Source: a virus. From it: a stretch of 64,000 nt of DNA. The stretch spans positions 62,001 through 126,000 of the IMG/VR virus record IMGVR_UViG_3300025810_000004, one strand, 5' to 3'. This document shows positions 1 to 64,000 of this stretch, piece after piece. Position 1 is the first letter of the stretch. Each line of letters begins with the position of its first letter. The position numbers and the translations under genes were made by a program. The notes beneath the pieces are model-generated. The model was not told the origin of the DNA. It saw nothing but the letters and a program-made list of their open reading frames with translations, and did not search any database.

Positions 1-2
1 TT

Positions 3-701
3 GCAGGGGTCAAAGATCGAATTGACGAAGCCTTTGCGGTCATGACCGAGAAGGCAGAACTTCGTGGTACTTCCAATCTTGACGACCAGGGAGTCCACGG
101 TGTCTTGGGTCGCATGATCCACGACAAGGGTGTTCGCATCAGACGCTGGCTGGAGACTGGTGAAGAGGACTTCGAAGCTGTCCGCGACGACGTTCTCGAC
201 ACCATCAACTACGCCGCCATCGCGTTGTTCATGGGTGACACCAATCGAGGGGCTGGTCCCGGTCCCTCGATTGGCAATCCCCTCGTCACCCACGGCGAGT
301 TCGAAAGAGCCCACGAAACCGACGCTGGCTGGGACGTGTACACCAGCGAAGACGTCGTGGTTCCTCCCCACACCCACTCCAACGTTCCCAGCGGCACCCG
401 CATGGTCCCGCCCCCCGGAACGTGGCTGTTCCTCGTGGGGCGCAGCAGCACGTGGTCGAAGCACAAGCTGATGGTCATTCCCGGTGTCATCGACGCCGGG
501 TACTCCGGTGAGCTGTTCGCCATGGTCCACAACCCCACCGACCAGCCCGTCACCCTCCCCAAGGGGTCGCGGGTCGTGCAGGCCATCCCCATCCCCATCC
601 CGGCTCTCAAGGTCGTGGCTGGCTCGATGGAGGACGTTCATGCTGCCGCTGAGCGGTACGGAGACCGTGGCTCCAAGGGGTTTGGTTCCTCAGGAACCTG
701 A
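3..701 (+). CDS. dut: DUF1599 (Nmad1-like) domain fused to dUTPase, 5' partial
   Basis: The frame is open from the first bases of the window, so the true start lies upstream; codons before the internal ATG at 42 appear to continue the same domain. The first ~85 visible residues resemble DUF1599, a nucleotide-modification-associated domain, ending in DTINYAAIAL. The rest is a homotrimer-type dUTPase, which converts dUTP to dUMP and pyrophosphate: motif 1 DAGWDVYTSEDVVVPP, motif 2 GRSST, motif 3 GVIDAGYSGEL, motif 4 KGSRVVQAIP and motif 5 RGSKGFGSSG are all present in order. It lies upstream of a tagged protein and an IMP dehydrogenase, suggesting a nucleotide-pool role. The fusion order is seen directly; the function of the N-terminal domain is inferred. 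Confidence 0.88.
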   Translation, partial: AGVKDRIDEAFAVMTEKAELRGTSNLDDQGVHGVLGRMIHDKGVRIRRWLETGEEDFEAVRDDVLDTINYAAIALFMGDTNRGAGPGPSIGNPLVTHGEFERAHETDAGWDVYTSEDVVVPPHTHSNVPSGTRMVPPPGTWLFLVGRSSTWSKHKLMVIPGVIDAGYSGELFAMVHNPTDQPVTLPKGSRVVQAIPIPIPALKVVAGSMEDVHAAAERYGDRGSKGFGSSGT

Positions 702-711
702 ATGACCTTTT

Positions 712-730
712 CGTTAGGGTTTTTTATAGT
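712..730 (+). promoter_or_regulatory. putative late-type promoter (CGTTAG...TATAGT)
   Basis: A CGTTAGGG element is followed by a T-run and TATAGT just before the leader hairpin of the next gene. Nearly the same arrangement precedes the related genes at 19144 and 19715. It resembles T4-like late promoters (TATA-type -10 without a -35), but this is inference from recurrence. Confidence 0.5.
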
Positions 731-731
731 C

Positions 732-759
732 CCGGTTGGGTGTTCTTTCATCCAACCGG
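732..759 (+). promoter_or_regulatory. leader hairpin overlapping the ribosome binding site
   Basis: A perfect 8-bp stem (CCGGTTGG at 732-739, CCAACCGG at 752-759) with a 12-nt loop lies 10 nt before the start codon at 770. The likely Shine-Dalgarno GGAG begins inside the 3' arm. The stem could therefore modulate translation. The same hairpin recurs at 19106-19133, and a longer version at 19676-19708. Confidence 0.55.
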
Positions 760-769
760 AGAAATAAGT

Positions 770-1369
770 ATGAAGAATCTCACTGCTTCCGATCGCAAGG
801 TCCTCATTCGACTCGCTTCTTCGCTCCCGAAGGGAGACAAGTCGCGCAGGACTATCTTGTCTGGTCTCAGCAAAGTCGCAGCCAAGAAGGTCGTTCTTGA
901 GGGCCTGGACCCCCGCACCCACAAGGAAATACTGGATGCAATTGGCAAGGTGAAGCGGGTCCTTGGGGACTCTGAGTTCGTTGCCTACAACGACATCTGG
1001 TCCGGCAAGTTCCTTGATGAAGCTTCCCCAACCCGCTATGTGGAGAAGGAACAGGAAGAGTACAACCAGTCAGCCGGGTTCGGCTTGATAGGCTCTATCC
1101 TTCCCCTTCTCAGGGGTTCTGCCAGAAAAGAGGTTGAGGAGGCCCTTAGGTCACAGGGTGTTGCTGTTGTCAGCACCAAGAGTGCTCTGGAATTGGCCAA
1201 GAGCGGGCACGAAGGCGGAGGTGGCTGGAGGTGGGAAGACACCACAGCCACCTGGGGAGACTTGTGGAGACTCGTCAAAGGTAAAGCTGTAGACGCTGTG
1301 GCTGTGTCCAAGTTGGTCGGCAAGCTTGAGGACGAGTATGAGGACGAGGACGAAGACGAGGATTGGTAG
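770..1369 (+). CDS. tagged phage protein with acidic C-terminus, unknown function
   Basis: I choose the ATG at 770 after the leader hairpin because the first ~33 residues then match the N-terminal tag shared by seven proteins here (core LTASDRK, LIRLAS, KG, RR, IL, GL). The remaining ~165 residues are unique and end in an Asp/Glu-rich tail. No catalytic motif or membrane segment is evident. The tag DNA and leader are identical over 115 bp to those at 19106-19220, implying recent duplication or gene conversion. The tag could be a virion-targeting or propeptide sequence; that is inference. Confidence 0.75.
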   Translation: MKNLTASDRKVLIRLASSLPKGDKSRRTILSGLSKVAAKKVVLEGLDPRTHKEILDAIGKVKRVLGDSEFVAYNDIWSGKFLDEASPTRYVEKEQEEYNQSAGFGLIGSILPLLRGSARKEVEEALRSQGVAVVSTKSALELAKSGHEGGGGWRWEDTTATWGDLWRLVKGKAVDAVAVSKLVGKLEDEYEDEDEDEDW

Positions 1370-1411
1370 AAGGGGTACGGTATCTCCAACACCCACTAGG
1401 AGGTACCCACA

Positions 1412-2464
1412 ATGAAGCTCCGTTCCAACACCCCCGCCCTCACATACGACGACGTTCTTCTCGTCCCGGCTCATTCGAGGTGTCTGCCAAACGAGGTGGA
1501 CACCTCGGTGCGTCTTGGGGGTCTGGACCTCAGAATCCCTATTCTTTCCTCCGCCATGGACACGGTCACTGAGTCCACGATGGCTATCGCCCTTGCTGAG
1601 GAAGGGGGACTGGGGGTCATCCACAAGAATCTGTCTGTCGAGGAGCAGGTTCGTCAGGTTTCCGAGGTCAAGTCCAAGGGGCTTCTGGTCGGTGCCGCAG
1701 TTGGGATCGGGGAATCTGGTCTGAGCCGTGCCCACGCCCTTGTGGAAGCTGGCGTCGACCTCCTCTGTGTGGACACAGCGCATGGGCACTCAGAAGGCGT
1801 TCTCCGTGCCGTTTCCTTGGCCAGAAAGGCTTTCCCCGGCATGAATATCCTGGCTGGGTCCGTGGCCACACGGGAGGGCGCGGAAGCGGTCGCGAAGGCG
1901 GGTGCTAATATCCTCAAAGTCGGGATAGGTCCGGGCTCCATATGTACCACCAGGGTTGTGTCTGGGGTGGGTTTCCCGCAGCTTTCCGCCATAGACGAAG
2001 CTTTTGATTTCTGCTTCAACAACGACGTCGATATAGTCGCAGATGGTGGTATCAAAGTTTCCGGCGACATAGCCAAGGCAATAGGCGTCGGAGCCACTGT
2101 GGTCATGGTGGGTTCTCTCCTGTCTGGTACCGACGAGTCACCCGGCGAGGTGTTTGAACACGGGGGTCGGAAGTACAAGACCTATCGGGGTATGGGCTCC
2201 ATAGACGCCATGAAGGCTGGGTCCTCTGACAGGTATTTCCAGGACAACACCAAGAAGCTTGTGGCCGAAGGTATCAAGTCTCGTGTCCCCTACAAGGGCT
2301 CTGTTCGGGACATCGTGTACCAGCTCGTCGGTGGCTTGCGTTCCGCCATGGGTTACACCGGACACCCCAACCTCAGCACCATGATCGGCAACTGCGAGTT
2401 TGTCCGCATAACCAGCAGCGGGATCGTGGAGAGTCGCCCCCACAGCGTCGAGCAGGTTGACTGA
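1412..2464 (+). CDS. guaB: IMP dehydrogenase lacking the CBS module
   Basis: This enzyme would oxidise IMP to XMP with NAD+, the committed step of guanine nucleotide synthesis. The 350-residue protein has the catalytic loop GIGPGSICTT with Cys near residue 178, then GVGFPQ, the YRGMGS phosphate-binding segment, the flap Arg-Tyr pair in SSDRYF (about 273-274) and VPYKG. These favour IMPDH over GMP reductase. It is ~130 residues shorter than cellular enzymes because HKNLSVEEQV leads straight into the second half of the barrel, with no CBS (Bateman) pair, so adenine/guanine nucleotide feedback through CBS domains should be absent. A strong AGGAGGT site precedes the ATG. Confidence 0.93.
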   Translation: MKLRSNTPALTYDDVLLVPAHSRCLPNEVDTSVRLGGLDLRIPILSSAMDTVTESTMAIALAEEGGLGVIHKNLSVEEQVRQVSEVKSKGLLVGAAVGIGESGLSRAHALVEAGVDLLCVDTAHGHSEGVLRAVSLARKAFPGMNILAGSVATREGAEAVAKAGANILKVGIGPGSICTTRVVSGVGFPQLSAIDEAFDFCFNNDVDIVADGGIKVSGDIAKAIGVGATVVMVGSLLSGTDESPGEVFEHGGRKYKTYRGMGSIDAMKAGSSDRYFQDNTKKLVAEGIKSRVPYKGSVRDIVYQLVGGLRSAMGYTGHPNLSTMIGNCEFVRITSSGIVESRPHSVEQVD

Positions 2465-2477
2465 TTTCTCGTTGAAG

Positions 2478-2546
2478 ATGGAGGTGTTCCCCGTGGAACG
2501 GGATCCCTACGAAATCAGCGTGACCATTTCCGCAAAGGTCCGCTGA
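2478..2546 (+). CDS. possible 22-residue peptide
   Basis: A short frame starting at ATG 2478 directly follows guaB and encodes an acidic/polar 22-residue peptide. An in-frame TTG at 2472 is an alternative start. The ribosome site is weak and no homologue is recognised, so it may be chance. Confidence 0.3.
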   Translation: MEVFPVERDPYEISVTISAKVR

Positions 2547-2555
2547 ACTGCTCCA

Positions 2556-2570
2556 GACTGTATAAGAGGA
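2556..2570 (+). promoter_or_regulatory. putative TATA-type promoter
   Basis: CTGTATAAGAGG lies ~30 nt before the start of the next gene. The same TGTATAAG string occurs upstream of the minus-strand gene starting at 34617. Assigned by recurrence only. Confidence 0.4.
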
Positions 2571-2598
2571 TGCCCCCGTAACCCATTGGAGCACTCTC

Positions 2599-3114
2599 AT
2601 GAGCGTGGTATTTCCTGAGTCATCGGACCCTATGTCTTGGGTCACCAAGGATGGTCGAGTCCACAACATCTCGAAGATGGAGGACCGCCACATCCACAAG
2701 GCATTGAAGCACCTGTACTCTCTTTCTGAGTCCGACGTCAGACAGGGTCTTCACCGTATGGTCAACGACCTCGAAAAGGAACACGGTGGTCCCACCGTGT
2801 TCTCCATGCGGCTCCATAAGGTTGCCTCCTTCGGCTCCCTTCGTGAGGCCAGAGTCTCCTACACCCCCCAGCTTCCCCACCTGGAAGCCGAAGCTGAACT
2901 GAGGAACATTGGTGGGTGGAGGTACCTCGTGTCCGACTCTCAGGTGCACAAGTCTCTGGGGGAGGTGCTTGGCGGCGCGGCCAACATCGTGAAGACCTAC
3001 AAGTCCCTGGGCCACAACCCCAACGTTCCCATCAAGGCAGAGATCGAGAGCATCGTGAACGCAGTCGAACTCCTGGAGAAGGCTGGGTACCGATTTGAGT
3101 CCTACCCCCGTTAG
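2599..3114 (+). CDS. hypothetical protein, 171 aa
   Basis: An ATG preceded by a GGAG site starts a soluble mixed alpha/beta protein rich in charged residues. No family motif, signal peptide or membrane segment is seen. It is a stand-alone gene behind its own TATA-type element, and its stop lies 3 nt from the stop of the convergent gene at 3118. Function unknown. Confidence 0.8.
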   Translation: MSVVFPESSDPMSWVTKDGRVHNISKMEDRHIHKALKHLYSLSESDVRQGLHRMVNDLEKEHGGPTVFSMRLHKVASFGSLREARVSYTPQLPHLEAEAELRNIGGWRYLVSDSQVHKSLGEVLGGAANIVKTYKSLGHNPNVPIKAEIESIVNAVELLEKAGYRFESYPR

Positions 3115-3117
3115 GAT

Positions 3118-3885
3118 TCACTCCTCGTCGGAAAAATCGATCACCCTTTTGGAAGCGTGTACCACGCACCGCTCCGGTCCATCGTGGTAGTATCGGCAGT
3201 TGTTCCCCAGACCACCTATGTACAGTCCGGTGGCTGGGTCGCAGCACAGACCGGGCCAACCCTCGTTGTGTTTTGTCGGCTTTCTTCTCATGGCTTCCGG
3301 AACTGGTTCGTAGAGCCCTCTGACCTTCCAATTCACGCCGAGGTGGGCTCGCCGCTTCCGGTTGACCATATTTGGGTTGAGCCTCCAAGCGTCCAGGGTG
3401 GCCTCCCTCAGGGCTTGGCAACAATATTCTTCGGCTCTGGCCTCCACCTGCAGTGGGCTGTCCTCGGTTATTCCGTGGTGCTTGTAATTGGTGTGTCCGC
3501 ATTTGAACACGGTCGGGAGTCCGAAGTCGCAGTCCGGGGACAATTCCACCCCCTGGTCTTCAGAGATTTCGATGTCTTCCGATGTCCCCGATGAGATGGG
3601 AGATGTCATGACTTGGGCCGCCGGACGGCCTTTGGTGCTCTTGGGGCTTTTCTTGACCTTGGTAGACTTCTTCTTGACCTTGGTAGACTTCTTCTTGACC
3701 TTGGTAGACTTCTTCTTGACTTTCTTGTCGGTTCTACCACTCAGGTCTTCCGGTACCCTCAAGTCATTCGAATTCGGCGAATTCAGAACTTGAGAGAATT
3801 CCTTCGAGGTCATTTCCAATTCGGGACTGGGCTTGGCGGGCTTCTTCTTCACCCACCCTTCTATCAGAGAATTTACGTTCCTCAT
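3118..3885 (-). CDS. Lys-rich repeat protein with a Cys/His-rich C-terminal domain
   Basis: The 255-residue protein has a polar N-terminus, then a basic repeat (unit KKKSTKV about three times, residues ~56-80), then a C-terminal half rich in Cys and His (FKCGHTNYKHHG, CCQAL, LCCD, NNCRYYH, RCVVH). The spacing suggests one or two zinc sites, but I recognise no named finger family. The basic repeat suggests nucleic-acid or polyanion binding. Transcribed opposite to its neighbours. Function unknown. Confidence 0.72.
   Translation of the reverse strand: MRNVNSLIEGWVKKKPAKPSPELEMTSKEFSQVLNSPNSNDLRVPEDLSGRTDKKVKKKSTKVKKKSTKVKKKSTKVKKSPKSTKGRPAAQVMTSPISSGTSEDIEISEDQGVELSPDCDFGLPTVFKCGHTNYKHHGITEDSPLQVEARAEEYCCQALREATLDAWRLNPNMVNRKRRAHLGVNWKVRGLYEPVPEAMRRKPTKHNEGWPGLCCDPATGLYIGGLGNNCRYYHDGPERCVVHASKRVIDFSDEE
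3653..3715 (-). repeat. three perfect 21-bp tandem repeats
   Basis: Three identical 21-bp units (3653-3673, 3674-3694, 3695-3715), with a partial fourth after 3715, encode the KKKSTKV repeats of the overlapping gene. Perfect identity at synonymous positions suggests recent expansion by slippage. Confidence 0.9.
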
Positions 3886-3895
3886 GTTCTTCCAG

Positions 3896-3914
3896 CGTTA
3901 GGTGAGTTATACGG
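3896..3914 (+). promoter_or_regulatory. putative late-type promoter (CGTTAG...TTATACGG)
   Basis: CGTTAGGTGAG followed by TTATACGG lies in the divergent gap, 20-40 nt before the preferred TTG start at 3935. TTATACGG also occurs before 46568 and 50268. Confidence 0.45.
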
Positions 3915-3934
3915 CTCTTAGTTTAGAGGTGGAA

Positions 3935-5086
3935 TTGAGTAAAGAAATACAAATAGGGTTTCCCTGCCCTCACCTTGTGGTTGAGGAACCAGTTTCCCTG
4001 GGGAGCGACCGTCGGTCACTCGATACCAGAGCCCCTGTGTCCAATTCCAACACAGTCAGGGTCTTGGTAAACGACTCTTTCTATGTCCCTCCTTCCGGTC
4101 TCTATAACCAAGCTACCCTGTACAGTCCGGAGGGGCCTTTCAGGATAAGACCCTGCCTGGGCCTCGCTGGTCCGGATGCCAACCTGTTCACGGTCACCAC
4201 CAGCGCTGGCGAGGTCACGGTCAGGCTCCCCACCGGGGACCGGGTGTCTGTGACGAGGATAGTGGAATTCCTGAAGCTGAAGTTGGACGGGTTCTGCCTG
4301 GTCAGAGTATCCGACAACAAGTTCACCCTTTCCGACCCCTACGAAGCTGGCCGGGGGTCTTTTGTGAGGGTGGGGGGTGAGGCTTCCGACACACTCAGAT
4401 TCTCCCAGAAGATGGCCAGAGGGAAGGAGCTGTACCCCGCTTGGAACCTGGAGTCGAGAGACGAGGTTTTCCCCGCTTCCACCATAGGCAGGGTGGTCAT
4501 AGTCAAGGCTCGATACCCCAAATTCGTGTCTCCCATCAGGGGGAACCCCACGTTCAAGGTCACCTATTCTGCCATGCCGGAAAGGTGTCCGAGGTGCCAA
4601 GCCACATATGTGGAGAATGACTACAGGTTCAACCCGTCCGGGGAATTGCTGACCATAGTGAACGAGAATCTGCTCCAGCAGGTTTGTCTCAAGGCTATAC
4701 TCACCGTTCGGGGGTCCAATCCCTTCCACCCTGGGTATGGTTCAAGGATAATGGAACGGGTGGGGTCAAAGTCCGTTCGGGCCGTGGCCGCAAGGATAAG
4801 AGAAGATGTGGTGAACGCCCTGAACACAGTCCAAGAGCTGCAGAGGAAGCAGGGGGCCTTCCAGCAGGTCACCAACAAGGAGCGGCTGTATAGGGTGGTG
4901 ACTGTGGACGTCAAGCCGGGTCCGGACCCCACTGTCTTCAACATATCGGTAGTAGTTACCAACGGTTCCGGTTCCCCCGTCAGAACCACTGTGATCTATA
5001 CAGCGCCTGGTGCCGTGGCCCTCGCAGGCTCCAACGGCCAGTCCCTGGGGAAACAGCCAACCCGTGTGATACTGGGTGAGTCATGA
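3935..5086 (+). CDS. baseplate wedge protein with gp25-like C-terminal region
   Basis: I prefer the TTG at 3935, which has AGAGGTGG just upstream, over the in-frame GTG at 3902, which would lie inside the promoter-like element. The protein has a beta-rich N-terminal half, a CPRC knuckle near residue 220, and a C-terminal segment with GSNPFHPGYGSRIMERVGSK followed by a helix and strands, resembling the gp25/GPW fold that joins wedge to inner baseplate in contractile tails. It overlaps the baseplate-J gene by 4 nt (ATGA), the usual gp25-gp6/J order. Fusion of a long N-terminal part to the gp25-like part is unusual. Confidence 0.7.
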   Translation: MSKEIQIGFPCPHLVVEEPVSLGSDRRSLDTRAPVSNSNTVRVLVNDSFYVPPSGLYNQATLYSPEGPFRIRPCLGLAGPDANLFTVTTSAGEVTVRLPTGDRVSVTRIVEFLKLKLDGFCLVRVSDNKFTLSDPYEAGRGSFVRVGGEASDTLRFSQKMARGKELYPAWNLESRDEVFPASTIGRVVIVKARYPKFVSPIRGNPTFKVTYSAMPERCPRCQATYVENDYRFNPSGELLTIVNENLLQQVCLKAILTVRGSNPFHPGYGSRIMERVGSKSVRAVAARIREDVVNALNTVQELQRKQGAFQQVTNKERLYRVVTVDVKPGPDPTVFNISVVVTNGSGSPVRTTVIYTAPGAVALAGSNGQSLGKQPTRVILGES

Positions 5087-8000
5087 GCGTCGCTATCAAG
5101 GGACCCGACGGGGTTTCCTACCAGGAATTGTTCTATTCCACGAATCTACAGGCTGTCTTCCTGAGCGGGAGCATACCCTCCTCCGCCGTGGAAGTGCAGG
5201 TAGACTTCAACGACTCAGGGTACAACTCCTATCAAGGTCTTGTGCGGTGGGGGGACGGAACCTGGACCTTCCCGGACCCCTCCTACGAGCCCGATGGTAT
5301 AGCGCTTTCTGTGGGAGTCAACTCCTTCAAGATCCGTGCTATCCTCCCCAATGGGTCGGTGACTCCCCCCGCCACGGCCAGTATAAGGTTCCTTGACAAT
5401 TCCGGAGCAGTGGCCAACTCCCCCACCTCCGTGTCTGTGGAGCAGAACAACAACTCTGTCTCCATCAACGTGGAACCCCCCGATGACCCCAACGGGTACC
5501 TTCGGGGCATAAACTTCTACGCCTCCACTTTTCCTGGGGGTGGGAGTTCTGGGTACTTCCGAATAAACGTCAACACGGTTTCCACTTCCAGCACCATCCA
5601 GAAGACCTCCCAGTTCGCCAATTCCCAGTTTGACGTTACGGTCAAGGCGGATGCCAACGGCAATCACGTTGCCGACCCCATGTACTTCAGGGTGGCGGGG
5701 TCACAAGAGGACTCAGACGAGGTTCTCCTTCAATCTGACTTCTCCGAGAAGTACGAAATACCAGAGTCTGCTGTTTCCATAAGGTACGTTTCTCAGCTCG
5801 AAGAGATCCGCACGGTCGAGGTCTTCAGCTTTGACCACAACCGCAGTTTCGGCCCCACCTCTGTCGTCCCAACCGTTGGCGTATCCGAATTCCGGTCTCT
5901 CTCAAACACCGAGCCTCTGTACTACGTGGCGACTGCAGTCTTCTACGACCCCATCCAGAAGCTCGAATACGAGTCTGCCTTTTCGGCTGAGGTCGTTGCC
6001 CATCCCGCGACGGTCACCCGCCTCCTCGGTTCGATAGGCACCGCTTCCAGGCAGGATATACTCCAGCAGTTCGTCACTGCCATATTCCGGAGCAACCCTC
6101 AGGTCAAGGTGGAGGTGGGGTCAGTCCTTCGCGACACGGTCATAGACCCCTTCACCTCCGAGTCTGAGAAGCTCCGGTTCATATTGGACTTCTACAACCG
6201 GGCCAGAACCCCGGCCCTTCTCCTTCAGATAGACGACCCCGACGGTTCCGGAACCAGCGTCCCCGTTTCCCAGAGCACCTACAAATCGGGACTGAAGTCC
6301 GCGTTGTACTTCGACACCGATTCCCAGGTGCAGGACCTCATAGACTCGGCTTTCGAGTCTTACGCCTCAAACTTCGGTGTCACCCGCAAGGCTGGGGTCT
6401 CGGCCAGAGGTGAAGTCACCTTCTTCACCTCCACCAGACCCCAGACCACGGTTTCCATACCTATAGGAACTCAGGTTTCCGGTGGGGGCCAGACCTTTTC
6501 CGTCACCCAGAACGTTTCCATACCCGTGGGGCAGCTGGCTTCCTATTATGACCCGGTTTCTGGGTTCTACAAGGTGAACGCCCCCATCCGGTCTGTAGAA
6601 GTCGGAACTCAGACCAACCTGGGTGCTGGTCAGATAAACAAGATCCTGTCCAACGTGGGCTCCAAAATTCGCGTCACGAATTCCGCCTCTACCTTTGGGG
6701 GTCAGGAAGGGGAGAGCAACCTTTCCCTCACCACCAGAGTGCAGAACCGACTGTCCTCTGTGGACTCAGGCACCAAGCAAGGGTACCAGCAGTCTGCTGC
6801 GAACACCCCCGGTGTCATAAAGTCAGGTGTCGTGGCGGCTGGGGACCCACTCATGCAGCGGGACCTCGACCAGACGGGGACCCATAGGGGTGGGAAGGTG
6901 GACGTTTGGGTGCAGGGAACCAACCTCACCACGGTCACCGATTCCTTCGCCTTCACGTTTGAGATCAAGTCGGACGTTCAATTCGAGGTTCTGGATACCG
7001 CCTCTTTGACGTTCAGGGCCATAGACTCCGACCTGTCCGAGTTTGACCCCATCATTGAAATGCTGGACAACTCCGTTATAGGCTATGAGTTCGTAAACGC
7101 CTCCACCGGGCAGGCTTTCGATTTGCAGGGAGTCAAGATAGTCTCCTACAACACCATAGAGTTGGACACTAGTTTGGTCCAACCGTCTGTGGACCTCACG
7201 GACGTGGTGTTGGGTTCTTATCGGAAACGCACTGGCACGGATTTCGTCTTCGTCAGACAGCCCGTCTTTGGGGTCACCTCCCTTGAAGGAGCTGTAAGCG
7301 GCGACATTCCCAGCTCGGCGTACACTCTCGTTCATCCCAATGCCCCCTTGTCTTACGGCAGGTCTATCCTGGCTGGGGACTTCTTGTCGGTGGTCGGGTA
7401 CACAGACGACAGCGGAAACTCCGTCCCCAGTGGTGACACGAATTCCGTGACGGACGAGCAGCACGTTCTGGTGGGTCAGTACCCGGAGTTTCTGGACAGC
7501 CTGGGGACCAACTTCCTCACCATAGTGGTGAAAAGCTCCGATGGCCTCACCACCTATGCTGGACCACTCGATCCGGGTGGCGCTCCCGACTACCAGATAA
7601 CCCTCGGTACCCAGACCACTGCGGTGAGCATAACCAGAACGGATTCAAGTTCCATACCGAGTGGGGCGATAGTTCTCGTATCGTACGAACACGACGAGAA
7701 TTTCACCGTGACCTACACCACCAACCTGATAGTCAAAACCACCCAGGACTCCATAGACCAGACCAAACACGCTACTGCAGATGTCCTTGTGAAGGAGGCA
7801 GTTCCCATTCCCATAGACGTGGAAGCCACCATACTTCTGTCTCCGGGCGTGGATACCGGGGTGGCTGACACCTCGCTCAGAACAAACCTCAACAACTTCT
7901 TCGGCCAGCTTCGGTTGGGGGACCCAGTAAGGCAGTCGGACATCATAAACGTCATCGAGGGAACCAGTGGCGTTTCATACGTGGTCGTTCCCCTCACAAA

Positions 8001-8538
8001 GATGGTCCGTCAGGAAGGCAGCACCGTCGTCAGGGAGCAACTGTCGACCGATACAGCTGCGGAAAGCACCCTTCTCACGGGGTTGGTGGCTTCGGCTTCT
8101 TCTGTGTTTATCCTCAACCAGGAGTTCTCCGCCGCAACCGTTGACGGCGGGGGTCAGGAAGGGGACTTCAAGGCGGTATTCCAAGACGATTTGGAGCTAG
8201 AACTTTTGCCCTCCTCCTCCACTCTTCAGTCCCTCGCTTTGGGTCCCGGTTACGCCTTCATTATTGGTGAAAAGGGTATGTCTATACCGGGATTTTCGGA
8301 TGACGCCACCCTCGAAGCTGAGGGGTATACCACCGAGTCTGCCAAATCCTCCCGCAGAAAAGAAATAACTGCCAACAGGGCTGTGGTTTCCGTCGCGGTT
8401 GGGGACTCCCCCGTCAACCACGAGTATTCGGTCACCTACATCGTGGGGAACGACACTGGCTCAAAGAACATAGACCCAGGCGGGGCCGAATTCTGTCAGG
8501 TGGGAACCCTGACCCTGACCTACGACGAGGACTCCTGA
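5083..8538 (+). CDS. baseplate J-like (gp6-type) wedge protein, large form
   Basis: A 1151-residue baseplate protein. Residues ~90-310 look like immunoglobulin/fibronectin-type beta modules. The middle contains the baseplate-J core, including GGQEGESNLSLTTRVQNRL and GTKQGYQQSAANTPGV, and the C-terminal part has the typical LRTNLNNFFGQLRLGD and VRQSDIINVIEGTSGV. Baseplate J proteins form the wedge ring of contractile tails. The protein is about twice the usual length because of the extra modules. It starts in an ATGA overlap with the gp25-like gene. Confidence 0.87.
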   Translation: MSVAIKGPDGVSYQELFYSTNLQAVFLSGSIPSSAVEVQVDFNDSGYNSYQGLVRWGDGTWTFPDPSYEPDGIALSVGVNSFKIRAILPNGSVTPPATASIRFLDNSGAVANSPTSVSVEQNNNSVSINVEPPDDPNGYLRGINFYASTFPGGGSSGYFRINVNTVSTSSTIQKTSQFANSQFDVTVKADANGNHVADPMYFRVAGSQEDSDEVLLQSDFSEKYEIPESAVSIRYVSQLEEIRTVEVFSFDHNRSFGPTSVVPTVGVSEFRSLSNTEPLYYVATAVFYDPIQKLEYESAFSAEVVAHPATVTRLLGSIGTASRQDILQQFVTAIFRSNPQVKVEVGSVLRDTVIDPFTSESEKLRFILDFYNRARTPALLLQIDDPDGSGTSVPVSQSTYKSGLKSALYFDTDSQVQDLIDSAFESYASNFGVTRKAGVSARGEVTFFTSTRPQTTVSIPIGTQVSGGGQTFSVTQNVSIPVGQLASYYDPVSGFYKVNAPIRSVEVGTQTNLGAGQINKILSNVGSKIRVTNSASTFGGQEGESNLSLTTRVQNRLSSVDSGTKQGYQQSAANTPGVIKSGVVAAGDPLMQRDLDQTGTHRGGKVDVWVQGTNLTTVTDSFAFTFEIKSDVQFEVLDTASLTFRAIDSDLSEFDPIIEMLDNSVIGYEFVNASTGQAFDLQGVKIVSYNTIELDTSLVQPSVDLTDVVLGSYRKRTGTDFVFVRQPVFGVTSLEGAVSGDIPSSAYTLVHPNAPLSYGRSILAGDFLSVVGYTDDSGNSVPSGDTNSVTDEQHVLVGQYPEFLDSLGTNFLTIVVKSSDGLTTYAGPLDPGGAPDYQITLGTQTTAVSITRTDSSSIPSGAIVLVSYEHDENFTVTYTTNLIVKTTQDSIDQTKHATADVLVKEAVPIPIDVEATILLSPGVDTGVADTSLRTNLNNFFGQLRLGDPVRQSDIINVIEGTSGVSYVVVPLTKMVRQEGSTVVREQLSTDTAAESTLLTGLVASASSVFILNQEFSAATVDGGGQEGDFKAVFQDDLELELLPSSSTLQSLALGPGYAFIIGEKGMSIPGFSDDATLEAEGYTTESAKSSRRKEITANRAVVSVAVGDSPVNHEYSVTYIVGNDTGSKNIDPGGAEFCQVGTLTLTYDEDS

Positions 8539-8540
8539 TT

Positions 8541-8708
8541 GTGGCTTCCTTTGATATGGCATGTTTGGTCTGCTACAACCTCATATCACATGGGCTCCGC
8601 AAGAGCGAGATCGCCGCTGCGATGAACGAACCCCCCGACTTCGTTTCCAAGGTGATGCGGGCCATCCGAAAGGTCGCCGCCGATTGGCGGGATCATGTCG
8701 GCATCTGA
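8541..8708 (+). CDS. small helix-turn-helix-like protein, 55 aa
   Basis: A GTG start 2 nt after the baseplate-J stop, with GAGGA upstream, opens a 55-residue frame. The segment LRKSEIAAAMNEPPDFVSKV looks like a helix-turn-helix, so DNA binding is possible. Its end overlaps the start of the next gene, as expected in this packed cluster. It switches from the ATA/AGG-rich codon style of the baseplate gene to a GC-rich style. Confidence 0.6.
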   Translation: MASFDMACLVCYNLISHGLRKSEIAAAMNEPPDFVSKVMRAIRKVAADWRDHVGI

Positions 8709-8949
8709 CCAGAACCAGACACAAGCGAAGCCACCCGGCCACACCTGCCCCACCATCGACAAGGCCCAGCGGTCGATGCGCCGTCTCGCGTGGCGAGCAC
8801 GGCAACCGGAGCGGACGGCGGACACCTCCGAAGTGCTGGCAGAGGGGCTGGCACTACTGGAGTCCGTCAGGGCCGAGAACGCTGCGATGCGGAAGGCGTA
8901 CTACGAGATGCGTAGCAGACTGCGGGAGGTGGAAGATGGCAAGGCGTGA
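8695..8949 (+). CDS. hypothetical protein, 84 aa, helical C-terminus
   Basis: A GC-rich gene overlapping both neighbours. The N-terminal half is polar with a single Cys, and the C-terminal half (LAEGLALLESVRAENAAMRK) is a predicted coiled coil. No family recognised. It belongs to the small-gene cluster 8541-9506, with consistent overlaps and codon use. Confidence 0.65.
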   Translation: MSASDQNQTQAKPPGHTCPTIDKAQRSMRRLAWRARQPERTADTSEVLAEGLALLESVRAENAAMRKAYYEMRSRLREVEDGKA

Positions 8950-9136
8950 GGCTCACTGTCTGGTATGCGGTCGGAAGTACATCGACTATGACGCCGCACC
9001 CCGCTTCTTCTGCTCCGTGGGTTGTGCGGCGGACGCTGGCGACCTCTCCCACGAGCGGGTCCATCGAGATACTGGACGAACCCGCCCAGCCCGAGTCGTC
9101 CGGTCCATCAAGAAGGCGACGGTGAGTGATGACTGA
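8936..9136 (+). CDS. small zinc-ribbon protein, 66 aa
   Basis: The ATG at 8936 follows GGGAGGTGG. The protein has CLVCGRKY and FFCSVGC, a four-Cys treble-clef or zinc-ribbon arrangement, followed by a basic C-terminus. Such mini-ribbons often bind nucleic acid or partner proteins. It overlaps genes on both sides. Specific role unknown. Confidence 0.7.
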   Translation: MARREAHCLVCGRKYIDYDAAPRFFCSVGCAADAGDLSHERVHRDTGRTRPARVVRSIKKATVSDD

Positions 9137-9506
9137 CCCCCACCGAGAACTCCGCGACAACCTGTCGAACATCGACCCCGCATGGCGAGGGGAGATCGAG
9201 TCCCTGCTGGCCGACCGGGACCACCTTCTCCGCGTTCTACGGGTGGAGAAGGTGGTCACATCGGCGGCACCCGAGGGGTGGACCTATCTGCCCAAGGAAC
9301 CCACTGAGATGTGGGTGTGGAACGGACCCTTCACCCACAACGTCCGACCCGTCATCGTCCGCAAGAGTGCGCGGGTGTGGGAACTCCGACAGAAACCCGA
9401 TGGGGGGATGGCGCTGTCCTTCCCGACTGCGCTGGAGGCCATGCTCGCTGAGCCTCCGTGGGCGTCCATCGAGGACGGGGACACGCAGGAGATCACGCTG
9501 TGGTGA
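9129..9506 (+). CDS. hypothetical protein, 125 aa
   Basis: Starts in GTGATG; I choose the ATG at 9129, overlapping the previous stop. Residues ~15-45 are helical and the remainder is Trp-rich with short strands. No motif recognised. It is the last gene of the plus-strand cluster, and its stop lies a few bases from the stop of the convergent nuclease gene. Confidence 0.7.
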   Translation: MTDPHRELRDNLSNIDPAWRGEIESLLADRDHLLRVLRVEKVVTSAAPEGWTYLPKEPTEMWVWNGPFTHNVRPVIVRKSARVWELRQKPDGGMALSFPTALEAMLAEPPWASIEDGDTQEITLW

Positions 9507-9510
9507 GTGA

Positions 9511-10704
9511 CTACGCCTTGGGCGGTCTCCACCCCACAGGGTCAGCCACCCACGGATGATCTACACCCTCGCCACGGCACAGGGGTGAGTCCTCTGGCGT
9601 CCAGTGACACCGTGCCTTCCCGCGTTTGGAGTGCTTGAGCCTATACTCTGCACGGAGGGCTTCGGAGCGGCTGTAGTACGGGCCGTAGCAGGCTCGGGCG
9701 ACCCACGGACGGTGCTTGGAAGTCCACTTTCCTCCTCCCTTCTTGCCCATCTTGCCGTTGGCGTAGCGCCCGTTGTGCTCACGGAGCCGTCGAGCCGGAT
9801 CTGTGGTCATCCCAACGTAAAAGTAGCCGGGGAGGACTCGACCCGTCTTGGGACTCACCCGCTTCTGCTCACTTTGCAAGACGTACACCCAGTAGAGGCG
9901 GGACCGCTTCTCCTTGACTTTCACATTTAGGCAGTTGGGGTCGTCCATGTGTTCCTCGATGATCTGGGACTCGACCTCAAGAGCCTCGTCGTCGGTGTCG
10001 CACTCCACCAGTACCCGCCATGTGGCGGTGCTCCAGTCCTGCTCGTTGAGGGCGGCTGTGTGACACCCCCTCGCAGATTTGCTCTTGTGGACATTGAACC
10101 GAAGGTCAGGACGGGTTGACTTGCCGTAGTAGTAGCAGCCATTGGCGAATGTAATGCAGTACACCCGTGGGCGCTTCGTGGCTTCCCTCTTGGCTCTCAG
10201 GGAATCCTTGTTCGCTTCCCGGTACTCGCGTTGGTACGCCGCCCTCATCTCCCGTCTGGCTCTCTCTGTGGCAACGATCCGCTCCTTGTTCGCTTCCCGG
10301 TACTCCCGCGCATGAGCCGCCTTCATCTCCCGTCTGGCTTTGCGGTACTCGCGTTGGTACGCCACATTCTTCGCCCGATTCGCCTCTCGGTAGGCTCTCT
10401 CTGTGGCAACGATCCGCTCCTTGTTCGCTTCCCGGTAGGCTGCAACCCGAACACTAATCTTCTCTTTGTTCGCTTCCCAGTACGCCTTCCCGCGAGCAGC
10501 GATTCGCTCCTTATTCGCTTCCCTGTAGGCTTTCAGACAAGCCTTGCAGTAGACCTGCAAGCCATCCTTCCGATTGCGGTCACGGTTGTACTCGGAGAGA
10601 GGCTTGTCCTCGCCGCACTTGCTACAGGTCTTCGTCGTCGGGGCGGCGGGATCCCGTTCAATCCCGAACAGGTCAAACACATCAAGGGTATCGTAGGGCA
10701 GCAT
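9511..10704 (-). CDS. tandem GIY-YIG endonuclease with zinc ribbon and helical repeats
   Basis: A 397-residue nuclease of unusual build. Residues ~25-55 form a zinc ribbon (CSKCGEDKP ... YCKAC) of the type found in phage homing endonucleases. Residues ~58-170 hold about eight imperfect repeats based on REANKERI, probably a charged helical spacer. Two GIY-YIG-type modules follow: VYCITFANGCYYYGKSTRPD with downstream Arg and His, then LYWVYVLQSE...GYFYVGMTTDPARRLREHN. One GIY-YIG domain normally cuts one strand, so two in one chain may act together. It is probably a mobile, free-standing homing-type enzyme. The start has AGAGGT upstream. Confidence 0.82.
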   Translation of the reverse strand: MLPYDTLDVFDLFGIERDPAAPTTKTCSKCGEDKPLSEYNRDRNRKDGLQVYCKACLKAYREANKERIAARGKAYWEANKEKISVRVAAYREANKERIVATERAYREANRAKNVAYQREYRKARREMKAAHAREYREANKERIVATERARREMRAAYQREYREANKDSLRAKREATKRPRVYCITFANGCYYYGKSTRPDLRFNVHKSKSARGCHTAALNEQDWSTATWRVLVECDTDDEALEVESQIIEEHMDDPNCLNVKVKEKRSRLYWVYVLQSEQKRVSPKTGRVLPGYFYVGMTTDPARRLREHNGRYANGKMGKKGGGKWTSKHRPWVARACYGPYYSRSEALRAEYRLKHSKRGKARCHWTPEDSPLCRGEGVDHPWVADPVGWRPPKA

Positions 10705-10775
10705 CGCTTACCTCTGGTACAGGTTCGTGGTGTCAGAGACGGCGGGGTGTTGGCGCACCTCGTCGTCTCGCCCCT

Positions 10776-10799
10776 ACCGGGCGCATAGGCTGGCTACCG
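10776..10799 (-). promoter_or_regulatory. 24-bp repeated promoter-like element, copy 1
   Basis: This block is identical to 11333-11356. Read on the minus strand it contains CGGTAG, then CTATG and CCCG, and lies upstream of the GIY-YIG gene. A similar CGGTAG-CTATG-CCCG arrangement occurs on the plus strand near 55040, before the tagged gene at 55103. Confidence 0.5.
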
Positions 10800-10875
10800 A
10801 GCCGAGATCAACGCCTCTGTGATGGCTGAGATCACCGAGTAGAAGGGGATTAGAACCGCTTCTCAACCCAAGCAT

Positions 10876-11304
10876 TCAGAGCGTCCAGTTGCCGCGACTG
10901 TCGCGGATCGTTCCTTGGTAACCCCAACTGCCGTCGTTGAGCACCGAGTAGACCTCGATACGCCTTGGGTCACCCGGAACGGTGTTCAATGCTGTGGTGC
11001 GAGGGCCATACCCCTTCAAGTCCCACTCAAACTTCGTGGCCCAGATGCGAGCCGCGTCCTTGTGCTCGTAGACGCTATCGACCTTGATCAGCTTCCCGCC
11101 CTGCTTTCGGAGGTACACCTCACGAGCCTCGGTAGCGCCAGAGACGTTCTCTGGTTTGCGGGTGGGGACGAACCCCGACAGGGGATTCCTACCTGCGTAG
11201 ACCAAGCCAGCCAGAACCGCACGGCGTTCATCGGAGCCCTTCACCATGGTCGAAGCCAAGCGAATGAGAGCAGATCGGTCAGCGGCAGTAAGGGAACGGG
11301 ACAT
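10876..11304 (-). CDS. tagged phage protein, 142 aa, unknown function
   Basis: The ATG at 11304 is chosen over an upstream in-frame start because it follows TTGGAGTGACCCCATC, the same leader seen before 55103, and begins the shared tag (MSRSLTAADRSALIRLAS). The unique C-terminal ~105 residues include a beta-rich end (VYSVLNDGSWGYQGTIRD). It is the only tagged gene on the minus strand. No catalytic motif seen. Confidence 0.75.
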   Translation of the reverse strand: MSRSLTAADRSALIRLASTMVKGSDERRAVLAGLVYAGRNPLSGFVPTRKPENVSGATEAREVYLRKQGGKLIKVDSVYEHKDAARIWATKFEWDLKGYGPRTTALNTVPGDPRRIEVYSVLNDGSWGYQGTIRDSRGNWTL

Positions 11305-11332
11305 GATGGGGTCACTCCAAGGTGTCTGCCCC

Positions 11333-11356
11333 ACCGGGCGCATAGGCTGGCTACCG
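11333..11356 (-). promoter_or_regulatory. 24-bp repeated promoter-like element, copy 2
   Basis: Identical to 10776-10799 and placed 29 nt upstream of the tagged gene starting at 11304. Having the same element before two unrelated minus-strand genes supports a promoter or regulator-binding role. Confidence 0.5.
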
Positions 11357-11418
11357 TGTAGTAGCCCCAGTCGCAGTCACAGGGGTCACAGCCGCAGCAG
11401 GGGGCGCATGAACAACTC

Positions 11419-11988
11419 CTATTTTCTGTTGAACCAGGACTTTATTCTAAGCAGGAGCCTGCCCAGAAAGGACATTCGCCAGAGCGTGTTATACAGTCTC
11501 ATGACGTCCTCTGTATCCTTCAGGGCGGTGTGGGCGTCCTTCTTGTCCCATCCAAGGAAGTCCCTCACACTGTCCAGTGAAGCGCGTTTGAGACCTATGG
11601 GGGTCAGGTGCTCAAATACCAGAGTCACCGTGTCTATCTTGTGGTACGGGATCTTCCTGTTTATCCCGTGACGGAGGAACACAGCCTTTATTATGGACTC
11701 GTCAAAAGACACGTTGTGTCCCACGAGGGTACAATTCTCAAGTATGGTAACCACCCTTCCGGCGATTTCCTCTATAGTGGGGGCGTCCTCCCACTTTTCC
11801 GGGTCATACCCGTTTATGGCAAGGGATTTGGGGTTGGCATTGATCATTTCCTCCTTCGTGGGCTTCACGAAGGAGTGGAATCTGTCCACCTCCACACCTT
11901 CTTCCACCCTTATGATGGCTATTTCCAGTATGGCCGCTTTGTTTGGGTCAAGTTCTGTGGTTTCCGTGTCTATAAAGGCCAGTTTCAT
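11419..11988 (-). CDS. DnaQ-like 3'-5' exonuclease (DEDDh)
   Basis: The 189-residue protein is a compact DEDDh exonuclease: Exo I FIDTETTELD, Exo II VGHNVSFDESII, and Exo III HTALKDTEDVMRLY with the catalytic His and Asp. It would remove nucleotides from DNA or RNA 3' ends using two metal ions. There is no polymerase domain attached, so it could be a stand-alone proofreading or processing enzyme. Transcribed divergently from the gene at 12015, with only 26 bp between starts. Confidence 0.88.
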   Translation of the reverse strand: MKLAFIDTETTELDPNKAAILEIAIIRVEEGVEVDRFHSFVKPTKEEMINANPKSLAINGYDPEKWEDAPTIEEIAGRVVTILENCTLVGHNVSFDESIIKAVFLRHGINRKIPYHKIDTVTLVFEHLTPIGLKRASLDSVRDFLGWDKKDAHTALKDTEDVMRLYNTLWRMSFLGRLLLRIKSWFNRK

Positions 11989-12014
11989 GGTTTGGTTCCT
12001 TCGGAGAGGTTCTT

Positions 12015-12308
12015 GTGTCTAAAGAAGGCGATGGAAACAGTAACGTGGTCAATATTGATGACCACAGAGTAAGATACCCTCTCGCATACTTCGAAGCTGT
12101 ATGGGGGGAGTCAGAATTCGGCTGGAACGCCAAAATCGTTGATATCGAGAGCCTGAGGAGGAATGTACCCCTCCAGAACCTGACCATGCGACCCCCCGAA
12201 ACTTCGTACGAGGTTGAACTTATAATCAGGCATCTGAGAGCCGCTGCCAACGACATAGCCAAAGGCCACAGGCTCAATCATCTGGTGAAGCCCGAAGACG
12301 ACATCTAA
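12015..12308 (+). CDS. hypothetical protein, 97 aa
   Basis: GTG start with GGAGAGG upstream. A soluble acidic protein with a helical C-terminal third (YEVELIIRHLRAAANDIAKG). No motif recognised. Divergent from the DnaQ-like gene, which it may be co-regulated with. Confidence 0.72.
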   Translation: MSKEGDGNSNVVNIDDHRVRYPLAYFEAVWGESEFGWNAKIVDIESLRRNVPLQNLTMRPPETSYEVELIIRHLRAAANDIAKGHRLNHLVKPEDDI

Positions 12309-12373
12309 TAGCTCTTCTATGGGTAAAATAGGTATCGGGGTTATGAGCCCCGTCACCCCAAAGAGGTACGAAA

Positions 12374-12568
12374 ATGGAAAACGAGTTCACTTTTGTCGAG
12401 GTCATCGACTCCATGATCGCAAAGCTCCAGGAGGCCAAGACGGACGCCGCCAAGTGCGACGGCGGTCAGGCCGGAAACCCCGGTACTCGCGTCCGGAAGG
12501 CCATGGCCGAGGTCCGGGAAACCGCTGGTCAGATCCGCAAAGACATCCTTGCTGCTCGCAAGGGCTGA
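12374..12568 (+). CDS. small basic helical protein, weakly Hc1-like
   Basis: The ATG follows AAAGAGG. The 64 residues form two predicted helices separated by a Gly-rich turn, ending in NPGTRVRKAMAEV and IRKDILAARKG. The R-x-RKA pattern and size recall bacterial histone H1-like Hc1-type proteins found in some phages, which suggests DNA binding, but the match is weak. A possible intrinsic hairpin follows at 12577. Confidence 0.6.
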   Translation: MENEFTFVEVIDSMIAKLQEAKTDAAKCDGGQAGNPGTRVRKAMAEVRETAGQIRKDILAARKG

Positions 12569-12576
12569 GCTTCGCA

Positions 12577-12595
12577 TCCTCCACGATACGGAGGA
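12577..12595. terminator. hairpin between convergent genes
   Basis: A perfect 6-bp stem (TCCTCC at 12577-12582, GGAGGA at 12590-12595) with a 7-nt loop sits between the convergent stops at 12568 and 12617. It lacks a clear T-tract, so terminator function is tentative. Confidence 0.35.
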
Positions 12596-12616
12596 CTAAC
12601 GGGGGGAGCGGGAAGT

Positions 12617-13207
12617 CTACTTCTTGCTTCCCCCGCCCTGTATAAGGGCTTTGGCTTCAGCCAGTCTCTCTGCTGTGTTTGCCCTGGACTTGGCCTCTCC
12701 CTCTCGTATCTTTCTCAGGTCTCTTTTTTCCGAGCCTGAGAACCTGTTGTTGCCCGTGAGGGTCAACTGCTCGGTGTCCCTGTCTATCCACCGAGAGGTA
12801 AGACCAGTCGCCCCCGGCTTTATCGCCTTCACGACCTTTGGGTCCATGGCCAGAACAGCTATGTCCCACACCATATCGAAGAAAACACCGTCTGCCACCT
12901 GTATTGGCTTCCCATCGTAGACGGTCGGCTGTCTTTCCGAGAACAGCTTCATGCCTGCCCCGGTCTGCAGCTCCAGGTCTATGAAGTGGAGCGGGGTCGG
13001 GACTTCTGGTCTGTCGAACGACAAGCGGAAGGCTAAGGCTATCCTGAGGTCCCCGAACTTCACCTTCAGATTCTGGGCTTCCCCGTATCCCTTCACCACA
13101 ACTTTGAGGTCTTGGGCGTTGACGAGTCGGCTTATGACTTCCTGCTCGTCTTCTGACATTGGGGTGTAGGCAGAACCCTTCCTGCCCCCGAATCTGTTCT
13201 TTTCCAT
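12617..13207 (-). CDS. hypothetical protein, 196 aa
   Basis: I choose the ATG at 13207, overlapping the stop of the upstream cold-shock gene (TAATG), with AGAGGA upstream. The protein looks like a compact beta-rich domain (residues ~30-150) followed by a charged helical tail with many Lys, Arg and Glu. No motif recognised. Second gene of a minus-strand group led by the gene at 14333. Confidence 0.72.
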   Translation of the reverse strand: MEKNRFGGRKGSAYTPMSEDEQEVISRLVNAQDLKVVVKGYGEAQNLKVKFGDLRIALAFRLSFDRPEVPTPLHFIDLELQTGAGMKLFSERQPTVYDGKPIQVADGVFFDMVWDIAVLAMDPKVVKAIKPGATGLTSRWIDRDTEQLTLTGNNRFSGSEKRDLRKIREGEAKSRANTAERLAEAKALIQGGGSKK

Positions 13208-13626
13208 TACACGTCCTCTTTTACGTAGCAAGCTCTTGGGCGGCCCTTTTTCCATCCCTTATAGAACTTTACCCTGCTCCCCTTTATCGGGATCCACCCT
13301 TCCGATATGTCCGAGACGTGCAGATAGACTTTCGTCTGGTCCCCATACTCGCGTATGAATCCCCACCCATTTGCTGGGTCAAAGGATTCCACCACACCCG
13401 AAGCTACCACCACGGGTGAAGAGCGCTTTATCTCCTTGGCGACAGGAGAACCCCCCTCCCTGTCTTCAGTGTGACCCACAGATACTATTTCCCCAGATAC
13501 GGGCATGGGGAAGTCTGGTCCCCTTCTAAAGAAGTGCTCCCCTCTAAAGAAGTACCTCTTGCCCGATTCGTCTTCTACGAATCCGTACCCCTTCTCTTCC
13601 AGATAGAAGTCTACATAGTATGTCAT
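13207..13626 (-). CDS. tandem cold-shock-domain protein
   Basis: Two cold-shock-like OB folds in one ~139-residue chain. The second is classic: GVVESFDPANGWGFIREYG then VYLHVSDI and a basic C-terminal strand. The first is diverged, with KGYGFVEDESGKRYFFR. Cold-shock domains bind single-stranded RNA or DNA and can act as RNA chaperones. The start at ATG 13626 is preferred to the GTG at 13635. Clustered with a HeH-domain protein and unknown genes on the minus strand. Confidence 0.82.
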   Translation of the reverse strand: MTYYVDFYLEEKGYGFVEDESGKRYFFRGEHFFRRGPDFPMPVSGEIVSVGHTEDREGGSPVAKEIKRSSPVVVASGVVESFDPANGWGFIREYGDQTKVYLHVSDISEGWIPIKGSRVKFYKGWKKGRPRACYVKEDV

Positions 13627-13666
13627 GCACTTCACTCTGGCAGGTTGAAGGAATGGTACAGGTACC

Positions 13667-13996
13667 TTAGGAATTGATCTCTGCGAGAATGTCCGACTTG
13701 GTCATGCCGGACTTCACCTCTATGCCCATAGACTCGGCTGCTGCGACGAGTTCGGCCTTCGTGTTGTCCATGGACCAAGAGACCTCTTCTTCGGGCTCAG
13801 GGGTGGGCTCAGGGGCGGGGGCCGGAGCAGGCTCCGGTGCGGGTGCCGGGGCAGGGGTGGGTGCAGGCTCAGGAGCCGGGGCTGCAGCCAGAGCCGCGTT
13901 TGCAGCAAGACGGCGTTCCTCTTGCTTCCGCAACAGCATCTTCCGCTTGTTTACTTTTCCGCCTCTTCCGGCCAGTGCTTTGGATACCTTTGTCAT
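13667..13996 (-). CDS. Pro/Ala-rich linker protein with C-terminal HeH/SAP-like domain
   Basis: 109 residues: a basic N-terminus (~30), a long Ala-Pro-Glu repeat (residues ~35-72), and a C-terminal helix-extended-helix unit (NTKAELVAAAESMGIEV, then MTKSDILAEI). HeH/LEM/SAP-type domains bind nucleic acids, and the Pro-Ala segment is an extended spacer, so the protein may tether DNA or RNA to a partner. The repetitive codons give the GC-rich stretch at 13795-13890. Confidence 0.75.
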   Translation of the reverse strand: MTKVSKALAGRGGKVNKRKMLLRKQEERRLAANAALAAAPAPEPAPTPAPAPAPEPAPAPAPEPTPEPEEEVSWSMDNTKAELVAAAESMGIEVKSGMTKSDILAEINS

Positions 13997-13997
13997 T

Positions 13998-14333
13998 TCA
14001 CTCTCCTCTACGGGGGTTTACCTGTTTGGCTTGGATGTAGTCGTAGTAATCTTGGTGGGAAATTATGGGCTTGAAAGCCCTGGGATGCTTCTTCATCAAG
14101 TTTCGAATTCTGGTCTGGCTCGCCTCGTCCAGTTGTGGCAATAACCTCAACAGGTCCTTCTGGGCGATCTTCGAAGTCTGTACCGAAAACAGTATGAACT
14201 CGTCTTCAAGGACTGCAGGGTTCTCCTTGTCCTTTATGGTTTGAATTCTACCATCCGGAAGTTCCACTTTCGAACTCTCGGATCCAACCAAACCGTTTTT
14301 TTGACCGAAAGTCCAGAATCCGAAATTAGGCAT
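13998..14333 (-). CDS. hypothetical protein, 111 aa
   Basis: The ATG at 14333 follows GGGGAAGC. Begins MPNFGFWTFGQKNG and continues as a helical, charged domain (LLRLLPQLDEASQTRIRNLM). No family recognised. It is the first gene of the minus-strand group 12617-14333, divergent from the nuclease at 14418. Confidence 0.7.
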   Translation of the reverse strand: MPNFGFWTFGQKNGLVGSESSKVELPDGRIQTIKDKENPAVLEDEFILFSVQTSKIAQKDLLRLLPQLDEASQTRIRNLMKKHPRAFKPIISHQDYYDYIQAKQVNPRRGE

Positions 14334-14372
14334 GATGCTTCCCCACACATCACACGTGATAAAAGACTCAAC

Positions 14373-14391
14373 GCGTTAGGAGTTTCATAAC
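14373..14391 (+). promoter_or_regulatory. putative late-type promoter
   Basis: CGTTAGGAGTTTCATAAC matches the recurring CGTTAG plus TATA-like spacing and lies 27 nt before the GTG of the nuclease gene at 14418. Confidence 0.4.
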
Positions 14392-14417
14392 TTTCCTTCC
14401 AATAGGAAGGTACCACA

Positions 14418-14798
14418 GTGCACAAACTTACCCCGTATGTTTACAACGCCGAGGTGGTTTCCGTCTATGATGGGGACTCCATCACAGTTTTGCTCGATCT
14501 CGGCATGAAGATGACCGTGAAGGCCAGCTGCAGGCTCTTCGGTCTGGACACTCCCGAAATCCGGTCCAAGGTCGCTGGCGAAAAGGAAGTGGCAAACAAA
14601 GCCAAAGACAGAGTCAAGTCCCTTGTGCTCGGCAAGAACGTAGTCGTTCAGTCTGTACAGAAACCGGACAAATACGGACGACTGCTTGTGAAGGTCTGGA
14701 CCGAGGAAGGATTGTGCTTGAACGACTTGCTGATAGAAGAAAAGCTCGCCATAGCCTACGATGGCGGCCCCAAGATTTCTTGGGCCAACTGGCCCTGA
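14418..14798 (+). CDS. staphylococcal-nuclease-like endonuclease
   Basis: 126-residue SNase-fold (thermonuclease) protein with the Ca-binding loop YDGDSITVLLDLG, the first catalytic Arg in RLFGLDTPEIR, a Glu in GEKEVANKAK and the second Arg in YGRLLVKVW. It would cleave DNA or RNA 5' phosphodiester bonds in a Ca2+-dependent way. No signal peptide, so it likely acts inside the infected cell, for example in host DNA breakdown. GTG start with AGGAAGG upstream. Confidence 0.88.
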   Translation: MHKLTPYVYNAEVVSVYDGDSITVLLDLGMKMTVKASCRLFGLDTPEIRSKVAGEKEVANKAKDRVKSLVLGKNVVVQSVQKPDKYGRLLVKVWTEEGLCLNDLLIEEKLAIAYDGGPKISWANWP

Positions 14799-14800
14799 CT

Positions 14801-14819
14801 CGTTAGCCCCTCTATAAAC
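14801..14819 (+). promoter_or_regulatory. putative late-type promoter (CGTTAG...CTATAAAC)
   Basis: CGTTAGCCCCT followed by CTATAAAC lies 28 nt before the abundant-type structural gene at 14847. Among the best matches to the recurring element. Confidence 0.55.
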
Positions 14820-14846
14820 TTCGTGGGATAACAAAAGGGAAAAGCG

Positions 14847-15626
14847 ATGCCTACTAACAACGACCTAAACCCCGGTTCTCCTGGCGGCGTTCAGGGATCC
14901 TCCCAGATCTACAAGTTCGGTACTTCCCCGAATACTCGCGCTGTTGTTTCCCAGCGGGTCAGGATTCTGACCCCTGCCTACGGTGGCACTGGTCTCCTCC
15001 AGATGGGGGTTCTGAGTTCCTTTGGGATCACCGACGGTCGTGGCGTTGAGGCTATCTCTGGCATCGGTTTCGGTGACCAGGTTGCCGAGCTTGTCCCCGG
15101 AATGTCGGACCCCATGACCGCTTCCATCGAGCGAGCACTTCTCTACCTGTCCAACTTGTGGCAGGCCAGCGGATACGCTGCTGGCGTTTCCGGTCCCGTT
15201 CGCGCCCTGAAGCACCACCGCTGGCCTTTCGACATCGAGCAGCAGATCGTCTTTTCCCGCATCGCTGACGCTGAGCTGACTGGTGACGGAACCGGGTCGG
15301 AGACCGGGTTCAGTGCTTCCACCGGGTCGTACGGCTCTTTGAAGTACAACGGCGCAGTCGGTGGCGGCGGGGCATACGGAAGTGGGGGTTCCCTTTCCCA
15401 CAACATTCTGATCTCGTACTACGAAGCCTGCTGGTGGACCTCCTGGAACGCCACCTTCGCCAAGGACTCCGTTGTGGTCATGGAATCCGGCGACGTTACC
15501 ATCACCGACGTCCACGACTTCGGCACCACCCAGTACGGCGAGTTCCTCGCAACGGGCAACGACCCGACCATCGGTCAGACTGGCTCGCTTATCTACAACA
15601 ACGACCTGACTCAGGGCGCTGGCTGA
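14847..15626 (+). CDS. putative tail tube-like virion protein
   Basis: 259 residues, Gly/Ser-rich and acidic, without membrane segments. MSDPMTASIERALLYLSNLW, ALKHHRWPFDIEQQIVF and YYEACWWTSWNATF recall gp19-like tail tube subunits of contractile-tailed phages, but I make the call from general resemblance only. It has codon usage favouring ATC and CGN and a strong late-type promoter, both consistent with high expression. Overlaps the next gene by TGATG. Confidence 0.5.
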   Translation: MPTNNDLNPGSPGGVQGSSQIYKFGTSPNTRAVVSQRVRILTPAYGGTGLLQMGVLSSFGITDGRGVEAISGIGFGDQVAELVPGMSDPMTASIERALLYLSNLWQASGYAAGVSGPVRALKHHRWPFDIEQQIVFSRIADAELTGDGTGSETGFSASTGSYGSLKYNGAVGGGGAYGSGGSLSHNILISYYEACWWTSWNATFAKDSVVVMESGDVTITDVHDFGTTQYGEFLATGNDPTIGQTGSLIYNNDLTQGAG

Positions 15627-16414
15627 TGGATAAGGAGGCCGCACTCAAGGAGTGGCTGAGCTGGATGGCGCAGCCACTCTCTGTGATTCTCAAGGAGCAC
15701 AAGGACTTCATATACGGTCCTGTGAATGACCTTATGGACGAGGTCATCCGTAAGCTGGCTCCGAAGATAGTGGAATCGGTCGGTGAGCGCGAAATCGACG
15801 AGGACGTCGAAGAGTTCACCGACGGTGCCAGAGAGGGTCGATTTGAAGCCCTTCAGGGTTTCTTCAGGGACCCGGAGCGCGGCCAATCAGACGACTACTA
15901 CGCTGGGTACGAGTGGGGCTTCAGCGCTGCCCACAGCTGGGACGGCAAAGAACTGCCTTCTCAGGTGAAGCGATGGGTGGTCAAGGAGCAGATCCAAGAA
16001 TTCCAGAGTCAGGTCACCGAGAAGGTGGTGTCTGACCTCATGAAGAAGGCTTGGAGCGCTGTTTCCCCAGCCCACACTCTGAAGGTCATGGTTTCGGCTG
16101 TGAAGAAGCACGGCTGGAAGATAGGTCTTAGCTTCGCCCTGTTCGAGATAGTCGAACACACCATCCTCCCAGCGGTCATGATTAAGCTCACGGGCGACCC
16201 CGAATGGGCTGTACTCGGAACCCTCCCCATTGGGGAGATAATCTACGCTCTTGTTCTGAGGGCCATAGGCAGAGCCGACAACAAACTGGACGAGATCACG
16301 GAAGACGGACACCTCGATTGGTACGTCGAAAAGTACGGGCCAGTCCGGTTGGCCCACAGCCGTGGTTTGAACTGTGGTCGGGTTGCCCACAAGTGGGCTT
16401 CCCAAAATGTCTGA
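15626..16414 (+). CDS. hypothetical protein with hydrophobic segments, 262 aa
   Basis: Starts in a TGATG overlap with the tube-like gene. The first ~165 residues are charged and helical. Residues ~175-235 contain two hydrophobic stretches (IGLSFALFEIVEHTILPAVM and VLGTLPIGEIIYALVLRAIG) that could be membrane helices. No family recognised. Confidence 0.7.
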   Translation: MDKEAALKEWLSWMAQPLSVILKEHKDFIYGPVNDLMDEVIRKLAPKIVESVGEREIDEDVEEFTDGAREGRFEALQGFFRDPERGQSDDYYAGYEWGFSAAHSWDGKELPSQVKRWVVKEQIQEFQSQVTEKVVSDLMKKAWSAVSPAHTLKVMVSAVKKHGWKIGLSFALFEIVEHTILPAVMIKLTGDPEWAVLGTLPIGEIIYALVLRAIGRADNKLDEITEDGHLDWYVEKYGPVRLAHSRGLNCGRVAHKWASQNV

Positions 16415-16532
16415 ATACGCTCTGGGGTTGGTGAACCTCGGTAGAGCACCGAGAACGGCTGCTTAGCTTTGCCTAAGTTTCGGAGAACGGAGTTTATAGG
16501 TATGATACGGGTAGACCCATGAGGAGTCTTCC
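16415..16532 (+). promoter_or_regulatory. intergenic region with hairpin and putative promoter
   Basis: Contains a 6-bp hairpin (CTCGGT 16437-16442 with ACCGAG 16448-16453) and, near 16489-16502, GAGTTTATAGGTATGATAC, a TATA-type element before the TTG start at 16533. No tRNA fold or gene found. Confidence 0.4.
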
Positions 16533-17762
16533 TTGTTTGCCAACCTAACAGAGTCCATAAAACGGAGAGTCATTCAAGAAGTCAGGTACTTCTGGTCCAA
16601 GGACCCTCAGTACAAGGATTCTCTGGCTCCCAACATACAAGGTCGGTTTTCGTTCCAGGAACGACCTCAACAGGCAATAGTCATAAAGGGTGGCTCCGCC
16701 AGCCCTTTCCAGTTCTCTGCGGATCACTTCCAGGGGACCGTGGTCTCGTACTGTCATCTGACCAAGGTTTACGGGCAGAACGGAACCAGCATAGAGTGGG
16801 TCAGGGAAAACGGGTTGGCCATCCGAAATAACGGGGGTGTTTTTCCTTCTCCTCCGGGGATTTACTACGTCGAAGTGAGGGAAGAAGTCGTAGAGGTCAG
16901 GGGTGTGCCCTCTGAACGGCTCGTGTTCTACGTGGACCCACTCCTTGAAGTCATAGACGAACGGGCCACGGTGCTTGAGCCTCTTTTGTACGAGGTTAGC
17001 TCTGGGTCCTTCCACCCCGGCAGTCTCAGGGTGTATGAGATGCCTGGAAACATATTGTACGAGGACGGTATAAACTACACAGCCGACCCCACCACCGGAA
17101 GGATAACGCTCGAAAGCCCGTTGTTGTCGGGCACCTACCTTTCCGTCGACTATCGATACGTCGGTACGACCGTGGGGCCCGTCCCCCTCCCTGAAAACGG
17201 TGCCGTGGACAACGTCATACCCGGTGTGGTGATGGCGTTCGGGAGAAGGGCATCCGACGGCGACATAATGGCCGTCGTGGTCGGGGACAGGAGAGAGGAA
17301 GTCGCCAACGAGTTCGGCGGCAAGTGGGAAATGAGCCTGGACCTCGACATAATGGCGAGGGACCTGTATGCACAGGGCGAAATAACCGACAGAACCCTCA
17401 TGTTCCTGTACACCGAAGCCAGAGACAGGTTTTCCCAAGAAGGTATAGAACTGACCGAAGCCAGCGCTGGCGGGGAAGCCGAAGAAGTCTACGACGAGAA
17501 CGGCGACGACTACTATTACACCTCTTCCCTCTCCATTTCCATAATGACCGATTGGTCCATACAGGTCCCCACCGGACGCAGGATCTCTCGTGTCAACACG
17601 AACACCCACCAGCAGCTTGAAGAGGTAGCTGGTATGACTGACGACGAGATTGCCGCCAGCGGCACCCCGTCGAATCTCAGGGTCTCGGACAATCTCGGTT
17701 TGTTGTCTATAAGGGACCCGTGGTACTCAGGCCGAAACAAGAACTTCGAACTTATCAAATAA
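16533..17762 (+). CDS. virion structural protein, 409 aa
   Basis: TTG start with GAGGAG upstream. A soluble, beta-rich acidic protein beginning FANLTESIKRRVIQEVRYFW. It has a repeated strand-turn pattern and a Tyr-rich stretch (ENGDDYYYTSSLS) near residue 335. The composition and position among tail genes and the endolysin suggest a neck, tail or baseplate component, but no specific family is assigned. Confidence 0.6.
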   Translation: MFANLTESIKRRVIQEVRYFWSKDPQYKDSLAPNIQGRFSFQERPQQAIVIKGGSASPFQFSADHFQGTVVSYCHLTKVYGQNGTSIEWVRENGLAIRNNGGVFPSPPGIYYVEVREEVVEVRGVPSERLVFYVDPLLEVIDERATVLEPLLYEVSSGSFHPGSLRVYEMPGNILYEDGINYTADPTTGRITLESPLLSGTYLSVDYRYVGTTVGPVPLPENGAVDNVIPGVVMAFGRRASDGDIMAVVVGDRREEVANEFGGKWEMSLDLDIMARDLYAQGEITDRTLMFLYTEARDRFSQEGIELTEASAGGEAEEVYDENGDDYYYTSSLSISIMTDWSIQVPTGRRISRVNTNTHQQLEEVAGMTDDEIAASGTPSNLRVSDNLGLLSIRDPWYSGRNKNFELIK

Positions 17763-17775
17763 CAGGAGAACAATC

Positions 17776-18600
17776 ATGCCCTCTACCATCCGAAAGGGAT
17801 CTCGCGGCAGTGACGTCATACTCTGTCAGGACAGCCTCACCAAGAAGGGGTACCCCTGCGAGGCAGATGGTACCTTTGGTTCGGGAACCGAGTCGAAGGT
17901 CAAGCAGTTCCAGGCCGCAAATGGGCTCATAGCCGATGGTATCGTGGGCAACGCCACATGGGGCAAACTCCTCGCAGAGAACCCAGCTGACGTGACCATC
18001 GCTGCTCCGTCCCCCCTCCCCCCGGTCATCGCTCACGCTCAGAGCCTCGGCTACGAGACTTGGGGTGACCCGTGGCGTCTGTTCCTGTTCGGCGTCCGCT
18101 CTTCGGTGCGGAAGGCCGACGCCTTCGACGATATGTTGGGGTGCGCCTACGTCAACGACGAGGGGCTGTGGGAAGCCCACTATTGGCCCGGTACGACGGA
18201 CCCCGGCGCGTACTACCTTGAGCACCCGATGAACAGCGCGGGCTGTGCCATCCTCGTGGCGGGGCAATACCTCGACACCTGGACCATCGACCTCCACGCT
18301 GGGAAGTACGAAGCTCTGTGCCAGAGGGCAGGGGAGGTAGAAGTCTACCGTGACCCCAGCATGGACGACAAACTGAACCTCGACCCCGGCACCATCTCCA
18401 AAGGCTTCTTCGGGATCAACCTCCACGCCGCAACCCGCACCGAGCACCAGACTTCCACTGTCGTCGGACGGTGGAGCGCAGGGTGCCAGGTCCACGCTTC
18501 GGCAGACGGGTTTGCCAAGATGATGGAGCTGGCTCACATGCAGAAGGACAAGACGGGTCTCAAGACGTTCAGCTACACCCTCATGGACAAGTGGTGGTAG
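17776..18600 (+). CDS. endolysin: peptidoglycan-binding domain plus L,D-transpeptidase-like catalytic domain
   Basis: Residues ~5-67 form a PG_binding_1 domain (GSRGSDVILCQDSLTKKGY ... GIVGNATWGKL). Residues ~85-274 form a catalytic domain with GINLHAAT near residue 213 and GRWSAGCQVH at 231-240, a His plus SxGC pattern resembling the YkuD-like L,D-transpeptidase/peptidase fold with Cys237 as candidate nucleophile. It would cut or remodel cell-wall peptide stems at lysis. There is no signal peptide, so a separate holin or pinholin would be needed; none is certain here. Confidence 0.75.
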   Translation: MPSTIRKGSRGSDVILCQDSLTKKGYPCEADGTFGSGTESKVKQFQAANGLIADGIVGNATWGKLLAENPADVTIAAPSPLPPVIAHAQSLGYETWGDPWRLFLFGVRSSVRKADAFDDMLGCAYVNDEGLWEAHYWPGTTDPGAYYLEHPMNSAGCAILVAGQYLDTWTIDLHAGKYEALCQRAGEVEVYRDPSMDDKLNLDPGTISKGFFGINLHAATRTEHQTSTVVGRWSAGCQVHASADGFAKMMELAHMQKDKTGLKTFSYTLMDKWW

Positions 18601-18601
18601 A

Positions 18602-19081
18602 ATGGAAGACCCCAAGAGACAGGCTATCAGAAGAGTCATGGCCTCCGGCAAGAAGCCGGAGAGGGCCATATACTCGGCTGTCTTCTTGGAGGACCCCAAG
18701 GAACTCATGAGGTGGTGGGAGAGCAACGTCGGCAGTCCCTTGCACCCCAAGGCGTTTTCCCACCATATGACTATAAAGTACAAGCCCGACCCGGACGAGG
18801 TCACGAGTCTCCCCATAGGCTCCCCCGTGAGGCTGAAGATAGTCGGTTGGGCCGAAGACGAGCGGGGTCAAGCCGTGGTCGTGGAGCCTCACGGCGTCAG
18901 GAGTACCAACGCTATACCCCACATAACAGTGGCCACGAATGGTGCTCCCCCCTCCTACTCCAACGAGCTGTTGGAAAGAGGGTGGGACCCAGCCCGTGGT
19001 TCTCTCAGTGGCCGAGTGGGGTACAAGGGAACGAAAGGAAGCGAGGTTTTTGACCTCACCGGCACTGTGTACGACCTTTAG
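18602..19081 (+). CDS. 2H phosphoesterase-superfamily protein
   Basis: 159 residues with two HxT motifs, HHMTIKY (His55, Thr57) and PHITVAT (His107, Thr109), the signature of 2H phosphoesterases that cleave 2'-5' or cyclic phosphodiester bonds in RNA or cyclic nucleotides. The known phage anti-CBASS enzyme Acb1 belongs to this superfamily, so a counter-defence role is possible but unproven; RNA repair or processing is the main alternative. Directly follows the endolysin gene by 1 nt. Confidence 0.72.
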   Translation: MEDPKRQAIRRVMASGKKPERAIYSAVFLEDPKELMRWWESNVGSPLHPKAFSHHMTIKYKPDPDEVTSLPIGSPVRLKIVGWAEDERGQAVVVEPHGVRSTNAIPHITVATNGAPPSYSNELLERGWDPARGSLSGRVGYKGTKGSEVFDLTGTVYDL

Positions 19082-19086
19082 GACCT

Positions 19087-19102
19087 CGTTAGAGTGTTTA
19101 TT
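19087..19102 (+). promoter_or_regulatory. putative late-type promoter
   Basis: CGTTAGAGTGTTTATT lies just before the leader hairpin (19106-19133) of the tagged gene at 19144, in the same layout as 712-730. Confidence 0.45.
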
Positions 19103-19143
19103 TCTCCGGTTGGGTGTTCTTTCATCCAACCGGAGAAATAAGT

Positions 19144-19649
19144 ATGAAGAATCTCACTGCTTCCGATCGCAAGGTCCTCATTCGACTCGCTTCTTCGCTC
19201 CCGAAGGGAGACAAGTCGCGTCGCGCCATTCTGGCTGGGCTGAGGTCTACCACGGCGAGTGCCTCAGAACTCCGGAAATTCTGCAGAAAATAGAGGCTGA
19301 CATAGACCGGGAAAACCCGGAGATCGACTACGATTACCCCAACAAGTGGTTCGACATACTTGAAGAGAACAAGAGGGCAATAGAGTCGGTTATATCGAAG
19401 TTGGGGCCTGCGGACGCCAAGAATGCCTTGAGGACCCTGAAGGAAGGGGAGAGGGACATAATCAACACTGGGTACAAGCACGCATGGAGCTTCTTGTACG
19501 CGTTGGATGCCGACGACGAAGTGGAAATGGAAATGACCCCGTTCGAAGATCAGAGGGACATCGATCGTGCCATGAAGGAAGTAGAAAATTACAAGTCCAA
19601 GGCCGAGAAGATGTTCAAGAGTTTCCAGTCTTCAATAAGTAAAAGGTAG
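19144..19649 (+). pseudogene. tagged gene with a frame break after the tag
   Basis: From the ATG at 19144 the frame encodes the full tag through RRAILAGL and then stops at TAG 19291-19293, giving only 49 residues. A different frame continues from about 19230 to 19649 with good coding character (LRTPEILQKIEADIDRENPE to a helical charged end) but has no evident start of its own. The simplest reading is a tag joined out of frame to a C-terminal domain by recombination, or a small indel or sequencing error. The first 115 bp including the leader are identical to 732-846. Confidence 0.7.
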
Positions 19650-19660
19650 ACAGAAATACT

Positions 19661-19708
19661 CGTTAGGGTTTTTATGGTCCCGGTTGGATAACTTTCCCAA
19701 CCGGGACC
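19661..19708 (+). promoter_or_regulatory. late-type promoter and 12-bp leader hairpin
   Basis: CGTTAGGGTTTTTATGG is followed by a perfect 12-bp stem (19676-19687 with 19697-19708, 9-nt loop) ending 6 nt before the ATG at 19715. The stem core matches the 732-759 hairpin but the loop differs. No Shine-Dalgarno lies outside the stem, so the structure probably influences translation. Confidence 0.55.
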
Positions 19709-19714
19709 ATAAAT

Positions 19715-20062
19715 ATGAAAAACCTCACCGCATCTGACCGAAAGAACCTCATTCGCCTGGCCTCGAAGATGGAGAAGGGTTCTCCCGAGCGTCGGGCTAT
19801 CCTCGCTGGCCTCAAGAAGAATGCCGAGAGCCTCGCTGACCTTCCCGACGCTCCCATGGGATACAAGTGGGAGGACGTTTCTGACGAGTGGGGAGATACC
19901 GCTTTCACTCTGTACCGTCGCGGCCACGAGGTGGGTTCCGTCGTGGACAATGGCCGCAGCTGGTTGACCTATGTTGCCGGTGAGGAGTGGCCCATAGGTC
20001 GCGGACAGAGCGACATCTGGGACGCTGCTATCCAGCTTCTGGACTACCTCGGGCTTGCCTGA
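19715..20062 (+). CDS. tagged phage protein, 115 aa
   Basis: N-terminal tag (MKNLTASDRKNLIRLASKME, then RRAILAGL) followed by a compact ~75-residue domain rich in Trp, Gly and Asp (YKWEDVSDEWGDTAFTLY, EEWPIGRGQSDIW). The C-terminal part could be a small beta domain; function unknown. Tag codons differ from the 770 and 19144 copies, so it is an older copy. Confidence 0.78.
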   Translation: MKNLTASDRKNLIRLASKMEKGSPERRAILAGLKKNAESLADLPDAPMGYKWEDVSDEWGDTAFTLYRRGHEVGSVVDNGRSWLTYVAGEEWPIGRGQSDIWDAAIQLLDYLGLA

Positions 20063-20107
20063 GCAAGTCCCGCCATCGGGTAGGAAATTCCTATCAAGGA
20101 GCAGTAT

Positions 20108-21670
20108 ATGGCTGGGAAAAAGGCCAAAGCAGACGTTGTTCCGGTTCGTCAGCAGAACCAGTACAACTGTATGACCACGAGCCTCTGCATGGCTCTCCGT
20201 GCCCTTGGTGTGCCCGAAGAGGAGTGCTCTATCCAGCAGGTGAACAAGGTCGTTGGGGCTATGCCCCTCCGAGGCGCGGCTTGGGAGCCCCTGCTTGCAG
20301 CGGCAAACCATTATGGGATGCGAGCCATCTTGACTTTGCCCTCTACGGTTCGGCAGCTGAAGAAGTGGACCGACGCTGGCAGTCCCATAGTCATCGCCTG
20401 GAACCCCGAGGGCCGCGAGTGGAGCCACGCTTCTCTGGTGTTTGACGTCACCGAAGACGACGAGCACGGGTTCTTGGTTCACGTCGCTGACCCGAATATA
20501 CCGGACCCCGATGAAACCGTGCGGGTTGTACCGAAGGGCGAGTTCTACCAGAAGTGGTACGAAAAGTCACCTCAGGGTTTCTTGATCCGTAGACCAGCTT
20601 GCGCAATAGAGCGGGAGATCACTCCCGAAGGGAGACAAGTCATGGCAAGCATGAAGAAATCAGCGGCGCGTCGTGGCCCCCCGTCTCAGGTAGGATCTTC
20701 TGCCCTCCTGAAGCGGCAGGGCTACACCCCCGTCGATGTCATGTTCGGCGAGGCGCTGCCACACCGTCGCCCCATCGTCTCCAAGGGCGATGGGATCATG
20801 GACCGGCGCGGCGACGTGTATCTGTTTGCAGGCATCGCAGGCGACGGCTCACCGATCCTGGCGAAGGATGAACGGGAACTGGAACGGCTCTCGAAGAAGG
20901 TCATCGAAGACCGCTTGCACGTGGTCACCGCAGCAGGCAAAGATTACACCGTTGAGATGCGGGGGGAAGCTGACAACTTCCGTTCTGCTACCTCTGCCAA
21001 GAGGGTCCTCGCACGTTGGGCTCGTACCAGCAAGACCGCCGCTGAATTGAAGGACATCTGGGTCGTCACCGAGCCCGGTGAGGACGACGAAATTGTGGGG
21101 ATAGTGTCCCAGATTTCTGACCCCCGGACGCTTGGGGACCTGATACGGGGCATGGGCAGGAGGTGGGATACCGACCTCCCGGCTCTCCACGACTCTCAGG
21201 ATTCCGCTGAGAAGGACGCCATGCGCCGACTTGAAAAGGTTCACAAGGGTGACGTGCCCGATTGGGTTCTGCAGGACAAGGGTGACTACAAACTGGCTTC
21301 GGTCAGGCGTCTGATCCAGGCTTACACCAAGCAGTCCAACCGCTTCCAGAAGAGGATGGACAGAAAGCTGAAGTCCCTCATAAACCACAGCTTTGAGCGT
21401 ATAGGGCTGGACGGGAACACCAGATTCAACACCCCACAGCAGGGTTATTCTCGTGCTGTGGACCTCATGGGTGAGTACGGTGTGGAGCTGGCGGAGGTGC
21501 CTAATTCGTTCGACTTCAAGCACCGACCGACTGGGACAGTGCGGGTTGACGTGGCCTTCACCAACCAAGAGGACATTTTCTCCCCGTACGAGATCACCAA
21601 CTCCATGCTGGTTATCCAGTACACGGAACTGCGTGAAGATGTTTTCGAGGTCATAGCTTATATGTCTTGA
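20108..21670 (+). CDS. C39-like cysteine peptidase domain fused to unknown domains
   Basis: Residues ~10-165 resemble papain-like peptidase family C39: Cys21 in QYNCMTTSLC, His107 in EWSHASLVFDV, and Asp128 in VADPN. This domain would cleave peptide bonds, for example in virion maturation or host proteins. Residues ~170-520 form at least two further regions: one around MDRRGDVYLFAGIAGDG, and a C-terminal charged region with VFEVIAYM at the end. The seam after the peptidase (20622-20641) matches 20 bp of the tag DNA, hinting at a recombination join. Start ATG with AAGGAG upstream. Confidence 0.65.
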   Translation: MAGKKAKADVVPVRQQNQYNCMTTSLCMALRALGVPEEECSIQQVNKVVGAMPLRGAAWEPLLAAANHYGMRAILTLPSTVRQLKKWTDAGSPIVIAWNPEGREWSHASLVFDVTEDDEHGFLVHVADPNIPDPDETVRVVPKGEFYQKWYEKSPQGFLIRRPACAIEREITPEGRQVMASMKKSAARRGPPSQVGSSALLKRQGYTPVDVMFGEALPHRRPIVSKGDGIMDRRGDVYLFAGIAGDGSPILAKDERELERLSKKVIEDRLHVVTAAGKDYTVEMRGEADNFRSATSAKRVLARWARTSKTAAELKDIWVVTEPGEDDEIVGIVSQISDPRTLGDLIRGMGRRWDTDLPALHDSQDSAEKDAMRRLEKVHKGDVPDWVLQDKGDYKLASVRRLIQAYTKQSNRFQKRMDRKLKSLINHSFERIGLDGNTRFNTPQQGYSRAVDLMGEYGVELAEVPNSFDFKHRPTGTVRVDVAFTNQEDIFSPYEITNSMLVIQYTELREDVFEVIAYMS

Positions 21671-21679
21671 GGAGCGGTT

Positions 21680-24481
21680 GTGAGTTCGATCAAGAGGATA
21701 GTGGCTCGCTTCTTGGAAGCAGACCTGAACCCCCCACTCGGGTATCCAGGTGGCTCTTGCTATTTCCAAGAGAGGGTTCGGGAGGAAGTCGGAAGCGACA
21801 AGCTGGTGAACCAGATAATGCTGAAGCACCTTCAGAACAAGAAGCTCACTCCCGTCGAAGAGAAGTCCATATACGACGATATGTACTGGGAGGGGAAGGT
21901 CAAAGGCACTTTCTTCGAACTCTTCTTGACTGCTCACGCCCAGTACCGCATGGACCTGCGCGGAGTCACAGTCAGTGACGTAAAGAACTCCCTGAGAGAA
22001 TTCCAGAAGGAGTGGTCCAAAGCACAGAGTCGGGGTGGTCCCAACTATTACACCAACCTCCTCCTGAACAGGGACGTGAGGTGGAAGTCCACCAACCCAC
22101 GGTTTGAGATGTTCTTCACTGTCCTTAAGTTCGTTCCCAAGGACAAGGAACGCGGTCAGAAGATGGAGGTGAGGATTCGTGTCGACTCGGTGTTCTTCTC
22201 TGGGGGTGTGCCGGAGGACCCCGTTCTTCCCAAGAATTGTGATACCTGGAAGAATTGGGAAGGGTGGTCCGGGGAGTACGAAGAGCACGGTCTGGACCGA
22301 ATCCTCCCGGTTCTCCCGAATCGCAGGAACGCAGACTTGAACCCCCCACTCGGATATCCGGGAGGCTCTTGCCACACCATTCAGCGGGTGCACGAAGAGG
22401 TCAGGAACCCAAATCTTAGGGATAACCTGGTAGACAAACTGGAAGAGGGGAAAAGCCTCTCCAATTCAGAAGCTCGCAAGGTCTACAAGGCCCCCCAGGT
22501 TGAAAGCGGAACCCAGTCCAAGCTGCTGAAAGACATCGTCATAACCTCCCACGCCCAGTACCGCATGGACCAGAGGGGTATAACCGCTGTCGAGATACGT
22601 CTGGCACTGAAGCAATTCGTCAAGGCTTTCTACGACGGGAAGTCCCAGAAGTCGGTCGAGTTCATGGACTGGTCCACGGCCATGGCTTACGGCGAGCCTA
22701 TCAGGTGGGTTGCCAAGGTCCCCAAGGGTTTGACTGTAATGTTCCAGATTTCTTCTGGGACCGCCACCGTAGTGACCGTGTACTGGGAGAAGGAACAGGA
22801 CCCCCGCCCTCAGTCTGAAGAGAGCTGTGGCTTCCCTTCAGCGGGTCGCGTGGCTCGCAAGTACGCCATGCGTATAACCCCCACCCCCGGTGTCCAAACC
22901 TTCGTCACCGAGAAGTCCCAAGAGGGGCTCCCAACGAGTGTTGACCATGAAAAGCAGGTGGTCCTCCCTCCAGGCTCTGCGACTCCGGGAGGCGAAGGAA
23001 GGAACATCGGCCCTTTTTCCTATAATGGCCCCGACTCTGAGTCGGACATCTCACCTCGTACCCTTGGTACTCCGGGTGAGGAGCGGGGCCATCCCACGAA
23101 TTTCGTAACTCCTGGCACTATGTCCCGCCGCACCATGACCTCCTCCAGAGCCACCATATTCTGGGAAGAAGAATACGAAGATTTGGAGGGAGACCCCTGG
23201 GAAGTAGCAGAGTCTGCTGGCATAAACATACTCAGGGGCAAGGAGTTCAGGGCTGGGTTCCAAGTTGACGGGGAAATAGTCGCGGTTCTGTTCGACGAGT
23301 CAGACAGAGACGGGTACTCATTCGACATAGCCGTTAGCCCTAACCACAGGAGACAGGGATTCGCCAAGAGGCTGCTGGACATAGCTCTTGACCTTTATGA
23401 GGACAACAGAGAAGCCTACGGCGAAGAGTACACTCTGAACCTTGACGTGGTTAGCCCAATCATGGAAAAGGTGCTGAAGGGAAAAGGCTTCGTGGAAGTC
23501 GGAAGGCAGGGTGGTCACACCATGATGACCAGGGTGGCCTCCTCCTCGATTCCGAATGCCAGGACTCTGCAGCAGGAATTGGTGGACCTGAAATCTTATA
23601 CCGACCACTTTGAAAGGGACTCGGACGGATACCCACTGTGGTACTTCGTTTCTCAGGGAAGTCTGACTTCCACCCCTGACTATGGTGTTTCCAACGCGGC
23701 CCTGCCCCGTGGTGCCGAGGGCAACGAGATAATGAAGACCGAAGAGGAGGTCGAGGGCACGGGGAAAACAGCCTACAAGCGCAGGTGGAAGCCTGGTCAG
23801 AGGCAGCGCAAGTCCAGGGGTAGGACCAAGACCAAGCGCAAAGAGTACAACCGCAAGAACAGGGCAAAGCGCAGACGGTACTCTCAAAAGTGGCGGGACA
23901 AGAACAAGAATAAGGGGGCGTTTCGGTCCAGTGAGAAGAAGAGGAGAAGGTCCAACCGCAGAAGGAGAGGGTCTGTCCTCACCGTTCCGGACATAGCCTT
24001 CCTTATCGGCCCCGAAATGCTGATGGGGTATATACACTCTATTTCTCCCATCAGTGGCATGGTGACCATAGAGCTGGAGGGTTCCAACGTTTCTCAGCTC
24101 GATTCGCTCCCGGTCGAGGTGTTCCTGCGAATGGCGGTATTCCTGACCGAGCAAGACATAAACTCGTTCTTCGAGTTGGTCGACGTCGAGATAGGCCCAC
24201 AAGCCTACGAGGATATGGACGAAAGCATGGTCAAGGACTGTGCTCGCAGATACGACCGTGACCCGGACTCCGACGATTTCAAGAACGATTGTTTCGAACT
24301 CACCGACGAGTACGAGCTTTCTTCCATGGGTGCAGACCAGCTCGAAGCGGTCACCACCAGCATAGTGCAAGGCAACATAGACGACGGCTTCTCCCGGTCC
24401 GTAGAAGACGCAGACGACCCAGAAATTGGCGACGAGTACGACCCCCACCTCTTTTATGGCGAGGTGGAAGTTGACCGATAG
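21680..24481 (+). CDS. 933-aa multidomain protein: duplicated DUF4258-like units, GNAT domain, Arg/Lys-rich linker
   Basis: GTG start after GAGGAG. Residues ~14-205 and ~218-375 are a repeated unit beginning ADLNPPLGYPGGSC, each containing HAQYRMD-RG(V/I)T, which resembles the DUF4258/toxin-like HxxxRMxxRGI motif. After a low-complexity stretch, residues ~500-620 form a GNAT acetyltransferase-like domain (IAVSPNHRRQGFAKRLLDIA). Residues ~690-770 are extremely Arg/Lys-rich, and the last ~160 are acidic. Such a string of enzymatic and basic modules fits an injected or internal virion protein, but that is inference. Overlaps the next gene. Confidence 0.65.
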   Translation: MSSIKRIVARFLEADLNPPLGYPGGSCYFQERVREEVGSDKLVNQIMLKHLQNKKLTPVEEKSIYDDMYWEGKVKGTFFELFLTAHAQYRMDLRGVTVSDVKNSLREFQKEWSKAQSRGGPNYYTNLLLNRDVRWKSTNPRFEMFFTVLKFVPKDKERGQKMEVRIRVDSVFFSGGVPEDPVLPKNCDTWKNWEGWSGEYEEHGLDRILPVLPNRRNADLNPPLGYPGGSCHTIQRVHEEVRNPNLRDNLVDKLEEGKSLSNSEARKVYKAPQVESGTQSKLLKDIVITSHAQYRMDQRGITAVEIRLALKQFVKAFYDGKSQKSVEFMDWSTAMAYGEPIRWVAKVPKGLTVMFQISSGTATVVTVYWEKEQDPRPQSEESCGFPSAGRVARKYAMRITPTPGVQTFVTEKSQEGLPTSVDHEKQVVLPPGSATPGGEGRNIGPFSYNGPDSESDISPRTLGTPGEERGHPTNFVTPGTMSRRTMTSSRATIFWEEEYEDLEGDPWEVAESAGINILRGKEFRAGFQVDGEIVAVLFDESDRDGYSFDIAVSPNHRRQGFAKRLLDIALDLYEDNREAYGEEYTLNLDVVSPIMEKVLKGKGFVEVGRQGGHTMMTRVASSSIPNARTLQQELVDLKSYTDHFERDSDGYPLWYFVSQGSLTSTPDYGVSNAALPRGAEGNEIMKTEEEVEGTGKTAYKRRWKPGQRQRKSRGRTKTKRKEYNRKNRAKRRRYSQKWRDKNKNKGAFRSSEKKRRRSNRRRRGSVLTVPDIAFLIGPEMLMGYIHSISPISGMVTIELEGSNVSQLDSLPVEVFLRMAVFLTEQDINSFFELVDVEIGPQAYEDMDESMVKDCARRYDRDPDSDDFKNDCFELTDEYELSSMGADQLEAVTTSIVQGNIDDGFSRSVEDADDPEIGDEYDPHLFYGEVEVDR

Positions 24482-25835
24482 TTTGAGGACTCTCAGGTCC
24501 TACATAGGAGACTTGCACTCCCTTTTCGAGTCCGAGGACTACGACGTTCTCATTGAAAAGGCAGAATCTTCCAAAGAGGTGTCACGCCTTTCTCGTATGA
24601 TAGGAGACGTTGACGAGTACCTGACGGGCAACAGGCGTCCGTCTGATTCCAGGTACAACAGAGACGCTTCTGAACTTCTGGAGGGGGGCCGACCTGTGGT
24701 ACATCTGTCTGACGGTGGATACTCTCGTCTCACTCTCTCCATGGACAGGAAACCCCACATGTGGATAGACAAGGGTATCTCCACCAAAAGAGTGGTGGAA
24801 AAGTGGGAAAGTTCCAAGTCTGCTGGGGACATAATCCTGTACGACCAGGAAAACCCCTCAAACAACGAGATAAAGCAACCGGGTCCGGACGTTGGATACA
24901 GAGCTGAGGGCCCGACGACCTACGCCATTTCTCCGGACGAGAAGGAGGGGGTTCCTGCAGGAGGGGGAGTTGGCTTTGGTCTGTATGAAGACGCCCCACC
25001 CGCAAGCTCCAGAGTCATCCCCCAGCAGATGAAGCAGAATCTGGAGGAAAACTACTCCAAGTTCAGCGCTCGCAGGAGAAAGCCCACGAGGTTCAACAAG
25101 AACCTCGTCCTCAACGTCATATACGACCAGTCCAGGGACCCAGAGGGTATAGAGTGGGGGTCAGCCCACGTAATTTCTCCCCACGGGGAAACTGACTGGC
25201 TGGTTTCCTACCGCACCTACACCGGGAAGACGAGGAAGGTCATAGTCGGGGGGCACGAAACCGGACCGGGCAGGGTGTACCTGTCCATCCGACCCTACAA
25301 TTCCAGGCAAGCCGCCCTCATATCCGAGGTTATGGCTAATTGTGGTCCGGAGATTGTGGAGAGGTCCAAAGGTATCTCCTTCAGAAGGACCCGGATCATA
25401 CCCGCCAAGCAGATTCTCACCTACGAGGTGACCGGATCCACGGGGGACAAGTACAAGGTCTATCTGAAGGGCGTGAAGAAGGGGAACGTGAAGGCCATAG
25501 CCAAGATGCCCATAAGGGTGTCTTGTACCTGCAACTTCTTCCGCTGGTCTGGGCCAGAGCATTGGGCCAAGTCGAACGGGTTCCTGTATGGACGCCCGGT
25601 TGGAACTGCCTCTAAGCCAGTGGTAAGAGACCCCAAGGGCAAACATTGGGTTTGTAAGCACGTCTACGCTATTCTTGACGCCAAGAAAAACCTGAAATTC
25701 GCAAACTGGAACCCCGGTGCCGCCTCTGGAACTCCGGTACCAATGTCCAGAGAAGAAGTTCTGGAGCTGGTGACGCCGGAAATAATGCCGGACATCGTAA
25801 CCCGCGTGGCGACCCGATACCTCCTGAAGGGCTGA
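24471..25835 (+). CDS. SWIM zinc-finger-like protein, 454 aa
   Basis: I choose the TTG at 24471 with GAGGTGG upstream, overlapping the previous stop; an ATG at 24456 is an alternative without a ribosome site. The N-terminal ~130 residues are charged, the middle is Pro/Gly-rich, and residues ~345-410 carry a SWIM-type pattern: SCTCNFFRW followed after ~45 residues by WVCKHVYAIL (CxC...CxH). SWIM domains bind nucleic acid or protein. The C-terminal end RVATRYLLKG resembles the VARxxL strings seen in neighbouring proteins. Confidence 0.65.
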   Translation: MTDSLRTLRSYIGDLHSLFESEDYDVLIEKAESSKEVSRLSRMIGDVDEYLTGNRRPSDSRYNRDASELLEGGRPVVHLSDGGYSRLTLSMDRKPHMWIDKGISTKRVVEKWESSKSAGDIILYDQENPSNNEIKQPGPDVGYRAEGPTTYAISPDEKEGVPAGGGVGFGLYEDAPPASSRVIPQQMKQNLEENYSKFSARRRKPTRFNKNLVLNVIYDQSRDPEGIEWGSAHVISPHGETDWLVSYRTYTGKTRKVIVGGHETGPGRVYLSIRPYNSRQAALISEVMANCGPEIVERSKGISFRRTRIIPAKQILTYEVTGSTGDKYKVYLKGVKKGNVKAIAKMPIRVSCTCNFFRWSGPEHWAKSNGFLYGRPVGTASKPVVRDPKGKHWVCKHVYAILDAKKNLKFANWNPGAASGTPVPMSREEVLELVTPEIMPDIVTRVATRYLLKG

Positions 25836-25838
25836 ACT

Positions 25839-26666
25839 TCAGAGGGTGTGAAACTTATCCGTTTCCTTGTCCAGAACGAGGTTGGGATAACCGTCCTGCT
25901 CCGAAGACTGCTGAGCGTAGGGTTCCACTGTCCCGTCGGAAGAAGGCTGTCTGAAGGCGCTGTCTATGATGTACACGAGATACTGCACACACAGTTTCTC
26001 CGAGTACAGAACCGGGTCGTAGGACGCCTTCATACCCTCTCCTCTCGTGGCTTGGACTATTTCGGACAGTTCTTCGTTGAGCTGTTCGTACAAGTCCGAG
26101 AGCTTTATTATCCTCTCCTCCAGTCTCACCCTCTTCTGGTACATCTCCTTCTTCGTCCAACCTCGAAGTTGCTTTATGGGTGTCCAGACCCTCTCCTCTC
26201 CGGTTTCCACTTCCCCACCCACCACGCTGGGTTTGAACCCAGACAGGTTGGAGTCTGAGTTCTCGTTCGCCGATGCGAACGAGTAGGAGAATCCCACCCT
26301 ATAGGCAACACCCAGCCCCGGCTGTTGGTCGTCGACCAGTATTCCTTCGTCTGAGACCTTGGCCTGGTTTGGTACCAAGAACATCGAAATATCGAACGGG
26401 TTTCCACCGAGTGCCACATAAGCCTTCAGCAACTTTCCTATGGCGCAGTCCTGAACCCCTTCCACCAGGACTCCCACCCTTTCTTCGGTCTTGAGTCCGT
26501 TGGTTTCGTCCGTTCCGTACAGGATGATTATCCGGCCTATCCGGCGCTGCTCGGCCAGTATGATTTTCTCCCTGTTCCCACAGTCTTTTCTTTCCTGTGT
26601 GACGAACTCCCTGAATACCCTCCACTGCCCCTCTCTGAAGGTGGAGCCCCACTCAAAAGAAGGCAT
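25839..26666 (-). CDS. hypothetical virion-type protein, 275 aa
   Basis: Last gene of a minus-strand pair; starts at 26666, overlapping the stop of the 830-residue protein by 1 nt. The first ~165 residues look beta-rich, then comes a coiled-coil helix (MYQKRVRLEERIIKLSDLYE) and a C-terminal helical region. The location suggests a tail or baseplate component. No family recognised. Confidence 0.6.
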   Translation of the reverse strand: MPSFEWGSTFREGQWRVFREFVTQERKDCGNREKIILAEQRRIGRIIILYGTDETNGLKTEERVGVLVEGVQDCAIGKLLKAYVALGGNPFDISMFLVPNQAKVSDEGILVDDQQPGLGVAYRVGFSYSFASANENSDSNLSGFKPSVVGGEVETGEERVWTPIKQLRGWTKKEMYQKRVRLEERIIKLSDLYEQLNEELSEIVQATRGEGMKASYDPVLYSEKLCVQYLVYIIDSAFRQPSSDGTVEPYAQQSSEQDGYPNLVLDKETDKFHTL

Positions 26667-29158
26667 CAGTCTTCTCCTCCGCTCAAAGCGAGCACCAAGA
26701 TTTCCAAGAGTATGTCTGAGAGCCCACCAAATATGAACAGCGCACCCGCCCCATACGTCAGTCTGGAGTCCTCTGGTTTGTTCTCCGAGGCAATCAGTCC
26801 GTTGATGACCCCGTTTGTTCCGTTTTCCACCAGAAGCAGACCGCTGAAGGAAGGAAGGTCGAAGAACTGAAGGGACTTCAGGAGGGCTCTGATCTTCTCT
26901 ATCAGAGCCTGCAGCTGGAATATCCGGGCCTGTATGGCTTCTATGTACGCGACTATCTTATCTATCAGACCCTGCAGACCGTCCAATATCCCCAACAGGA
27001 TCTTCTCCACGTTGACCAGAACGTCATCCAGAGGAGCCAGAGCTTCTTCGAAGAACCTCTTCGTTATCCACTGGCTGTCCCCTTCTGGTCTGCTGAGCCT
27101 TGCTCCCGCTATCTGCAGTACAGCCTTGGCGGCCAGAAGAACGCTCCCATCGTCGTACTCCAGGAGGGATTTCCTCACAAAGTCTATCTCCGAGAAGAGC
27201 GCGGGGCTCGTCTTGGAATAGACCACCGGACTCCAGTCTCCAGACCCCTGACCAAACATCCAAATGAACTCAGAAGACCCAGGAGTGGTGTCGTAAACTC
27301 CGTCCCTCGACGGACCCTGCATGAACAGACTGCCGCTTCTTATACCACACCCAGCTGGATTCGAGGCTATGCCCGAATTCGGGTCTTTCGAAGACAGCGA
27401 CTCCAGTATGGTCTGCTCCGGGTATTCAGGTTTGACCTGGTTCCACTTGAAGTTCACCAGCTTGTCCGCAGACTCATACACCAAGTCCATAAGCTCGTTG
27501 GAGGGAGTCGTGTCGAGGAGTATCTGAGACACTCTCTGGACCACAACAAGCAGCTTTCTCCTGAACGAAACGGCGTCGTCTGTGCTGTAGAACTTCTTCG
27601 GGTTTATCCCGAATCTTGGGTACATGGCTCTGGAGCCCTCCAACCCGGTGGGCCTTCCCTTCAGGTGTGTGTTAAAGGCCCAATAAGCGTTGCCCTCGTC
27701 GTTCGTGGGTTGCTCAGCGAAGTCTATCCTGCATAGTATAGCCACTATAACCGCCGATTGTACTGCAGTTATGTAGTCCTTCATTGAGGCGGAAGGGAAG
27801 GCGACCTGTGCGGGGGAGCTTGGGCTCGTGAACTCCTCGAAAGATATCTCCAACCCAGGAGGGTCGGGGAAAATCGCTCTACCTGATTTCTGGGACAGGA
27901 TGTTGTCGTAGTTGAAATTGTAGAGGTGCAGGTTGTTCTTCCCTATGGGGACCGGGGCTGCGGGGGGAGCGGAATCGATACCGATACCCTGCACGTATTC
28001 CTTGGAAAGGGCAGTAACCCGCACGAAATACTTGTTGGTGTCGAAGGTGGTGACCACAGAACTCCCGTCTGGGCTCGCGGTCACCTCTATCCCCATCGGA
28101 AGTTGGTCCTTGCTGAGGAAGGCGTTGAAGGACTGGTTGGCACCCATCTTTGCAAAGAATCCCGCCTTCACAAAGTAAGTGGCTCCACCAACGGGCTTTC
28201 CATCGTTTTCTTCTGCGGTGAGCAAAGAGGGTTTGAACGGTGGTGTGTTCTGCCCCACAGTCAGCAGCAACTTCACCCCGTGCTCGTCAGTGGTTTCCAG
28301 CCTTGAGAAATCCTGAGCCCTCTCCCCTGTTCCCAGGTCGCACACTCCTCCGTACAGCTTCAGCGGACCTCCGGTTGTTGGGTCTATCCCCACCAGGAAG
28401 TCACTGCTTATGTCTTCCACCTCGGAGGACTGTTCCGACTTCGGCCTCTTCACCAGAACGTTGAACCCGTCCGGAAGGGTGGAAACGTGTATGAGGAACC
28501 CCTTGGGGGCGGGGGTGAACAGCTTCCCGTTTGTGGGCTGTTGCCAATTTATAGAGATGCTGTCTGGCACTGTTTCGGCGCTCAGGGACTTGCTGAGATT
28601 TCTGAAGTTCAGAGTTCCCTGAGGCCCAAACAGTATGCTTGGGGTGGTGGGGGTGGGGTAAATTCGGGTGTTGGCGGGAGAGTTATCCCCGAAGAACGCT
28701 ATAATCTTGAATATGAGCTTCAGCAGGAATACGGCGTCCTCTGCAGAACGGTAGGCGAACAGGGCAAGAACCGCTGAAGAGGTAGAAAAATTGGGTCGGT
28801 TGGGGTCGGTCGAATCAAGGAGTCTGGCGAGCATCCTCCGCTCGTAAGCGTCGTATCCCCCAACCAGGTCCTCGAAGGGTGCCTGGAACAGGTTCTTGTC
28901 TGACGTCATATAGACGCCCATCTGCCTCAGGTCGTTGACTATGTTCCGTATCAGAGTTATGATGGCTTCCACTATCGCTCGGATAGGGTCCAATAGGCCG
29001 ACCAGGAACACTTTGATGATGGATAGAATGGCCTGAACTATGTTGAGCACAGCTATCAGGAAGGATAGAACAGAGTCTATCTGTTCTACGACTTCGTTGA
29101 TGGGCTCAAGTATGGGGTCGAGGTTGGGTTGTATGGTAACCCATTCTTTGTCAGCCAC
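26666..29158 (-). CDS. large virion-type protein with amphipathic N- and C-terminal helices, 830 aa
   Basis: Residues ~25-75 are strongly hydrophobic/amphipathic (SFLIAVLNIVQAILSIIKVF, LIRNIVNDL), the centre (~170-640) is beta-rich with a fibronectin-like stretch (PDSISINWQQP ... FLIHVSTLPDG), and residues ~700-790 form a second long helical region. No tape-measure repeats are seen. It is probably a tail structural protein, possibly membrane-interacting; this is inference from composition and context. Confidence 0.58.
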   Translation of the reverse strand: MADKEWVTIQPNLDPILEPINEVVEQIDSVLSFLIAVLNIVQAILSIIKVFLVGLLDPIRAIVEAIITLIRNIVNDLRQMGVYMTSDKNLFQAPFEDLVGGYDAYERRMLARLLDSTDPNRPNFSTSSAVLALFAYRSAEDAVFLLKLIFKIIAFFGDNSPANTRIYPTPTTPSILFGPQGTLNFRNLSKSLSAETVPDSISINWQQPTNGKLFTPAPKGFLIHVSTLPDGFNVLVKRPKSEQSSEVEDISSDFLVGIDPTTGGPLKLYGGVCDLGTGERAQDFSRLETTDEHGVKLLLTVGQNTPPFKPSLLTAEENDGKPVGGATYFVKAGFFAKMGANQSFNAFLSKDQLPMGIEVTASPDGSSVVTTFDTNKYFVRVTALSKEYVQGIGIDSAPPAAPVPIGKNNLHLYNFNYDNILSQKSGRAIFPDPPGLEISFEEFTSPSSPAQVAFPSASMKDYITAVQSAVIVAILCRIDFAEQPTNDEGNAYWAFNTHLKGRPTGLEGSRAMYPRFGINPKKFYSTDDAVSFRRKLLVVVQRVSQILLDTTPSNELMDLVYESADKLVNFKWNQVKPEYPEQTILESLSSKDPNSGIASNPAGCGIRSGSLFMQGPSRDGVYDTTPGSSEFIWMFGQGSGDWSPVVYSKTSPALFSEIDFVRKSLLEYDDGSVLLAAKAVLQIAGARLSRPEGDSQWITKRFFEEALAPLDDVLVNVEKILLGILDGLQGLIDKIVAYIEAIQARIFQLQALIEKIRALLKSLQFFDLPSFSGLLLVENGTNGVINGLIASENKPEDSRLTYGAGALFIFGGLSDILLEILVLALSGGED

Positions 29159-29387
29159 TGGTGCCCCCTCCGTTCTTTATACGTTGCAGGGCTATATGCA
29201 GGTCAGCTGCTGTCTGCTTATCCTTCTCCAGTTGGCTTTGGAGAATTCCTTCGATCTTCTTTAGGGCGTCTGCCTGTTCCTTGACTATCTTGGGCATGAC
29301 TCCCTTCTTGCTCTCGGTCTGCTTCCAAGAGCCGTCCACAGGTACTCCTGCTTCCCTGAGTCGTCTTTTTATTTCCTCTGCATCCAT
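29151..29387 (-). CDS. small coiled-coil protein, 78 aa
   Basis: A charged, fully helical protein (ADALKKIEGILQSQLEKDKQ) ending in a Gly-rich tail. It overlaps the start of the 830-residue gene and heads this minus-strand group, so it may be a chaperone or structural adaptor of that protein. No family recognised. Confidence 0.7.
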   Translation of the reverse strand: MDAEEIKRRLREAGVPVDGSWKQTESKKGVMPKIVKEQADALKKIEGILQSQLEKDKQTAADLHIALQRIKNGGGTSG

Positions 29388-29438
29388 ACTTCTTCCCGAC
29401 TATAGTTCATCTAATGAGGGCTTTGGGTACCATTCCTC

Positions 29439-29864
29439 ATGGCTTTCGAACTGTACAGGATCAAGATAGAGGGTGCCCATACCTTCCAACTATACCTGGA
29501 AGGGAACCCTGTTGTTTCTCACCCAGGAGGGACCTCGGTCCACTCCGTCATGGTGGACGAGGAGGAACTGGGGCAACTCAGGGACCAGATTTCCCAGCTG
29601 GGAAACTCTGTGGAAGTGTTAGACCCCGTTCTTCAGGACCCCGACCAAGAGCGAGAGCGACTCGCTTTGTTGGGGGCGGGGAGAGAGAACGAGGTGTGGC
29701 CAAGTGCTTCTTGCCCCAATTGTTCTTGGTTTGACCCCACCCTCTCAAGGGTATTCTGTGGTAGGTCGGCTTGGCCTACCGAGATGGTCTCCTCGTTTGA
29801 ATCCCATGACTTCTCCACAAAAGACCTGGAGAATTGCCCCGTACCGCACGTGTGGTCCCAATAG
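29439..29864 (+). CDS. hypothetical protein with a C-terminal Cys cluster, 141 aa
   Basis: The N-terminal ~45 residues look beta-rich (YRIKIEGAHTFQLYLEG), followed by a helix and then CPNCSWFDPTLSRVFCG, a possible zinc site with a later Cys. A TATA-type GACTATAG element lies ~35 nt upstream. Function unknown. Confidence 0.65.
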   Translation: MAFELYRIKIEGAHTFQLYLEGNPVVSHPGGTSVHSVMVDEEELGQLRDQISQLGNSVEVLDPVLQDPDQERERLALLGAGRENEVWPSASCPNCSWFDPTLSRVFCGRSAWPTEMVSSFESHDFSTKDLENCPVPHVWSQ

Positions 29865-29872
29865 GTGAAAGT

Positions 29873-30064
29873 ATGCCCGTGTACGAATACCGCTGTCCCA
29901 AGTGCGGTGCTGAATTCGAAAAGCTGCTCCGAGTCAGCGAGCGAGATGAACCGCAGCCCTGCCCCAACGAGAAGTGTGACGAGAAACACACCAAGAAGCT
30001 GATTTCTCGTTCCTCCTTCTCTCTCAAGGGAGGGGGATGGGCCAGCGACGGGTACTCGGGGTAA
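29873..30064 (+). CDS. FmdB-type zinc-ribbon protein
   Basis: 63 residues beginning MPVYEYRCPKCGAEFEKLL, the hallmark of the FmdB/CxxC_CXXC regulatory zinc-ribbon family, with the second Cys pair in PCPNEKC. A short Gly/Ser-rich tail follows. Family members are putative regulatory or adaptor proteins; the role in phage is unknown. The ATG at 29873 follows GGTGAAAG. Codon use starts to change to the GC-rich style here. Confidence 0.85.
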   Translation: MPVYEYRCPKCGAEFEKLLRVSERDEPQPCPNEKCDEKHTKKLISRSSFSLKGGGWASDGYSG

Positions 30065-30067
30065 GCC

Positions 30068-30154
30068 ATGGTTATCCCCTTGGTATACCAGCTCGCAATC
30101 GTGATCTTGATATGCCTTTTCATCCTTTGGATGATGGGAAAGGACAAGCCATGA
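30068..30154 (+). CDS. 28-aa single-span membrane peptide
   Basis: The ATG at 30068 opens a 28-residue frame that is nearly all hydrophobic (LVYQLAIVILICLFILW) followed by MMGKDKP, an N-out/C-in type single transmembrane helix with a basic tail. It starts 3 nt after the previous stop and overlaps the next start by ATGA. Size and topology would suit a pinholin-like or small regulatory membrane peptide, but no proof exists. Confidence 0.6.
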   Translation: MVIPLVYQLAIVILICLFILWMMGKDKP

Positions 30155-30372
30155 GCAAGCGCTTGATGAACCACCTGTCGCGGAAGATGGGTCGCAACAC
30201 CACGGCCACCCCCGCTGATAGGGAGACACGCACGGTCACCCTCACACGGTCGGATTTGGGCTTAATCGTGAAGTGGTTTGAGGGCACCCTGAGCGACCAC
30301 GAACGTCACATGGACCCCAACGAAGCCGCTCACATGCGAGAGGTCGTCCACAAGGTCAAGGCAGCAGGGTGA
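30151..30372 (+). CDS. hypothetical protein, 73 aa
   Basis: A basic N-terminus (MSKRLMNHLSRKMGRN) then TVTLTRSDLGLIVKWFEGTL and a His-rich helix. It overlaps genes on both sides by 4 nt. No family recognised. Confidence 0.7.
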   Translation: MSKRLMNHLSRKMGRNTTATPADRETRTVTLTRSDLGLIVKWFEGTLSDHERHMDPNEAAHMREVVHKVKAAG

Positions 30373-30473
30373 TCCACTTCCTTCTCGGCATGGCTACGGG
30401 TGTGTTCGTGTGCACCGCCGTATTCGGGTACGTCGTCTATCACCTCTACAAGTTATTCAAATACGGAGCCTGA
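30369..30473 (+). CDS. 34-aa single-span membrane peptide
   Basis: GTG start in a GTGA overlap with the previous stop. The sequence is VIHFLLGMATGVFVCTAVFG followed by YVVYHLYKLFKYGA: one transmembrane helix and a short basic tail. An internal ATG at 30390 is an alternative start. Second tiny membrane peptide of this cluster, just before the glutamine synthetase gene. Confidence 0.58.
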   Translation: MIHFLLGMATGVFVCTAVFGYVVYHLYKLFKYGA

Positions 30474-30476
30474 CCA

Positions 30477-31805
30477 ATGAGCACCGAAGCATACGACTAC
30501 CTGTACGCCACCTACATCTGGATCGACGGCGGCTCCCCTACCCAGACCCTCCGGTCGAAGACCCGCGTGATCATCGACGTGGTGCAAGGCCGGATGCTGG
30601 GGTCCGCGACCGCGAACGCGAACTGGGTTCTGGACCTGGGCGGCGAGTGGGACTGGTCCTTCGACGGGAGCAGCACCATGCAGGCGGACGGGGACTCCTC
30701 CGACTGCGTGCTCAAGCCCATCCGGTTCTTCCGTGACCCCCTTCGCCCCCGGACCCCGTGTCCCGAGACGGGAGAGCCCCGCCATCACCTGCTGGTGCTC
30801 TGCGAGGTCTTCGGTGCCGATGGCGAGCCACACCCGTCCAACTACCGGGCTCGCCTCCGTGACGTGGAGCACGCCATCGAGGAGGAGGCCGAAGACCCGA
30901 CCGGGTGTTGGTTCGGCTACGAGCAGGAGTACACGCTGTTCAAGGGCTCCCGTCCGCTGGGCTTCGGTGAGGATCGGAGGTTCCCCGCAGCGCAGGGTCC
31001 CTACTACTGCGGCGTGGGGGCCGACGAGGTGAAGGGGCGTGATCTGGTCGAGGAGCACATGGAGATGTGCGCCCGTGCGGGCATCCACCTGACCGGAATC
31101 AACGCCGAGGTCATGCCCGGCCAGTGGGAGTTCCAAGTCGGTGGTCCTGGTGCTTATGGGACGCTGGCGGGGGATCATCTGTGGATGGCCCGCTGGCTCC
31201 TGTACCGCTTGGGCGAGAAGTACGGCATCCACGCCACGCTCGATCCCAAGCCCGTCCCCGGTGACTGGAACGGAGCCGGGATGCACACCAACTTCTCGAC
31301 CCCCGCGATGCGCGAGAATCCCGTCTCTGATGACGGCAGCGAATCCGACAGCAGCAAGGGCATCCACGCCATCCACGCGTGGTGCCGAGAAGCCCGGTTC
31401 CGAGTCAGTGACCACCTGTCCGAGTACGGGGACGGCATCGAGATGCGCCTCACCGGGAAGCATGAGACGTGCTCCTACCGTGAGTTCAAGTGGGGGGTCA
31501 GCGACCGCACCGCTTCGATTCGCATTCCCATCGCCACCGCGAAGGCGGGCAAGGGGTACCTGGAGGACCGCAGGCCGAACGCGAACGCCTGCCCCTACCG
31601 GGTGGCCGTCGCCATGCTCAAGACCGCCTACGGGCTCTGGGGGCTCTCCCACGAGCGTCCTGAACCTCTGGAGGACAACCCGTTCGGAGACACCTACGAG
31701 GTGGTCTACACCGAGTACGGCGGAGGGTCGATCGGAAACGTGAGCGACCAGTTGTGGCTGTTCAACCTCAACGACTACACGATCACCACGGAAGGTGACA
31801 AGTGA
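30477..31805 (+). CDS. glnII: glutamine synthetase, GSII (eukaryotic-type)
   Basis: Would condense glutamate and ammonia to glutamine using ATP. The 442-residue protein has GSII landmarks in order: WDWSFDGSSTMQADGDSSD (beta-grasp), WFGYEQEYTLF (metal-binding Glu), GINAEVMPGQWEFQVG, DWNGAGMHTNFS, HETCSYREFKWGVSDR and GYLEDRRPNANACPYRV. It lacks the longer features of GSI and has no evident adenylylation region. Full-length with no broken motifs, so probably active. Codons are GC-rich (ATC, CGN, CTG) unlike neighbouring structural genes, suggesting acquisition from a cellular donor. ATG 3 nt after the upstream stop. Confidence 0.93.
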   Translation: MSTEAYDYLYATYIWIDGGSPTQTLRSKTRVIIDVVQGRMLGSATANANWVLDLGGEWDWSFDGSSTMQADGDSSDCVLKPIRFFRDPLRPRTPCPETGEPRHHLLVLCEVFGADGEPHPSNYRARLRDVEHAIEEEAEDPTGCWFGYEQEYTLFKGSRPLGFGEDRRFPAAQGPYYCGVGADEVKGRDLVEEHMEMCARAGIHLTGINAEVMPGQWEFQVGGPGAYGTLAGDHLWMARWLLYRLGEKYGIHATLDPKPVPGDWNGAGMHTNFSTPAMRENPVSDDGSESDSSKGIHAIHAWCREARFRVSDHLSEYGDGIEMRLTGKHETCSYREFKWGVSDRTASIRIPIATAKAGKGYLEDRRPNANACPYRVAVAMLKTAYGLWGLSHERPEPLEDNPFGDTYEVVYTEYGGGSIGNVSDQLWLFNLNDYTITTEGDK

Positions 31806-32008
31806 GCCGCGTGAAGACCATCCGTAGTCGCGGAGGCCACGAGGTCGAGGTCGTGGCCCGACCCCCGTCGAGGAAGCGGCAGGCGCGGGAGTCCCAGCGT
31901 CCGATGTTCGGCGGTCCCGAGTCCGTCATCGGTGAGCGGGTCCAGAAGGATCTGGACAACGAGGTGGTCTACGCCGCCCTCGGTGACATCTTGAACCGGG
32001 GTGAGTGA
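31802..32008 (+). CDS. hypothetical protein, 68 aa
   Basis: GTG start overlapping the glutamine synthetase stop by 4 nt. A basic N-terminal half (RVKTIRSRGGHEVEVVARPP) and an acidic helical C-terminal half. No motif recognised. Same GC-rich codon style as glnII and likely co-transcribed with it. Confidence 0.65.
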   Translation: MSRVKTIRSRGGHEVEVVARPPSRKRQARESQRPMFGGPESVIGERVQKDLDNEVVYAALGDILNRGE

Positions 32009-32226
32009 TGTCTGAGTGGCGAGAAGACGACCCCCGCGAGTCCGTGATGAAGCGTGCCACCATCGCGATCTGCGTCGATAGACTCATCTTCGGGGGGCTG
32101 GTAGAAACCAAACACGCATGGACGATACACCTCCAAAGCACCGACTACCCTGCGGGGGTCGTATCGGCAGACGACCCTTGGCCGAAGGGTTGGCGCTGGG
32201 TCTTCCTACCCGACACTCGGAGGTGA
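32008..32226 (+). CDS. hypothetical protein, 72 aa
   Basis: Starts at the ATG of GTGAGTGATG, sharing 1 nt with the previous stop. Contains RATIAICVDRLIFGGLV and a Trp-rich C-terminus. The start context GTGAGTGATG recurs before 9129 and 32230, marking this gene set. Function unknown. Confidence 0.65.
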   Translation: MSEWREDDPRESVMKRATIAICVDRLIFGGLVETKHAWTIHLQSTDYPAGVVSADDPWPKGWRWVFLPDTRR

Positions 32227-32229
32227 GTG

Positions 32230-32502
32230 ATGTCTGACGATAAGCCCCGCATCCGATGGTCTGCCACCGAGAAGTACGGCATCGGCATCGACAACCCAGA
32301 GAGGACCCGCAAGACGAAGGACGGCAAGACCGTCTTCATGCCGACCACGCTCACGATCAAGTCATCGTTCAAGGTCACCGAGGAAGACCTGCTCAACGAC
32401 GACCCGATCTTCCCGTTCACGACCCGTCCCAGCGATGTCGCAGCGGAGATCACGGAGATCGAAGACGAGCGGATTCTGGCGACCCTACTGGGGGAGGACT
32501 GA
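32230..32502 (+). CDS. hypothetical protein, 90 aa
   Basis: Begins MSDDKPRIRWSATEKYGIGI and ends in an acidic helix (EIEDERILATLLGED). Overlaps the next gene by 1 nt. No motif recognised. Same GC-rich codon style as the glutamine synthetase group. Confidence 0.65.
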   Translation: MSDDKPRIRWSATEKYGIGIDNPERTRKTKDGKTVFMPTTLTIKSSFKVTEEDLLNDDPIFPFTTRPSDVAAEITEIEDERILATLLGED

Positions 32503-32771
32503 TGGCTGAACGACTCAATGAGTGCCCGAAGTGCGGCAAGTACCAGTATACGGACATCGTGGTGAAGGCACACAACCCCGACACCACCGACATGAACATG
32601 CGGGCCACCCTCCGGTGTGGTGGGACGGTCCTCGTGATGAAGGACCACCCGACATGGGAGGGCCGGAAGGTCGAGAGTCCGCACGAGGTCGAGGGCTGCG
32701 GCCACGAGTGGGAGGGCATGGTCACATCGCCTCACCACGAACGCCAACGCCGACGAGGATGGGTGATCTGA
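32502..32771 (+). CDS. zinc-binding protein, 89 aa
   Basis: NECPKCGKYQY at the N-terminus and LRCGG plus GCGHEWEG further on give a split four-Cys zinc ribbon of the kind found in small phage nucleic-acid-binding proteins. Last gene of the glutamine synthetase group. A short hairpin follows at 32790. Confidence 0.68.
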   Translation: MAERLNECPKCGKYQYTDIVVKAHNPDTTDMNMRATLRCGGTVLVMKDHPTWEGRKVESPHEVEGCGHEWEGMVTSPHHERQRRRGWVI

Positions 32772-32789
32772 TGAAGAACACGACGGGTA

Positions 32790-32806
32790 TTCCTTCTCCG
32801 AAGGAA
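32790..32806 (+). terminator. hairpin after the glutamine synthetase group
   Basis: TTCCTTC (32790-32796) and GAAGGAA (32800-32806) form a 7-bp stem with a 3-nt loop, between the plus-strand group and the convergent minus-strand gene at 32872. No T-tract follows, so termination is only a guess. The remaining bases to 32871 hold nothing recognised. Confidence 0.35.
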
Positions 32807-32871
32807 CCATAGCACCGTTCTCCGATGTTATTGGCACAAAAGCCTTCAGTATCTCCTTTCTATGTCCCCTT

Positions 32872-33171
32872 TCACAGGGTGGGATCCTGGGAGTAGAAGG
32901 CGGGACCCATGGTGTGGGGCGACCCGGAGGTCGTCTGTACCACCACCTTGGTGGACCCTGCCAATAGGGCGGAGACCTTTTCACAGGCTTGGCCTATGCT
33001 CCCAGCTTTGACGTGAACGTGGGTTTCGTCAAAGTGGTCTTCAGTATGGTACCAGGGGGTCATGGGGCCTTCCGTTGCCGGGTTGGCGTCCTCTGGTCTT
33101 GGGGGGATGTTGTCGCCTTCTTTCATGAGCACCACTCTGTCTGCTTCTCTATGAAAGTAGTACCACCGCAT
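32872..33171 (-). CDS. hypothetical protein, 99 aa
   Basis: Begins MRWYYFHREADRVVLMKEGD. It has a His-rich centre (PWYHTEDHFDETHVHVKAG) that could bind metal, and a helical then strand C-terminus. No family recognised. Convergent with the glutamine synthetase group. Confidence 0.65.
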   Translation of the reverse strand: MRWYYFHREADRVVLMKEGDNIPPRPEDANPATEGPMTPWYHTEDHFDETHVHVKAGSIGQACEKVSALLAGSTKVVVQTTSGSPHTMGPAFYSQDPTL

Positions 33172-33196
33172 TTTCTACTTGCTCCGTATTTCTTCT

Positions 33197-33337
33197 TCAC
33201 AGTTGTAGCGAGGTGTACAACAATATACCGACAAGAACCATTATAATTACTCCCAGAAATTCCAAGACTGGGAGTTTGTCTTCTTTTTCTTCTATAGGTG
33301 CCAGTCCCCTCAACAGGACTTTCCAGAATTCTTCCAC
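33197..33337 (-). CDS. 46-aa membrane protein
   Basis: GTG start at 33337 with AGGGGA upstream. The first ~22 residues are charged (VEEFWKVLLRGLAPIEEKED), followed by one transmembrane helix (LEFLGVIIMVLVGILLYTSL). It lies between two minus-strand genes and has the ATA-rich codon style of the surrounding region. No homologue recognised. Confidence 0.6.
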   Translation of the reverse strand: MEEFWKVLLRGLAPIEEKEDKLPVLEFLGVIIMVLVGILLYTSLQL

Positions 33338-33375
33338 ACCAATTCCCCTTGTGGGGAAACTCCTCTATGGGGGGA

Positions 33376-34617
33376 TTACTTCACTATGTAGGTCCTGCTG
33401 TTCTCCAGGTTCTTGGTCCCCCTCATATACGGCATGACCCACCTCCGCTTGGAGTTGAGCTTTTCCTCCAGTTCCAGCAGTTCATCCCTGAACTTTTCCA
33501 CCTTCCACTGGAGATACTCTTTTCTGGTATCGGACGCAGATTCGATTTCCAGAGTCAGGGACTTTATATCCTGCTCTTTGCGGTTGAGCTTGTTCTTGAT
33601 GGTGGCCTTCTTCGGCCACCAGTGTCCCCTAACCCAGTGCCTTCTTGGGGAACCCTTATCCCCCGGCTGACCCTCGGTCGGCCCTCCCCAGGACATACCC
33701 CCAACCCAGGTCACCACGTCTCTGGGGATTTTGTCCAGTTTCCTCTGGAGCTTCTTCCCTTTCCCCCTCTTGGGGTCCTTTGTCCTGTTCAGGGAGTCTT
33801 CCAGAGCCTTAATCTTGGTTGCGTTGTCTTCCGTGGCTGGGTCCAGCTCCAGCACCGGGTCTGAGCTGTCCATGTAGAGGAAGGTTCCAAACACGATCCG
33901 AAGCGTGTCTATGATGTGCTTTCGAGCTTCCTGGCCTTCTGGCAGTTCGGTCACCAGACCCAGCTTGCTCATTACCTCTGGATTCTCTATATCCTCCAGA
34001 GTGGAATCCCTCTTGGGGTCGTCCAACATGACCCTCAGGTATGTTTCGAGGTCGTACCTATCTTCTTCCATTTCGTGGAGGTCCAACACCATCCACATTG
34101 AAGCGTCATCGCCCACGTGGGTGGACCTCTCGTTCTCAGGCCCCCAGAGGTACAGGTAAACGCACCCCGGATCGTTTGGCGGGGCAGGCTTGGGTTCTGT
34201 GGTTTCCCCCGCGTAGTGCCTGTCCACCCCCCTCCTGAACCTCACGTACACACCTTCAATTTGGTGCCATTGAGTTTCGTTTCCTCCCCATATCTTGGTC
34301 TTCCCCTCAGGAAGGGCGATATACTGGTTCGGGTACGGGGTTCTGATCTCAGAGGGTGATACACCTTCCAAGGAGGTGTTGGCCAAGGCTGTCTGCATGG
34401 CGGGGGGTACGACGAAGTTCTGCCTCCCCGCCATCACGTACTCTGCCTGGTGCAGGGTGAGAGTGTACAGAGCCCTGTGGAACCCTATTCCAGGTATGTG
34501 GAAGTACCCAGCTATCTCCTTGGGCCCCGCCTTGCCACTGATTATCAGGTCCAACATGTGGGAGTGTACCTTCTCCCTTGGAAGCTCTTGGGTCAGCATT
34601 CTGAATTCTGGGGTCAT
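33376..34617 (-). CDS. hypothetical protein with HWVRGHWW motif, 413 aa
   Basis: The N-terminal ~90 residues are helical with a possible helix-turn-helix (GKAGPKEIAGYFHIPGIGFH). The C-terminal part contains RRHWVRGHWWPKK and later RRWVMPYMRG, a Trp/His/Arg motif pair seen in many uncharacterised phage proteins, separated by a predicted coiled coil (residues ~345-395). DNA binding is plausible but unproven. TGTATAAGG lies just upstream of the start on the minus strand. Confidence 0.65.
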   Translation of the reverse strand: MTPEFRMLTQELPREKVHSHMLDLIISGKAGPKEIAGYFHIPGIGFHRALYTLTLHQAEYVMAGRQNFVVPPAMQTALANTSLEGVSPSEIRTPYPNQYIALPEGKTKIWGGNETQWHQIEGVYVRFRRGVDRHYAGETTEPKPAPPNDPGCVYLYLWGPENERSTHVGDDASMWMVLDLHEMEEDRYDLETYLRVMLDDPKRDSTLEDIENPEVMSKLGLVTELPEGQEARKHIIDTLRIVFGTFLYMDSSDPVLELDPATEDNATKIKALEDSLNRTKDPKRGKGKKLQRKLDKIPRDVVTWVGGMSWGGPTEGQPGDKGSPRRHWVRGHWWPKKATIKNKLNRKEQDIKSLTLEIESASDTRKEYLQWKVEKFRDELLELEEKLNSKRRWVMPYMRGTKNLENSRTYIVK

Positions 34618-34653
34618 ACAACCTTATACAGACCTTCGAGCCTGTGCTTATCT

Positions 34654-34794
34654 TTATATAGAAAGGATGCTGTCCAGCACCCCTTTCACCCGTCTGACGT
34701 ACCACTTCATCTGGTCTTCTGGTACTTCTTCCTGTTTATCGTTTATAGCGAATGCCTCTTTTTGAGCCAGCTCATGGGTTCTCCTTTGGTTCAC
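34654..34794 (-). CDS. hypothetical 46-aa charged protein
   Basis: GTG start at 34794. Sequence VNQRRTHELAQKEAFAINDK, then an acidic stretch and MKWYVRRVKGVLDSILSI. The polar composition and helical end look protein-like, and it lies directly upstream of the 413-residue gene in the same direction. The ribosome site is weak. Confidence 0.5.
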   Translation of the reverse strand: MNQRRTHELAQKEAFAINDKQEEVPEDQMKWYVRRVKGVLDSILSI

Positions 34795-34849
34795 TTTACC
34801 AGCTGGTCCGGGTCCGTTGACCTATCTATAAGTTCGGTGAATTGTGACC

Positions 34850-36424
34850 ATGAAGATCTCCAACCTACATAAGCTGGTAGCCACACTTCCGGCACCCCAC
34901 CAAGGGATGTTCTGGCTGTGCTTTGTTGTGCTTTGCTGGCAGGGTCTATACTTGGCCGAATTCTTTGGCGAGTCACTTTACTCCTTCGTAGAGCGACCAG
35001 TTCAGCCCCCTGACAAGTGTGAATTCACCCCTGACCTCGGACAAGAAGCTGAGGGGATGGACCCAGGGGAGGTCCACTTTGTGGTGGATATGCGGTGCTC
35101 CGTGTCGAATTTCAGCACGGTGTTCGTCACCACCCCGCTCTGTGGGGACTGCGACGATGAAGGCTGGAACGAACTCCAAGACGAGGATGGGGACGGGACA
35201 TACGAGGGCAACATCCAGTTCGTGGATACCACGACCGACTCACCTCTGGTGGGGGCTGGGCTGATGTACAGATACGGTGTCACCATAGAATCCGGAAGCG
35301 GGTTCATGGCCACCTATCCAGAAAACCTCCTGCCCTCCAATTCGAATGACGTCTCCTGTGCCCCGTCCTCAGACGGTATGACCTATGCCTACAGGACCCT
35401 CGTGACCGACGGTGACGGAACCGAAGTGAAGGACATATTCGGTTCTTGCACGAGTGTCCCCATCCCATCTGAAGAATGGGACAAAATCCGGGACGAGGAG
35501 TGGCGTTCTGCCAACTCGTTCCTGTATGAACACGTGGACCCATGGTGGAAACCCACCTCCGAGTTCCTGACGAAATTCCAGGTCGTTCCCCCCATCCTGT
35601 TTTTGACCTTCTGTTCTCTCTTGTACGTTTACGCCACCTTCTTCATAGGCAGCAAATACGTCGGCAGGAAAGAAGCGGCCCTCCACAAAGCACTGGAAGA
35701 GACGAAGCACAAGAACACCTACTTGGAGCACGCGGCCAAGATCCTACGCCATGACATGCACTCGGGGATCAACACCTACATCCCCCGTGGCATCAAGTCG
35801 CTGGAGCGGCGCTTGGAGCAGGCCCAGAAGAACCAGACCATTCGCGTCTTCAACGACAAGGGCGAGGTGTCCCCACAAACGCTGGTCGGGGCGTTGCGCC
35901 TGGACGCCCCGCTACGGATGCTCAAGGAAGGGCTGGCACACACCCAGAAGGTCTACGCTGGCGTGTGCGAGTTCACCAACCTCGTGAAGGCTGGGTCCAA
36001 GATAAACACCAAGCCCCACGACGTGGGAGAGATCCTGAGGGACTATCTGGACACGGTGGAATACAAGAGCGAAGTCATAATAGACGACAACCTCCCAACC
36101 CTCGAAGTCAATGCGCCTCTTTTTTGCACCGCTCTGGACAACCTCATAAGAAACGGTCTGAAGTACAACGATTCTGCATCCAGAATGGTGACGGTCACCA
36201 AATTTGACGAGCATCACATAGCCGTTCTGGACAACGGCAGGGGGATGTCCCAAGAGGAATTCCTCGAATTTTCCAAGCCCTACACCCGCAAGGCCGGACA
36301 ACAAGAAAGTGGCATGGGTCTGGGGCTCAATATTTGCATAGCCATACTCAACGAACACGGGTTCTCTGTTTCTTCCTCGGTTAGACCAGAGGGCGGCACA
36401 GAAATAAAAGTGAGGATTTCTTGA
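34850..36424 (+). CDS. membrane-bound sensor histidine kinase
   Basis: Start ATG 34850 (GTG 34844 is an alternative). Residues ~18-40 form one transmembrane helix and ~245-268 a second, enclosing a ~200-residue extracytoplasmic domain with paired Cys and a DEDGDGTYEGNI stretch resembling carbohydrate-binding-like E-set domains. The cytoplasmic part has a dimerisation H-box AAKILRHDMHSGIN (candidate phospho-His ~301), N-box LDNLIRNGLKYND, G1 VLDNGRGM and G2 GMGLGLN. It should autophosphorylate and pass phosphate to the adjacent receiver protein. A complete kinase in a phage is very rare. Confidence 0.88.
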   Translation: MKISNLHKLVATLPAPHQGMFWLCFVVLCWQGLYLAEFFGESLYSFVERPVQPPDKCEFTPDLGQEAEGMDPGEVHFVVDMRCSVSNFSTVFVTTPLCGDCDDEGWNELQDEDGDGTYEGNIQFVDTTTDSPLVGAGLMYRYGVTIESGSGFMATYPENLLPSNSNDVSCAPSSDGMTYAYRTLVTDGDGTEVKDIFGSCTSVPIPSEEWDKIRDEEWRSANSFLYEHVDPWWKPTSEFLTKFQVVPPILFLTFCSLLYVYATFFIGSKYVGRKEAALHKALEETKHKNTYLEHAAKILRHDMHSGINTYIPRGIKSLERRLEQAQKNQTIRVFNDKGEVSPQTLVGALRLDAPLRMLKEGLAHTQKVYAGVCEFTNLVKAGSKINTKPHDVGEILRDYLDTVEYKSEVIIDDNLPTLEVNAPLFCTALDNLIRNGLKYNDSASRMVTVTKFDEHHIAVLDNGRGMSQEEFLEFSKPYTRKAGQQESGMGLGLNICIAILNEHGFSVSSSVRPEGGTEIKVRIS

Positions 36425-36855
36425 TGATCCGGAGCATACTTCTGGTGGACGACGAGAACCTGTTCCATCTGGTTTTCGAAGACGCTTGTTCTCTACTGGA
36501 CATAGTCCTGAATCTGCAGGCCATAAACTCGGCCAACAAAGCTGAGGATTTGTTCAAGGACTGGCACCAGGACCCAACCGGACGCCCAGAGTGCGTGTTC
36601 GTGGATCTGAATCTTGTGGGTTCGAGCTTCGACGGCATAGAACTCGTCAGGCGTATCAACGAACTCTACGGCAACGGAGTCGTGATAGGTATTATATCCT
36701 CTTCCTCCGACCAGATGGAGATAGAGAAGGCAAAGTCAGTCGGTGCACAATTCTGGATTGTGAAGTCTGACGACATAGAGCCCCGGCTTGAGGCTTTCAG
36801 GGAGGACTACCAGGGGTACATGGACCGCTCCGCCTCTTTTGAGGTCTACTCCTGA
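36424..36855 (+). CDS. single-domain response regulator (receiver)
   Basis: A 143-residue CheY-like receiver: acidic pair in LLVDDEN (Asp9, Asp10), phosphoacceptor Asp61 in CVFVDLNL, Ser in IISSSSD (~92-94) and Lys114 in WIVKS. There is no DNA-binding output domain; the short tail (GYMDRSASFEVYS) is not a known effector. It starts 1 nt before the end of the kinase gene, so the two are co-translated and almost certainly partners. Output must go through protein-protein contact, perhaps with the next gene product. Confidence 0.9.
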   Translation: MIRSILLVDDENLFHLVFEDACSLLDIVLNLQAINSANKAEDLFKDWHQDPTGRPECVFVDLNLVGSSFDGIELVRRINELYGNGVVIGIISSSSDQMEIEKAKSVGAQFWIVKSDDIEPRLEAFREDYQGYMDRSASFEVYS

Positions 36856-37499
36856 TGCCTCCCTCGGTTTCCTTCCCCGACGAAGCTTGGACCAGCCTCA
36901 TACTTCTGGCCCAGAAGGACTCCGTCTGGTTGGAAGGAAATATACTGAAGGTGCTGGACCCAGGGGACAGCGCTTCTTACAGGTCCTACCTGGAGTCTGC
37001 TACCAAAGCGGATAAAGAAACCAGGGAAAGAAGGCTGGCTGTTACAAAGCAGGTACAAGCTCAAAACAAAGAACTGATAGCAGCCCAACAGGACTTAGAC
37101 CAATCCAAAGTTCAGCTGGAAGACGCACTGGCCAAAGCCGAGGAAGAAGCAAGAAAGGCCAAAGAAGCTCAGAGGGCTGAAAAGGAGGCCAAAGAGGAAA
37201 TAGACTCGGCCTACCAGAAAGCACAGCAGGACCTCGACTACATGCAGAAGAGGACCCAATTCGAGCTTATGGGGAACATAGTGAGGGTAGCCCTGGCGAC
37301 CATAATAGGGGTGGGGGCGGTCACCACCATTCTTTACGCTGTCGCTTTGTTCGGAACTGGGGCGGAACCTGCCGACACCGCGCTCCTTGCAAACACTTGG
37401 TCCAGCATGTTCGGAATACTTCTCACCAACTCCTTTTCCATTATAGGAACCATAATGGGAGTGAAGTACGCCACCGATAGAAGAGAAGGCGAGGATTAG
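36855..37499 (+). CDS. coiled-coil protein with two C-terminal membrane helices
   Basis: Starts 1 nt before the response regulator stop. Residues ~50-135 form a long coiled coil rich in Lys, Glu, Ala and Gln (LDQSKVQLEDALAKAEEEAR). Residues ~143-168 (MGNIVRVALATIIGVGAVTTIL) and ~183-205 (MFGILLTNSFSIIGTIMGVK) are likely transmembrane helices. Co-translation with the kinase-receiver pair suggests it is the output or a scaffold of that system. Confidence 0.78.
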   Translation: MPPSVSFPDEAWTSLILLAQKDSVWLEGNILKVLDPGDSASYRSYLESATKADKETRERRLAVTKQVQAQNKELIAAQQDLDQSKVQLEDALAKAEEEARKAKEAQRAEKEAKEEIDSAYQKAQQDLDYMQKRTQFELMGNIVRVALATIIGVGAVTTILYAVALFGTGAEPADTALLANTWSSMFGILLTNSFSIIGTIMGVKYATDRREGED

Positions 37500-37530
37500 C
37501 CCAACAGGCGTTACTTCGCGATATGAAGAA

Positions 37531-37674
37531 CTACTGAGTGTGAGCACGGGCTCTGGAGTGAGTCTCATACACGCCCACCCATTCCCCGTTTTTATCCCAA
37601 ACGTGGAACCCATTCAGATACAGCCCACCTTTTGACTCCCAAGTTCCCAACCAAACTATGTAAGAACGGTACAT
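37531..37674 (-). CDS. small protein, 47 aa
   Basis: The ATG at 37674 follows GGAGACAAAAGTA. The Trp/Gly/Tyr-rich sequence MYRSYIVWLGTWESKGGLYL continues to a VWDKNGEWVGVYETHSRARA end, a small beta-type fold. Its stop is 31 nt from the convergent coiled-coil gene. A TATA-type element within the palindrome at 37710-37739 faces it. Not recognised. Confidence 0.65.
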   Translation of the reverse strand: MYRSYIVWLGTWESKGGLYLNGFHVWDKNGEWVGVYETHSRARAHTQ

Positions 37675-37709
37675 TACTTTTGTCTCCAGTTTCCACGTTC
37701 AGTGTTCCC

Positions 37710-37739
37710 TATAGAGAGGATATCGTTATCCTCTCTATA
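37710..37739. promoter_or_regulatory. 13-bp perfect palindrome carrying back-to-back TATA elements
   Basis: TATAGAGAGGATA (37710-37722) and its exact reverse complement (37727-37739) are separated by 4 nt. CTATAAAG leads rightward to the gene at 37777 and CTATAGGG leads leftward to the gene at 37674. It could be a bidirectional late promoter, an operator or both; as RNA it would be a strong hairpin. Confidence 0.55.
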
Positions 37740-37776
37740 AAGACCGGGGTTTATACTCCTCAGGGGAGACTGAAGT

Positions 37777-39345
37777 ATGGCACAACCACCGTTCCTTATA
37801 GACGAACTCCAGATCGAGCCGGGAAGCGGCGACACACTCACCGTGTCTCGCGATTCGACCGACGGAGCTATGAAGTTCGTCGATGCAGTCGTGACATCTG
37901 GAGTGCTGCTTCCGAACCTTGTAGGATTGAGGAATGTCACCGGAGTCTACATGGTGGGTCGAGCTGGTGATGGTGCCCCGTATACGAGCGTCCAAGACGC
38001 TCTCGACGCGGTTCCCGACTCTTCCAGCGCTGCTCTCCCCTCCCTGGTTGTAATTCTGCCTGGTGTGTACACCGAGAACGTTTCCATCCAGAAGGACGGG
38101 GTGTATCTGGTCGGTCTGGGTGGAGCGACCATAACCAACGATGGGGCATCGGACACTGTTGAGATCAGCGCTGCCATAGCCACGACTCCTCAGGACGTTC
38201 TGCTCCGAGGTGTGATCATACAGAACACCTCTGCAGGTCAGTCCTGTGTCCGGATCATAGGTGCGGATTCCTTCGCCTCCGGTACGGTCACCGTGAACGC
38301 CGCGCCTCTGGCCACCGGAGACTCCATCACCATCAACGGCACTGCCCTCACCGGGACAGCAGGCACCCGCACTTCGGGGAGCAACGACTTCTCCGTCTCC
38401 GGCATGACCGACGCTGCCATAGCAGCCGAGATCGTAGACGCCATCAACGATTCGGCCAACGCTTTCTCCTCTCTGGTAAGTGCAGAGGCAACCGGGGTCG
38501 GACTGAACGTGGTCACCCTCACGGCTATCACCGCCGGATCAGGTGGAAACGCTATAACCCTCGCAGCGAGCACCACGCCTCCGGGCAACATGACCCCATC
38601 GGGTGCGAACCTCACCGGGGGCGGGTCTTCGGGCTCCCTCGTGGGCAACGGAGTCATAACCGTCGAGGACTGCGACCTCGTGGCGGCTGGGGCAGCTGGG
38701 TACCAGGTTCGAGCCGATGCCTCTGGACACATCAGAATTCGTGGCGGCACCTGGCGTGGGTCAGACAGTGCCAGCCTCTCGACTGTCTCCAACTGCGCTC
38801 TGTTCTCGGTCGCCGGGGTCGAGTGGACCAACGACTTCGAAACCGCCTACGACACCACCTCAGACCGCCCCAATGACACCACCTGCGAGTACCTGCTCTC
38901 CGGTATAAGCCGCGCAGGTGGAATTCTGTCGAATCTCGTCGGTGCCGGGTCACTCACCATAAGTAGTTGCCCAAGTGTGGGAACACTGGCGCAGGCGGGG
39001 GACCAGACCCTCGCCGTGCAGCACTCGTCTGTGGGTGCGGTCACGCTGAGCGATACCGTGGCTGCCACACTGACCGCCAGCACACGCACGACTGCTACGG
39101 TGGGTGGCGGAACCCCCACACTGTCTGAGCCTCGTATCCGGGGCGAGGTGGCTTTTGCGGCCTCGGCTTCCGAATCGTACTCGTTCGATGTGACCCAGCC
39201 AGACACCGACTACACCGTGTTGCTGGAGAGCCCTACCACGGCTTCCGTCCTCGCGGTGACAAACAAGACAACCTCCGGGTTCGACATCGAGGCCAGTGTA
39301 GCTTTGACAGGCACCGTTGGTCTGTCTATCGTGCGCGGCCAGTAG
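37777..39345 (+). CDS. fibre-like virion protein with beta-helix region, 522 aa
   Basis: Residues ~60-170 carry a parallel beta-helix pattern of the pectate-lyase-like kind (YTSVQDALDAVPD, LVVILPGVYTENVSIQKDG). An inserted domain (~175-285) contains the VNAAPLATGDSITINGTALT pattern, similar to the virion protein at 40530. The C-terminal ~60 residues (PDTDYTVLLES ... VTNKTTSGFDIEASVALTG) match the end of the protein at 50573. Shared modules and low charge indicate an adhesin or decoration protein of the virion surface. Confidence 0.72.
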   Translation: MAQPPFLIDELQIEPGSGDTLTVSRDSTDGAMKFVDAVVTSGVLLPNLVGLRNVTGVYMVGRAGDGAPYTSVQDALDAVPDSSSAALPSLVVILPGVYTENVSIQKDGVYLVGLGGATITNDGASDTVEISAAIATTPQDVLLRGVIIQNTSAGQSCVRIIGADSFASGTVTVNAAPLATGDSITINGTALTGTAGTRTSGSNDFSVSGMTDAAIAAEIVDAINDSANAFSSLVSAEATGVGLNVVTLTAITAGSGGNAITLAASTTPPGNMTPSGANLTGGGSSGSLVGNGVITVEDCDLVAAGAAGYQVRADASGHIRIRGGTWRGSDSASLSTVSNCALFSVAGVEWTNDFETAYDTTSDRPNDTTCEYLLSGISRAGGILSNLVGAGSLTISSCPSVGTLAQAGDQTLAVQHSSVGAVTLSDTVAATLTASTRTTATVGGGTPTLSEPRIRGEVAFAASASESYSFDVTQPDTDYTVLLESPTTASVLAVTNKTTSGFDIEASVALTGTVGLSIVRGQ

Positions 39346-39351
39346 GAGACC

Positions 39352-40164
39352 ATGAACAACGACGACTTCTGGACGAACTTCGCTACGGGCCACACCAACA
39401 CGGTGCTGGCTGGGTCGATGGACTCCCACTTGTCGGGCAAGAGTCTTGACGATTCGTTCGGCTCCGTTCGCAATCTCAAGACTGCTGCACGACCCATCCG
39501 GCTTCCCACACGCGAGATCAAGACCCTCGCCAAGAGGTTGGCACAGCGGCTCTACCAGTACGGACTGCCGAAGCCCGGTCGAGTGACGGCGCAGGAGTAC
39601 CTGCCCCTCACCAACGTCATGGGTGATGAGGTGGTGGTCGAGATCCTGTTGACGGGCACGCCGGGTCGGAACCGCGACCCGTTCAGCAACGAACTGCTCA
39701 ACGGCGGCTTCCTCAAGCGTCGTCCCGAAGGTCCGGTGATGCGGGTGTTCGTGAACCCGCACCTCGACCCCCGGTCGTTTGAGATGCGTCCTCGCAAGAT
39801 TGTCGAGGACGAGTTGTACCGTCTTCTCGCCCACGAGTTGACCCATGCGGCAGATGTCTGGTCAGGCAAGGGGTCGGTGGGTGACCTGTCGGGGTCGATG
39901 GATGATCTCAAGAAGCATCACCACAACCATCCGGCAGAGGTTCGGTCGCTGATGCGGGACGTGGTGACGCACCTCGATGACGGGGACACCGTGCGTGAGT
40001 TCATGGGCTACGGCATGGACTTCAACACGGCGCTCCGCGAAGCTCTGAAGGACACCAAGTGGCCGGACATCGAGCCGTACCTGAACCCGAAGAACAAGAA
40101 GACCCTCTTGAAGGGGATCTACACCTTCCTTCAAGATCAAGGTCTGGACGAGGCGGGGAGGTAG
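39352..40164 (+). CDS. putative zinc metallopeptidase (HExxH), 270 aa
   Basis: Contains LLAHELTHAADVW near residue 163, a zincin motif with His-Glu-x-x-His, in a helical context. It would be a zinc-dependent peptidase, for example for virion protein processing or host targets. A possible third ligand is among the later His/Asp/Glu residues (HHHNHPAEVRSL). GC-rich codons set it apart from the flanking genes. Downstream neighbour follows after 3 nt. Confidence 0.72.
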   Translation: MNNDDFWTNFATGHTNTVLAGSMDSHLSGKSLDDSFGSVRNLKTAARPIRLPTREIKTLAKRLAQRLYQYGLPKPGRVTAQEYLPLTNVMGDEVVVEILLTGTPGRNRDPFSNELLNGGFLKRRPEGPVMRVFVNPHLDPRSFEMRPRKIVEDELYRLLAHELTHAADVWSGKGSVGDLSGSMDDLKKHHHNHPAEVRSLMRDVVTHLDDGDTVREFMGYGMDFNTALREALKDTKWPDIEPYLNPKNKKTLLKGIYTFLQDQGLDEAGR

Positions 40165-40167
40165 TCG

Positions 40168-40482
40168 ATGGCAAGGTGTGGACGATGTGGGCTCTGGAAT
40201 AAGTATCCGGACAACCACCACGAGCAGAAATATGCCGGGGTGTGTCTGTGGTACCAGCATCGTCTCATGGGCGACGACGTGTTCGAAGACCGGGAGTGCA
40301 GTGACTTCTTCGAACGCGTCCCCGGCCTGACCCCCCTCGACCATTTCGAATACAAGACCAAGCGGGACAATCTGGGGGATGCCTACAAAATGGCCAAAAG
40401 GTCCAAGTACCTCGCCTACATAGGCATAACGGTTTCTTTGATCTCTTTGGTGGCCTCCTTGTACAGGACCTTCTTCGTCTGA
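40168..40482 (+). CDS. Cys-rich protein with C-terminal membrane anchor, 104 aa
   Basis: Begins MARCGRCGLW with further Cys in GVCLWYQH and ECSDFF, probably binding zinc. The last ~25 residues (LAYIGITVSLISLVASLYRTFFV) form a transmembrane helix, making it a tail-anchored protein. Function unknown. Confidence 0.68.
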   Translation: MARCGRCGLWNKYPDNHHEQKYAGVCLWYQHRLMGDDVFEDRECSDFFERVPGLTPLDHFEYKTKRDNLGDAYKMAKRSKYLAYIGITVSLISLVASLYRTFFV

Positions 40483-40500
40483 GGATCATACGTTGGACTG

Positions 40501-40512
40501 CCTATAACCTCC
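40501..40512 (+). promoter_or_regulatory. putative TATA-type promoter
   Basis: CCTATAACCTCC lies 18 nt before the ATG at 40530, directly followed by a TTGGAGG ribosome site. Similar CTATAAC occurs at 51014-51021. Confidence 0.4.
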
Positions 40513-40529
40513 TTTAGTTGGAGGCAACT

Positions 40530-41081
40530 ATGGCAAACAAACTTATAGCTGGCCAGAAGCCGTTCACCGTTATAGCCCCCATCAAGAAGGGCGGAAGCGA
40601 CCCCTCCAAGGGCAGAAACGGCGTCATATCCCGCACTTCCTACAGGTCCCAGACCTTCATCGAAGTGGCTCCCCGTCGGGGCACCAATAGTGTGACCAAC
40701 AACCCCGGTGGAACCCCCGGCATGGGGGCGAGGCAGGGTCTGGCCACAGCCACGGCTGCTCCTGTCCGAGCCACCGGAACGGTGACTTTGACTCCCGGTG
40801 ACGTGGACGGAACCACCACTTTGCAGCTGGGTCCCCACATCCTCACGTTTGGTGTGGAGTTCAACTCTGCCGCCACCCTGGCGACAGCTGTGGAAGCCTT
40901 GATTGGCTTCTCCGCCACCGAAGCGGCGGGTACAGTTACGATATCCGGTCCCTATGGTCCGGAAGGAAACGAGACTGTGTTCAAGGTTTCTGGGTACTCC
41001 CCAGGAGCTTTCACCCTCACCCCCAATGATGGTTCTTTGCAGGGTGCAGAACCCTATATAGGACCCGCCGAAATAGTGTAG
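40530..41081 (+). CDS. virion-type protein, 183 aa
   Basis: The ATG at 40530 follows TTGGAGG. A Gly/Thr/Pro-rich N-terminal ~95 residues precede a beta domain (ATGTVTLTPGDVDGTTTLQL ... AAGTVTISGPYG) similar to the inserted domain in the fibre-like protein at 37777. It lies just upstream of the packaging genes, so a capsid- or connector-associated decoration protein is likely. Not assigned to a family. Confidence 0.62.
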   Translation: MANKLIAGQKPFTVIAPIKKGGSDPSKGRNGVISRTSYRSQTFIEVAPRRGTNSVTNNPGGTPGMGARQGLATATAAPVRATGTVTLTPGDVDGTTTLQLGPHILTFGVEFNSAATLATAVEALIGFSATEAAGTVTISGPYGPEGNETVFKVSGYSPGAFTLTPNDGSLQGAEPYIGPAEIV

Positions 41082-41088
41082 GTGTCGA

Positions 41089-41757
41089 ATGTCCTTACAG
41101 ACCAAATCTGACAGATTGGGGATACTGAAGAATCTCCCTCCTGGCACCAGGAGGGTCAAGGTGAAAGACATAACTGGCAAGGAGATGTACAAGAAGCCAG
41201 AAGAGGTGGACGTAGAAAACGACCTCATACAGTTCTCCAAATCCGGCGACGTCATAGTCATGAAGGGCAAGCCCGGAGGCCAGAACAAACTGCCCCCGGT
41301 CAACGCCAACGCCGCAGCCGTCTCCCAGGCTAGGGACTTGCACATAAGCTACAACAAGGTCGTGCACTCGGCTCGCAAAAACCCAGAGGGCGATGCGGTA
41401 TACGAAGCCATAATGAAGTCCATGGCCGCAGACGTGGCCTCTCTCGAATTCGAGATAGAGGAACAGGTTCGGAAGGGACTCAACCCCACCCAGACCGTGG
41501 CCAAGAAGTCCAGAGTCCTCAAGTCTATGGCAGACGCCTGGTTGGCCCGCAAGAAGATCTCTCGGGACTCGACTGTCGATATGGAGTCCGATCAGTTCGG
41601 CGCTTTGTTCTCCCTTATCCTTTCCACCATGAAGGACTGCATGGTGGACGCCGGGACCCGCAAGGAGCACATAGAGACGATCTTCAACAAGTTCTCGGAC
41701 ACCATCTCCAAGCCAGCTTGGCAGTCAGAGGCAAAGAAACTCTCCGAGGGTAGCTGA
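41089..41757 (+). CDS. hypothetical protein upstream of terminase, 222 aa
   Basis: Helical, charged protein beginning MSLQTKSDRLGILKNLPPGT. Its position 2 nt before the large terminase gene invites the guess that it is the small terminase subunit, and residues ~120-200 are helical as expected, but I see no helix-turn-helix or other defining motif. Left as unknown. Confidence 0.65.
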   Translation: MSLQTKSDRLGILKNLPPGTRRVKVKDITGKEMYKKPEEVDVENDLIQFSKSGDVIVMKGKPGGQNKLPPVNANAAAVSQARDLHISYNKVVHSARKNPEGDAVYEAIMKSMAADVASLEFEIEEQVRKGLNPTQTVAKKSRVLKSMADAWLARKKISRDSTVDMESDQFGALFSLILSTMKDCMVDAGTRKEHIETIFNKFSDTISKPAWQSEAKKLSEGS

Positions 41758-41759
41758 AT

Positions 41760-43670
41760 ATGCGGCTGTCCGATATAGCGGCGAATGTGGGTCGAACTGT
41801 CTCGGACTCTGACGACGTTGTAGACCCCATCACCTATATCGAGGCTCCTTGGGGTCTGAGTCTCCGCCTTTTCCCTGTGCAGAGGGTCATAATCAAGGCC
41901 CATTATGGGATGGAGCTGGACGACAACCCCCACGATTACCCCCTCGACCAGCCCGTCCCCCCCAACCATCCCGAATACGACCCCGTTCTCATGGACGAAG
42001 ACGGGTTCTACAAGTTCAGGATAGTGGTGACAAACTTCAGGAGGAAAAACCCTCAGTTCATGACTGAAGCTGGGTACCTGAAGTTCCTCCACAGCGAGGG
42101 CAGGTGCAACATAGACAAAGTCGTTCCCGGAAAGCAACGTCGGGAAATGGTACTGAGTGTCGGAAGGCGTAGTGGCAAGACCCTGATCACGTCCTGTATC
42201 GTAGCCTACGAGACCTACAAGCTGCTACTCAAGGGCAACCCACAGAAATACTACGGGTCCTCTCAGTCCAACGTGATCCAGCTGATCTCCGTCGCAACCG
42301 ACCGGGACCAAGCGGGTCTGCTGTACCGCGAAGCCTCCGGGCACTTCCAGAAGTGCGACTTCTTCAAGCCCTATGCGGCCAACGCAACCCAGAGCTTCGC
42401 CACCTTCCAGACCCCGTTCGACATCGAGAACTACGGGTCCTACAGGGACAACCCCAAGGCCCGGTACTCGATAAACGTGACGTTCCGTTCCTGCGTTGCA
42501 AAGGGACTCCGTGGTGGTGCCAACATTCTGGTCGCTCTGGACGAGGTTGCCCACTTCGGGGAGAAGGGGCAGGCGTCAGCCGACGAGGTGTACCAAGCTG
42601 TTGAGCCGAGTACTCGTACCTTCTCCCCCAAGGACCCCAACAACCAAACCCGCCCCATAGGGGAAAACGAAGGCCGGATCATCATGATCTCGTCACCGTT
42701 GGGGCGTCAGGGCCTTTTCTACAAGCAGTACCAACTCGGATTTGGGGACAACGAGGCAGCGGACAACCTTATCTGCATTCAGGCCCCGACCTGGGAGGTC
42801 AACCCCACCGTTCCAGCCAACACCTTCGTCGCTTCCTACCTGAAAGACCCCAACGTCTTCTTCACCGAGTTCGGTGCCGTATTCAGTGACAGAACGAGGG
42901 GCTGGATAACCAGCGAGAAGGACCTCACCGACTGCATCGACCCGGATTTGCGTCCGAGGCACAGGGCACCAGCTCTTGCGCCCCACTTCATGGGAATCGA
43001 CGTCGCTCTTGCGGGTGACTATTCTGCCATAGCAATAGGTCACAACACACCTGACGGCAAGATAGTCCTGGACCTCGTTGAGAGGATAAAAGCCGGGGAG
43101 GGCGACTACGAGGGGTACGACAGGCTGGAATTCGACGACGTTGCTGACTGGATCTTCAATTTCACGAAACGGTTCTACATAGTCCACGGGGTGTTCGACC
43201 AATGGCTCGGAATCCCCATGGAGCAGGCGCTGAAGAAGCGGGGGCTCACCAACCTCGAATCCCTGTACCACTCTCGTCAGGTCAGCAGCAACATATACCA
43301 GAATTTCAAGTCCCTCATGATGGACCAGAGGCTGGTGATGTACAACTGGCCCCTGACTGACGGCGAAGACTTCGCACCCCACATACAGGAATTGCTGGAA
43401 CTGGAGCAGGAAGTCGTCAGCAAATACATCGTTAAGGTCCAGGCCCCCAACATCGAAGGCAAGCACGACGATATGTCTGATGCTATAGCCCGTATGGTGT
43501 GGTGTGCCTCTCAGGATTCTACGCAGGTCAAGAAGGTCACCGGGTCCCGCAACAGCAAAGGCAAACCTGTGCGTTCAGGTGTGGGGAACAAAACCCCGAC
43601 GTTCGGCAGGAGCGCCAAGAAGTCGGGGAGGAGCGGATTCGGGAGCCACTCCTCGCGCCAGAAACGTTAG
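41760..43670 (+). CDS. terL: terminase large subunit
   Basis: The DNA-packaging motor and nuclease. ATPase domain: Walker A SVGRRSGKT near residues 133-141, Walker B ILVALDEVAHF, and coupling motif IIMISSPLG. RNase H-like nuclease domain: first Asp in HFMGIDVALAGDYSA, second in GVFDQW, third in EGKHDDMSDAIARM. At 636 residues it is a normal length for large-phage TerL, with a ~130-residue N-terminal extension and a basic Ser/Gly-rich tail. No intein or frame break. It would bind the portal encoded nearby at 44597. Confidence 0.95.
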   Translation: MRLSDIAANVGRTVSDSDDVVDPITYIEAPWGLSLRLFPVQRVIIKAHYGMELDDNPHDYPLDQPVPPNHPEYDPVLMDEDGFYKFRIVVTNFRRKNPQFMTEAGYLKFLHSEGRCNIDKVVPGKQRREMVLSVGRRSGKTLITSCIVAYETYKLLLKGNPQKYYGSSQSNVIQLISVATDRDQAGLLYREASGHFQKCDFFKPYAANATQSFATFQTPFDIENYGSYRDNPKARYSINVTFRSCVAKGLRGGANILVALDEVAHFGEKGQASADEVYQAVEPSTRTFSPKDPNNQTRPIGENEGRIIMISSPLGRQGLFYKQYQLGFGDNEAADNLICIQAPTWEVNPTVPANTFVASYLKDPNVFFTEFGAVFSDRTRGWITSEKDLTDCIDPDLRPRHRAPALAPHFMGIDVALAGDYSAIAIGHNTPDGKIVLDLVERIKAGEGDYEGYDRLEFDDVADWIFNFTKRFYIVHGVFDQWLGIPMEQALKKRGLTNLESLYHSRQVSSNIYQNFKSLMMDQRLVMYNWPLTDGEDFAPHIQELLELEQEVVSKYIVKVQAPNIEGKHDDMSDAIARMVWCASQDSTQVKKVTGSRNSKGKPVRSGVGNKTPTFGRSAKKSGRSGFGSHSSRQKR

Positions 43671-43704
43671 CGTTATTATAAACCCCAGCGTTATTATAAA
43701 CCCC
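43669..43704 (+). promoter_or_regulatory. tandemly duplicated late-type promoter
   Basis: An 18-bp unit, AGCGTTATTATAAACCCC, occurs twice in perfect tandem (43669-43686 and 43687-43704), starting at the terL stop. Each contains CGTTA and TATAAA. A GGAGGA ribosome site and the GTG at 43723 follow. Confidence 0.6.
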
Positions 43705-43722
43705 GTTAACGGAGGAACTGCC

Positions 43723-44295
43723 GTGGCGTACACCCAAAATTCGAGTATGGACGACGCTGGTGACGTGGAACTTATGTTCCCCGGTGACAGATTTCCGGTC
43801 GTCGTAGGACCCAACCTCAGGACCAGCGGTTGGAGGGGTGGCACATTCGTCCAATACGTCACGGGCGATCAGGACTTCACCGTTGAAGTGAGTGACGGCA
43901 ACCAGGCAGCTGGTTTCCTCCTCTTCCAGAGTGAAAACTATGAGCTTATCCCCCCGTATGGGAACGGTCCCGGCTCTCCCCAGAATTTCTTGGGCCAGCA
44001 GAACCGCAGCCCCGTGGGAGGCAACAACGTTATGACCGTGGTGGAAGGAGGGGTCCGTGCCTTCTTCAAGGTCTTTGAGACGGTCGCTCTGGACGGGGCC
44101 GGGGACAGGGTCGGGGGGTCCATAACCTACACCCTCAACGAAGACCTGAAAATCAGCGAGAACGGACTCCTCTGCAACGACTCGGACGCCAACCTCGCCG
44201 CAGCTGGGGTTTCGAGTCCACAGGTTGTAGGTATAGTGTCCGCGATACCCTCTTCTTCCAACAACAACCGACTCTGCATAGACCTCAAGTATTAG
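43723..44295 (+). CDS. probable abundant virion protein, 190 aa
   Basis: GTG start with GGAGGA upstream. A beta-rich, Gly/Asn-rich protein (FVQYVTGDQDFTVEVSDGNQ, VRAFFKVFETVALDGAG) without membrane segments. Placement between terminase and portal and the doubled promoter suggest a capsid decoration or major structural protein. Smaller than usual major capsid proteins, so I do not call it one. Confidence 0.62.
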   Translation: MAYTQNSSMDDAGDVELMFPGDRFPVVVGPNLRTSGWRGGTFVQYVTGDQDFTVEVSDGNQAAGFLLFQSENYELIPPYGNGPGSPQNFLGQQNRSPVGGNNVMTVVEGGVRAFFKVFETVALDGAGDRVGGSITYTLNEDLKISENGLLCNDSDANLAAAGVSSPQVVGIVSAIPSSSNNNRLCIDLKY

Positions 44296-44304
44296 GACCG
44301 GGAA

Positions 44305-44604
44305 TTGGACAAAAAGGCGCGAGAGATAGAGAACCTCAACTCCCGGATAAAAGAACTGGCTCGTACGGCTTCTTCCAATCTGGAGGAAGCTCTGCGTATT
44401 GTCCGAAATTCCCCGGCTTCCAGGTTGGAAAAGAGGATAGCCCAGAGAAGGCTGGCAGAGGCTCTCGATGCGCTCCAGGGAGTGAAGGGCATAGTGACCA
44501 CACCCGAAAGGGAGACACACGAGGAGTGGAAGGAGAGGCGTGAAGAGCGAAAGAAGAGACGTTCTGAGCGGCTCAAAGGCATGAAGGAGCAGGCTGATGT
44601 CTGA
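44305..44604 (+). CDS. small coiled-coil protein before the portal, 99 aa
   Basis: TTG start after GGGAA. Entirely helical and strongly charged: REIENLNSRIKELART, then REERKKRRSERLKGMKEQA. It overlaps the portal start by 8 nt. Perhaps an assembly factor or scaffold-like protein; no family recognised. Confidence 0.65.
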   Translation: MDKKAREIENLNSRIKELARTASSNLEEALRIVRNSPASRLEKRIAQRRLAEALDALQGVKGIVTTPERETHEEWKERREERKKRRSERLKGMKEQADV

Positions 44605-46303
44605 CAACAACGAGGGCAAGTCCGTCAAGAAGGTCAGAAACGGCGACGGCAAGAAGAAGGCCAAGACCGGGAAGCCCCGCAAAGTCACCGCTTCCATGAT
44701 GCGAACCAGGACCGCCTCGTACGGTGGTATGAGCGCCGGGAACGGCGGGTCAGTAGAGGGGGCGGGGGGCAACTTCTACTCCCCGGAACTCAGCACGGAC
44801 TTTCTGGAGCTTCCTCAGTCTCTCCACGAGCAGTGGAATTACTACAGGTTCTTCTACAACTCCGAGCCGTTCGTCGGTCAGGCTGTGGACCTCCACACGG
44901 AGTTGCCAATCAGCAAGGTCCGGATCGGTATGGCCCACGCCAAGAACCGGGACATAGCTGTTGCCGCAACCAAGTTCTGTGAGAGGTGGGCGAAGAATAT
45001 CAAGCTCCTCGACAGGCTGATCTCCATCACACACGACCGGAACCTCATAGGTGAGGTCAACATATGGTGTGAAGACGCCAACCCGGATATGCCCAGGGAC
45101 ATACGCCAGCAGCTCCAGCGCACTCTGCTCGAATCCGGAGAAGCGGAAGAAAAGTGGGTGGACAGAGAGGACGCCGACGAGAGGGCCGTTGCTTGGCTCA
45201 AGAAGAACTACAAGGGGTGGACCAGCATCCGGGTTCTTCCTCCAGAGCAGGTCAAGATGGAGTCGTTCAACTTCACGGACGAACGCATATTCGAGCTTAT
45301 CCCCGACTCCAAGACTCGGGACATCATAGACAAATACCAGCAGGGGGACCCCAACGCGAAGCGTATCGTGGAGTCCATGCCACCTGAGGTGGTCAAAGCC
45401 GTCGTTGAGGGCGGGAACATCCCGCTCAACACGGACCCGATGGCTGGGTCTTTCATCTACTATCTGGCAAACAAGAAGTCAGACTATGAGCCCCGTGGCC
45501 GTTCCATCCTTGAGAGGTGTATGAGGGCGCTCGTATACCGGGACAAGCTGCGTCAGGCACAGACCAGCATCGCCTCCCGCCACATGACCCCGATCCGTGT
45601 CGTGTTCGGTGAGGATATGGACGTGGCAGACGTGGAGGCTCTGCGAGAGCAGGTGGACAACGCGCTGCAGGACCCGGATTACAGCATCATCGCGAACTTC
45701 CAGATCAACTGGGAGGAAATGGGTGCAGACCAGAGACTGTTGGACCTGAGTGGTGAATACGACCTCACCGACCGGCAGTTGTACTCTGGTCTGGGAGTCA
45801 CAGAAGGGTTGCTGTCTGGGGAGTCCAGCTATTCGGGCGACCGGATCAATCTGGAAGTTATCAACACTCGGTATATGCTCCTCCGGGAGCAGCTTCAGGA
45901 CTTGGTGGAGACCCAGTTCTTCAAGCCCATGTGCGCACGTATGGGCTTCGTAGAGGAGGACGACGACGGTGAAGAATACGTCGTCGTACCGACCCTGTCG
46001 TTCACCCGGCTTGCACTCCGTGACAATCGAGACACCTTCGACGCTCTATACAATCTGTATACAAAGGGTTCACTGGATGTGGACACCATTCTGGAGCTTC
46101 TCAACCTCGACCCCATAGCTGTCAGAGAGAGAATCGAGCGTGACCTGTTCACGGTCAATGACCCGACCTTCAACGAGGTTCTGCGAGGAGTCTACGGAGA
46201 TACTGGCCGAGCGATTGCGGAGAACTCGAACGCAGCCGAGAAGATCGCGGAAGTGCTGGGGCTGAAGATGAACCCACCGGAAGAAGATGGCGGCAGATAC
46301 TAA
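44597..46303 (+). CDS. portal protein
   Basis: 568 residues. The basic, Ser/Gly-rich N-terminal ~50 residues are followed by the portal core: LPQSLHEQWNYYRFFYNSEP, FVGQAVDLHTELP, LISITHDRNLIGEVNIWCED, and a stem-type region with RSILERCMRALVYRDKLRQA. The helix LQDLVETQFFKPMCARMGF is also typical. The dodecameric portal forms the DNA channel, binds terminase and joins head to tail. Its place close to terL supports the call. Confidence 0.85.
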   Translation: MSDNNEGKSVKKVRNGDGKKKAKTGKPRKVTASMMRTRTASYGGMSAGNGGSVEGAGGNFYSPELSTDFLELPQSLHEQWNYYRFFYNSEPFVGQAVDLHTELPISKVRIGMAHAKNRDIAVAATKFCERWAKNIKLLDRLISITHDRNLIGEVNIWCEDANPDMPRDIRQQLQRTLLESGEAEEKWVDREDADERAVAWLKKNYKGWTSIRVLPPEQVKMESFNFTDERIFELIPDSKTRDIIDKYQQGDPNAKRIVESMPPEVVKAVVEGGNIPLNTDPMAGSFIYYLANKKSDYEPRGRSILERCMRALVYRDKLRQAQTSIASRHMTPIRVVFGEDMDVADVEALREQVDNALQDPDYSIIANFQINWEEMGADQRLLDLSGEYDLTDRQLYSGLGVTEGLLSGESSYSGDRINLEVINTRYMLLREQLQDLVETQFFKPMCARMGFVEEDDDGEEYVVVPTLSFTRLALRDNRDTFDALYNLYTKGSLDVDTILELLNLDPIAVRERIERDLFTVNDPTFNEVLRGVYGDTGRAIAENSNAAEKIAEVLGLKMNPPEEDGGRY

Positions 46304-46520
46304 ACGCAGCCACGGGTCCGGATTCTGTGCCCGATGTGGTGGTATGGGAAAAGCCCAGATCTACAGGGGCGGTAGGATTATGTCTGTGTACTGCGACTGT
46401 CCCGCAGGGGACAGATTCGTGGCGCGTGTGTCCGAGGGGCGCGTGACAAAGCACAAGTTCCTTCGGGTTTCAGATTTCCCCACAAAATCGCGGTATTACG
46501 GTTTGGTTCCCAAGGATTAG
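46287..46520 (+). CDS. small zinc-binding protein, 77 aa
   Basis: Begins at an ATG overlapping the portal end by 17 nt. GFCARCGGMG and YCDCPAGD give a CxxC plus CxC arrangement, and the basic C-terminus (RVTKHKFLRVSDFPTKSRYY) suggests nucleic-acid binding. Function unknown. Confidence 0.68.
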   Translation: MAADTKRSHGSGFCARCGGMGKAQIYRGGRIMSVYCDCPAGDRFVARVSEGRVTKHKFLRVSDFPTKSRYYGLVPKD

Positions 46521-46530
46521 TTTCCCTCCC

Positions 46531-46550
46531 CCTGTCGGTATTATACGGCT
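46531..46550 (+). promoter_or_regulatory. putative late-type promoter (TATTATACGG)
   Basis: GTCGGTATTATACGG lies ~20-35 nt before the ATG at 46568 and its CAGGAGAAA ribosome site. Similar to the element before 50268. Confidence 0.45.
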
Positions 46551-46567
46551 TCCACTCAGGAGAAAAA

Positions 46568-47029
46568 ATGGCAGTTGAAATCTGGAAAGCCAACGAAGAT
46601 ATCCACAAGCAGATGATGGCTCTGGTTGCCACCAATCATCCCGACTTAGCTCTATGCGTGGACGAGATCGTGATCGTCTTCCGCGAGAAGGCGGGAAAGG
46701 CTGGTGGTCAGGTCGTCCTCGGCAACTCCAAGAAGGTTGCGGCCATCGCCAATGCCATCGGGAACACCGACTATAAGTTCGTGCTCGAAATTGCCGCAGA
46801 CCAGTGGGAGAACGAACTGACCTCCCGACAGAAGGAAGCCCTTCTGGACCACCTCCTCTGTGCCTGCAGGGTGGACGAGGACCCCAAGTCTGGGAACATC
46901 AAGTACACCGTGGCGAAGCCCGACATCGCCGCGTACTCCGACAACGTGGAGCGGTACGGAATGTGGTTCCCGCGAGAGGAATCGGAAGCTGGGGAAGATG
47001 TGGCAGATTTGCTGCCTTCCGCGCAGTAG
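46568..47029 (+). CDS. degenerate phage metallopeptidase-like protein, 153 aa
   Basis: The layout matches the putative phage metallopeptidase family: a strand segment VDEIVIVFREKAGKAGGQVV, then YKFVLEIAADQWENEL, then a helix QKEALLDHLLCACRVDED. In active relatives the last helix reads DHELCH; here it reads DHLLCA, so the catalytic Glu and second His ligand are missing. It may be a non-catalytic binding protein. It begins the clamp-loader/NusG/sigma group. Confidence 0.6.
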   Translation: MAVEIWKANEDIHKQMMALVATNHPDLALCVDEIVIVFREKAGKAGGQVVLGNSKKVAAIANAIGNTDYKFVLEIAADQWENELTSRQKEALLDHLLCACRVDEDPKSGNIKYTVAKPDIAAYSDNVERYGMWFPREESEAGEDVADLLPSAQ

Positions 47030-47035
47030 GCCCCC

Positions 47036-47716
47036 ATGGCATTCGACACGAAGTACAGGCCCAAGACCTACAAAGAGGTCTTGGGTCAGGACACCACTGT
47101 GTCCATACTCAAGAAATACGTTTCAGAAGGCAAGGGGTTCCACCAATCTTATGTCTTCTGCGGCCAGCACGGTTCGGGCAAGACCACTCTTGCCCGAATT
47201 CTGGCCCGTGCCCTTCTGTGTCACCAGCCCGTAGAAGGTGCTCCCTGTGACGAGTGCAACTCCTGCCTGTCCTTGCTGAATGGACAGGGGCATGAGTGCT
47301 TCGAAGAACTGGACGCCGCCACGAAGTCTGGGAAGGACGACCTCGCTCGGATTATCGAGGACGCCAACTACAGCACGTTGAGCGGTTCCCGGCGCGTCTA
47401 CGTTATAGACGAGTGTTTCACTGAGGACACCGTTCTACTGACCCGTGACGGGTTCCGGTCCATTCGAGACATAGTGGATTCCAAATTCGTTGGGGAGGTT
47501 CTGTCTTTCGATCCTGACACCGGTAGGGAAATTTGGAAGCCCATAACGGATTGGTTTGACCTCGGTGAACGCGAGGTCATTACTCTGGAATTCGATAACG
47601 GGGTCGAGATCACTGTCACCCTCGGTCAGGAGCTTTACACCTCCAACCGTGGCTGGGTGAAAGTAGAAGATCTGACAGACCAGGACGACGTGGTGGAATC
47701 TTCGTGGGGTCAATAA
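47036..47716 (+). CDS. dnaX: DnaX-like clamp loader N-terminal part fused to intein N-half
   Basis: Residues 1-126 are the start of a DNA polymerase III gamma/tau-type AAA+ clamp loader: YRPKTYKEVLGQ, Walker A GQHGSGKTTLAR, and the four-Cys zinc module (Cys62, 71, 74, 77). The chain breaks inside Walker B at VYVIDE, and residue 127 Cys begins an intein: block A CFTEDTVLLTRDGFRSI, block B around VEITVTLGQELYTSNRGW, then a stop at 47714-47716 soon after VEDLTDQDDV. Block B has Gln where TxxH is usual, which may weaken splicing. At 100 residues the intein part has the size of natural split-intein N-halves. Confidence 0.85.
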   Translation: MAFDTKYRPKTYKEVLGQDTTVSILKKYVSEGKGFHQSYVFCGQHGSGKTTLARILARALLCHQPVEGAPCDECNSCLSLLNGQGHECFEELDAATKSGKDDLARIIEDANYSTLSGSRRVYVIDECFTEDTVLLTRDGFRSIRDIVDSKFVGEVLSFDPDTGREIWKPITDWFDLGEREVITLEFDNGVEITVTLGQELYTSNRGWVKVEDLTDQDDVVESSWGQ

Positions 47717-47717
47717 G

Positions 47718-48020
47718 TCTTTAGCTCTTGCTTATTGGTTCATGGATGACGGATCAATTGGTAGGAGGACCAAAAGTGGTGCACTGTTGAGTGCCTGTAT
47801 ACACACTTGTGGATTCGGGATTCCAGAGAACGAATTATTGGTAACATTCCTGAAAGAGAGATTCGGGTTGGAACCGATTTTAGCATTTTCCAAAGGTTAT
47901 CCTTACCTAAGGTTCAATGTAAAAAGCGCGCGAGCATTGGGGGAAATAATTACCCCATATTTGCACCCTTCTATGGCTTACAAAGGAAACTGCTTTGGCT
48001 CGACTGACGAACAAATCTGA
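47718..48020 (+). pseudogene. LAGLIDADG homing endonuclease remnant inside the intein
   Basis: In a frame different from both flanking intein halves lies SLALAYWFMDDGSIG, a LAGLIDADG second-motif signature, continuing through LLSACIHTCGFGIPENELLV to ITPYLHPSMAYKG, the usual end of such a domain. The first LAGLIDADG motif and ~100 residues that should precede it are missing, so it is probably a deletion remnant. This stretch is clearly more AT-rich than its surroundings. An ATG at 47742 could in principle start a free-standing 92-residue protein. Confidence 0.75.
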
Positions 48021-49122
48021 ACCTTTTCGCGCTCCAGTATATGATGTGACCGTGGAGGGGACACATTCTTTTTTTGCTGGTTCAGGCCCCACCCCCAACA
48101 GAGGTGTGCTGGTCCACAACTGCCACCGACTCTCCAAGAACGCACTGGACGTCCTGCTCAAGCCCATGGAGGACAATGTTCCTGGGTCTGAGAACAAGAG
48201 GCTCGTCATTCTGTTCTGCACCACGGAACCAGACAAGATGGTCGGGACCGTGTTCTCCAGATGCGCACCTGCTTTCACCATCAGACCCACATCGTTTGAG
48301 GAGATCTCGGATAGGTTGGCCTCCATCTGTGTGCTGGAGGGTATCAAATACGAGCCGACTGCCCTTCTGACCTTGGCTGAGATCAGCAAGAGTCACATCC
48401 GCGATGCCTTGAAGACCCTGGAGGGGGTCTCGGTCGTCAGCAACAGGGTCGTGGACGACAAGGCAGTCAGCTCGTATTTCAAATTCGATACCAACGAAGT
48501 CATCCTGAGTCTGTTGAAGGAGATACTCCTGGACAACAAACCAGAATGCTTCGAGTTGGCCGAGTCCGTGTCCCGTGACCTTGGCCCAAAGGTTTCGTAC
48601 GAGAGGCTTTCGGAAGCCTCGATGCTGGCCTATAGGTCGAGTCTGGGAATTCCGCCGAAGCGGACGTCTTGGGATCTCCAGAAACTCAGGGAGATCGGCG
48701 TGAACCACCAACAGGCTCTGTTGGAGGTCGCCAAGCACTTCGCCGCACCTCCAAACAGGTCTTCTGGTTCTTCCTTTGTATTGGACTGCGTGGGTTTCAC
48801 CCCCCACGTCAATACTGCCCCGACACCTCGAAGAGACACCAGCGAAAATAAGGGAGAAAAGGGGGAAGACAAGACCCCCGAAAAACTGGTAGACTACGAG
48901 AAGAGCAAGCAGGTGTCCCACCCTTCTGTTAATTCAGGTGGGGTGTATATCGAGCCCAAAGCAGTCAAGAAAATCGAAGATGGGGCAGGCGGGTATGATA
49001 CCCTGACTGTTCCGGTCGTCAAGACTAAGTCTTTAGACAGAGCTACGTTTATTAAGCTGCTGCAGGTGCACCTCGGAGGGGTCAACATAAATGCCAAAAG
49101 GGGAGTCTTGGATAGTTCTTGA
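47995..49122 (+). CDS. dnaX: intein C-half fused to DnaX-like clamp loader C-terminal part
   Basis: A TTG at 47995, preceded by AAAGGA with good spacing, opens a third frame. Its first 42 residues are an intein C-half: block F APVYDVTVEGTHSFF and block G VLVHN, with the penultimate His and terminal Asn. Cys at 48121 is the +1 extein residue, and the clamp loader resumes as CHRLSKNALDVLLKPMED, completing Walker B and sensor 1 (FCTTEPDK), then arginine-finger-type SRC and domain III. The C-terminal ~130 residues are a charged linker and small domain. If translated separately and joined by splicing, the product is a full clamp loader. Confidence 0.85.
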   Translation: MARLTNKSEPFRAPVYDVTVEGTHSFFAGSGPTPNRGVLVHNCHRLSKNALDVLLKPMEDNVPGSENKRLVILFCTTEPDKMVGTVFSRCAPAFTIRPTSFEEISDRLASICVLEGIKYEPTALLTLAEISKSHIRDALKTLEGVSVVSNRVVDDKAVSSYFKFDTNEVILSLLKEILLDNKPECFELAESVSRDLGPKVSYERLSEASMLAYRSSLGIPPKRTSWDLQKLREIGVNHQQALLEVAKHFAAPPNRSSGSSFVLDCVGFTPHVNTAPTPRRDTSENKGEKGEDKTPEKLVDYEKSKQVSHPSVNSGGVYIEPKAVKKIEDGAGGYDTLTVPVVKTKSLDRATFIKLLQVHLGGVNINAKRGVLDSS

Positions 49123-49612
49123 ACTTTCTTTCCAAGGGGAAAGATTAGCCTCTTACGGCTCGCTTCTGGAATTTCTGTGCTCCATAGCTCACCTTGAAGA
49201 CGAAGAAGAAGACCTCATATTCATACCCTATGCGGTGTTGAATTCCAAGAATTCCAAACACGTCCTGAACGTCATGGAAGGGTACTGCTTCGTCCACGAG
49301 TCCATCCCCGAAGACGCTCTGGCAACCCTCATAAATAGCGAGTACATATCCGGAACAGTTTCCCAGGGCAGAAACACCTATGGCACCGTTGACGGCCAAG
49401 CCATAGCCGGAATAAAGAACAAACTGGGGGAAATGGTATCCTCCAAACTTGAGAAGGGACAGCCAGTCAGAGTCATTGGAGGTCCCTTCAAAGGTATAGT
49501 CGGGGTAATACAGATAAAGGGCTCCACCAGCTCTTGTGTGCACTTCTCTTTCAGGTCCATGGAGACCATGAGGGTCGTGTTCAACTACCTATTGGAGCCC
49601 TACGATGCCTAG
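49091..49612 (+). CDS. NusG-like transcription elongation factor (NGN + KOW)
   Basis: 173 residues. The N-terminal half (SWIVLELSFQGERLASYGSL, LIFIPYAV, GYCFVHESIPEDALATL) has the NGN fold pattern of NusG/RfaH proteins that bind RNA polymerase. The C-terminal KOW domain reads GQPVRVIGGPFKGIVGVIQI. It would modulate transcript elongation or antitermination of phage genes. It overlaps dnaX by 32 nt and the sigma-like gene by 8 nt, so these three are likely one operon. Confidence 0.8.
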   Translation: MPKGESWIVLELSFQGERLASYGSLLEFLCSIAHLEDEEEDLIFIPYAVLNSKNSKHVLNVMEGYCFVHESIPEDALATLINSEYISGTVSQGRNTYGTVDGQAIAGIKNKLGEMVSSKLEKGQPVRVIGGPFKGIVGVIQIKGSTSSCVHFSFRSMETMRVVFNYLLEPYDA

Positions 49613-50222
49613 CAACTGGTATTCCCACGTCTTCATGGACCCCTCCGACATAGAGAAATTCTTCTCCTCCGACAGGGGGCTGCACGAGATATATGGGGAG
49701 ACCCCGGAAGACAAAGAAGAAGTCAACAACGAGCAGCTATCCCAAATCAGAAAAGTGCTGCACAGAATCCCCCCGAGGGAAGCCGACTTCGTGGAGTTGT
49801 ACTACTTCCACGAGGTGAAGCAGGCAGCGATAGCTGAGCTGTTTGGTGTCAGCCAGCCCACCATCTGCTACAGACTCCAGAGGGCTTCCAAGAGAATCAA
49901 GTACCTCATAGAGCTTCCAGAATACGAAGAAAAGAAACTGGCCAAATTCCTGAACATGGTCCTGTCCGACCCAGTGGACATAGAGATCATGAGGCTGATG
50001 CTATTGACCACCTGCCAGAGCGAAGTCGCAAGGTCCCTCAATGCCTCGCAGGGCTTCGTCAGGCACAGATTCTACAGGTCCCTGAAGAAGATCAAGGACT
50101 ATCCGGGTGCAGAATCCAAACTGTACCAGAAGGTGTTCACGCACCTATCCCAGAACCTGAACGTTCTGAAGAGTGACGACAAGCTCAAGAAGACCGAGCC
50201 CATGGTGTTCGTCCTGGGGTGA
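49605..50222 (+). CDS. sigma-factor-like protein with two helix-turn-helix units
   Basis: 205 residues. LHRIPPREADFVELYYFHEV then AAIAELFGVSQPTICYRLQR matches sigma-70 region 4 (-35-type helix-turn-helix). A second similar unit, LLTTCQSEVARSLNASQGFV, follows near residue 145. No clear region 2 (-10 binding) is visible, recalling small phage late sigma factors. Together with the NusG-like gene, it is the obvious candidate to read the TATA-type elements in this window. Confidence 0.75.
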   Translation: MPSNWYSHVFMDPSDIEKFFSSDRGLHEIYGETPEDKEEVNNEQLSQIRKVLHRIPPREADFVELYYFHEVKQAAIAELFGVSQPTICYRLQRASKRIKYLIELPEYEEKKLAKFLNMVLSDPVDIEIMRLMLLTTCQSEVARSLNASQGFVRHRFYRSLKKIKDYPGAESKLYQKVFTHLSQNLNVLKSDDKLKKTEPMVFVLG

Positions 50223-50230
50223 CGTTTGGT

Positions 50231-50258
50231 CTTTTATACGGACTGTCCGGTATAGGAT
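50231..50258 (+). promoter_or_regulatory. putative late-type promoter
   Basis: TCTTTTATACGGACTG followed by GGTATAGGATAAACG: two TATA-type strings in 25 nt, before an ACGAGGT ribosome site and the ATG at 50268. Confidence 0.45.
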
Positions 50259-50267
50259 AAACGAGGT

Positions 50268-50576
50268 ATGTCCGAAACCAAAACCACTTTTATGGCCAAG
50301 AAGTTAGCGAGTCGCTGGCTCGCTGAGAACATGGTCCCTGAGTACAAAATGGTTGTCTATATGCACGGGGGAGGCAGTCATATAAACCTCCCTTCGATCA
50401 TAAGGACTGCCAGAAAACGTCAGTTCAAGTGGGCTCAGGACAAGTATCCTGACCTGAGGCTGAAGGTTGGGTTCGACTTTGTGTCCGTCAGGTCCAAAGA
50501 CCCCCGAGCCATAAAAGACCTCAAAGCCTACTTCACCAAGCTGGGGTTTGAAACATTCGGGATGGAAGGGGAATGA
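50268..50576 (+). CDS. hypothetical protein, 102 aa
   Basis: Begins MSETKTTFMAKKLASRWLAE, reminiscent of the VARxxL strings near the ends of other proteins here. The rest is a compact alpha/beta domain (YKMVVYMHGGGSHINLPSII, KVGFDFVSVRSKDPRAIKDL). Overlaps the next gene by ATGA. Unknown. Confidence 0.68.
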   Translation: MSETKTTFMAKKLASRWLAENMVPEYKMVVYMHGGGSHINLPSIIRTARKRQFKWAQDKYPDLRLKVGFDFVSVRSKDPRAIKDLKAYFTKLGFETFGMEGE

Positions 50577-51001
50577 CCGCCTCTCTCATACAGTCCGAGT
50601 TCGTGTACAGGTCTGGGGTTTCCCCCAATCTGTACACGTTCACCATATCCTCCAACTCAACTGGTGTCATATCGGTCAGGGACATACAGGACCCCTACGG
50701 TTTTGTCATTTCCCCGTACACCCAGATACCCCAGTCTGTGACGGCGGACATCAGCTCCGCTATGTCGCAAGTGGAGACCATCTTGTCACTCACCTCAGCC
50801 GTCAACGGCACCCTCACCTTCACCGCTGAAACCGAAAAGACCGTGACCTTCGCGGAAGCCTTTTCTGACACCTCTTACAGGGTGCAGGTCACTTCGGACG
50901 TTTTCGCTCCTTTCCGAATCACCAACAAGACCGTGCTTGGATTCACGGTCCAAGCCGGGTCGACCATAACGGGCAGCGTCGGATACGACGTGTTTGTTTG
51001 A
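50573..51001 (+). CDS. virion surface or fibre protein, 142 aa
   Basis: A beta-rich protein (FVYRSGVSPNLYTFTISSNS) whose last ~60 residues (FSDTSYRVQVTSDVFAPFRI then TNKTVLGFTVQAGSTITG) are clearly the same module as the C-terminus of the fibre-like protein at 37777. The shared module could be a trimerisation or receptor-binding tip. Starts in an ATGA overlap. Confidence 0.68.
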   Translation: MTASLIQSEFVYRSGVSPNLYTFTISSNSTGVISVRDIQDPYGFVISPYTQIPQSVTADISSAMSQVETILSLTSAVNGTLTFTAETEKTVTFAEAFSDTSYRVQVTSDVFAPFRITNKTVLGFTVQAGSTITGSVGYDVFV

Positions 51002-51009
51002 GTCGATAA

Positions 51010-51035
51010 CTCTCCTATAACTGTTATTATTCCGA
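51010..51035 (+). promoter_or_regulatory. putative late-type promoter
   Basis: CTCTCCTATAACTGTTATTATTCCG contains CTATAAC and TTATTAT strings within ~20-40 nt of the ATG at 51052 and resembles the elements at 40501 and 43669. Confidence 0.4.
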
Positions 51036-51051
51036 ACACGGAGATCCGAAA

Positions 51052-53067
51052 ATGCTACTCCCCATCGAAACCCACAAGTCGGCTTCTGACACCATTGGCT
51101 CGGGCGACAACACTTATATAGCCCGTTACAAGCGACAGCAGGTCGTGGTGATGGCTGACACCTCGTACGAGGCACAGCAGATTGCAGCCAAGCACTTCCG
51201 GGCTCGCAAGCCCTACGAAGTGAGTGTCATGCTCGCGGAGAAGGGCGGCAAGCAGGTCACCCACATGCCCCTCATGGCTTCTGAGCAGGAGGCCGAGAAG
51301 TTGGAGGCCGAGGCCGAAGCCAACGAGGCACAGGCTGATGCTGACCGCCAGAAGGCCGACGCCGCTCGCATGAAGGAAGGCTGGGCTGAGGGTGCACAGG
51401 GCCGCAAGGACTGGCAGGCTTGGTTCGACCAGCAGTCTCAGGAGTTCCAGGACAAGTGGAACGAGATGAACGAGCAGTATGGGGAAGTGGTCAAGGACCA
51501 GTACAAGACCGCTGCTGGTGGTCTTTACGGCTACACCAAGGGCACCCAGCGCGACGTGGAAGCCACGATCCGCAAGTCCACCAAATATGCCACCAAGCTC
51601 GCAAAGGGCATCTACGCCAAGGACGAGCGCAGCGTGGACTTCCTGAAGACCCACGCGAAGCGCGGCAGCAAGACCGCCAAGTTGCTCCTGGTTGCTATGT
51701 CCAGTGTCGGTCCCCGAGTGGCTTCCGAAAAGTCTGCAAATGTCTTTGAGCTTCCCATAGAGAACAAGACCGCCGCGAAGCGCAAGAGCCCCTCCAACGG
51801 CATGTACGGGTTCCCTTCCAAGGTCGCTCGTCTTTCTCTCACGGCTTGCTCGGACCTGAAGTCCTACATCGGTGAGATCACCTACGATCTCCACAGCCGT
51901 CGCGCAGCGAAGCACGAGCGCATCACCGGGTTCCTCAAGGAGCACAGCAAGACCGCCAAGTGCGGTTATTCCCGCATGATTCTGTCCTGCTACCCGGACG
52001 CCCCCAAAGTCGCCAAGCAGAAGCTCCCCAAGGAACTGGAAGAGCACCAGTTCACCTCCAAGGACGGGGACAACCCTCCCCCTGCAGACGCCGACGGCGA
52101 CGGCAAGACCAACGAGCCGAAGCCCGAGGGTCTCAAAAACAAAAAGTCTTCCATGAAGAAGAAGATTGACCGCCACATGTACGTGATCCACAAGGCGGGT
52201 GACCGCTACGTGGTCACCCTGGGCGACCCGAGGAAGCCCGGTGTGGATATTAAATTCCAGTCACCGCATATGAGCGATGTAACGGAGTACCTGGAAGACA
52301 AGGGTATCAGCAACGACCACGTATTTGATACGACTCGTAAATTCGGTATCCCCGATACCTACAGCGAGTTCTACATAAGTATGAACCGTCTTGCATCCCG
52401 AGGTGGCCACCACTATACCTCCCCCGACGGGACCGTGCTCGTGGATACCGCTTTCCTGAATTCCCTCGGCGGAATACGGGGGGTCTCCCTGCAGCACATG
52501 GGATTCGGTGAGTTTTTTGCCGACACCCCAAAGGGCCGGGTTGACTTCATAAGGGGAGGGGCGGATTTCCCCGGAAAGTCTGGCCGTTCCCACAAGGTCA
52601 GGGGCCCAGGTGCAGAGTGGCTCGTGGCCGAGATGACCTCCAAGGGCAAGTCTGAGGAAATGTCCTCCCACAAGAGCGCAGCTGAGGAGACGCTGAAGAA
52701 GGCGTTCGTCCCCGACTCGGTGGACGGCTGGCTGGAGTGGGCGGAAGGTTCCCGTACCGCTGCCCCCATTGACGACTTGTTTGAGATGCGTGATGTCCGG
52801 TATCCACCAGAGGTGGGTTTCATCGTTGACCTGTTGGTCAATCTGGGATTCGGGAAGGGTTACGGCTCTCCCGATGCAATCCTTCGGTGGGTGGAGGCTG
52901 GCAAGTCTGTCCCCGAAACCATCGCAGACATCACGAAGCATTGGCGTAAGCAGTTCAAGAGCACCAACCCGAAGGTGCAGGCTGCGTTTCTGAAAGCGAT
53001 GGCGTCTATTGAGGACAACGCGGCTCCCGCGAAGGAGTACCCGCCGCCTCGCCGACGCCGTGCCTGA
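51052..53067 (+). CDS. 671-aa multidomain protein, possibly internal virion protein
   Basis: Residues ~20-75 form a small alpha/beta domain (YKRQQVVVMADTSYEAQQIA). Residues ~80-150 are a Glu/Ala/Gln-rich coiled coil. Residues ~155-320 are helical with repeated Ser/Lys-Thr-Ala-Lys strings (TAAKRK, SKTAK) that occur twice in similar helical units. An acidic, Pro-rich linker (~335-360) leads to a C-terminal region with several compact segments and a basic end (PPPRRRRA). No catalytic motif is recognised. The modular, processed-looking layout resembles proteins packaged in phage heads; inference only. Codons are GC-rich at first, then ATA-rich around 52240-52640. Confidence 0.6.
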   Translation: MLLPIETHKSASDTIGSGDNTYIARYKRQQVVVMADTSYEAQQIAAKHFRARKPYEVSVMLAEKGGKQVTHMPLMASEQEAEKLEAEAEANEAQADADRQKADAARMKEGWAEGAQGRKDWQAWFDQQSQEFQDKWNEMNEQYGEVVKDQYKTAAGGLYGYTKGTQRDVEATIRKSTKYATKLAKGIYAKDERSVDFLKTHAKRGSKTAKLLLVAMSSVGPRVASEKSANVFELPIENKTAAKRKSPSNGMYGFPSKVARLSLTACSDLKSYIGEITYDLHSRRAAKHERITGFLKEHSKTAKCGYSRMILSCYPDAPKVAKQKLPKELEEHQFTSKDGDNPPPADADGDGKTNEPKPEGLKNKKSSMKKKIDRHMYVIHKAGDRYVVTLGDPRKPGVDIKFQSPHMSDVTEYLEDKGISNDHVFDTTRKFGIPDTYSEFYISMNRLASRGGHHYTSPDGTVLVDTAFLNSLGGIRGVSLQHMGFGEFFADTPKGRVDFIRGGADFPGKSGRSHKVRGPGAEWLVAEMTSKGKSEEMSSHKSAAEETLKKAFVPDSVDGWLEWAEGSRTAAPIDDLFEMRDVRYPPEVGFIVDLLVNLGFGKGYGSPDAILRWVEAGKSVPETIADITKHWRKQFKSTNPKVQAAFLKAMASIEDNAAPAKEYPPPRRRRA

Positions 53068-53156
53068 CAGGAGGGTGAGAAGCGGTCGCTTCCACACTCC
53101 CATCCCCACCCCGAAGACATTGACGAATGGAACCCGGTCATAGAGGACGATGAGAA

Positions 53157-54272
53157 ATGAGCCAGCACCAGCGCGACAAGCAGGCGTACTTGAACGCCAC
53201 CCCGATGCAGCGTGAGGTCGTGCGTCGGCTCCTGTGCGATGTGCTGGCGTGCCTCCGAGCACAGGCACTCTCATACCAGACGAGCCACTGGCAGGTCGTC
53301 GGGCAGTCCTTCTACGGCAACCACCTCCTGTTCGCCCGCCTCTACGAGTCGGTGAAGGAACAGGTAGACGGACTCGCCGAGAAGATCGTAGGCTACCTGG
53401 GTAGGGACGCCGTTGACCTCACCTACCAGATGGAAGACATCCGGGACTTCACCTCGGCCTGGTCTCAGATAGGGTGTCACCACCGGAGGGGATTGCAGTC
53501 CGAAACTGACCTCCAGGCCACCCTGAAATTGGCATATAACGCCATAACTTCCACCGGGCTTATGACTCTTGGGTTGGATGACTGGATCATGGCGACTGCC
53601 AACGCCCATGAGGAGAACGAGTACCTGCTCCAGCAGGCATTGACTCCGGTTCCGGGGCAGAAGCAGGCGTCCAAGCAGGCCAGCACCAACACCGAGCGGT
53701 ACTTCTACAAGGCCACGGACGGCAAGTGGTACGTCGAGAACGAGGAGTACGAGGAGGACTGGGGCACAGGCGAGCAGATCGAAGGTGAGATGACCCATTA
53801 TGGGCCGTTCCCATCGTTTGATGCCGCCGAGAAGTACATGCGCCGCAATTTCGCCAACTCCGGTTCCTACTCCGATGACCATTCCGGTCGCATGAAGCCC
53901 CCGCGCAACCCGGTGAAGCCCGGTCGTGGACGTAGGCTCTGGGGATCTGACGCCCCTTCCGAGGAGCACCGCTTCTTCGACAACCCGGAGAAGCGTGAGG
54001 TGCGGGAGTTCGCTCAGGCAGGTGCCATCAGCAACAGCCCCGAGATCGCCGCCGAAGCCTCCGAAGAAGACCAGCTGGACGTTTCCGAGGCCAAGGCCGT
54101 AGCGGAAGCCGAAGCGGCCCCTCCCACCCCCGAAGAGATCAAGGAAGAGCCGGGTGGAAAGACCCTGAGCACCCTGAATAGGCTGGTGGTGGAGTCCGAA
54201 GACCCCGACGCGGCAAAGGCTGCTGAAGACAACAAAGCAAGAATGGCGGCATGGCTCCGCGAACTCGGTTGA
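53157..54272 (+). CDS. Dps/ferritin-like protein with long C-terminal extension
   Basis: Residues ~15-165 form a ferritin-like four-helix bundle with the Dps dinuclear iron pattern: His44 (SHWQVVG), His56 (NHLLFARLYE), Asp71 and Glu75 (EQVDGLAEKIVGYLG). These spacings of 12, 15 and 4 are those of classical Dps. Dps proteins oxidise and store iron and often condense DNA. Residues ~175-371 are a separate extension with an aromatic segment (TERYFYKATDGKWYVENEEY) and an acidic Ala/Glu-rich end. At 371 residues it is about twice normal Dps length. It is followed by three tagged genes. Confidence 0.78.
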   Translation: MSQHQRDKQAYLNATPMQREVVRRLLCDVLACLRAQALSYQTSHWQVVGQSFYGNHLLFARLYESVKEQVDGLAEKIVGYLGRDAVDLTYQMEDIRDFTSAWSQIGCHHRRGLQSETDLQATLKLAYNAITSTGLMTLGLDDWIMATANAHEENEYLLQQALTPVPGQKQASKQASTNTERYFYKATDGKWYVENEEYEEDWGTGEQIEGEMTHYGPFPSFDAAEKYMRRNFANSGSYSDDHSGRMKPPRNPVKPGRGRRLWGSDAPSEEHRFFDNPEKREVREFAQAGAISNSPEIAAEASEEDQLDVSEAKAVAEAEAAPPTPEEIKEEPGGKTLSTLNRLVVESEDPDAAKAAEDNKARMAAWLRELG

Positions 54273-54326
54273 CTCCCTATCTCCCCGTCTCAGGTATCAA
54301 GACCAACTCTCACGGAGAACATCACC

Positions 54327-54650
54327 ATGGCACGCACCCTTACCGCATCGGATCGCAAGGCTCTGACTCGTTTGGCTTCGACCCTTGAGAAGGGTTCTGA
54401 TGAACGTCGGGCGATCCTCTCCTTCCTCAAGAAGGAGGGGATGGACTTCAAGAGAATCGACCGATACATGATCAACGCGGCGGAGGAGATGGGATCTCTT
54501 CTGTACGGGAATCCCGATGTCGCATTGAAGATCCGGGATGCTCTCGGAGGCCCCTACAAGAAATCAGCGCGGGCGCTCTTCGATGCGTACGAGAAAGCCC
54601 AGGCTAAGTTTGACTTTGCGAACGACTACGACTACGACTTCGACTACTAG
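54327..54650 (+). CDS. tagged phage protein, 107 aa
   Basis: MARTLTASDRKALTRLASTL then KGSDERRAILSFLKKEG gives the shared tag, followed by ~70 residues ending in an Asp/Tyr-rich tail (ANDYDYDFDY). First of three adjacent tagged genes. GGAGAACATCACC precedes the ATG. Function unknown. Confidence 0.76.
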   Translation: MARTLTASDRKALTRLASTLEKGSDERRAILSFLKKEGMDFKRIDRYMINAAEEMGSLLYGNPDVALKIRDALGGPYKKSARALFDAYEKAQAKFDFANDYDYDFDY

Positions 54651-54684
54651 CTTCCCATAACATATTCCTTGGAGTGGTCCAATC

Positions 54685-54993
54685 ATGTCCCGTTCCCTTA
54701 CTGCTTCCGATCGCAAGAACCTCATTCGCTTGGCTTCGACGCTTCCCGCTGGGAGTGCGGAGCGCCGTGCGATTCTGGCGGGGTTGAGCAAGCAGGCGTG
54801 GTCCCCGGCGCGAACGGATGCTGAAGTCTTTGCGAACGGGAACATGAACGCACGGCTCCTTGTTCGCAAGGTGGACAAGATGGTCGATGGTTTGGGGTCG
54901 TTGATGGGATTTCCAGACCAGATCGGTGTGAAGGCCGCTAAGGCTCGCCTTGCTCTGATTGAACTGGCTCGTGAGATCGGTCAATACGACTGA
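54685..54993 (+). CDS. tagged phage protein, 102 aa
   Basis: MSRSLTASDRKNLIRLASTL then AERRAILAGLSKQA is the tag; the remaining ~65 residues are a helical domain (ARLLVRKVDKMVDGLGSLMG). The leader contains TTGGAGTGGTCCAATC, close to the leaders at 55103 and 11304. Function unknown. Confidence 0.76.
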   Translation: MSRSLTASDRKNLIRLASTLPAGSAERRAILAGLSKQAWSPARTDAEVFANGNMNARLLVRKVDKMVDGLGSLMGFPDQIGVKAAKARLALIELAREIGQYD

Positions 54994-55102
54994 CCCAAGA
55001 ACCCCTCCAGCCGTGACCTCACGGAGTCCGGGTCTGACTCGGTAGGCTGTCTATGACCCCGATACGGGTATCAACAGACATCCTCGTTGGAGTGACCCCA
55101 TC

Positions 55103-55612
55103 ATGTCCCGCACTCTCACTGCTTCCGATCGCAAGGTCCTCATTCGACTCGCTTCTTCGCTCCCGAAGGGAGATAAGTCGCGTCGTGCGATCCTCGCTGG
55201 TCTGGCGAAGACCAGCCGATATGAGGATTTTGATGACTCCGTCATGAAAGACGCTGAGTATTACTTTGACAAAGTAGACTCCAGTCTTTTCAGCGGTTTG
55301 AAGAGGATGGATATAAAGATCCGGAAAAACGGTCGCTCCGACCACGAGTTCTTTGAAGAGGACTCACTCGGTGCGGTGGGGGAATGGACGAAGGGCTACA
55401 CTTTCACTTCTCCCAGGGGTCACATAGACATATCAGTGTCCATGTATCATAACTCCGCTGGTGATCCCATATGGTATCACTACGCGGTGCGCGGGGGGGC
55501 GGACTGGATTCCGTCTTCGGGTTGGGGCAAGATCGGGGAGGTTGAGGAGGAAGACCCCAGAAAGTTCGTAGAAAAGGTCTTGAAGGACATACAAGCCGTT
55601 CTGGCCTACTGA
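55103..55612 (+). CDS. tagged phage protein, 169 aa
   Basis: The tag (MSRTLTASDRKVLIRLASSL, KGDKSRRAILAGL) is nearly identical at DNA level to the copies at 770 and 19144 over ~60 bp, although the leader is of the other type (TTGGAGTGACCCCATC). The C-terminal ~130 residues form a mixed alpha/beta domain (GYTFTSPRGHIDISVSMYHN, DPIWYHYAVRGGADWIPSSG). This shows tag and leader can be exchanged separately. Ends overlapping the convergent sulfotransferase stop. Confidence 0.78.
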   Translation: MSRTLTASDRKVLIRLASSLPKGDKSRRAILAGLAKTSRYEDFDDSVMKDAEYYFDKVDSSLFSGLKRMDIKIRKNGRSDHEFFEEDSLGAVGEWTKGYTFTSPRGHIDISVSMYHNSAGDPIWYHYAVRGGADWIPSSGWGKIGEVEEEDPRKFVEKVLKDIQAVLAY

Positions 55613-57006
55613 AACATAGGGGACAGGAATTCTGCGTAGTTCTTCCCCCTGCCTATGGACTTGGTGTTTATCGGCCTCTTCACCTGCGAATAAGAAGCCG
55701 TGGCCACGTGTCTGTCTGATTTGTGGGGGCACAAGCACCCCTCGTGGAAGCTGAGACCCAAACTCTCCAGTAGACTTGGTATCTCCGTCTCTGGGCTGGA
55801 AACCAGCTCTTCGTATCGTACCACCACGTCGGCGTCAACTTCGGTGTTCTTCCACTCCTCGTAATAGTGCTTCAGTCCCTCCACCGAGTTGGACCAAGAA
55901 GTGCCTATGGTGTGGAACATCTGCATGTAGCAGCTCGCCAGACAGTCCTCAGGGTTCCTGACGCAGTGGACTATCTTTGCGCCCGGAAACATCTGTCTTA
56001 TTAGTCCGGTGTGTCTCCAGTTGCCTGGAAGTTTGTCTGTCACGTATCCCTGCTCTGGCACCGGACCGTCGTGTTTCCCCTTCGTGTAGATGGTCGCTAT
56101 CTGGTCTATCTGGTCGACCGACAAATCGGGCCACCAGGCAGCTCCAAGGTCGTTGGCTATCTTGTCCAGGTCCTTCCTCTCACCCATGGCGGTGACCTCT
56201 GGGTGCATGGAAAGGATCTGCTCCGTCAAACTGGTGCCTGACCTTGGGATTCCGACTATGAAGATGAACCGGGAGCAGTCGAGGGTGCTTGTGTTGGACC
56301 GGACCGCCTTCTTCTCAAGCTCGCGTTTGATCTTGAACTTGTCCCGGTCGTACACCAGTCCCTGCTTGTTCACCTCAGAAAAGTGGCTCCATGCTTCCGC
56401 GTAATTCCCCAATTTGTCGTGCAGCATCCCGAGTTCGTGTGCAAGCTCAGGACTCCAGACCAGCCCCTGCAGGGTGTCCACCCCCTCCTGGTGTCTGCCC
56501 ATCCTTCTGAGGCACTTCGCTTTTATCACCTTGGCCTTTCTGTCGAAGTAGGCTGGTGGTAGCTTCCTGCCGTCGAGAATCACCTCCTCGACCTCGGAAG
56601 CCTGCTCCACGGCCTTCTCGCAGAAAGCTATGGCTTCCTCCAGAAGCCCCGCGACCTCCCTCACCTGCGCTCGCACCACGTTCGACCCGATGGTGTTTAT
56701 CCCCTCAAGGATCTTCTCCACCTCCTCGAATTTCCCCAGCCCCACCAGCGAGAACGCATACTGTTCTCTCCATATGTCGGATTTGGGGTCGAGCAGGACC
56801 GAATTCTTGTAGCATTCTCTGGCTTCGTCTATCCTGCCCACGGAGGAAGCCACCATCCCCATGATGCCCCACAGGTACCCGTTGTCTTGGTACCTTTTCA
56901 GCATAGCCTGGAAATACTGATAGGCCCCATCCCGGTTTCCGGACTGGAACAGGTTCATCCCGAATTCGAATTCTTCGTCTATCTTTCGCATTTGGCTAAA
57001 CTCCAA
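55606..57006 (-). CDS. TPR-containing sulfotransferase
   Basis: Residues ~10-215 hold about five tetratricopeptide-like helical pairs (DGAYQYFQAMLKRYQDNGYL, GRIDEARECYKNSVLLDPKS). Residues ~245-466 are a sulfotransferase with the PAPS 5'-phosphosulfate loop FIVGIPRSGTSLTEQIL and the 3'-phosphate motif VHCVRNPEDCLASCY; a conserved-looking VATASYSQVKRPI is near the end. It would move sulfate from PAPS to an alcohol, amine or Tyr on a target held by the TPR part, for example a cell-surface glycan or virion protein. Monocistronic on the minus strand. Confidence 0.87.
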   Translation of the reverse strand: MEFSQMRKIDEEFEFGMNLFQSGNRDGAYQYFQAMLKRYQDNGYLWGIMGMVASSVGRIDEARECYKNSVLLDPKSDIWREQYAFSLVGLGKFEEVEKILEGINTIGSNVVRAQVREVAGLLEEAIAFCEKAVEQASEVEEVILDGRKLPPAYFDRKAKVIKAKCLRRMGRHQEGVDTLQGLVWSPELAHELGMLHDKLGNYAEAWSHFSEVNKQGLVYDRDKFKIKRELEKKAVRSNTSTLDCSRFIFIVGIPRSGTSLTEQILSMHPEVTAMGERKDLDKIANDLGAAWWPDLSVDQIDQIATIYTKGKHDGPVPEQGYVTDKLPGNWRHTGLIRQMFPGAKIVHCVRNPEDCLASCYMQMFHTIGTSWSNSVEGLKHYYEEWKNTEVDADVVVRYEELVSSPETEIPSLLESLGLSFHEGCLCPHKSDRHVATASYSQVKRPINTKSIGRGKNYAEFLSPMFQ

Positions 57007-57013
57007 ATACAGG

Positions 57014-57259
57014 TTACCCGGAAGTTATGCCTCCGGGTAAAACACACCGCTCTTTCCCCGCCCCCCGAACAAGAATGACCAAAAAAAGAGGGGAGGGAAA
57101 GAGCGGTGTGTCAGGAATGGGGGGCTGAGTGCTGGCCGACGACCCATAGCGAAAGCGGGACCACAATTCGAGCCCCAGCCACTCCCGCGCGAAGGGCTCC
57201 AGCGACGGGTGCAGGGACAGGGGGATGGGGTCATCGTGGTCTTTGAGGGAATCAGACAC
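57014..57259 (-). CDS. possible protein, 81 aa
   Basis: GTG start at 57259 overlapping the previous stop (GTGTCTGA). The first ~45 residues (DPIPLSLHPSLEPFAREWLG) look coding; the C-terminal half runs through the inverted repeat at 57042-57111 and may be incidental. No family recognised. Confidence 0.42.
   Translation of the reverse strand: MSDSLKDHDDPIPLSLHPSLEPFAREWLGLELWSRFRYGSSASTQPPIPDTPLFPSPLFLVILVRGAGKERCVLPGGITSG
57042..57111. terminator. 17-bp perfect inverted repeat, probable terminator or structured element
   Basis: ACACACCGCTCTTTCCC (57042-57058) and its exact reverse complement (57095-57111) flank a 36-nt spacer. An 8-bp pair TTACCCGG/CCGGGTAA lies next to it (within 57014-57040). 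Placed between the end of the tRNA-side minus-strand group and the start of the sulfotransferase, it could terminate transcription from the upstream group. Confidence 0.45.
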
Positions 57260-57485
57260 CCGGCACTCCCCTGCGAAGCTCCAGACCGTGCGGCGTGTCG
57301 ACGGCGGCCAACTGGCCGGGCTTGGTGCCCAGCGCCTCGTGCGCCAGCCGGATGGCCAGCAGGCGCTGCTCGGCGGTCAGGGCAGGCGGTGCGCTGCGGC
57401 GCTCCTCACCAGGGGGCCACGTGGTGCTGGCCCGCACCACGCTGGTCTCGGTGTCGATGGTCAGGGTCAGGGTCGTCTTGGACAT
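57252..57485 (-). CDS. hypothetical protein, 77 aa
   Basis: The ATG at 57485 with CCGGAGAA upstream is preferred to an earlier in-frame start. Sequence starts MSKTTLTLTIDTETSVVRAS, a beta hairpin, followed by a helix (LTAEQRLLAIRLAHEALG). GC-rich codons. No family recognised. Confidence 0.62.
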   Translation of the reverse strand: MSKTTLTLTIDTETSVVRASTTWPPGEERRSAPPALTAEQRLLAIRLAHEALGTKPGQLAAVDTPHGLELRRGVPGV

Positions 57486-57543
57486 CGTGTTCTCCGGTGG
57501 TTGTCTGCTGTCTCTTGGCATCAGGACGGGGAAGTGAGATCAG

Positions 57544-57774
57544 TCACGCCTTCATCTCCAAGAAGCACAACGGCAGTCCGTCGTGCGCGGGGAAGCGGTT
57601 GATGAGGTTGGCGCAGGACTCGCAGTAGAGCAGCGGCGTCCCTCGGTTGGACCACGCGGGGTCAGCCTTGTTGGTGCAGGCTCCGCGCCCACACTCAGGC
57701 TTCTCGCCACGAGCACGAGCCTCGTCCTGCCACTTGCGGCGGTCGTGGTAGTCGTCGGGCTTGGGGCGGCTCAC
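57544..57774 (-). CDS. small Cys-rich (zinc-binding) protein, 76 aa
   Basis: The GTG at 57774 begins SRPKPDDYHDRRKWQDEARA. ECGRGACTNKADP and LYCESCANLI then form a four-Cys zinc-binding pattern. GC-rich codon style matching the neighbouring small genes. No specific family. Confidence 0.62.
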   Translation of the reverse strand: MSRPKPDDYHDRRKWQDEARARGEKPECGRGACTNKADPAWSNRGTPLLYCESCANLINRFPAHDGLPLCFLEMKA

Positions 57775-57933
57775 AGCGCCTCCAGCAGCCCCGCCACGCT
57801 GTTCAGCGCCACGGCGGCCATGGTGAGGATGGAAAGGCACCACAGCGCCAGCAGGGACAGCGTGGTGCGGTGCTCGTCCGCGTCGGGCGTCCAGCGAGGA
57901 CGGCGCAGACCGATGTGGGGGTCGCGGGGGGTG

Positions 57934-58021
57934 TGGCGGAGAGAGTGGGATTCGAACCCACGGTACGTTGCCGCACACTCGCGTTCCAGGCGAGCACCTT
58001 CGTCCACTCGGTCATCTCTCC
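57934..58021 (-). tRNA. tRNA-Ser(GGA)
   Basis: Read on the minus strand: acceptor GGAGAGA pairs perfectly with TCTCTCC. The anticodon stem CTCGC/GCGAG encloses loop CTGGAAC (anticodon GGA, reading UCC/UCU). There is a long variable arm, T-arm GTGGG-TTCGAAT-CCCAC, discriminator G and an encoded CCA. All elements of a type II tRNA are intact. Confidence 0.92.
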
Positions 58022-58033
58022 AAAATTCTACGG

Positions 58034-58116
58034 TAGGGACGGTGGGATTCGAACCCACAAGACCGTAAGGCCAGCAGATTTTAAATCTGCCATGTCTACC
58101 ATTCCATCACATCCCC
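58034..58116 (-). tRNA. tRNA-Leu(UAA)
   Basis: Acceptor GGGGATG pairs with CGTCCCT (two wobble pairs). The anticodon loop TTTAAAA in stem GCAGA/TCTGC gives anticodon TAA. The variable arm is long, T-arm GTGGG/CCCAC is perfect and the discriminator is A. CCA is not encoded (CCG follows). Reads UUA, a codon rare in the GC-rich genes here. Confidence 0.9.
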
Positions 58117-58123
58117 GAAAAAA

Positions 58124-58195
58124 TGGACCCGGTGGGAGTCGAACCCCTGACCCCCTGCGTGCAGGCAGGTGCTCTCCCAACTGAGCTACAGCCCC
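58124..58195 (-). tRNA. tRNA-Ala(UGC), imperfect T-stem and acceptor
   Basis: Acceptor GGGGCTG, D-arm TAGCTCAGTTGGGAGAGCAC and anticodon stem-loop CCTGC-CTGCACG-CAGGG (anticodon TGC) are typical. The acceptor 3' strand CGGGTCC pairs with one G-G mismatch but keeps the G3-U70 alanine identity pair. The T-stem AGGGG/CCCAC has only three pairs. CCA is not encoded. It may be functional with loss of stability, or decaying. Confidence 0.75.
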
Positions 58196-58212
58196 ATTAT
58201 GTCGTCAAAGTT

Positions 58213-58239
58213 GGCACACTTTAACCGGTGTGCCAGCGG
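58213..58239. repeat. 27-bp hairpin repeat, copy 1
   Basis: Identical to 58336-58362. Stem GGCACAC/GTGTGCC (7 bp) with an 8-nt loop TTTAACCG, followed by AGCGG. Identity outside the stem shows a true sequence repeat, not only a shared fold. Confidence 0.85.
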
Positions 58240-58335
58240 GTTTGTAAGCCACGTTTTGCAAGCTCTTGAACTTTAATTCCAGAACACGTTTTCCTACCTC
58301 TTGGCTCTTAGTTGGCTTGTTGTCACCAACTACAA

Positions 58336-58362
58336 GGCACACTTTAACCGGTGTGCCAGCGG
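58336..58362. repeat. 27-bp hairpin repeat, copy 2
   Basis: Second copy, 123 bp after the first in the same orientation. The two hairpins bracket an AT-richer segment. Confidence 0.85.
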
Positions 58363-58671
58363 TATAGGTTTAGATTTTCACTTACGTTTCGGGCTTCGCC
58401 ACGATGCGCTGGATGCCTTCTCAGACTTTAGCCTCCGATAACCTAAAACGGAGGTCGCACTCTTGTTCCGCCTTCTGCCGTGAGGCTCCAACGGGGGTGC
58501 AAAGTTATCAGATTTTCAATGAACTATTCGGGTTTTACCGAGCAGGGCTCGCAAACCGGAAGCCAACCACTTTTCCATCTTCTGGACTTGGTAGCTTTTG
58601 ATGAACATTGCCCCCAATCACACGTAGGATTGGGGCGAAGTTGGGGACCACACAAAGTGATGTGACCTACT

Positions 58672-59337
58672 TCAGAACCAGGGGGTTTCCCCCCAGAAAT
58701 CTCGGTATACAAGGTATTGTTCTGTAGCATACCTTTGGGCGGCAGGTCCTGATCCATTATACCGACGGAGAGCGTCTTTGGGGTCGCCTTTTGCATATCT
58801 GAGAGCTTCCGAAAGAACGAATCCCACAGCGTGTAGGTTTACCTCCGGGTCGTATAGGTCATCGACCGAATTGATGATACCCTCCCTTTTGAGGGTCGTC
58901 TCCCAAACGACCGGGTGAATCTGGCCCAGACCTATTTCTCCTGCTGCCCCGAGCGCGTCGGTCTTGCATCGGCTCTCCCTGTACACGGTCAGTGCTATGA
59001 CTCTGGGGTTGACTTTGTGGGCTTCTGCCGCTTTTCCGATGAAGGCGTTGAACTCTTCTGGGGGGTTGATCCTACAGTGCTGGGCGAAGTCTTCGGTCGG
59101 AAGTCCCTCAGGAACTTCGCTGTCGGCTCCCCCATTTCCTGCAATACTGTCTCCCTGTCCCCCTTCTCCCACAAGGTCACCAGTCTCTCGCACTCCTGTA
59201 TGGTCCGTGTCTTCACAGTATTCCTTTCCGACCTTCACGAAGGCCAGCAGGGCGAATGTGAAGGCTGCCCCGCACGCAAAGAACCCCAACGCCTCGTAGA
59301 AGCGATGGTTGCCCTCAGTATACAGAGGCGGTCTCAC
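58672..59337 (-). CDS. membrane-anchored lytic transglycosylase (SLT)
   Basis: GTG start at 59337, overlapping the upstream stop (GTGA). Residues ~10-32 (FYEALGFFACGAAFTFALLA) form a transmembrane anchor. Residues ~100-221 are an SLT-type transglycosylase with catalytic Glu in VYRESRCKTDALGAAGEIGL, then GQIHPVVW and the RRYNGSGPAAQRYA motif. It would cleave glycan strands of peptidoglycan with anhydro-muropeptide formation, during DNA entry or lysis. Charged linker between anchor and domain. Confidence 0.87.
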   Translation of the reverse strand: MRPPLYTEGNHRFYEALGFFACGAAFTFALLAFVKVGKEYCEDTDHTGVRETGDLVGEGGQGDSIAGNGGADSEVPEGLPTEDFAQHCRINPPEEFNAFIGKAAEAHKVNPRVIALTVYRESRCKTDALGAAGEIGLGQIHPVVWETTLKREGIINSVDDLYDPEVNLHAVGFVLSEALRYAKGDPKDALRRYNGSGPAAQRYATEQYLVYRDFWGETPWF

Positions 59338-59495
59338 GATGCACTCTCACGGTCCTTCCGCGACTGGATGGCCGACCGAATGTGCCTCTGGTCCACGTTT
59401 GGGAACTGGCGCTTGACCTGCTTCCGGCTGGGGCACTCAGGCTGGGCGTCTACCCATGCCTGCACCCTGTTGCGCTGTTCACGGCTTTCGTACAC
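59334..59495 (-). CDS. small basic helical protein, 53 aa
   Basis: GTG at 59495 with CGGAGA upstream. The sequence VYESREQRNRVQAWVDAQPE continues to CPSRKQVKRQFPNVDQRHIR, which has a helix-turn-helix-like shape. Its stop overlaps the transglycosylase start, indicating translational coupling. Function unknown. Confidence 0.58.
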   Translation of the reverse strand: MYESREQRNRVQAWVDAQPECPSRKQVKRQFPNVDQRHIRSAIQSRKDRESAS

Positions 59496-59572
59496 TCTCG
59501 CGTCTCCGAAGTTGGTCTATACCTACAGTTTACAATACCACCGTCTTGTGGTTTATCGTTCTTCTCCGGTCC

Positions 59573-59590
59573 GTGTTTTATAGGTAAAGT
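59573..59590 (+). promoter_or_regulatory. putative late-type promoter
   Basis: GTGTTTTATAGGTAAAGT lies 30-47 nt before the ATG at 59620, matching the TTTATAGG string before 16533. Confidence 0.42.
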
Positions 59591-59619
59591 AACCACAGAA
59601 GCAAGAAGCACGGGACCCA

Positions 59620-62600
59620 ATGTCTATACTAGACTCTTCCTCATACGTGTTGAGACCATCACGCAGCGCGGGTGGTAACTCCAGTACGACCGACGAGGCC
59701 ACCACTGGGGTGGATCGTGACCATCTGTATCCGGAGGAGTTCCCTGCGGCGTACGTGGTCAAGCCCACAGATGGTCCGGTGGAGCCATACGGCGATATGT
59801 ACCGTGCCGCTGTGCTGCTTCAGCCTTCTGACAGGGCCGGGAAGCAGGAATACTGTCTGTTTGCTGCCACCACGGGCTCCCTGAGCACTATCGAGGATGC
59901 TTCCTTCGTTGTGACTGGTGGGTCCGACTCCGTGCAGGTTATTCCGGGTTCGCTTTCCGTTGGGGGGTTCGAAGACGGAACCACCTCCTTCTACATCCGA
60001 GACGAGGGTGCCAGAGACGTTTCCAGTGTGGTCTCCATATCCATAGTGGTGGGGGGAACCTCCGTGACCAATGCGGTCACCTGTACCGTGACATCCTATG
60101 ATGCTCTCACCGGGCGGGTTGAGATAGACGCTTCTGGGATAGGGGGAGGATATTCCGAGGAGAGAGGAGACACTATACTTGCGGCCTATTATGTCCTTGC
60201 CGGGGTGTCCTTCTGGTGGACCCGCAACGACACGGTAGACGGTGTTTCCCGATTTGGGTGGAACGGAAAGGTCCAGAAGTGGCTCCCCCTTCCCGGAACC
60301 CCCGCCAGGTCTTTGGGTGCGGTTGACCCGGACGAGGCTTACACCCTGAACCCGGCCCCCACCAGATTCGAAATTGGGGACACCCTTCCAGGCGACCCCT
60401 CAGAGGGAGACCAATACGCGTTGCTGCGTGTGGGTCTGTACTCAGACAAGGATTCCACCCCCCTCGAAGTGAGGGTGGTGTCCGACGAAGTCGCAGACGC
60501 AGGATGGGATGGAGGCGGCGGGGACGCCATAGTCGGAGTGAACAGTGGATTCCTTGTTCTCAGCGACGCCTTCATTGAAGTCAACGCGGGACGCACACTT
60601 TGGTACAACGCAGAAACCTTCGTTCCCGATGCCGACGGGGATATGGGAGTTGTTGCAGACTTCCCCATCGTGGACAACCAGGGGTTCCCTTCTCTTTCCC
60701 CGGCACCCGGCCCCACCGAGCGCCCCTTCCTGAGAATAGGGAACAGGCAGTACCTGACCCCCATACCCAAGGAGGATGACACCTCCTTGAACAGCCCAAG
60801 CGGGGTCCCCAGCGGCTCCTTTGAATGGAGCAAGACCACAGGCAAGATAGTCCTGTCCGCTGTCGACATAGCGAAGTGCACCCCCGGCTTTTCTACGGCA
60901 GAAGGCGACCCAGCCGACTACGAGATACCCTATCTGGGTGCGCGTCTGTTCTTCGACGGGGTGGCGCTCAGCACCCAGCCCATCCCTGTCAGGGGTCCCT
61001 CTTATTGCATAGACGCTGAAGGAGACGGCGGAAACGGCTCCCCTATAACTGGCGACCCGGATGGGGTTCCAACCTTCGGTGACCTCTTCGTTGACAGGGC
61101 CAAGCCACTGCCCCCTCCTGGGGTCAGTGGGGTGTCTTGGGTGCCAGACAACAGCGGCGTTGTGCCTGATGGTGCCGCTGTCCCTGTCCCCGACCCCCCT
61201 CAGACCCGCCCCAACGGAACGGGGCTCGTGAGACAGGTCAAGGCAGAAGCTGGAGACATGTTCTTCTTCAATGGCAACACCGGGGGGTCCGGATACGCCT
61301 ACGAAAACGTCGACATCATCGAGTACGACGAAGATGTAACCAAGCTCGAATTCAGAATCCCCAAGACTGACGTGGAAGTCGCTCGTCAGTCCAAGAACGC
61401 CCCCAGCAACTATCCTTATTCTTCTCAGATAAACATGAGAAGGAGGCCAGTGAAGGGTGACGGCCTGCTCTTCAGGCAGGCCATGGTCATACCCTCAGTG
61501 TACTCTGATACCGCTCGGGTCTATTCGAGGTTCATGGGTCCGTACCAGCTGGACGGGACGGAAACTCTCCGCTATGCGCTGGGCGGTACAGAGTATCTTT
61601 GGACTGCTCCGGGGTCTGGTTCTTACACCGCTTCTGACATAGCGGCCAGTTTCCCTGTCGGACACGCAGGCCACCAGCGGGGAATCCTGTACCTGGAGGA
61701 CCCAAGCGGGACCGACATAGAGATAGGGTGGCACCTCCCTGAGTCCTCAGGTGGTCCTCCACGCGGGAGATTTGAACTGTCCGCACACGCGGCACTTGGT
61801 CTCCTTCCCGGCTGGAAGATTGTCGCCGGGGACAGCGAATACAGGTGGCTACCAGACAACGGGGTTGCGCTCGGAGTCTTCCGTAGCCCCACGAACCTTG
61901 ACCGGAGTGACCCCACCCCGGATATAAGGGCCAGGTCGGTCTTGAAGAACGAGGTTCTGACCGACAACATCCCCGCCGTTCCCTTCATAACCATAAACCA
62001 GCCTCCGCTGGAGGATATTCCTGGGTACGAGGAGGACTCCCACTTCAGGGTCCGGTCCGGTCTCCTCAGGTTGAACCTCAAGAATTACCAGACCATCCGG
62101 GACATTGGGCTGAAGTATGACTGGCCCAACGACAGGATGCAGTGGATAAGGGAAGGCAAGACCAACTCCACGGAAATAGCCTTCCCTTCTTCCGTTCTGC
62201 AGTTGGCTGACACCGGGGTACTTCCGGAAACGGTGTCGTCGGATGCCATGCTGGACGGCGCTTTCGGTCTGGACCTGAAGTCCGCTAAGGACGACTCCTT
62301 CAGTGAGCTGACTCAGGGAACAGAATTCCTGATGCCGGGTGGAGGAAACCCAGGTCAGGCGTTTCTCGTTGAGGTAGCCGGGGAGACGAAGTACCAGGGG
62401 GGCAACGGTACCTTCGTTGCGGGTGACACGCTCTTCTCCGACCCCAACACCACCATAGGGTCCGTGCCAGCGGGATACCTCCTGCACATCATAAACGGGG
62501 ACGCCGAGGGGGTCTACACCTTCACGGACAGCTTCCTGAATGTGTCCCCGGCCTTCCCCGCCAGCGCTGGTTTCCCCCTGGGCCCACCCGCACAGTGGAA

Positions 62601-64000
62601 GATATACGAGGCCAAGACCAGAGGGGAAGTGGACAACACGCTCTTGGCTGACGTTCAGCAGACCGTGCAGAACCACCTCTCAGAGGAGCCATTCAAGATC
62701 CGGCTCTTGACCTATGCAGGAGACGTTGGGAGCACTCTGACGGTCAACCCGTCTGATGCCATCAGAAGTGGCCGAATAGTCAGGGTGAGGTTTGGACTGG
62801 AATCCGGGTCCCCGGAAGCCGTACCCTCTTATCTGGTCAGAGGCACGGATCTCGGTCCGATTGCAACAGACGGTCTTTTTGTGGACCCCACAGACCCCCA
62901 CGTTTCCAATTCTGGGGCGACCGTATACTTCCAGATCCGCGTGGGGGCAGAGATTTACGTCCCCACCGTGAACGGAGGCGGCGGGCTCGTTGACGTGGAC
63001 ACCACCACCGGAGAGGTCTTCATAGACCCCAACGTCGTGTCGGACCAGACCGGGAGTTCTGTTTTCTACGATCAGATCTTCCTGTCCCCCAGCGATCTGA
63101 GTGCGGGTGAATGCGAGATAGACTCCTCGGATGGGTCGGTCAACCTTTCTGGGGCCGATACAAGCAGCTATTCCGGTGCGAAGGCTTATTTTGTTGAGCA
63201 GATGGTCACCGAGAACAACCTCGACGTCACCACTTCTCCCCTGAACGGAAGTCTGCTGTTCAACAAGCCGCTCCGCGCTATGCAGATAGTGGAGGTCAAC
63301 TACTTCCAGGCGGATACCAACGGCGACAAAGCCCTGGATTCAGACGGGAACGAGATAGAGGTGACCGAATTCTTACCCCTCGTGGTGAGACTGGAGACTG
63401 CCACCAGAATCGACGGGTACACCTATTCCTACAATCCCACCGGAAGAACCGAGTCCTCGACTGTGGAACCCTTCATGTGGGTTGGGGTGGAGTTGCAGAA
63501 TTTTGCGGGTGTCACGAACGCCGTCGCCAACGAGGGGACCATAACCTTCACCAACGAAGTGTCCGAAACCGACACCGTTCAGATCAATTACGGTGTTCTC
63601 GAAGCATTCGGAGGGGAACAGGCTTACACCGTGAGCACTCCCCCGGTGTACAGGAAGCCATTCTGGATAGACGCCGAGTCCAGCAGCTTCCCCCTACAGT
63701 CGGACAAGACCTCTGTGTTTGAGGCTGGTGATCTCGTTCTGGTGGGAGAAACTCCGCTGTACGTGACTGGTTCGTCTTATGACGCCTCCACCGAGGCGAC
63801 CACTGTTTCCTTCTTCCCCACCACCCAAGGCGAAGTGGGTAGCAGAGCAGTGGGGAGGGACGTCAGTCTGACCGTTTCTGACTTCAAAGTGGCGGTGGAT
63901 TACGGGGGCGACGAGGGTTTCATGCCCACCCTCAACACCGACGCCATAACTGGTACCCCTCTGCAGCCAGCAGACAGGGGACAGCTGGAAGTTTCCTTCT
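59620..64000 (+). CDS. giant virion structural protein, 3' partial
   Basis: From the ATG at 59620 the frame appears open to the end of the window (at least 1460 codons), starting MSILDSSSYVLRPSRSAGGN. The protein is acidic, Gly/Thr/Ser/Pro-rich and almost entirely beta-strand-like (FVVTGGSDSVQVIPGSLSVG), without membrane segments, coiled coils or catalytic motifs. This is typical of long tail-fibre, tail or baseplate-hub proteins of large phages. The C-terminus, where fibre tips or chaperone domains would be, lies beyond the window. Confidence 0.75.
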   Translation, partial: MSILDSSSYVLRPSRSAGGNSSTTDEATTGVDRDHLYPEEFPAAYVVKPTDGPVEPYGDMYRAAVLLQPSDRAGKQEYCLFAATTGSLSTIEDASFVVTGGSDSVQVIPGSLSVGGFEDGTTSFYIRDEGARDVSSVVSISIVVGGTSVTNAVTCTVTSYDALTGRVEIDASGIGGGYSEERGDTILAAYYVLAGVSFWWTRNDTVDGVSRFGWNGKVQKWLPLPGTPARSLGAVDPDEAYTLNPAPTRFEIGDTLPGDPSEGDQYALLRVGLYSDKDSTPLEVRVVSDEVADAGWDGGGGDAIVGVNSGFLVLSDAFIEVNAGRTLWYNAETFVPDADGDMGVVADFPIVDNQGFPSLSPAPGPTERPFLRIGNRQYLTPIPKEDDTSLNSPSGVPSGSFEWSKTTGKIVLSAVDIAKCTPGFSTAEGDPADYEIPYLGARLFFDGVALSTQPIPVRGPSYCIDAEGDGGNGSPITGDPDGVPTFGDLFVDRAKPLPPPGVSGVSWVPDNSGVVPDGAAVPVPDPPQTRPNGTGLVRQVKAEAGDMFFFNGNTGGSGYAYENVDIIEYDEDVTKLEFRIPKTDVEVARQSKNAPSNYPYSSQINMRRRPVKGDGLLFRQAMVIPSVYSDTARVYSRFMGPYQLDGTETLRYALGGTEYLWTAPGSGSYTASDIAASFPVGHAGHQRGILYLEDPSGTDIEIGWHLPESSGGPPRGRFELSAHAALGLLPGWKIVAGDSEYRWLPDNGVALGVFRSPTNLDRSDPTPDIRARSVLKNEVLTDNIPAVPFITINQPPLEDIPGYEEDSHFRVRSGLLRLNLKNYQTIRDIGLKYDWPNDRMQWIREGKTNSTEIAFPSSVLQLADTGVLPETVSSDAMLDGAFGLDLKSAKDDSFSELTQGTEFLMPGGGNPGQAFLVEVAGETKYQGGNGTFVAGDTLFSDPNTTIGSVPAGYLLHIINGDAEGVYTFTDSFLNVSPAFPASAGFPLGPPAQWKIYEAKTRGEVDNTLLADVQQTVQNHLSEEPFKIRLLTYAGDVGSTLTVNPSDAIRSGRIVRVRFGLESGSPEAVPSYLVRGTDLGPIATDGLFVDPTDPHVSNSGATVYFQIRVGAEIYVPTVNGGGGLVDVDTTTGEVFIDPNVVSDQTGSSVFYDQIFLSPSDLSAGECEIDSSDGSVNLSGADTSSYSGAKAYFVEQMVTENNLDVTTSPLNGSLLFNKPLRAMQIVEVNYFQADTNGDKALDSDGNEIEVTEFLPLVVRLETATRIDGYTYSYNPTGRTESSTVEPFMWVGVELQNFAGVTNAVANEGTITFTNEVSETDTVQINYGVLEAFGGEQAYTVSTPPVYRKPFWIDAESSSFPLQSDKTSVFEAGDLVLVGETPLYVTGSSYDASTEATTVSFFPTTQGEVGSRAVGRDVSLTVSDFKVAVDYGGDEGFMPTLNTDAITGTPLQPADRGQLEVSF

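What the first reader, a model, noticed from the sequence alone, without database searches (positions are those of the whole stretch)
47036..49122. Clamp-loader gene fractured by an apparent split intein with a frame-shifted endonuclease remnant
The DnaX-like protein is broken inside Walker B (VIDE | CH). The N-half of an intein (100 residues, blocks A and B) ends with its own stop at 47716. The C-half (42 residues, blocks F and G ending VHN) starts in another frame at TTG 47995 behind AAAGGA. A LAGLIDADG remnant in a third frame lies between, more AT-rich than its flanks and lacking its first half. Half sizes match known natural split inteins, and the layout matches published 'fractured genes' in phage metagenomes. 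A +1 Cys, penultimate His and terminal Asn are present; block B has Gln instead of the usual TxxH His. This may be a contiguous intein caught turning into a split one by deletion, in an essential replication gene.
Basis: partly seen in the sequence, partly recalled or inferred. Interest (0 to 1): 0.92.

Follow-up and report, generated by a model that had tools for sequence, protein, structure and literature searches.

The report
Split intein in phage clamp loader
A phage's DNA-clamp-loader gene is made in two pieces, each carrying half of a self-splicing protein element that should rejoin them, and the DNA between them is the leftover of the selfish DNA-cutting gene that once spread the element; related phages still carry the whole cutter, a one-piece version, or nothing at all.

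Summary
Window 47036-49122 encodes a phage DnaX-type clamp loader broken inside Walker B (VIDE|CH) by a 100-aa IntN with its own stop, a LAGLIDADG_2 half-domain in a second frame, and a 42-aa IntC starting at TTG 47995 in a third. The interpretation needs correcting. In three independent relatives (L011, L071, L014) the same site holds the same three-gene layout, with a complete free-standing homing-endonuclease gene (355-406 aa) whose stop overlaps the IntC start codon. So the separate frames are inherited, not frameshifts or assembly errors. The window is an already-split intein that lost the 5' part of its endonuclease gene, not a contiguous intein in the act of splitting. Of 90 distinct phage dnaX loci, 84 are uninterrupted, 4 are split and 2 carry a contiguous mini-intein; split and contiguous forms interleave in the intein tree. 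IntN and IntC are under purifying selection. Block B has Gln instead of His in four of six inteins, including one contiguous intein that presumably works. Most likely function: protein trans-splicing that restores DnaX. This is a new member of the published 'fractured gene' kind, with an unusually complete series of states at one site. Splicing is inferred, not shown.

The parts
47036..47413 (+). N-extein: DnaX-type clamp loader residues 1-126, with Walker A (GQHGSGKTT) and Walker B up to VIDE
   Evidence: PF13177 5.9e-16 and phrog_5846 1.9e-29; 72% identical to L011, 69% to uninterrupted L004
47414..47716 (+). IntN, 100 aa, Cys1 to Gln100, with its own stop TAA at 47714-47716; block B TLGQ (Gln at 47627-47629)
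   Evidence: 73-74% identical to L011 IntN; profile matches NrdJ-1 split intein 1.2e-10
47718..48020 (+). remnant of a free-standing LAGLIDADG_2 homing endonuclease gene: second LAGLIDADG motif (LAYWFMDDG) to the natural end (HPSMAYKG); first half and CxCGCG repeats missing; no usable ribosome site seen
   Evidence: PF03161 101-167/168 E 1.7e-10; 45% identical to the C-terminal part of the L011 endonuclease; IntN stop to IntC start is 278 bases against 1069-1210 in relatives
47982..47987 (+). AAAGGA, likely ribosome-binding site of the IntC gene, 7 bases before TTG
   Evidence: sequence; purine-rich stretches at the same place in L011, L014 and L071
47995..48120 (+). IntC, 42 aa, TTG start, block F VYDVTVEGTHSFFA and block G VLVHN (penultimate His, terminal Asn 48118-48120); start overlaps the endonuclease stop by 26 bases
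   Evidence: 76-79% identical to L011 IntC; overlap is 8-26 bases in all four split loci
48121..49122 (+). C-extein: DnaX residues from +1 Cys (CHRLS), SRC motif (SRCAPAF), lid and C-terminal region
   Evidence: PF13177, DNAX lid and RFC1 lid matches, phrog_5846 1.5e-18
46568..47029 (+). upstream neighbour, phage metallopeptidase-like; same neighbour in L004, L011 and L014
   Evidence: PF18894 6e-19; synteny
49091..50222 (+). downstream neighbours: antiterminator-like protein and sigma-70 region 4 protein; same order in L004, L011, L012 and L014
   Evidence: phrog_6386 1.9e-5, PF08281 2.6e-12; synteny

Best explanation
dnaX of this phage is a fractured gene. Two neighbouring genes make DnaX(1-126)-IntN and IntC-DnaX(C). 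The two intein halves bind each other, fold into one HINT domain and ligate the exteins by protein trans-splicing, restoring Walker B (DE|CH) and so the ATPase (inferred). The DNA between them is the dead 3' part of a free-standing LAGLIDADG_2 homing-endonuclease gene that in relatives is complete and presumably spread the element into uninterrupted dnaX alleles (inferred). In the window a deletion of very roughly 0.8-0.9 kb removed the 5' part of that gene and left the two intein halves and the IntC start intact. The element should therefore still splice but no longer home by itself. Shown: layout, homology, exact site, conservation, loss of the endonuclease first half. Inferred: splicing, homing, direction of change.
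For: Same three-gene layout with a complete endonuclease in L011, L071 and L014, with each IntC start overlapping the endonuclease stop by 8-26 bases. L014 locus identical in three metagenome assemblies. Exact insertion: 84 uninterrupted dnaX genes align across the site with no gap. Cys1, block F Asp/His, terminal Asn and +1 Cys kept in all six inteins; +1 is Cys in 6/6 intein alleles against 9/84 empty ones, Fisher p 8e-6. Window vs L011: IntN dN 0.22, dS 2.6; IntC dN 0.17, dS 2.4, so strong purifying selection, although dS is near saturation. IntN profile matches NrdJ-1, a split intein, at 1.2e-10. The model of the contiguous homologue L074 matches inteins (NrdJ-1 5.6e-8; Spirulina DnaX mini-intein TM 0.68-0.75). 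The complete endonuclease model matches I-WcaI and I-SceI, 4.7e-13. The window remnant is the only LAGLIDADG_2 match in its own record. No Rfam match, so no known group I intron.
Against: Block B His is Gln in the window. No splicing data exist. The remnant frame is still open over about 100 codons (chance about 0.1% by base shuffling), so the deletion is recent or the frame is kept for some reason. The window's DnaX sits on a long branch (0.79), so relaxed or altered function is possible. IntC alone matches solved inteins only weakly (E 0.025). No second assembly with the deletion junction was found (near records may be excluded). The L074 model is of modest confidence (pLDDT 64.5).
Confidence: 0.83

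Rival explanations
1. Contiguous intein with an embedded endonuclease, newly broken by deletion and frameshift, possibly now splicing as two halves.
For: Contiguous mini-inteins exist at the same site (L012, L074), and related LAGLIDADG_2 domains sit inside contiguous phage inteins elsewhere (L039).
Against: The closest intein relative L011, and L071 and L014, are already split with a complete separate endonuclease gene that has its own stop and N-terminal Cys-rich repeats. The IntC start position is shared by all four split loci.
Confidence: 0.05
2. Sequencing or assembly error created the stops and frame changes in an intact gene.
For: Single metagenome-derived record; no raw reads available; no exact match to the junction in other IMG/VR records.
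Against: Three independent loci show the same layout, one of them identical in three assemblies. Removing errors would still leave half an endonuclease. A missing stretch of about 0.8-0.9 kb is not a base-call error.
Confidence: 0.04
3. Splicing is dead or unnecessary: the two DnaX halves work as separate, non-covalently associated polypeptides, or DnaX is decaying.
For: Block B His missing; long branch of the window DnaX; a phage ribonucleotide reductase is known to work in two pieces (Friedrich 2007, as cited in PMC10448857).
Against: IntN and IntC keep their other catalytic residues and evolve no faster than the exteins, with dN far below dS. Gln is also found in the contiguous intein L074, where splicing is presumably required. 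Walker A, sensor 1 and SRC motifs are intact.
Confidence: 0.1
4. The endonuclease remnant is still a product (a one-motif LAGLIDADG protein acting as a homodimer), kept open by selection.
For: Open frame over about 100 codons, unlikely by chance; the second motif is intact.
Against: The only in-frame start seen, ATG 47742, lies inside the LAGLIDADG helix with no ribosome site. The complete relatives are two-motif, I-SceI-like proteins.
Confidence: 0.05

Closest known systems
Fractured genes with split inteins and a free-standing endonuclease (Dassa et al. 2009, NAR 37:2560; full text not held here, described from memory and from citing papers)
   Same: Phage DNA-synthesis gene cut in two by a split intein with an endonuclease gene in between
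   Different: Host gene is dnaX at Walker B; endonuclease is LAGLIDADG_2 with CxCGCG repeats (Dassa's new family was Vsr-like, from memory); in the window the endonuclease is mostly gone
Split PolB intein with HNH endonuclease gene in Pseudomonas jumbo phage MIJ3, with a mini-intein counterpart in Salicola phage SCTP-2 (PMC6892783)
   Same: Split intein plus separate endonuclease gene in one phage, contiguous mini-intein in the same gene in another
   Different: Different host gene and endonuclease family; only two phages compared, with no empty-site series
NrdJ-1 natural split intein (PDB 8ubs)
   Same: Best sequence and fold match of IntN and of the contiguous homologue; split by nature
   Different: Different host gene; block B has His
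Spirulina platensis DnaX mini-intein (PDB 7cfv)
   Same: Intein in a DnaX protein; TM-score 0.68-0.75 to the L074 intein model
   Different: Contiguous, cyanobacterial, 18% identical; whether it sits at the same position was not tested
I-SceI / I-WcaI LAGLIDADG endonucleases
   Same: Fold of the complete endonuclease in L011
   Different: I-SceI is a mitochondrial group I intron enzyme (own knowledge); here the gene lies between split-intein halves and has extra N-terminal Cys-rich repeats

Membership tests
Natural split intein | IntN and IntC encoded by two separate reading frames, each fused to one part of the same host protein | tested here: met
   repeated in L011, L071 and L014
Natural split intein | Cys or Ser at intein position 1; Asn at the end; Cys, Ser or Thr at +1 | tested here: met
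   Cys 47414, Asn 48118-48120, Cys 48121; kept in six of six
Natural split intein | Homology to solved inteins / HINT fold | tested here: met
   IntN profile to NrdJ-1 1.2e-10; model of contiguous homologue L074 to inteins 5.6e-8; IntC alone weak, 0.025
Natural split intein | Protein trans-splicing activity | not testable with these tools
   Needs expression or proteomics
Canonical class 1 intein active site | Block B TxxH His (usual, but natural inteins lacking it are known: PMC6333167) | tested here: not met
   Window TLGQ, L011 TTNQ, L014 and L074 TTDQ; L071 TREH and L012 TSNH have His
Fractured gene (split intein + free-standing endonuclease gene) | Conserved DNA-metabolism gene broken in two by a split intein | tested here: met
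   DnaX at Walker B, 84 uninterrupted homologues
Fractured gene (split intein + free-standing endonuclease gene) | Complete endonuclease gene between the halves | tested here: not met
   Complete in L011, L071 and L014; only the C-terminal part remains in the window, so the window locus is a decayed descendant of such an arrangement, not an intact one
LAGLIDADG_2 homing endonuclease (PF03161) | Two LAGLIDADG motifs in one domain | tested here: not met
   Window keeps profile positions 101-167 of 168; L011 has 2-166
DnaX/gamma-tau clamp loader | AAA+ ATPase with Walker A, Walker B, sensor 1, SRC motif and DnaX lid | tested here: met
   PF13177 in both halves, lid domain matches, phrog_5846; motifs read

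The most novel reading that the evidence does not exclude
At this one dnaX site the split, endonuclease-bearing form is ancestral, and contiguous mini-inteins (L012, L074) arose at least twice by loss of the endonuclease gene and re-fusion of the two halves, so inteins pass back from split to contiguous; the window is a phage that lost the endonuclease without re-fusing.
Probability: 0.45. Interest if true: 0.72.

Novelty: new member of a known kind. Interest (0 to 1): 0.56.

Why it matters
Split inteins are widely used protein-ligation tools, and how they arise from, or revert to, contiguous ones is still argued. This site gives uninterrupted, split with full endonuclease, split with dead endonuclease, and contiguous endonuclease-free versions in related phages at the same residue pair, so each step can be compared and tested. 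It also gives four new natural split inteins, three of them with Gln instead of the block B His, whose activity would say what that residue is needed for. No natural split DnaX intein was found in the open-access papers searched, which is weak evidence of absence.

Tried and rejected
Frameshift or assembly error: rejected by the shared layout in relatives. Group I intron: no Rfam match, and protein-level intein motifs are present. A second dnaX or a second LAGLIDADG_2 gene in the same record: none; the other PF13177 match at record position 41780 looks like a delta-prime subunit. Block B Gln as a mark of splitting: rejected, because contiguous L074 has Gln and split L071 has His. Other records with the same deletion junction: none found. 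Endonuclease remnants in the linkers of L012 and L074: none seen in any frame. Generic intein model PF14890 on the record: no match, probably because the halves are short and divergent. Dassa 2009 and Carvajal-Vallejos 2012 are not held.

Full report
What is there. The window is bases 62001-126000 of a 158,946-base virus record. At 47036-49122 lies a DnaX-type clamp-loader gene in two reading frames, with a third frame between them. The first ORF carries DnaX residues 1-126 and then CFTEDTVLL..., an IntN of 100 residues that ends at TAA 47714-47716. The last ORF starts at TTG 47995, seven bases behind AAAGGA, and carries a 42-residue IntC ending VLVHN and then CHRLS.... The middle frame holds the second half of a LAGLIDADG_2 domain (PF03161 positions 101-167 of 168, E 1.7e-10) at 43% G+C against 52-56% around it.

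Is the site exact? Searches of 2.9 million viral contigs with the N-half, the C-half and the endonuclease gave 90 distinct dnaX loci. In 84 the gene is uninterrupted and aligns across the site with no gap, reading DE|SH, DE|AH or DE|CH. Six are interrupted at exactly this residue pair. The +1 residue is Cys in all six interrupted genes and in 9 of 84 others (p 8e-6). The closest phages by terminase (71-73% identity: contigs of L289, L290 and L291) are the contigs of L052, L055 and L061, whose dnaX is uninterrupted.

What the relatives show. L011 (IntN 73-74% identical), L071 and L014 each have DnaX-IntN with its own stop, then a complete free-standing gene of 406, 395 or 355 aa, then IntC-DnaX. 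L014 is identical over the compared 3.1 kb in three metagenome assemblies. The middle gene has a full LAGLIDADG_2 domain with two motifs (PF03161 1.1e-26 in L011) and Cys-rich CxCGCG repeats in front. Its model matches I-WcaI and I-SceI (4.7e-13). The IntC start overlaps the endonuclease stop by 13, 26 and 8 bases in these three, and by 26 in the window. From IntN stop to IntC start there are 1210, 1172 and 1069 bases in the three, but 278 in the window. The window has therefore lost very roughly 0.8-0.9 kb, the 5' part of the endonuclease gene, while the split itself is older. L012 (a 485-kb phage) and L074 (a 619-kb phage) carry a contiguous mini-intein with no endonuclease at the same place.

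Order of events. In the DnaX tree of 90 loci the six interrupted genes lie apart, each beside uninterrupted neighbours, for example L011 with L051 (100/95) and L074 with L101 (100/99). This fits gain by homing, repeated loss, or both. In the intein tree split L071 pairs with contiguous L012 (100/99) and split L014 with contiguous L074 (97/97), so at least two changes between split and contiguous are needed. By parsimony an ancestral split form with two re-fusions needs two changes; an ancestral contiguous form needs three, plus three gains of homologous endonuclease genes. In L012 the sequence before the IntC-equivalent strand reads AAAGGGGGATGCCCGGCTGGTC, which looks like a leftover ribosome site and start codon; this is suggestive only and was not tested statistically. 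Independent invasions of contiguous inteins by the same endonuclease are not excluded.

Does it work? Between window and L011, IntN has dN 0.22 and dS 2.6, IntC dN 0.17 and dS 2.4; dS is near saturation, but the contrast is strong. IntN and IntC are as well conserved as, or better conserved than, the exteins (N-extein 72%, C-extein 56%). Cys1, the block F Asp and His, the terminal Asn and the +1 Cys are kept in all six. Block B His is replaced by Gln in the window, L011, L014 and contiguous L074, and kept in L071 and L012. Inteins naturally lacking this His exist, and a bulky -1 residue can compensate in one engineered case (PMC6333167); the -1 residue here is Glu. The IntN profile matches the NrdJ-1 split intein at 1.2e-10, and the model of L074's intein (pLDDT 64.5) matches inteins and other HINT domains throughout its listed hits. 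IntN is acidic (net -14) and IntC about neutral (+1). That splicing happens is inferred.

What it is. It works like a natural split intein, and the locus is a decayed descendant of the fractured-gene arrangement described by Dassa et al. 2009 (not held; known to me by its abstract and through citing papers). A close published parallel is phage MIJ3, where a split PolB intein holds an HNH gene and another jumbo phage has a mini-intein in the same gene (PMC6892783). The block B residue and the incomplete endonuclease are reported as unmet features. New here are the host gene, the endonuclease family at such a site, and the range of states at one residue pair.

Limits. No reads, no proteomics and no second assembly of the window junction (near records may be excluded). 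The record may be a fragment: no polymerase A, polymerase III alpha or beta clamp was found in it, so the need for this DnaX is inferred from its conservation. The window DnaX lies on a long branch (0.79), unexplained. Papers were searched only in an open-access library.

Noticed in passing
record G000:C1:41780-41953 and following (L002:1306-2999): A delta-prime-like clamp-loader protein, apparently lacking a proper P-loop, with an overlapping ORF downstream that may be a delta-like subunit, about 67 kb from dnaX.
   Followed up: partly
47036-49122: The window DnaX has a much longer branch (0.79) than its nearest relatives (about 0.1-0.3), mainly from its C-half (52-56% identity where relatives share 73-79%).
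   Followed up: partly
L228:1243-3249 (record of L011): A LAGLIDADG_2 domain in front of what looks like a DNA methyltransferase domain in one 669-aa frame.
   Followed up: no
G005:C1:245512-247678 (L224, L227; record of L074): Three LAGLIDADG_2 matches in a row in a 619-kb phage record.
   Followed up: no
L039:4377-6488: Contiguous intein with an embedded LAGLIDADG_2 domain related to this endonuclease, in what looks like a sigma-factor-like phage protein.
   Followed up: partly
9511-10704 (minus strand): GIY-YIG protein of 397 aa (PF01541 2.3e-19, two stretches), possibly another mobile endonuclease.
   Followed up: no
34844-36424: Phage protein with a histidine-kinase-type ATPase domain (PF02518 2.1e-13).
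   Followed up: no
57934-58196 (minus strand): Three tRNA genes in a row, one with an odd two-base anticodon call.
   Followed up: no
L104, L089, L109, L110: Uninterrupted dnaX genes with Cys at +1 fall near intein-bearing L014 and L074 in the tree, which could be scars of precise intein loss or sites ready for invasion.
   Followed up: no
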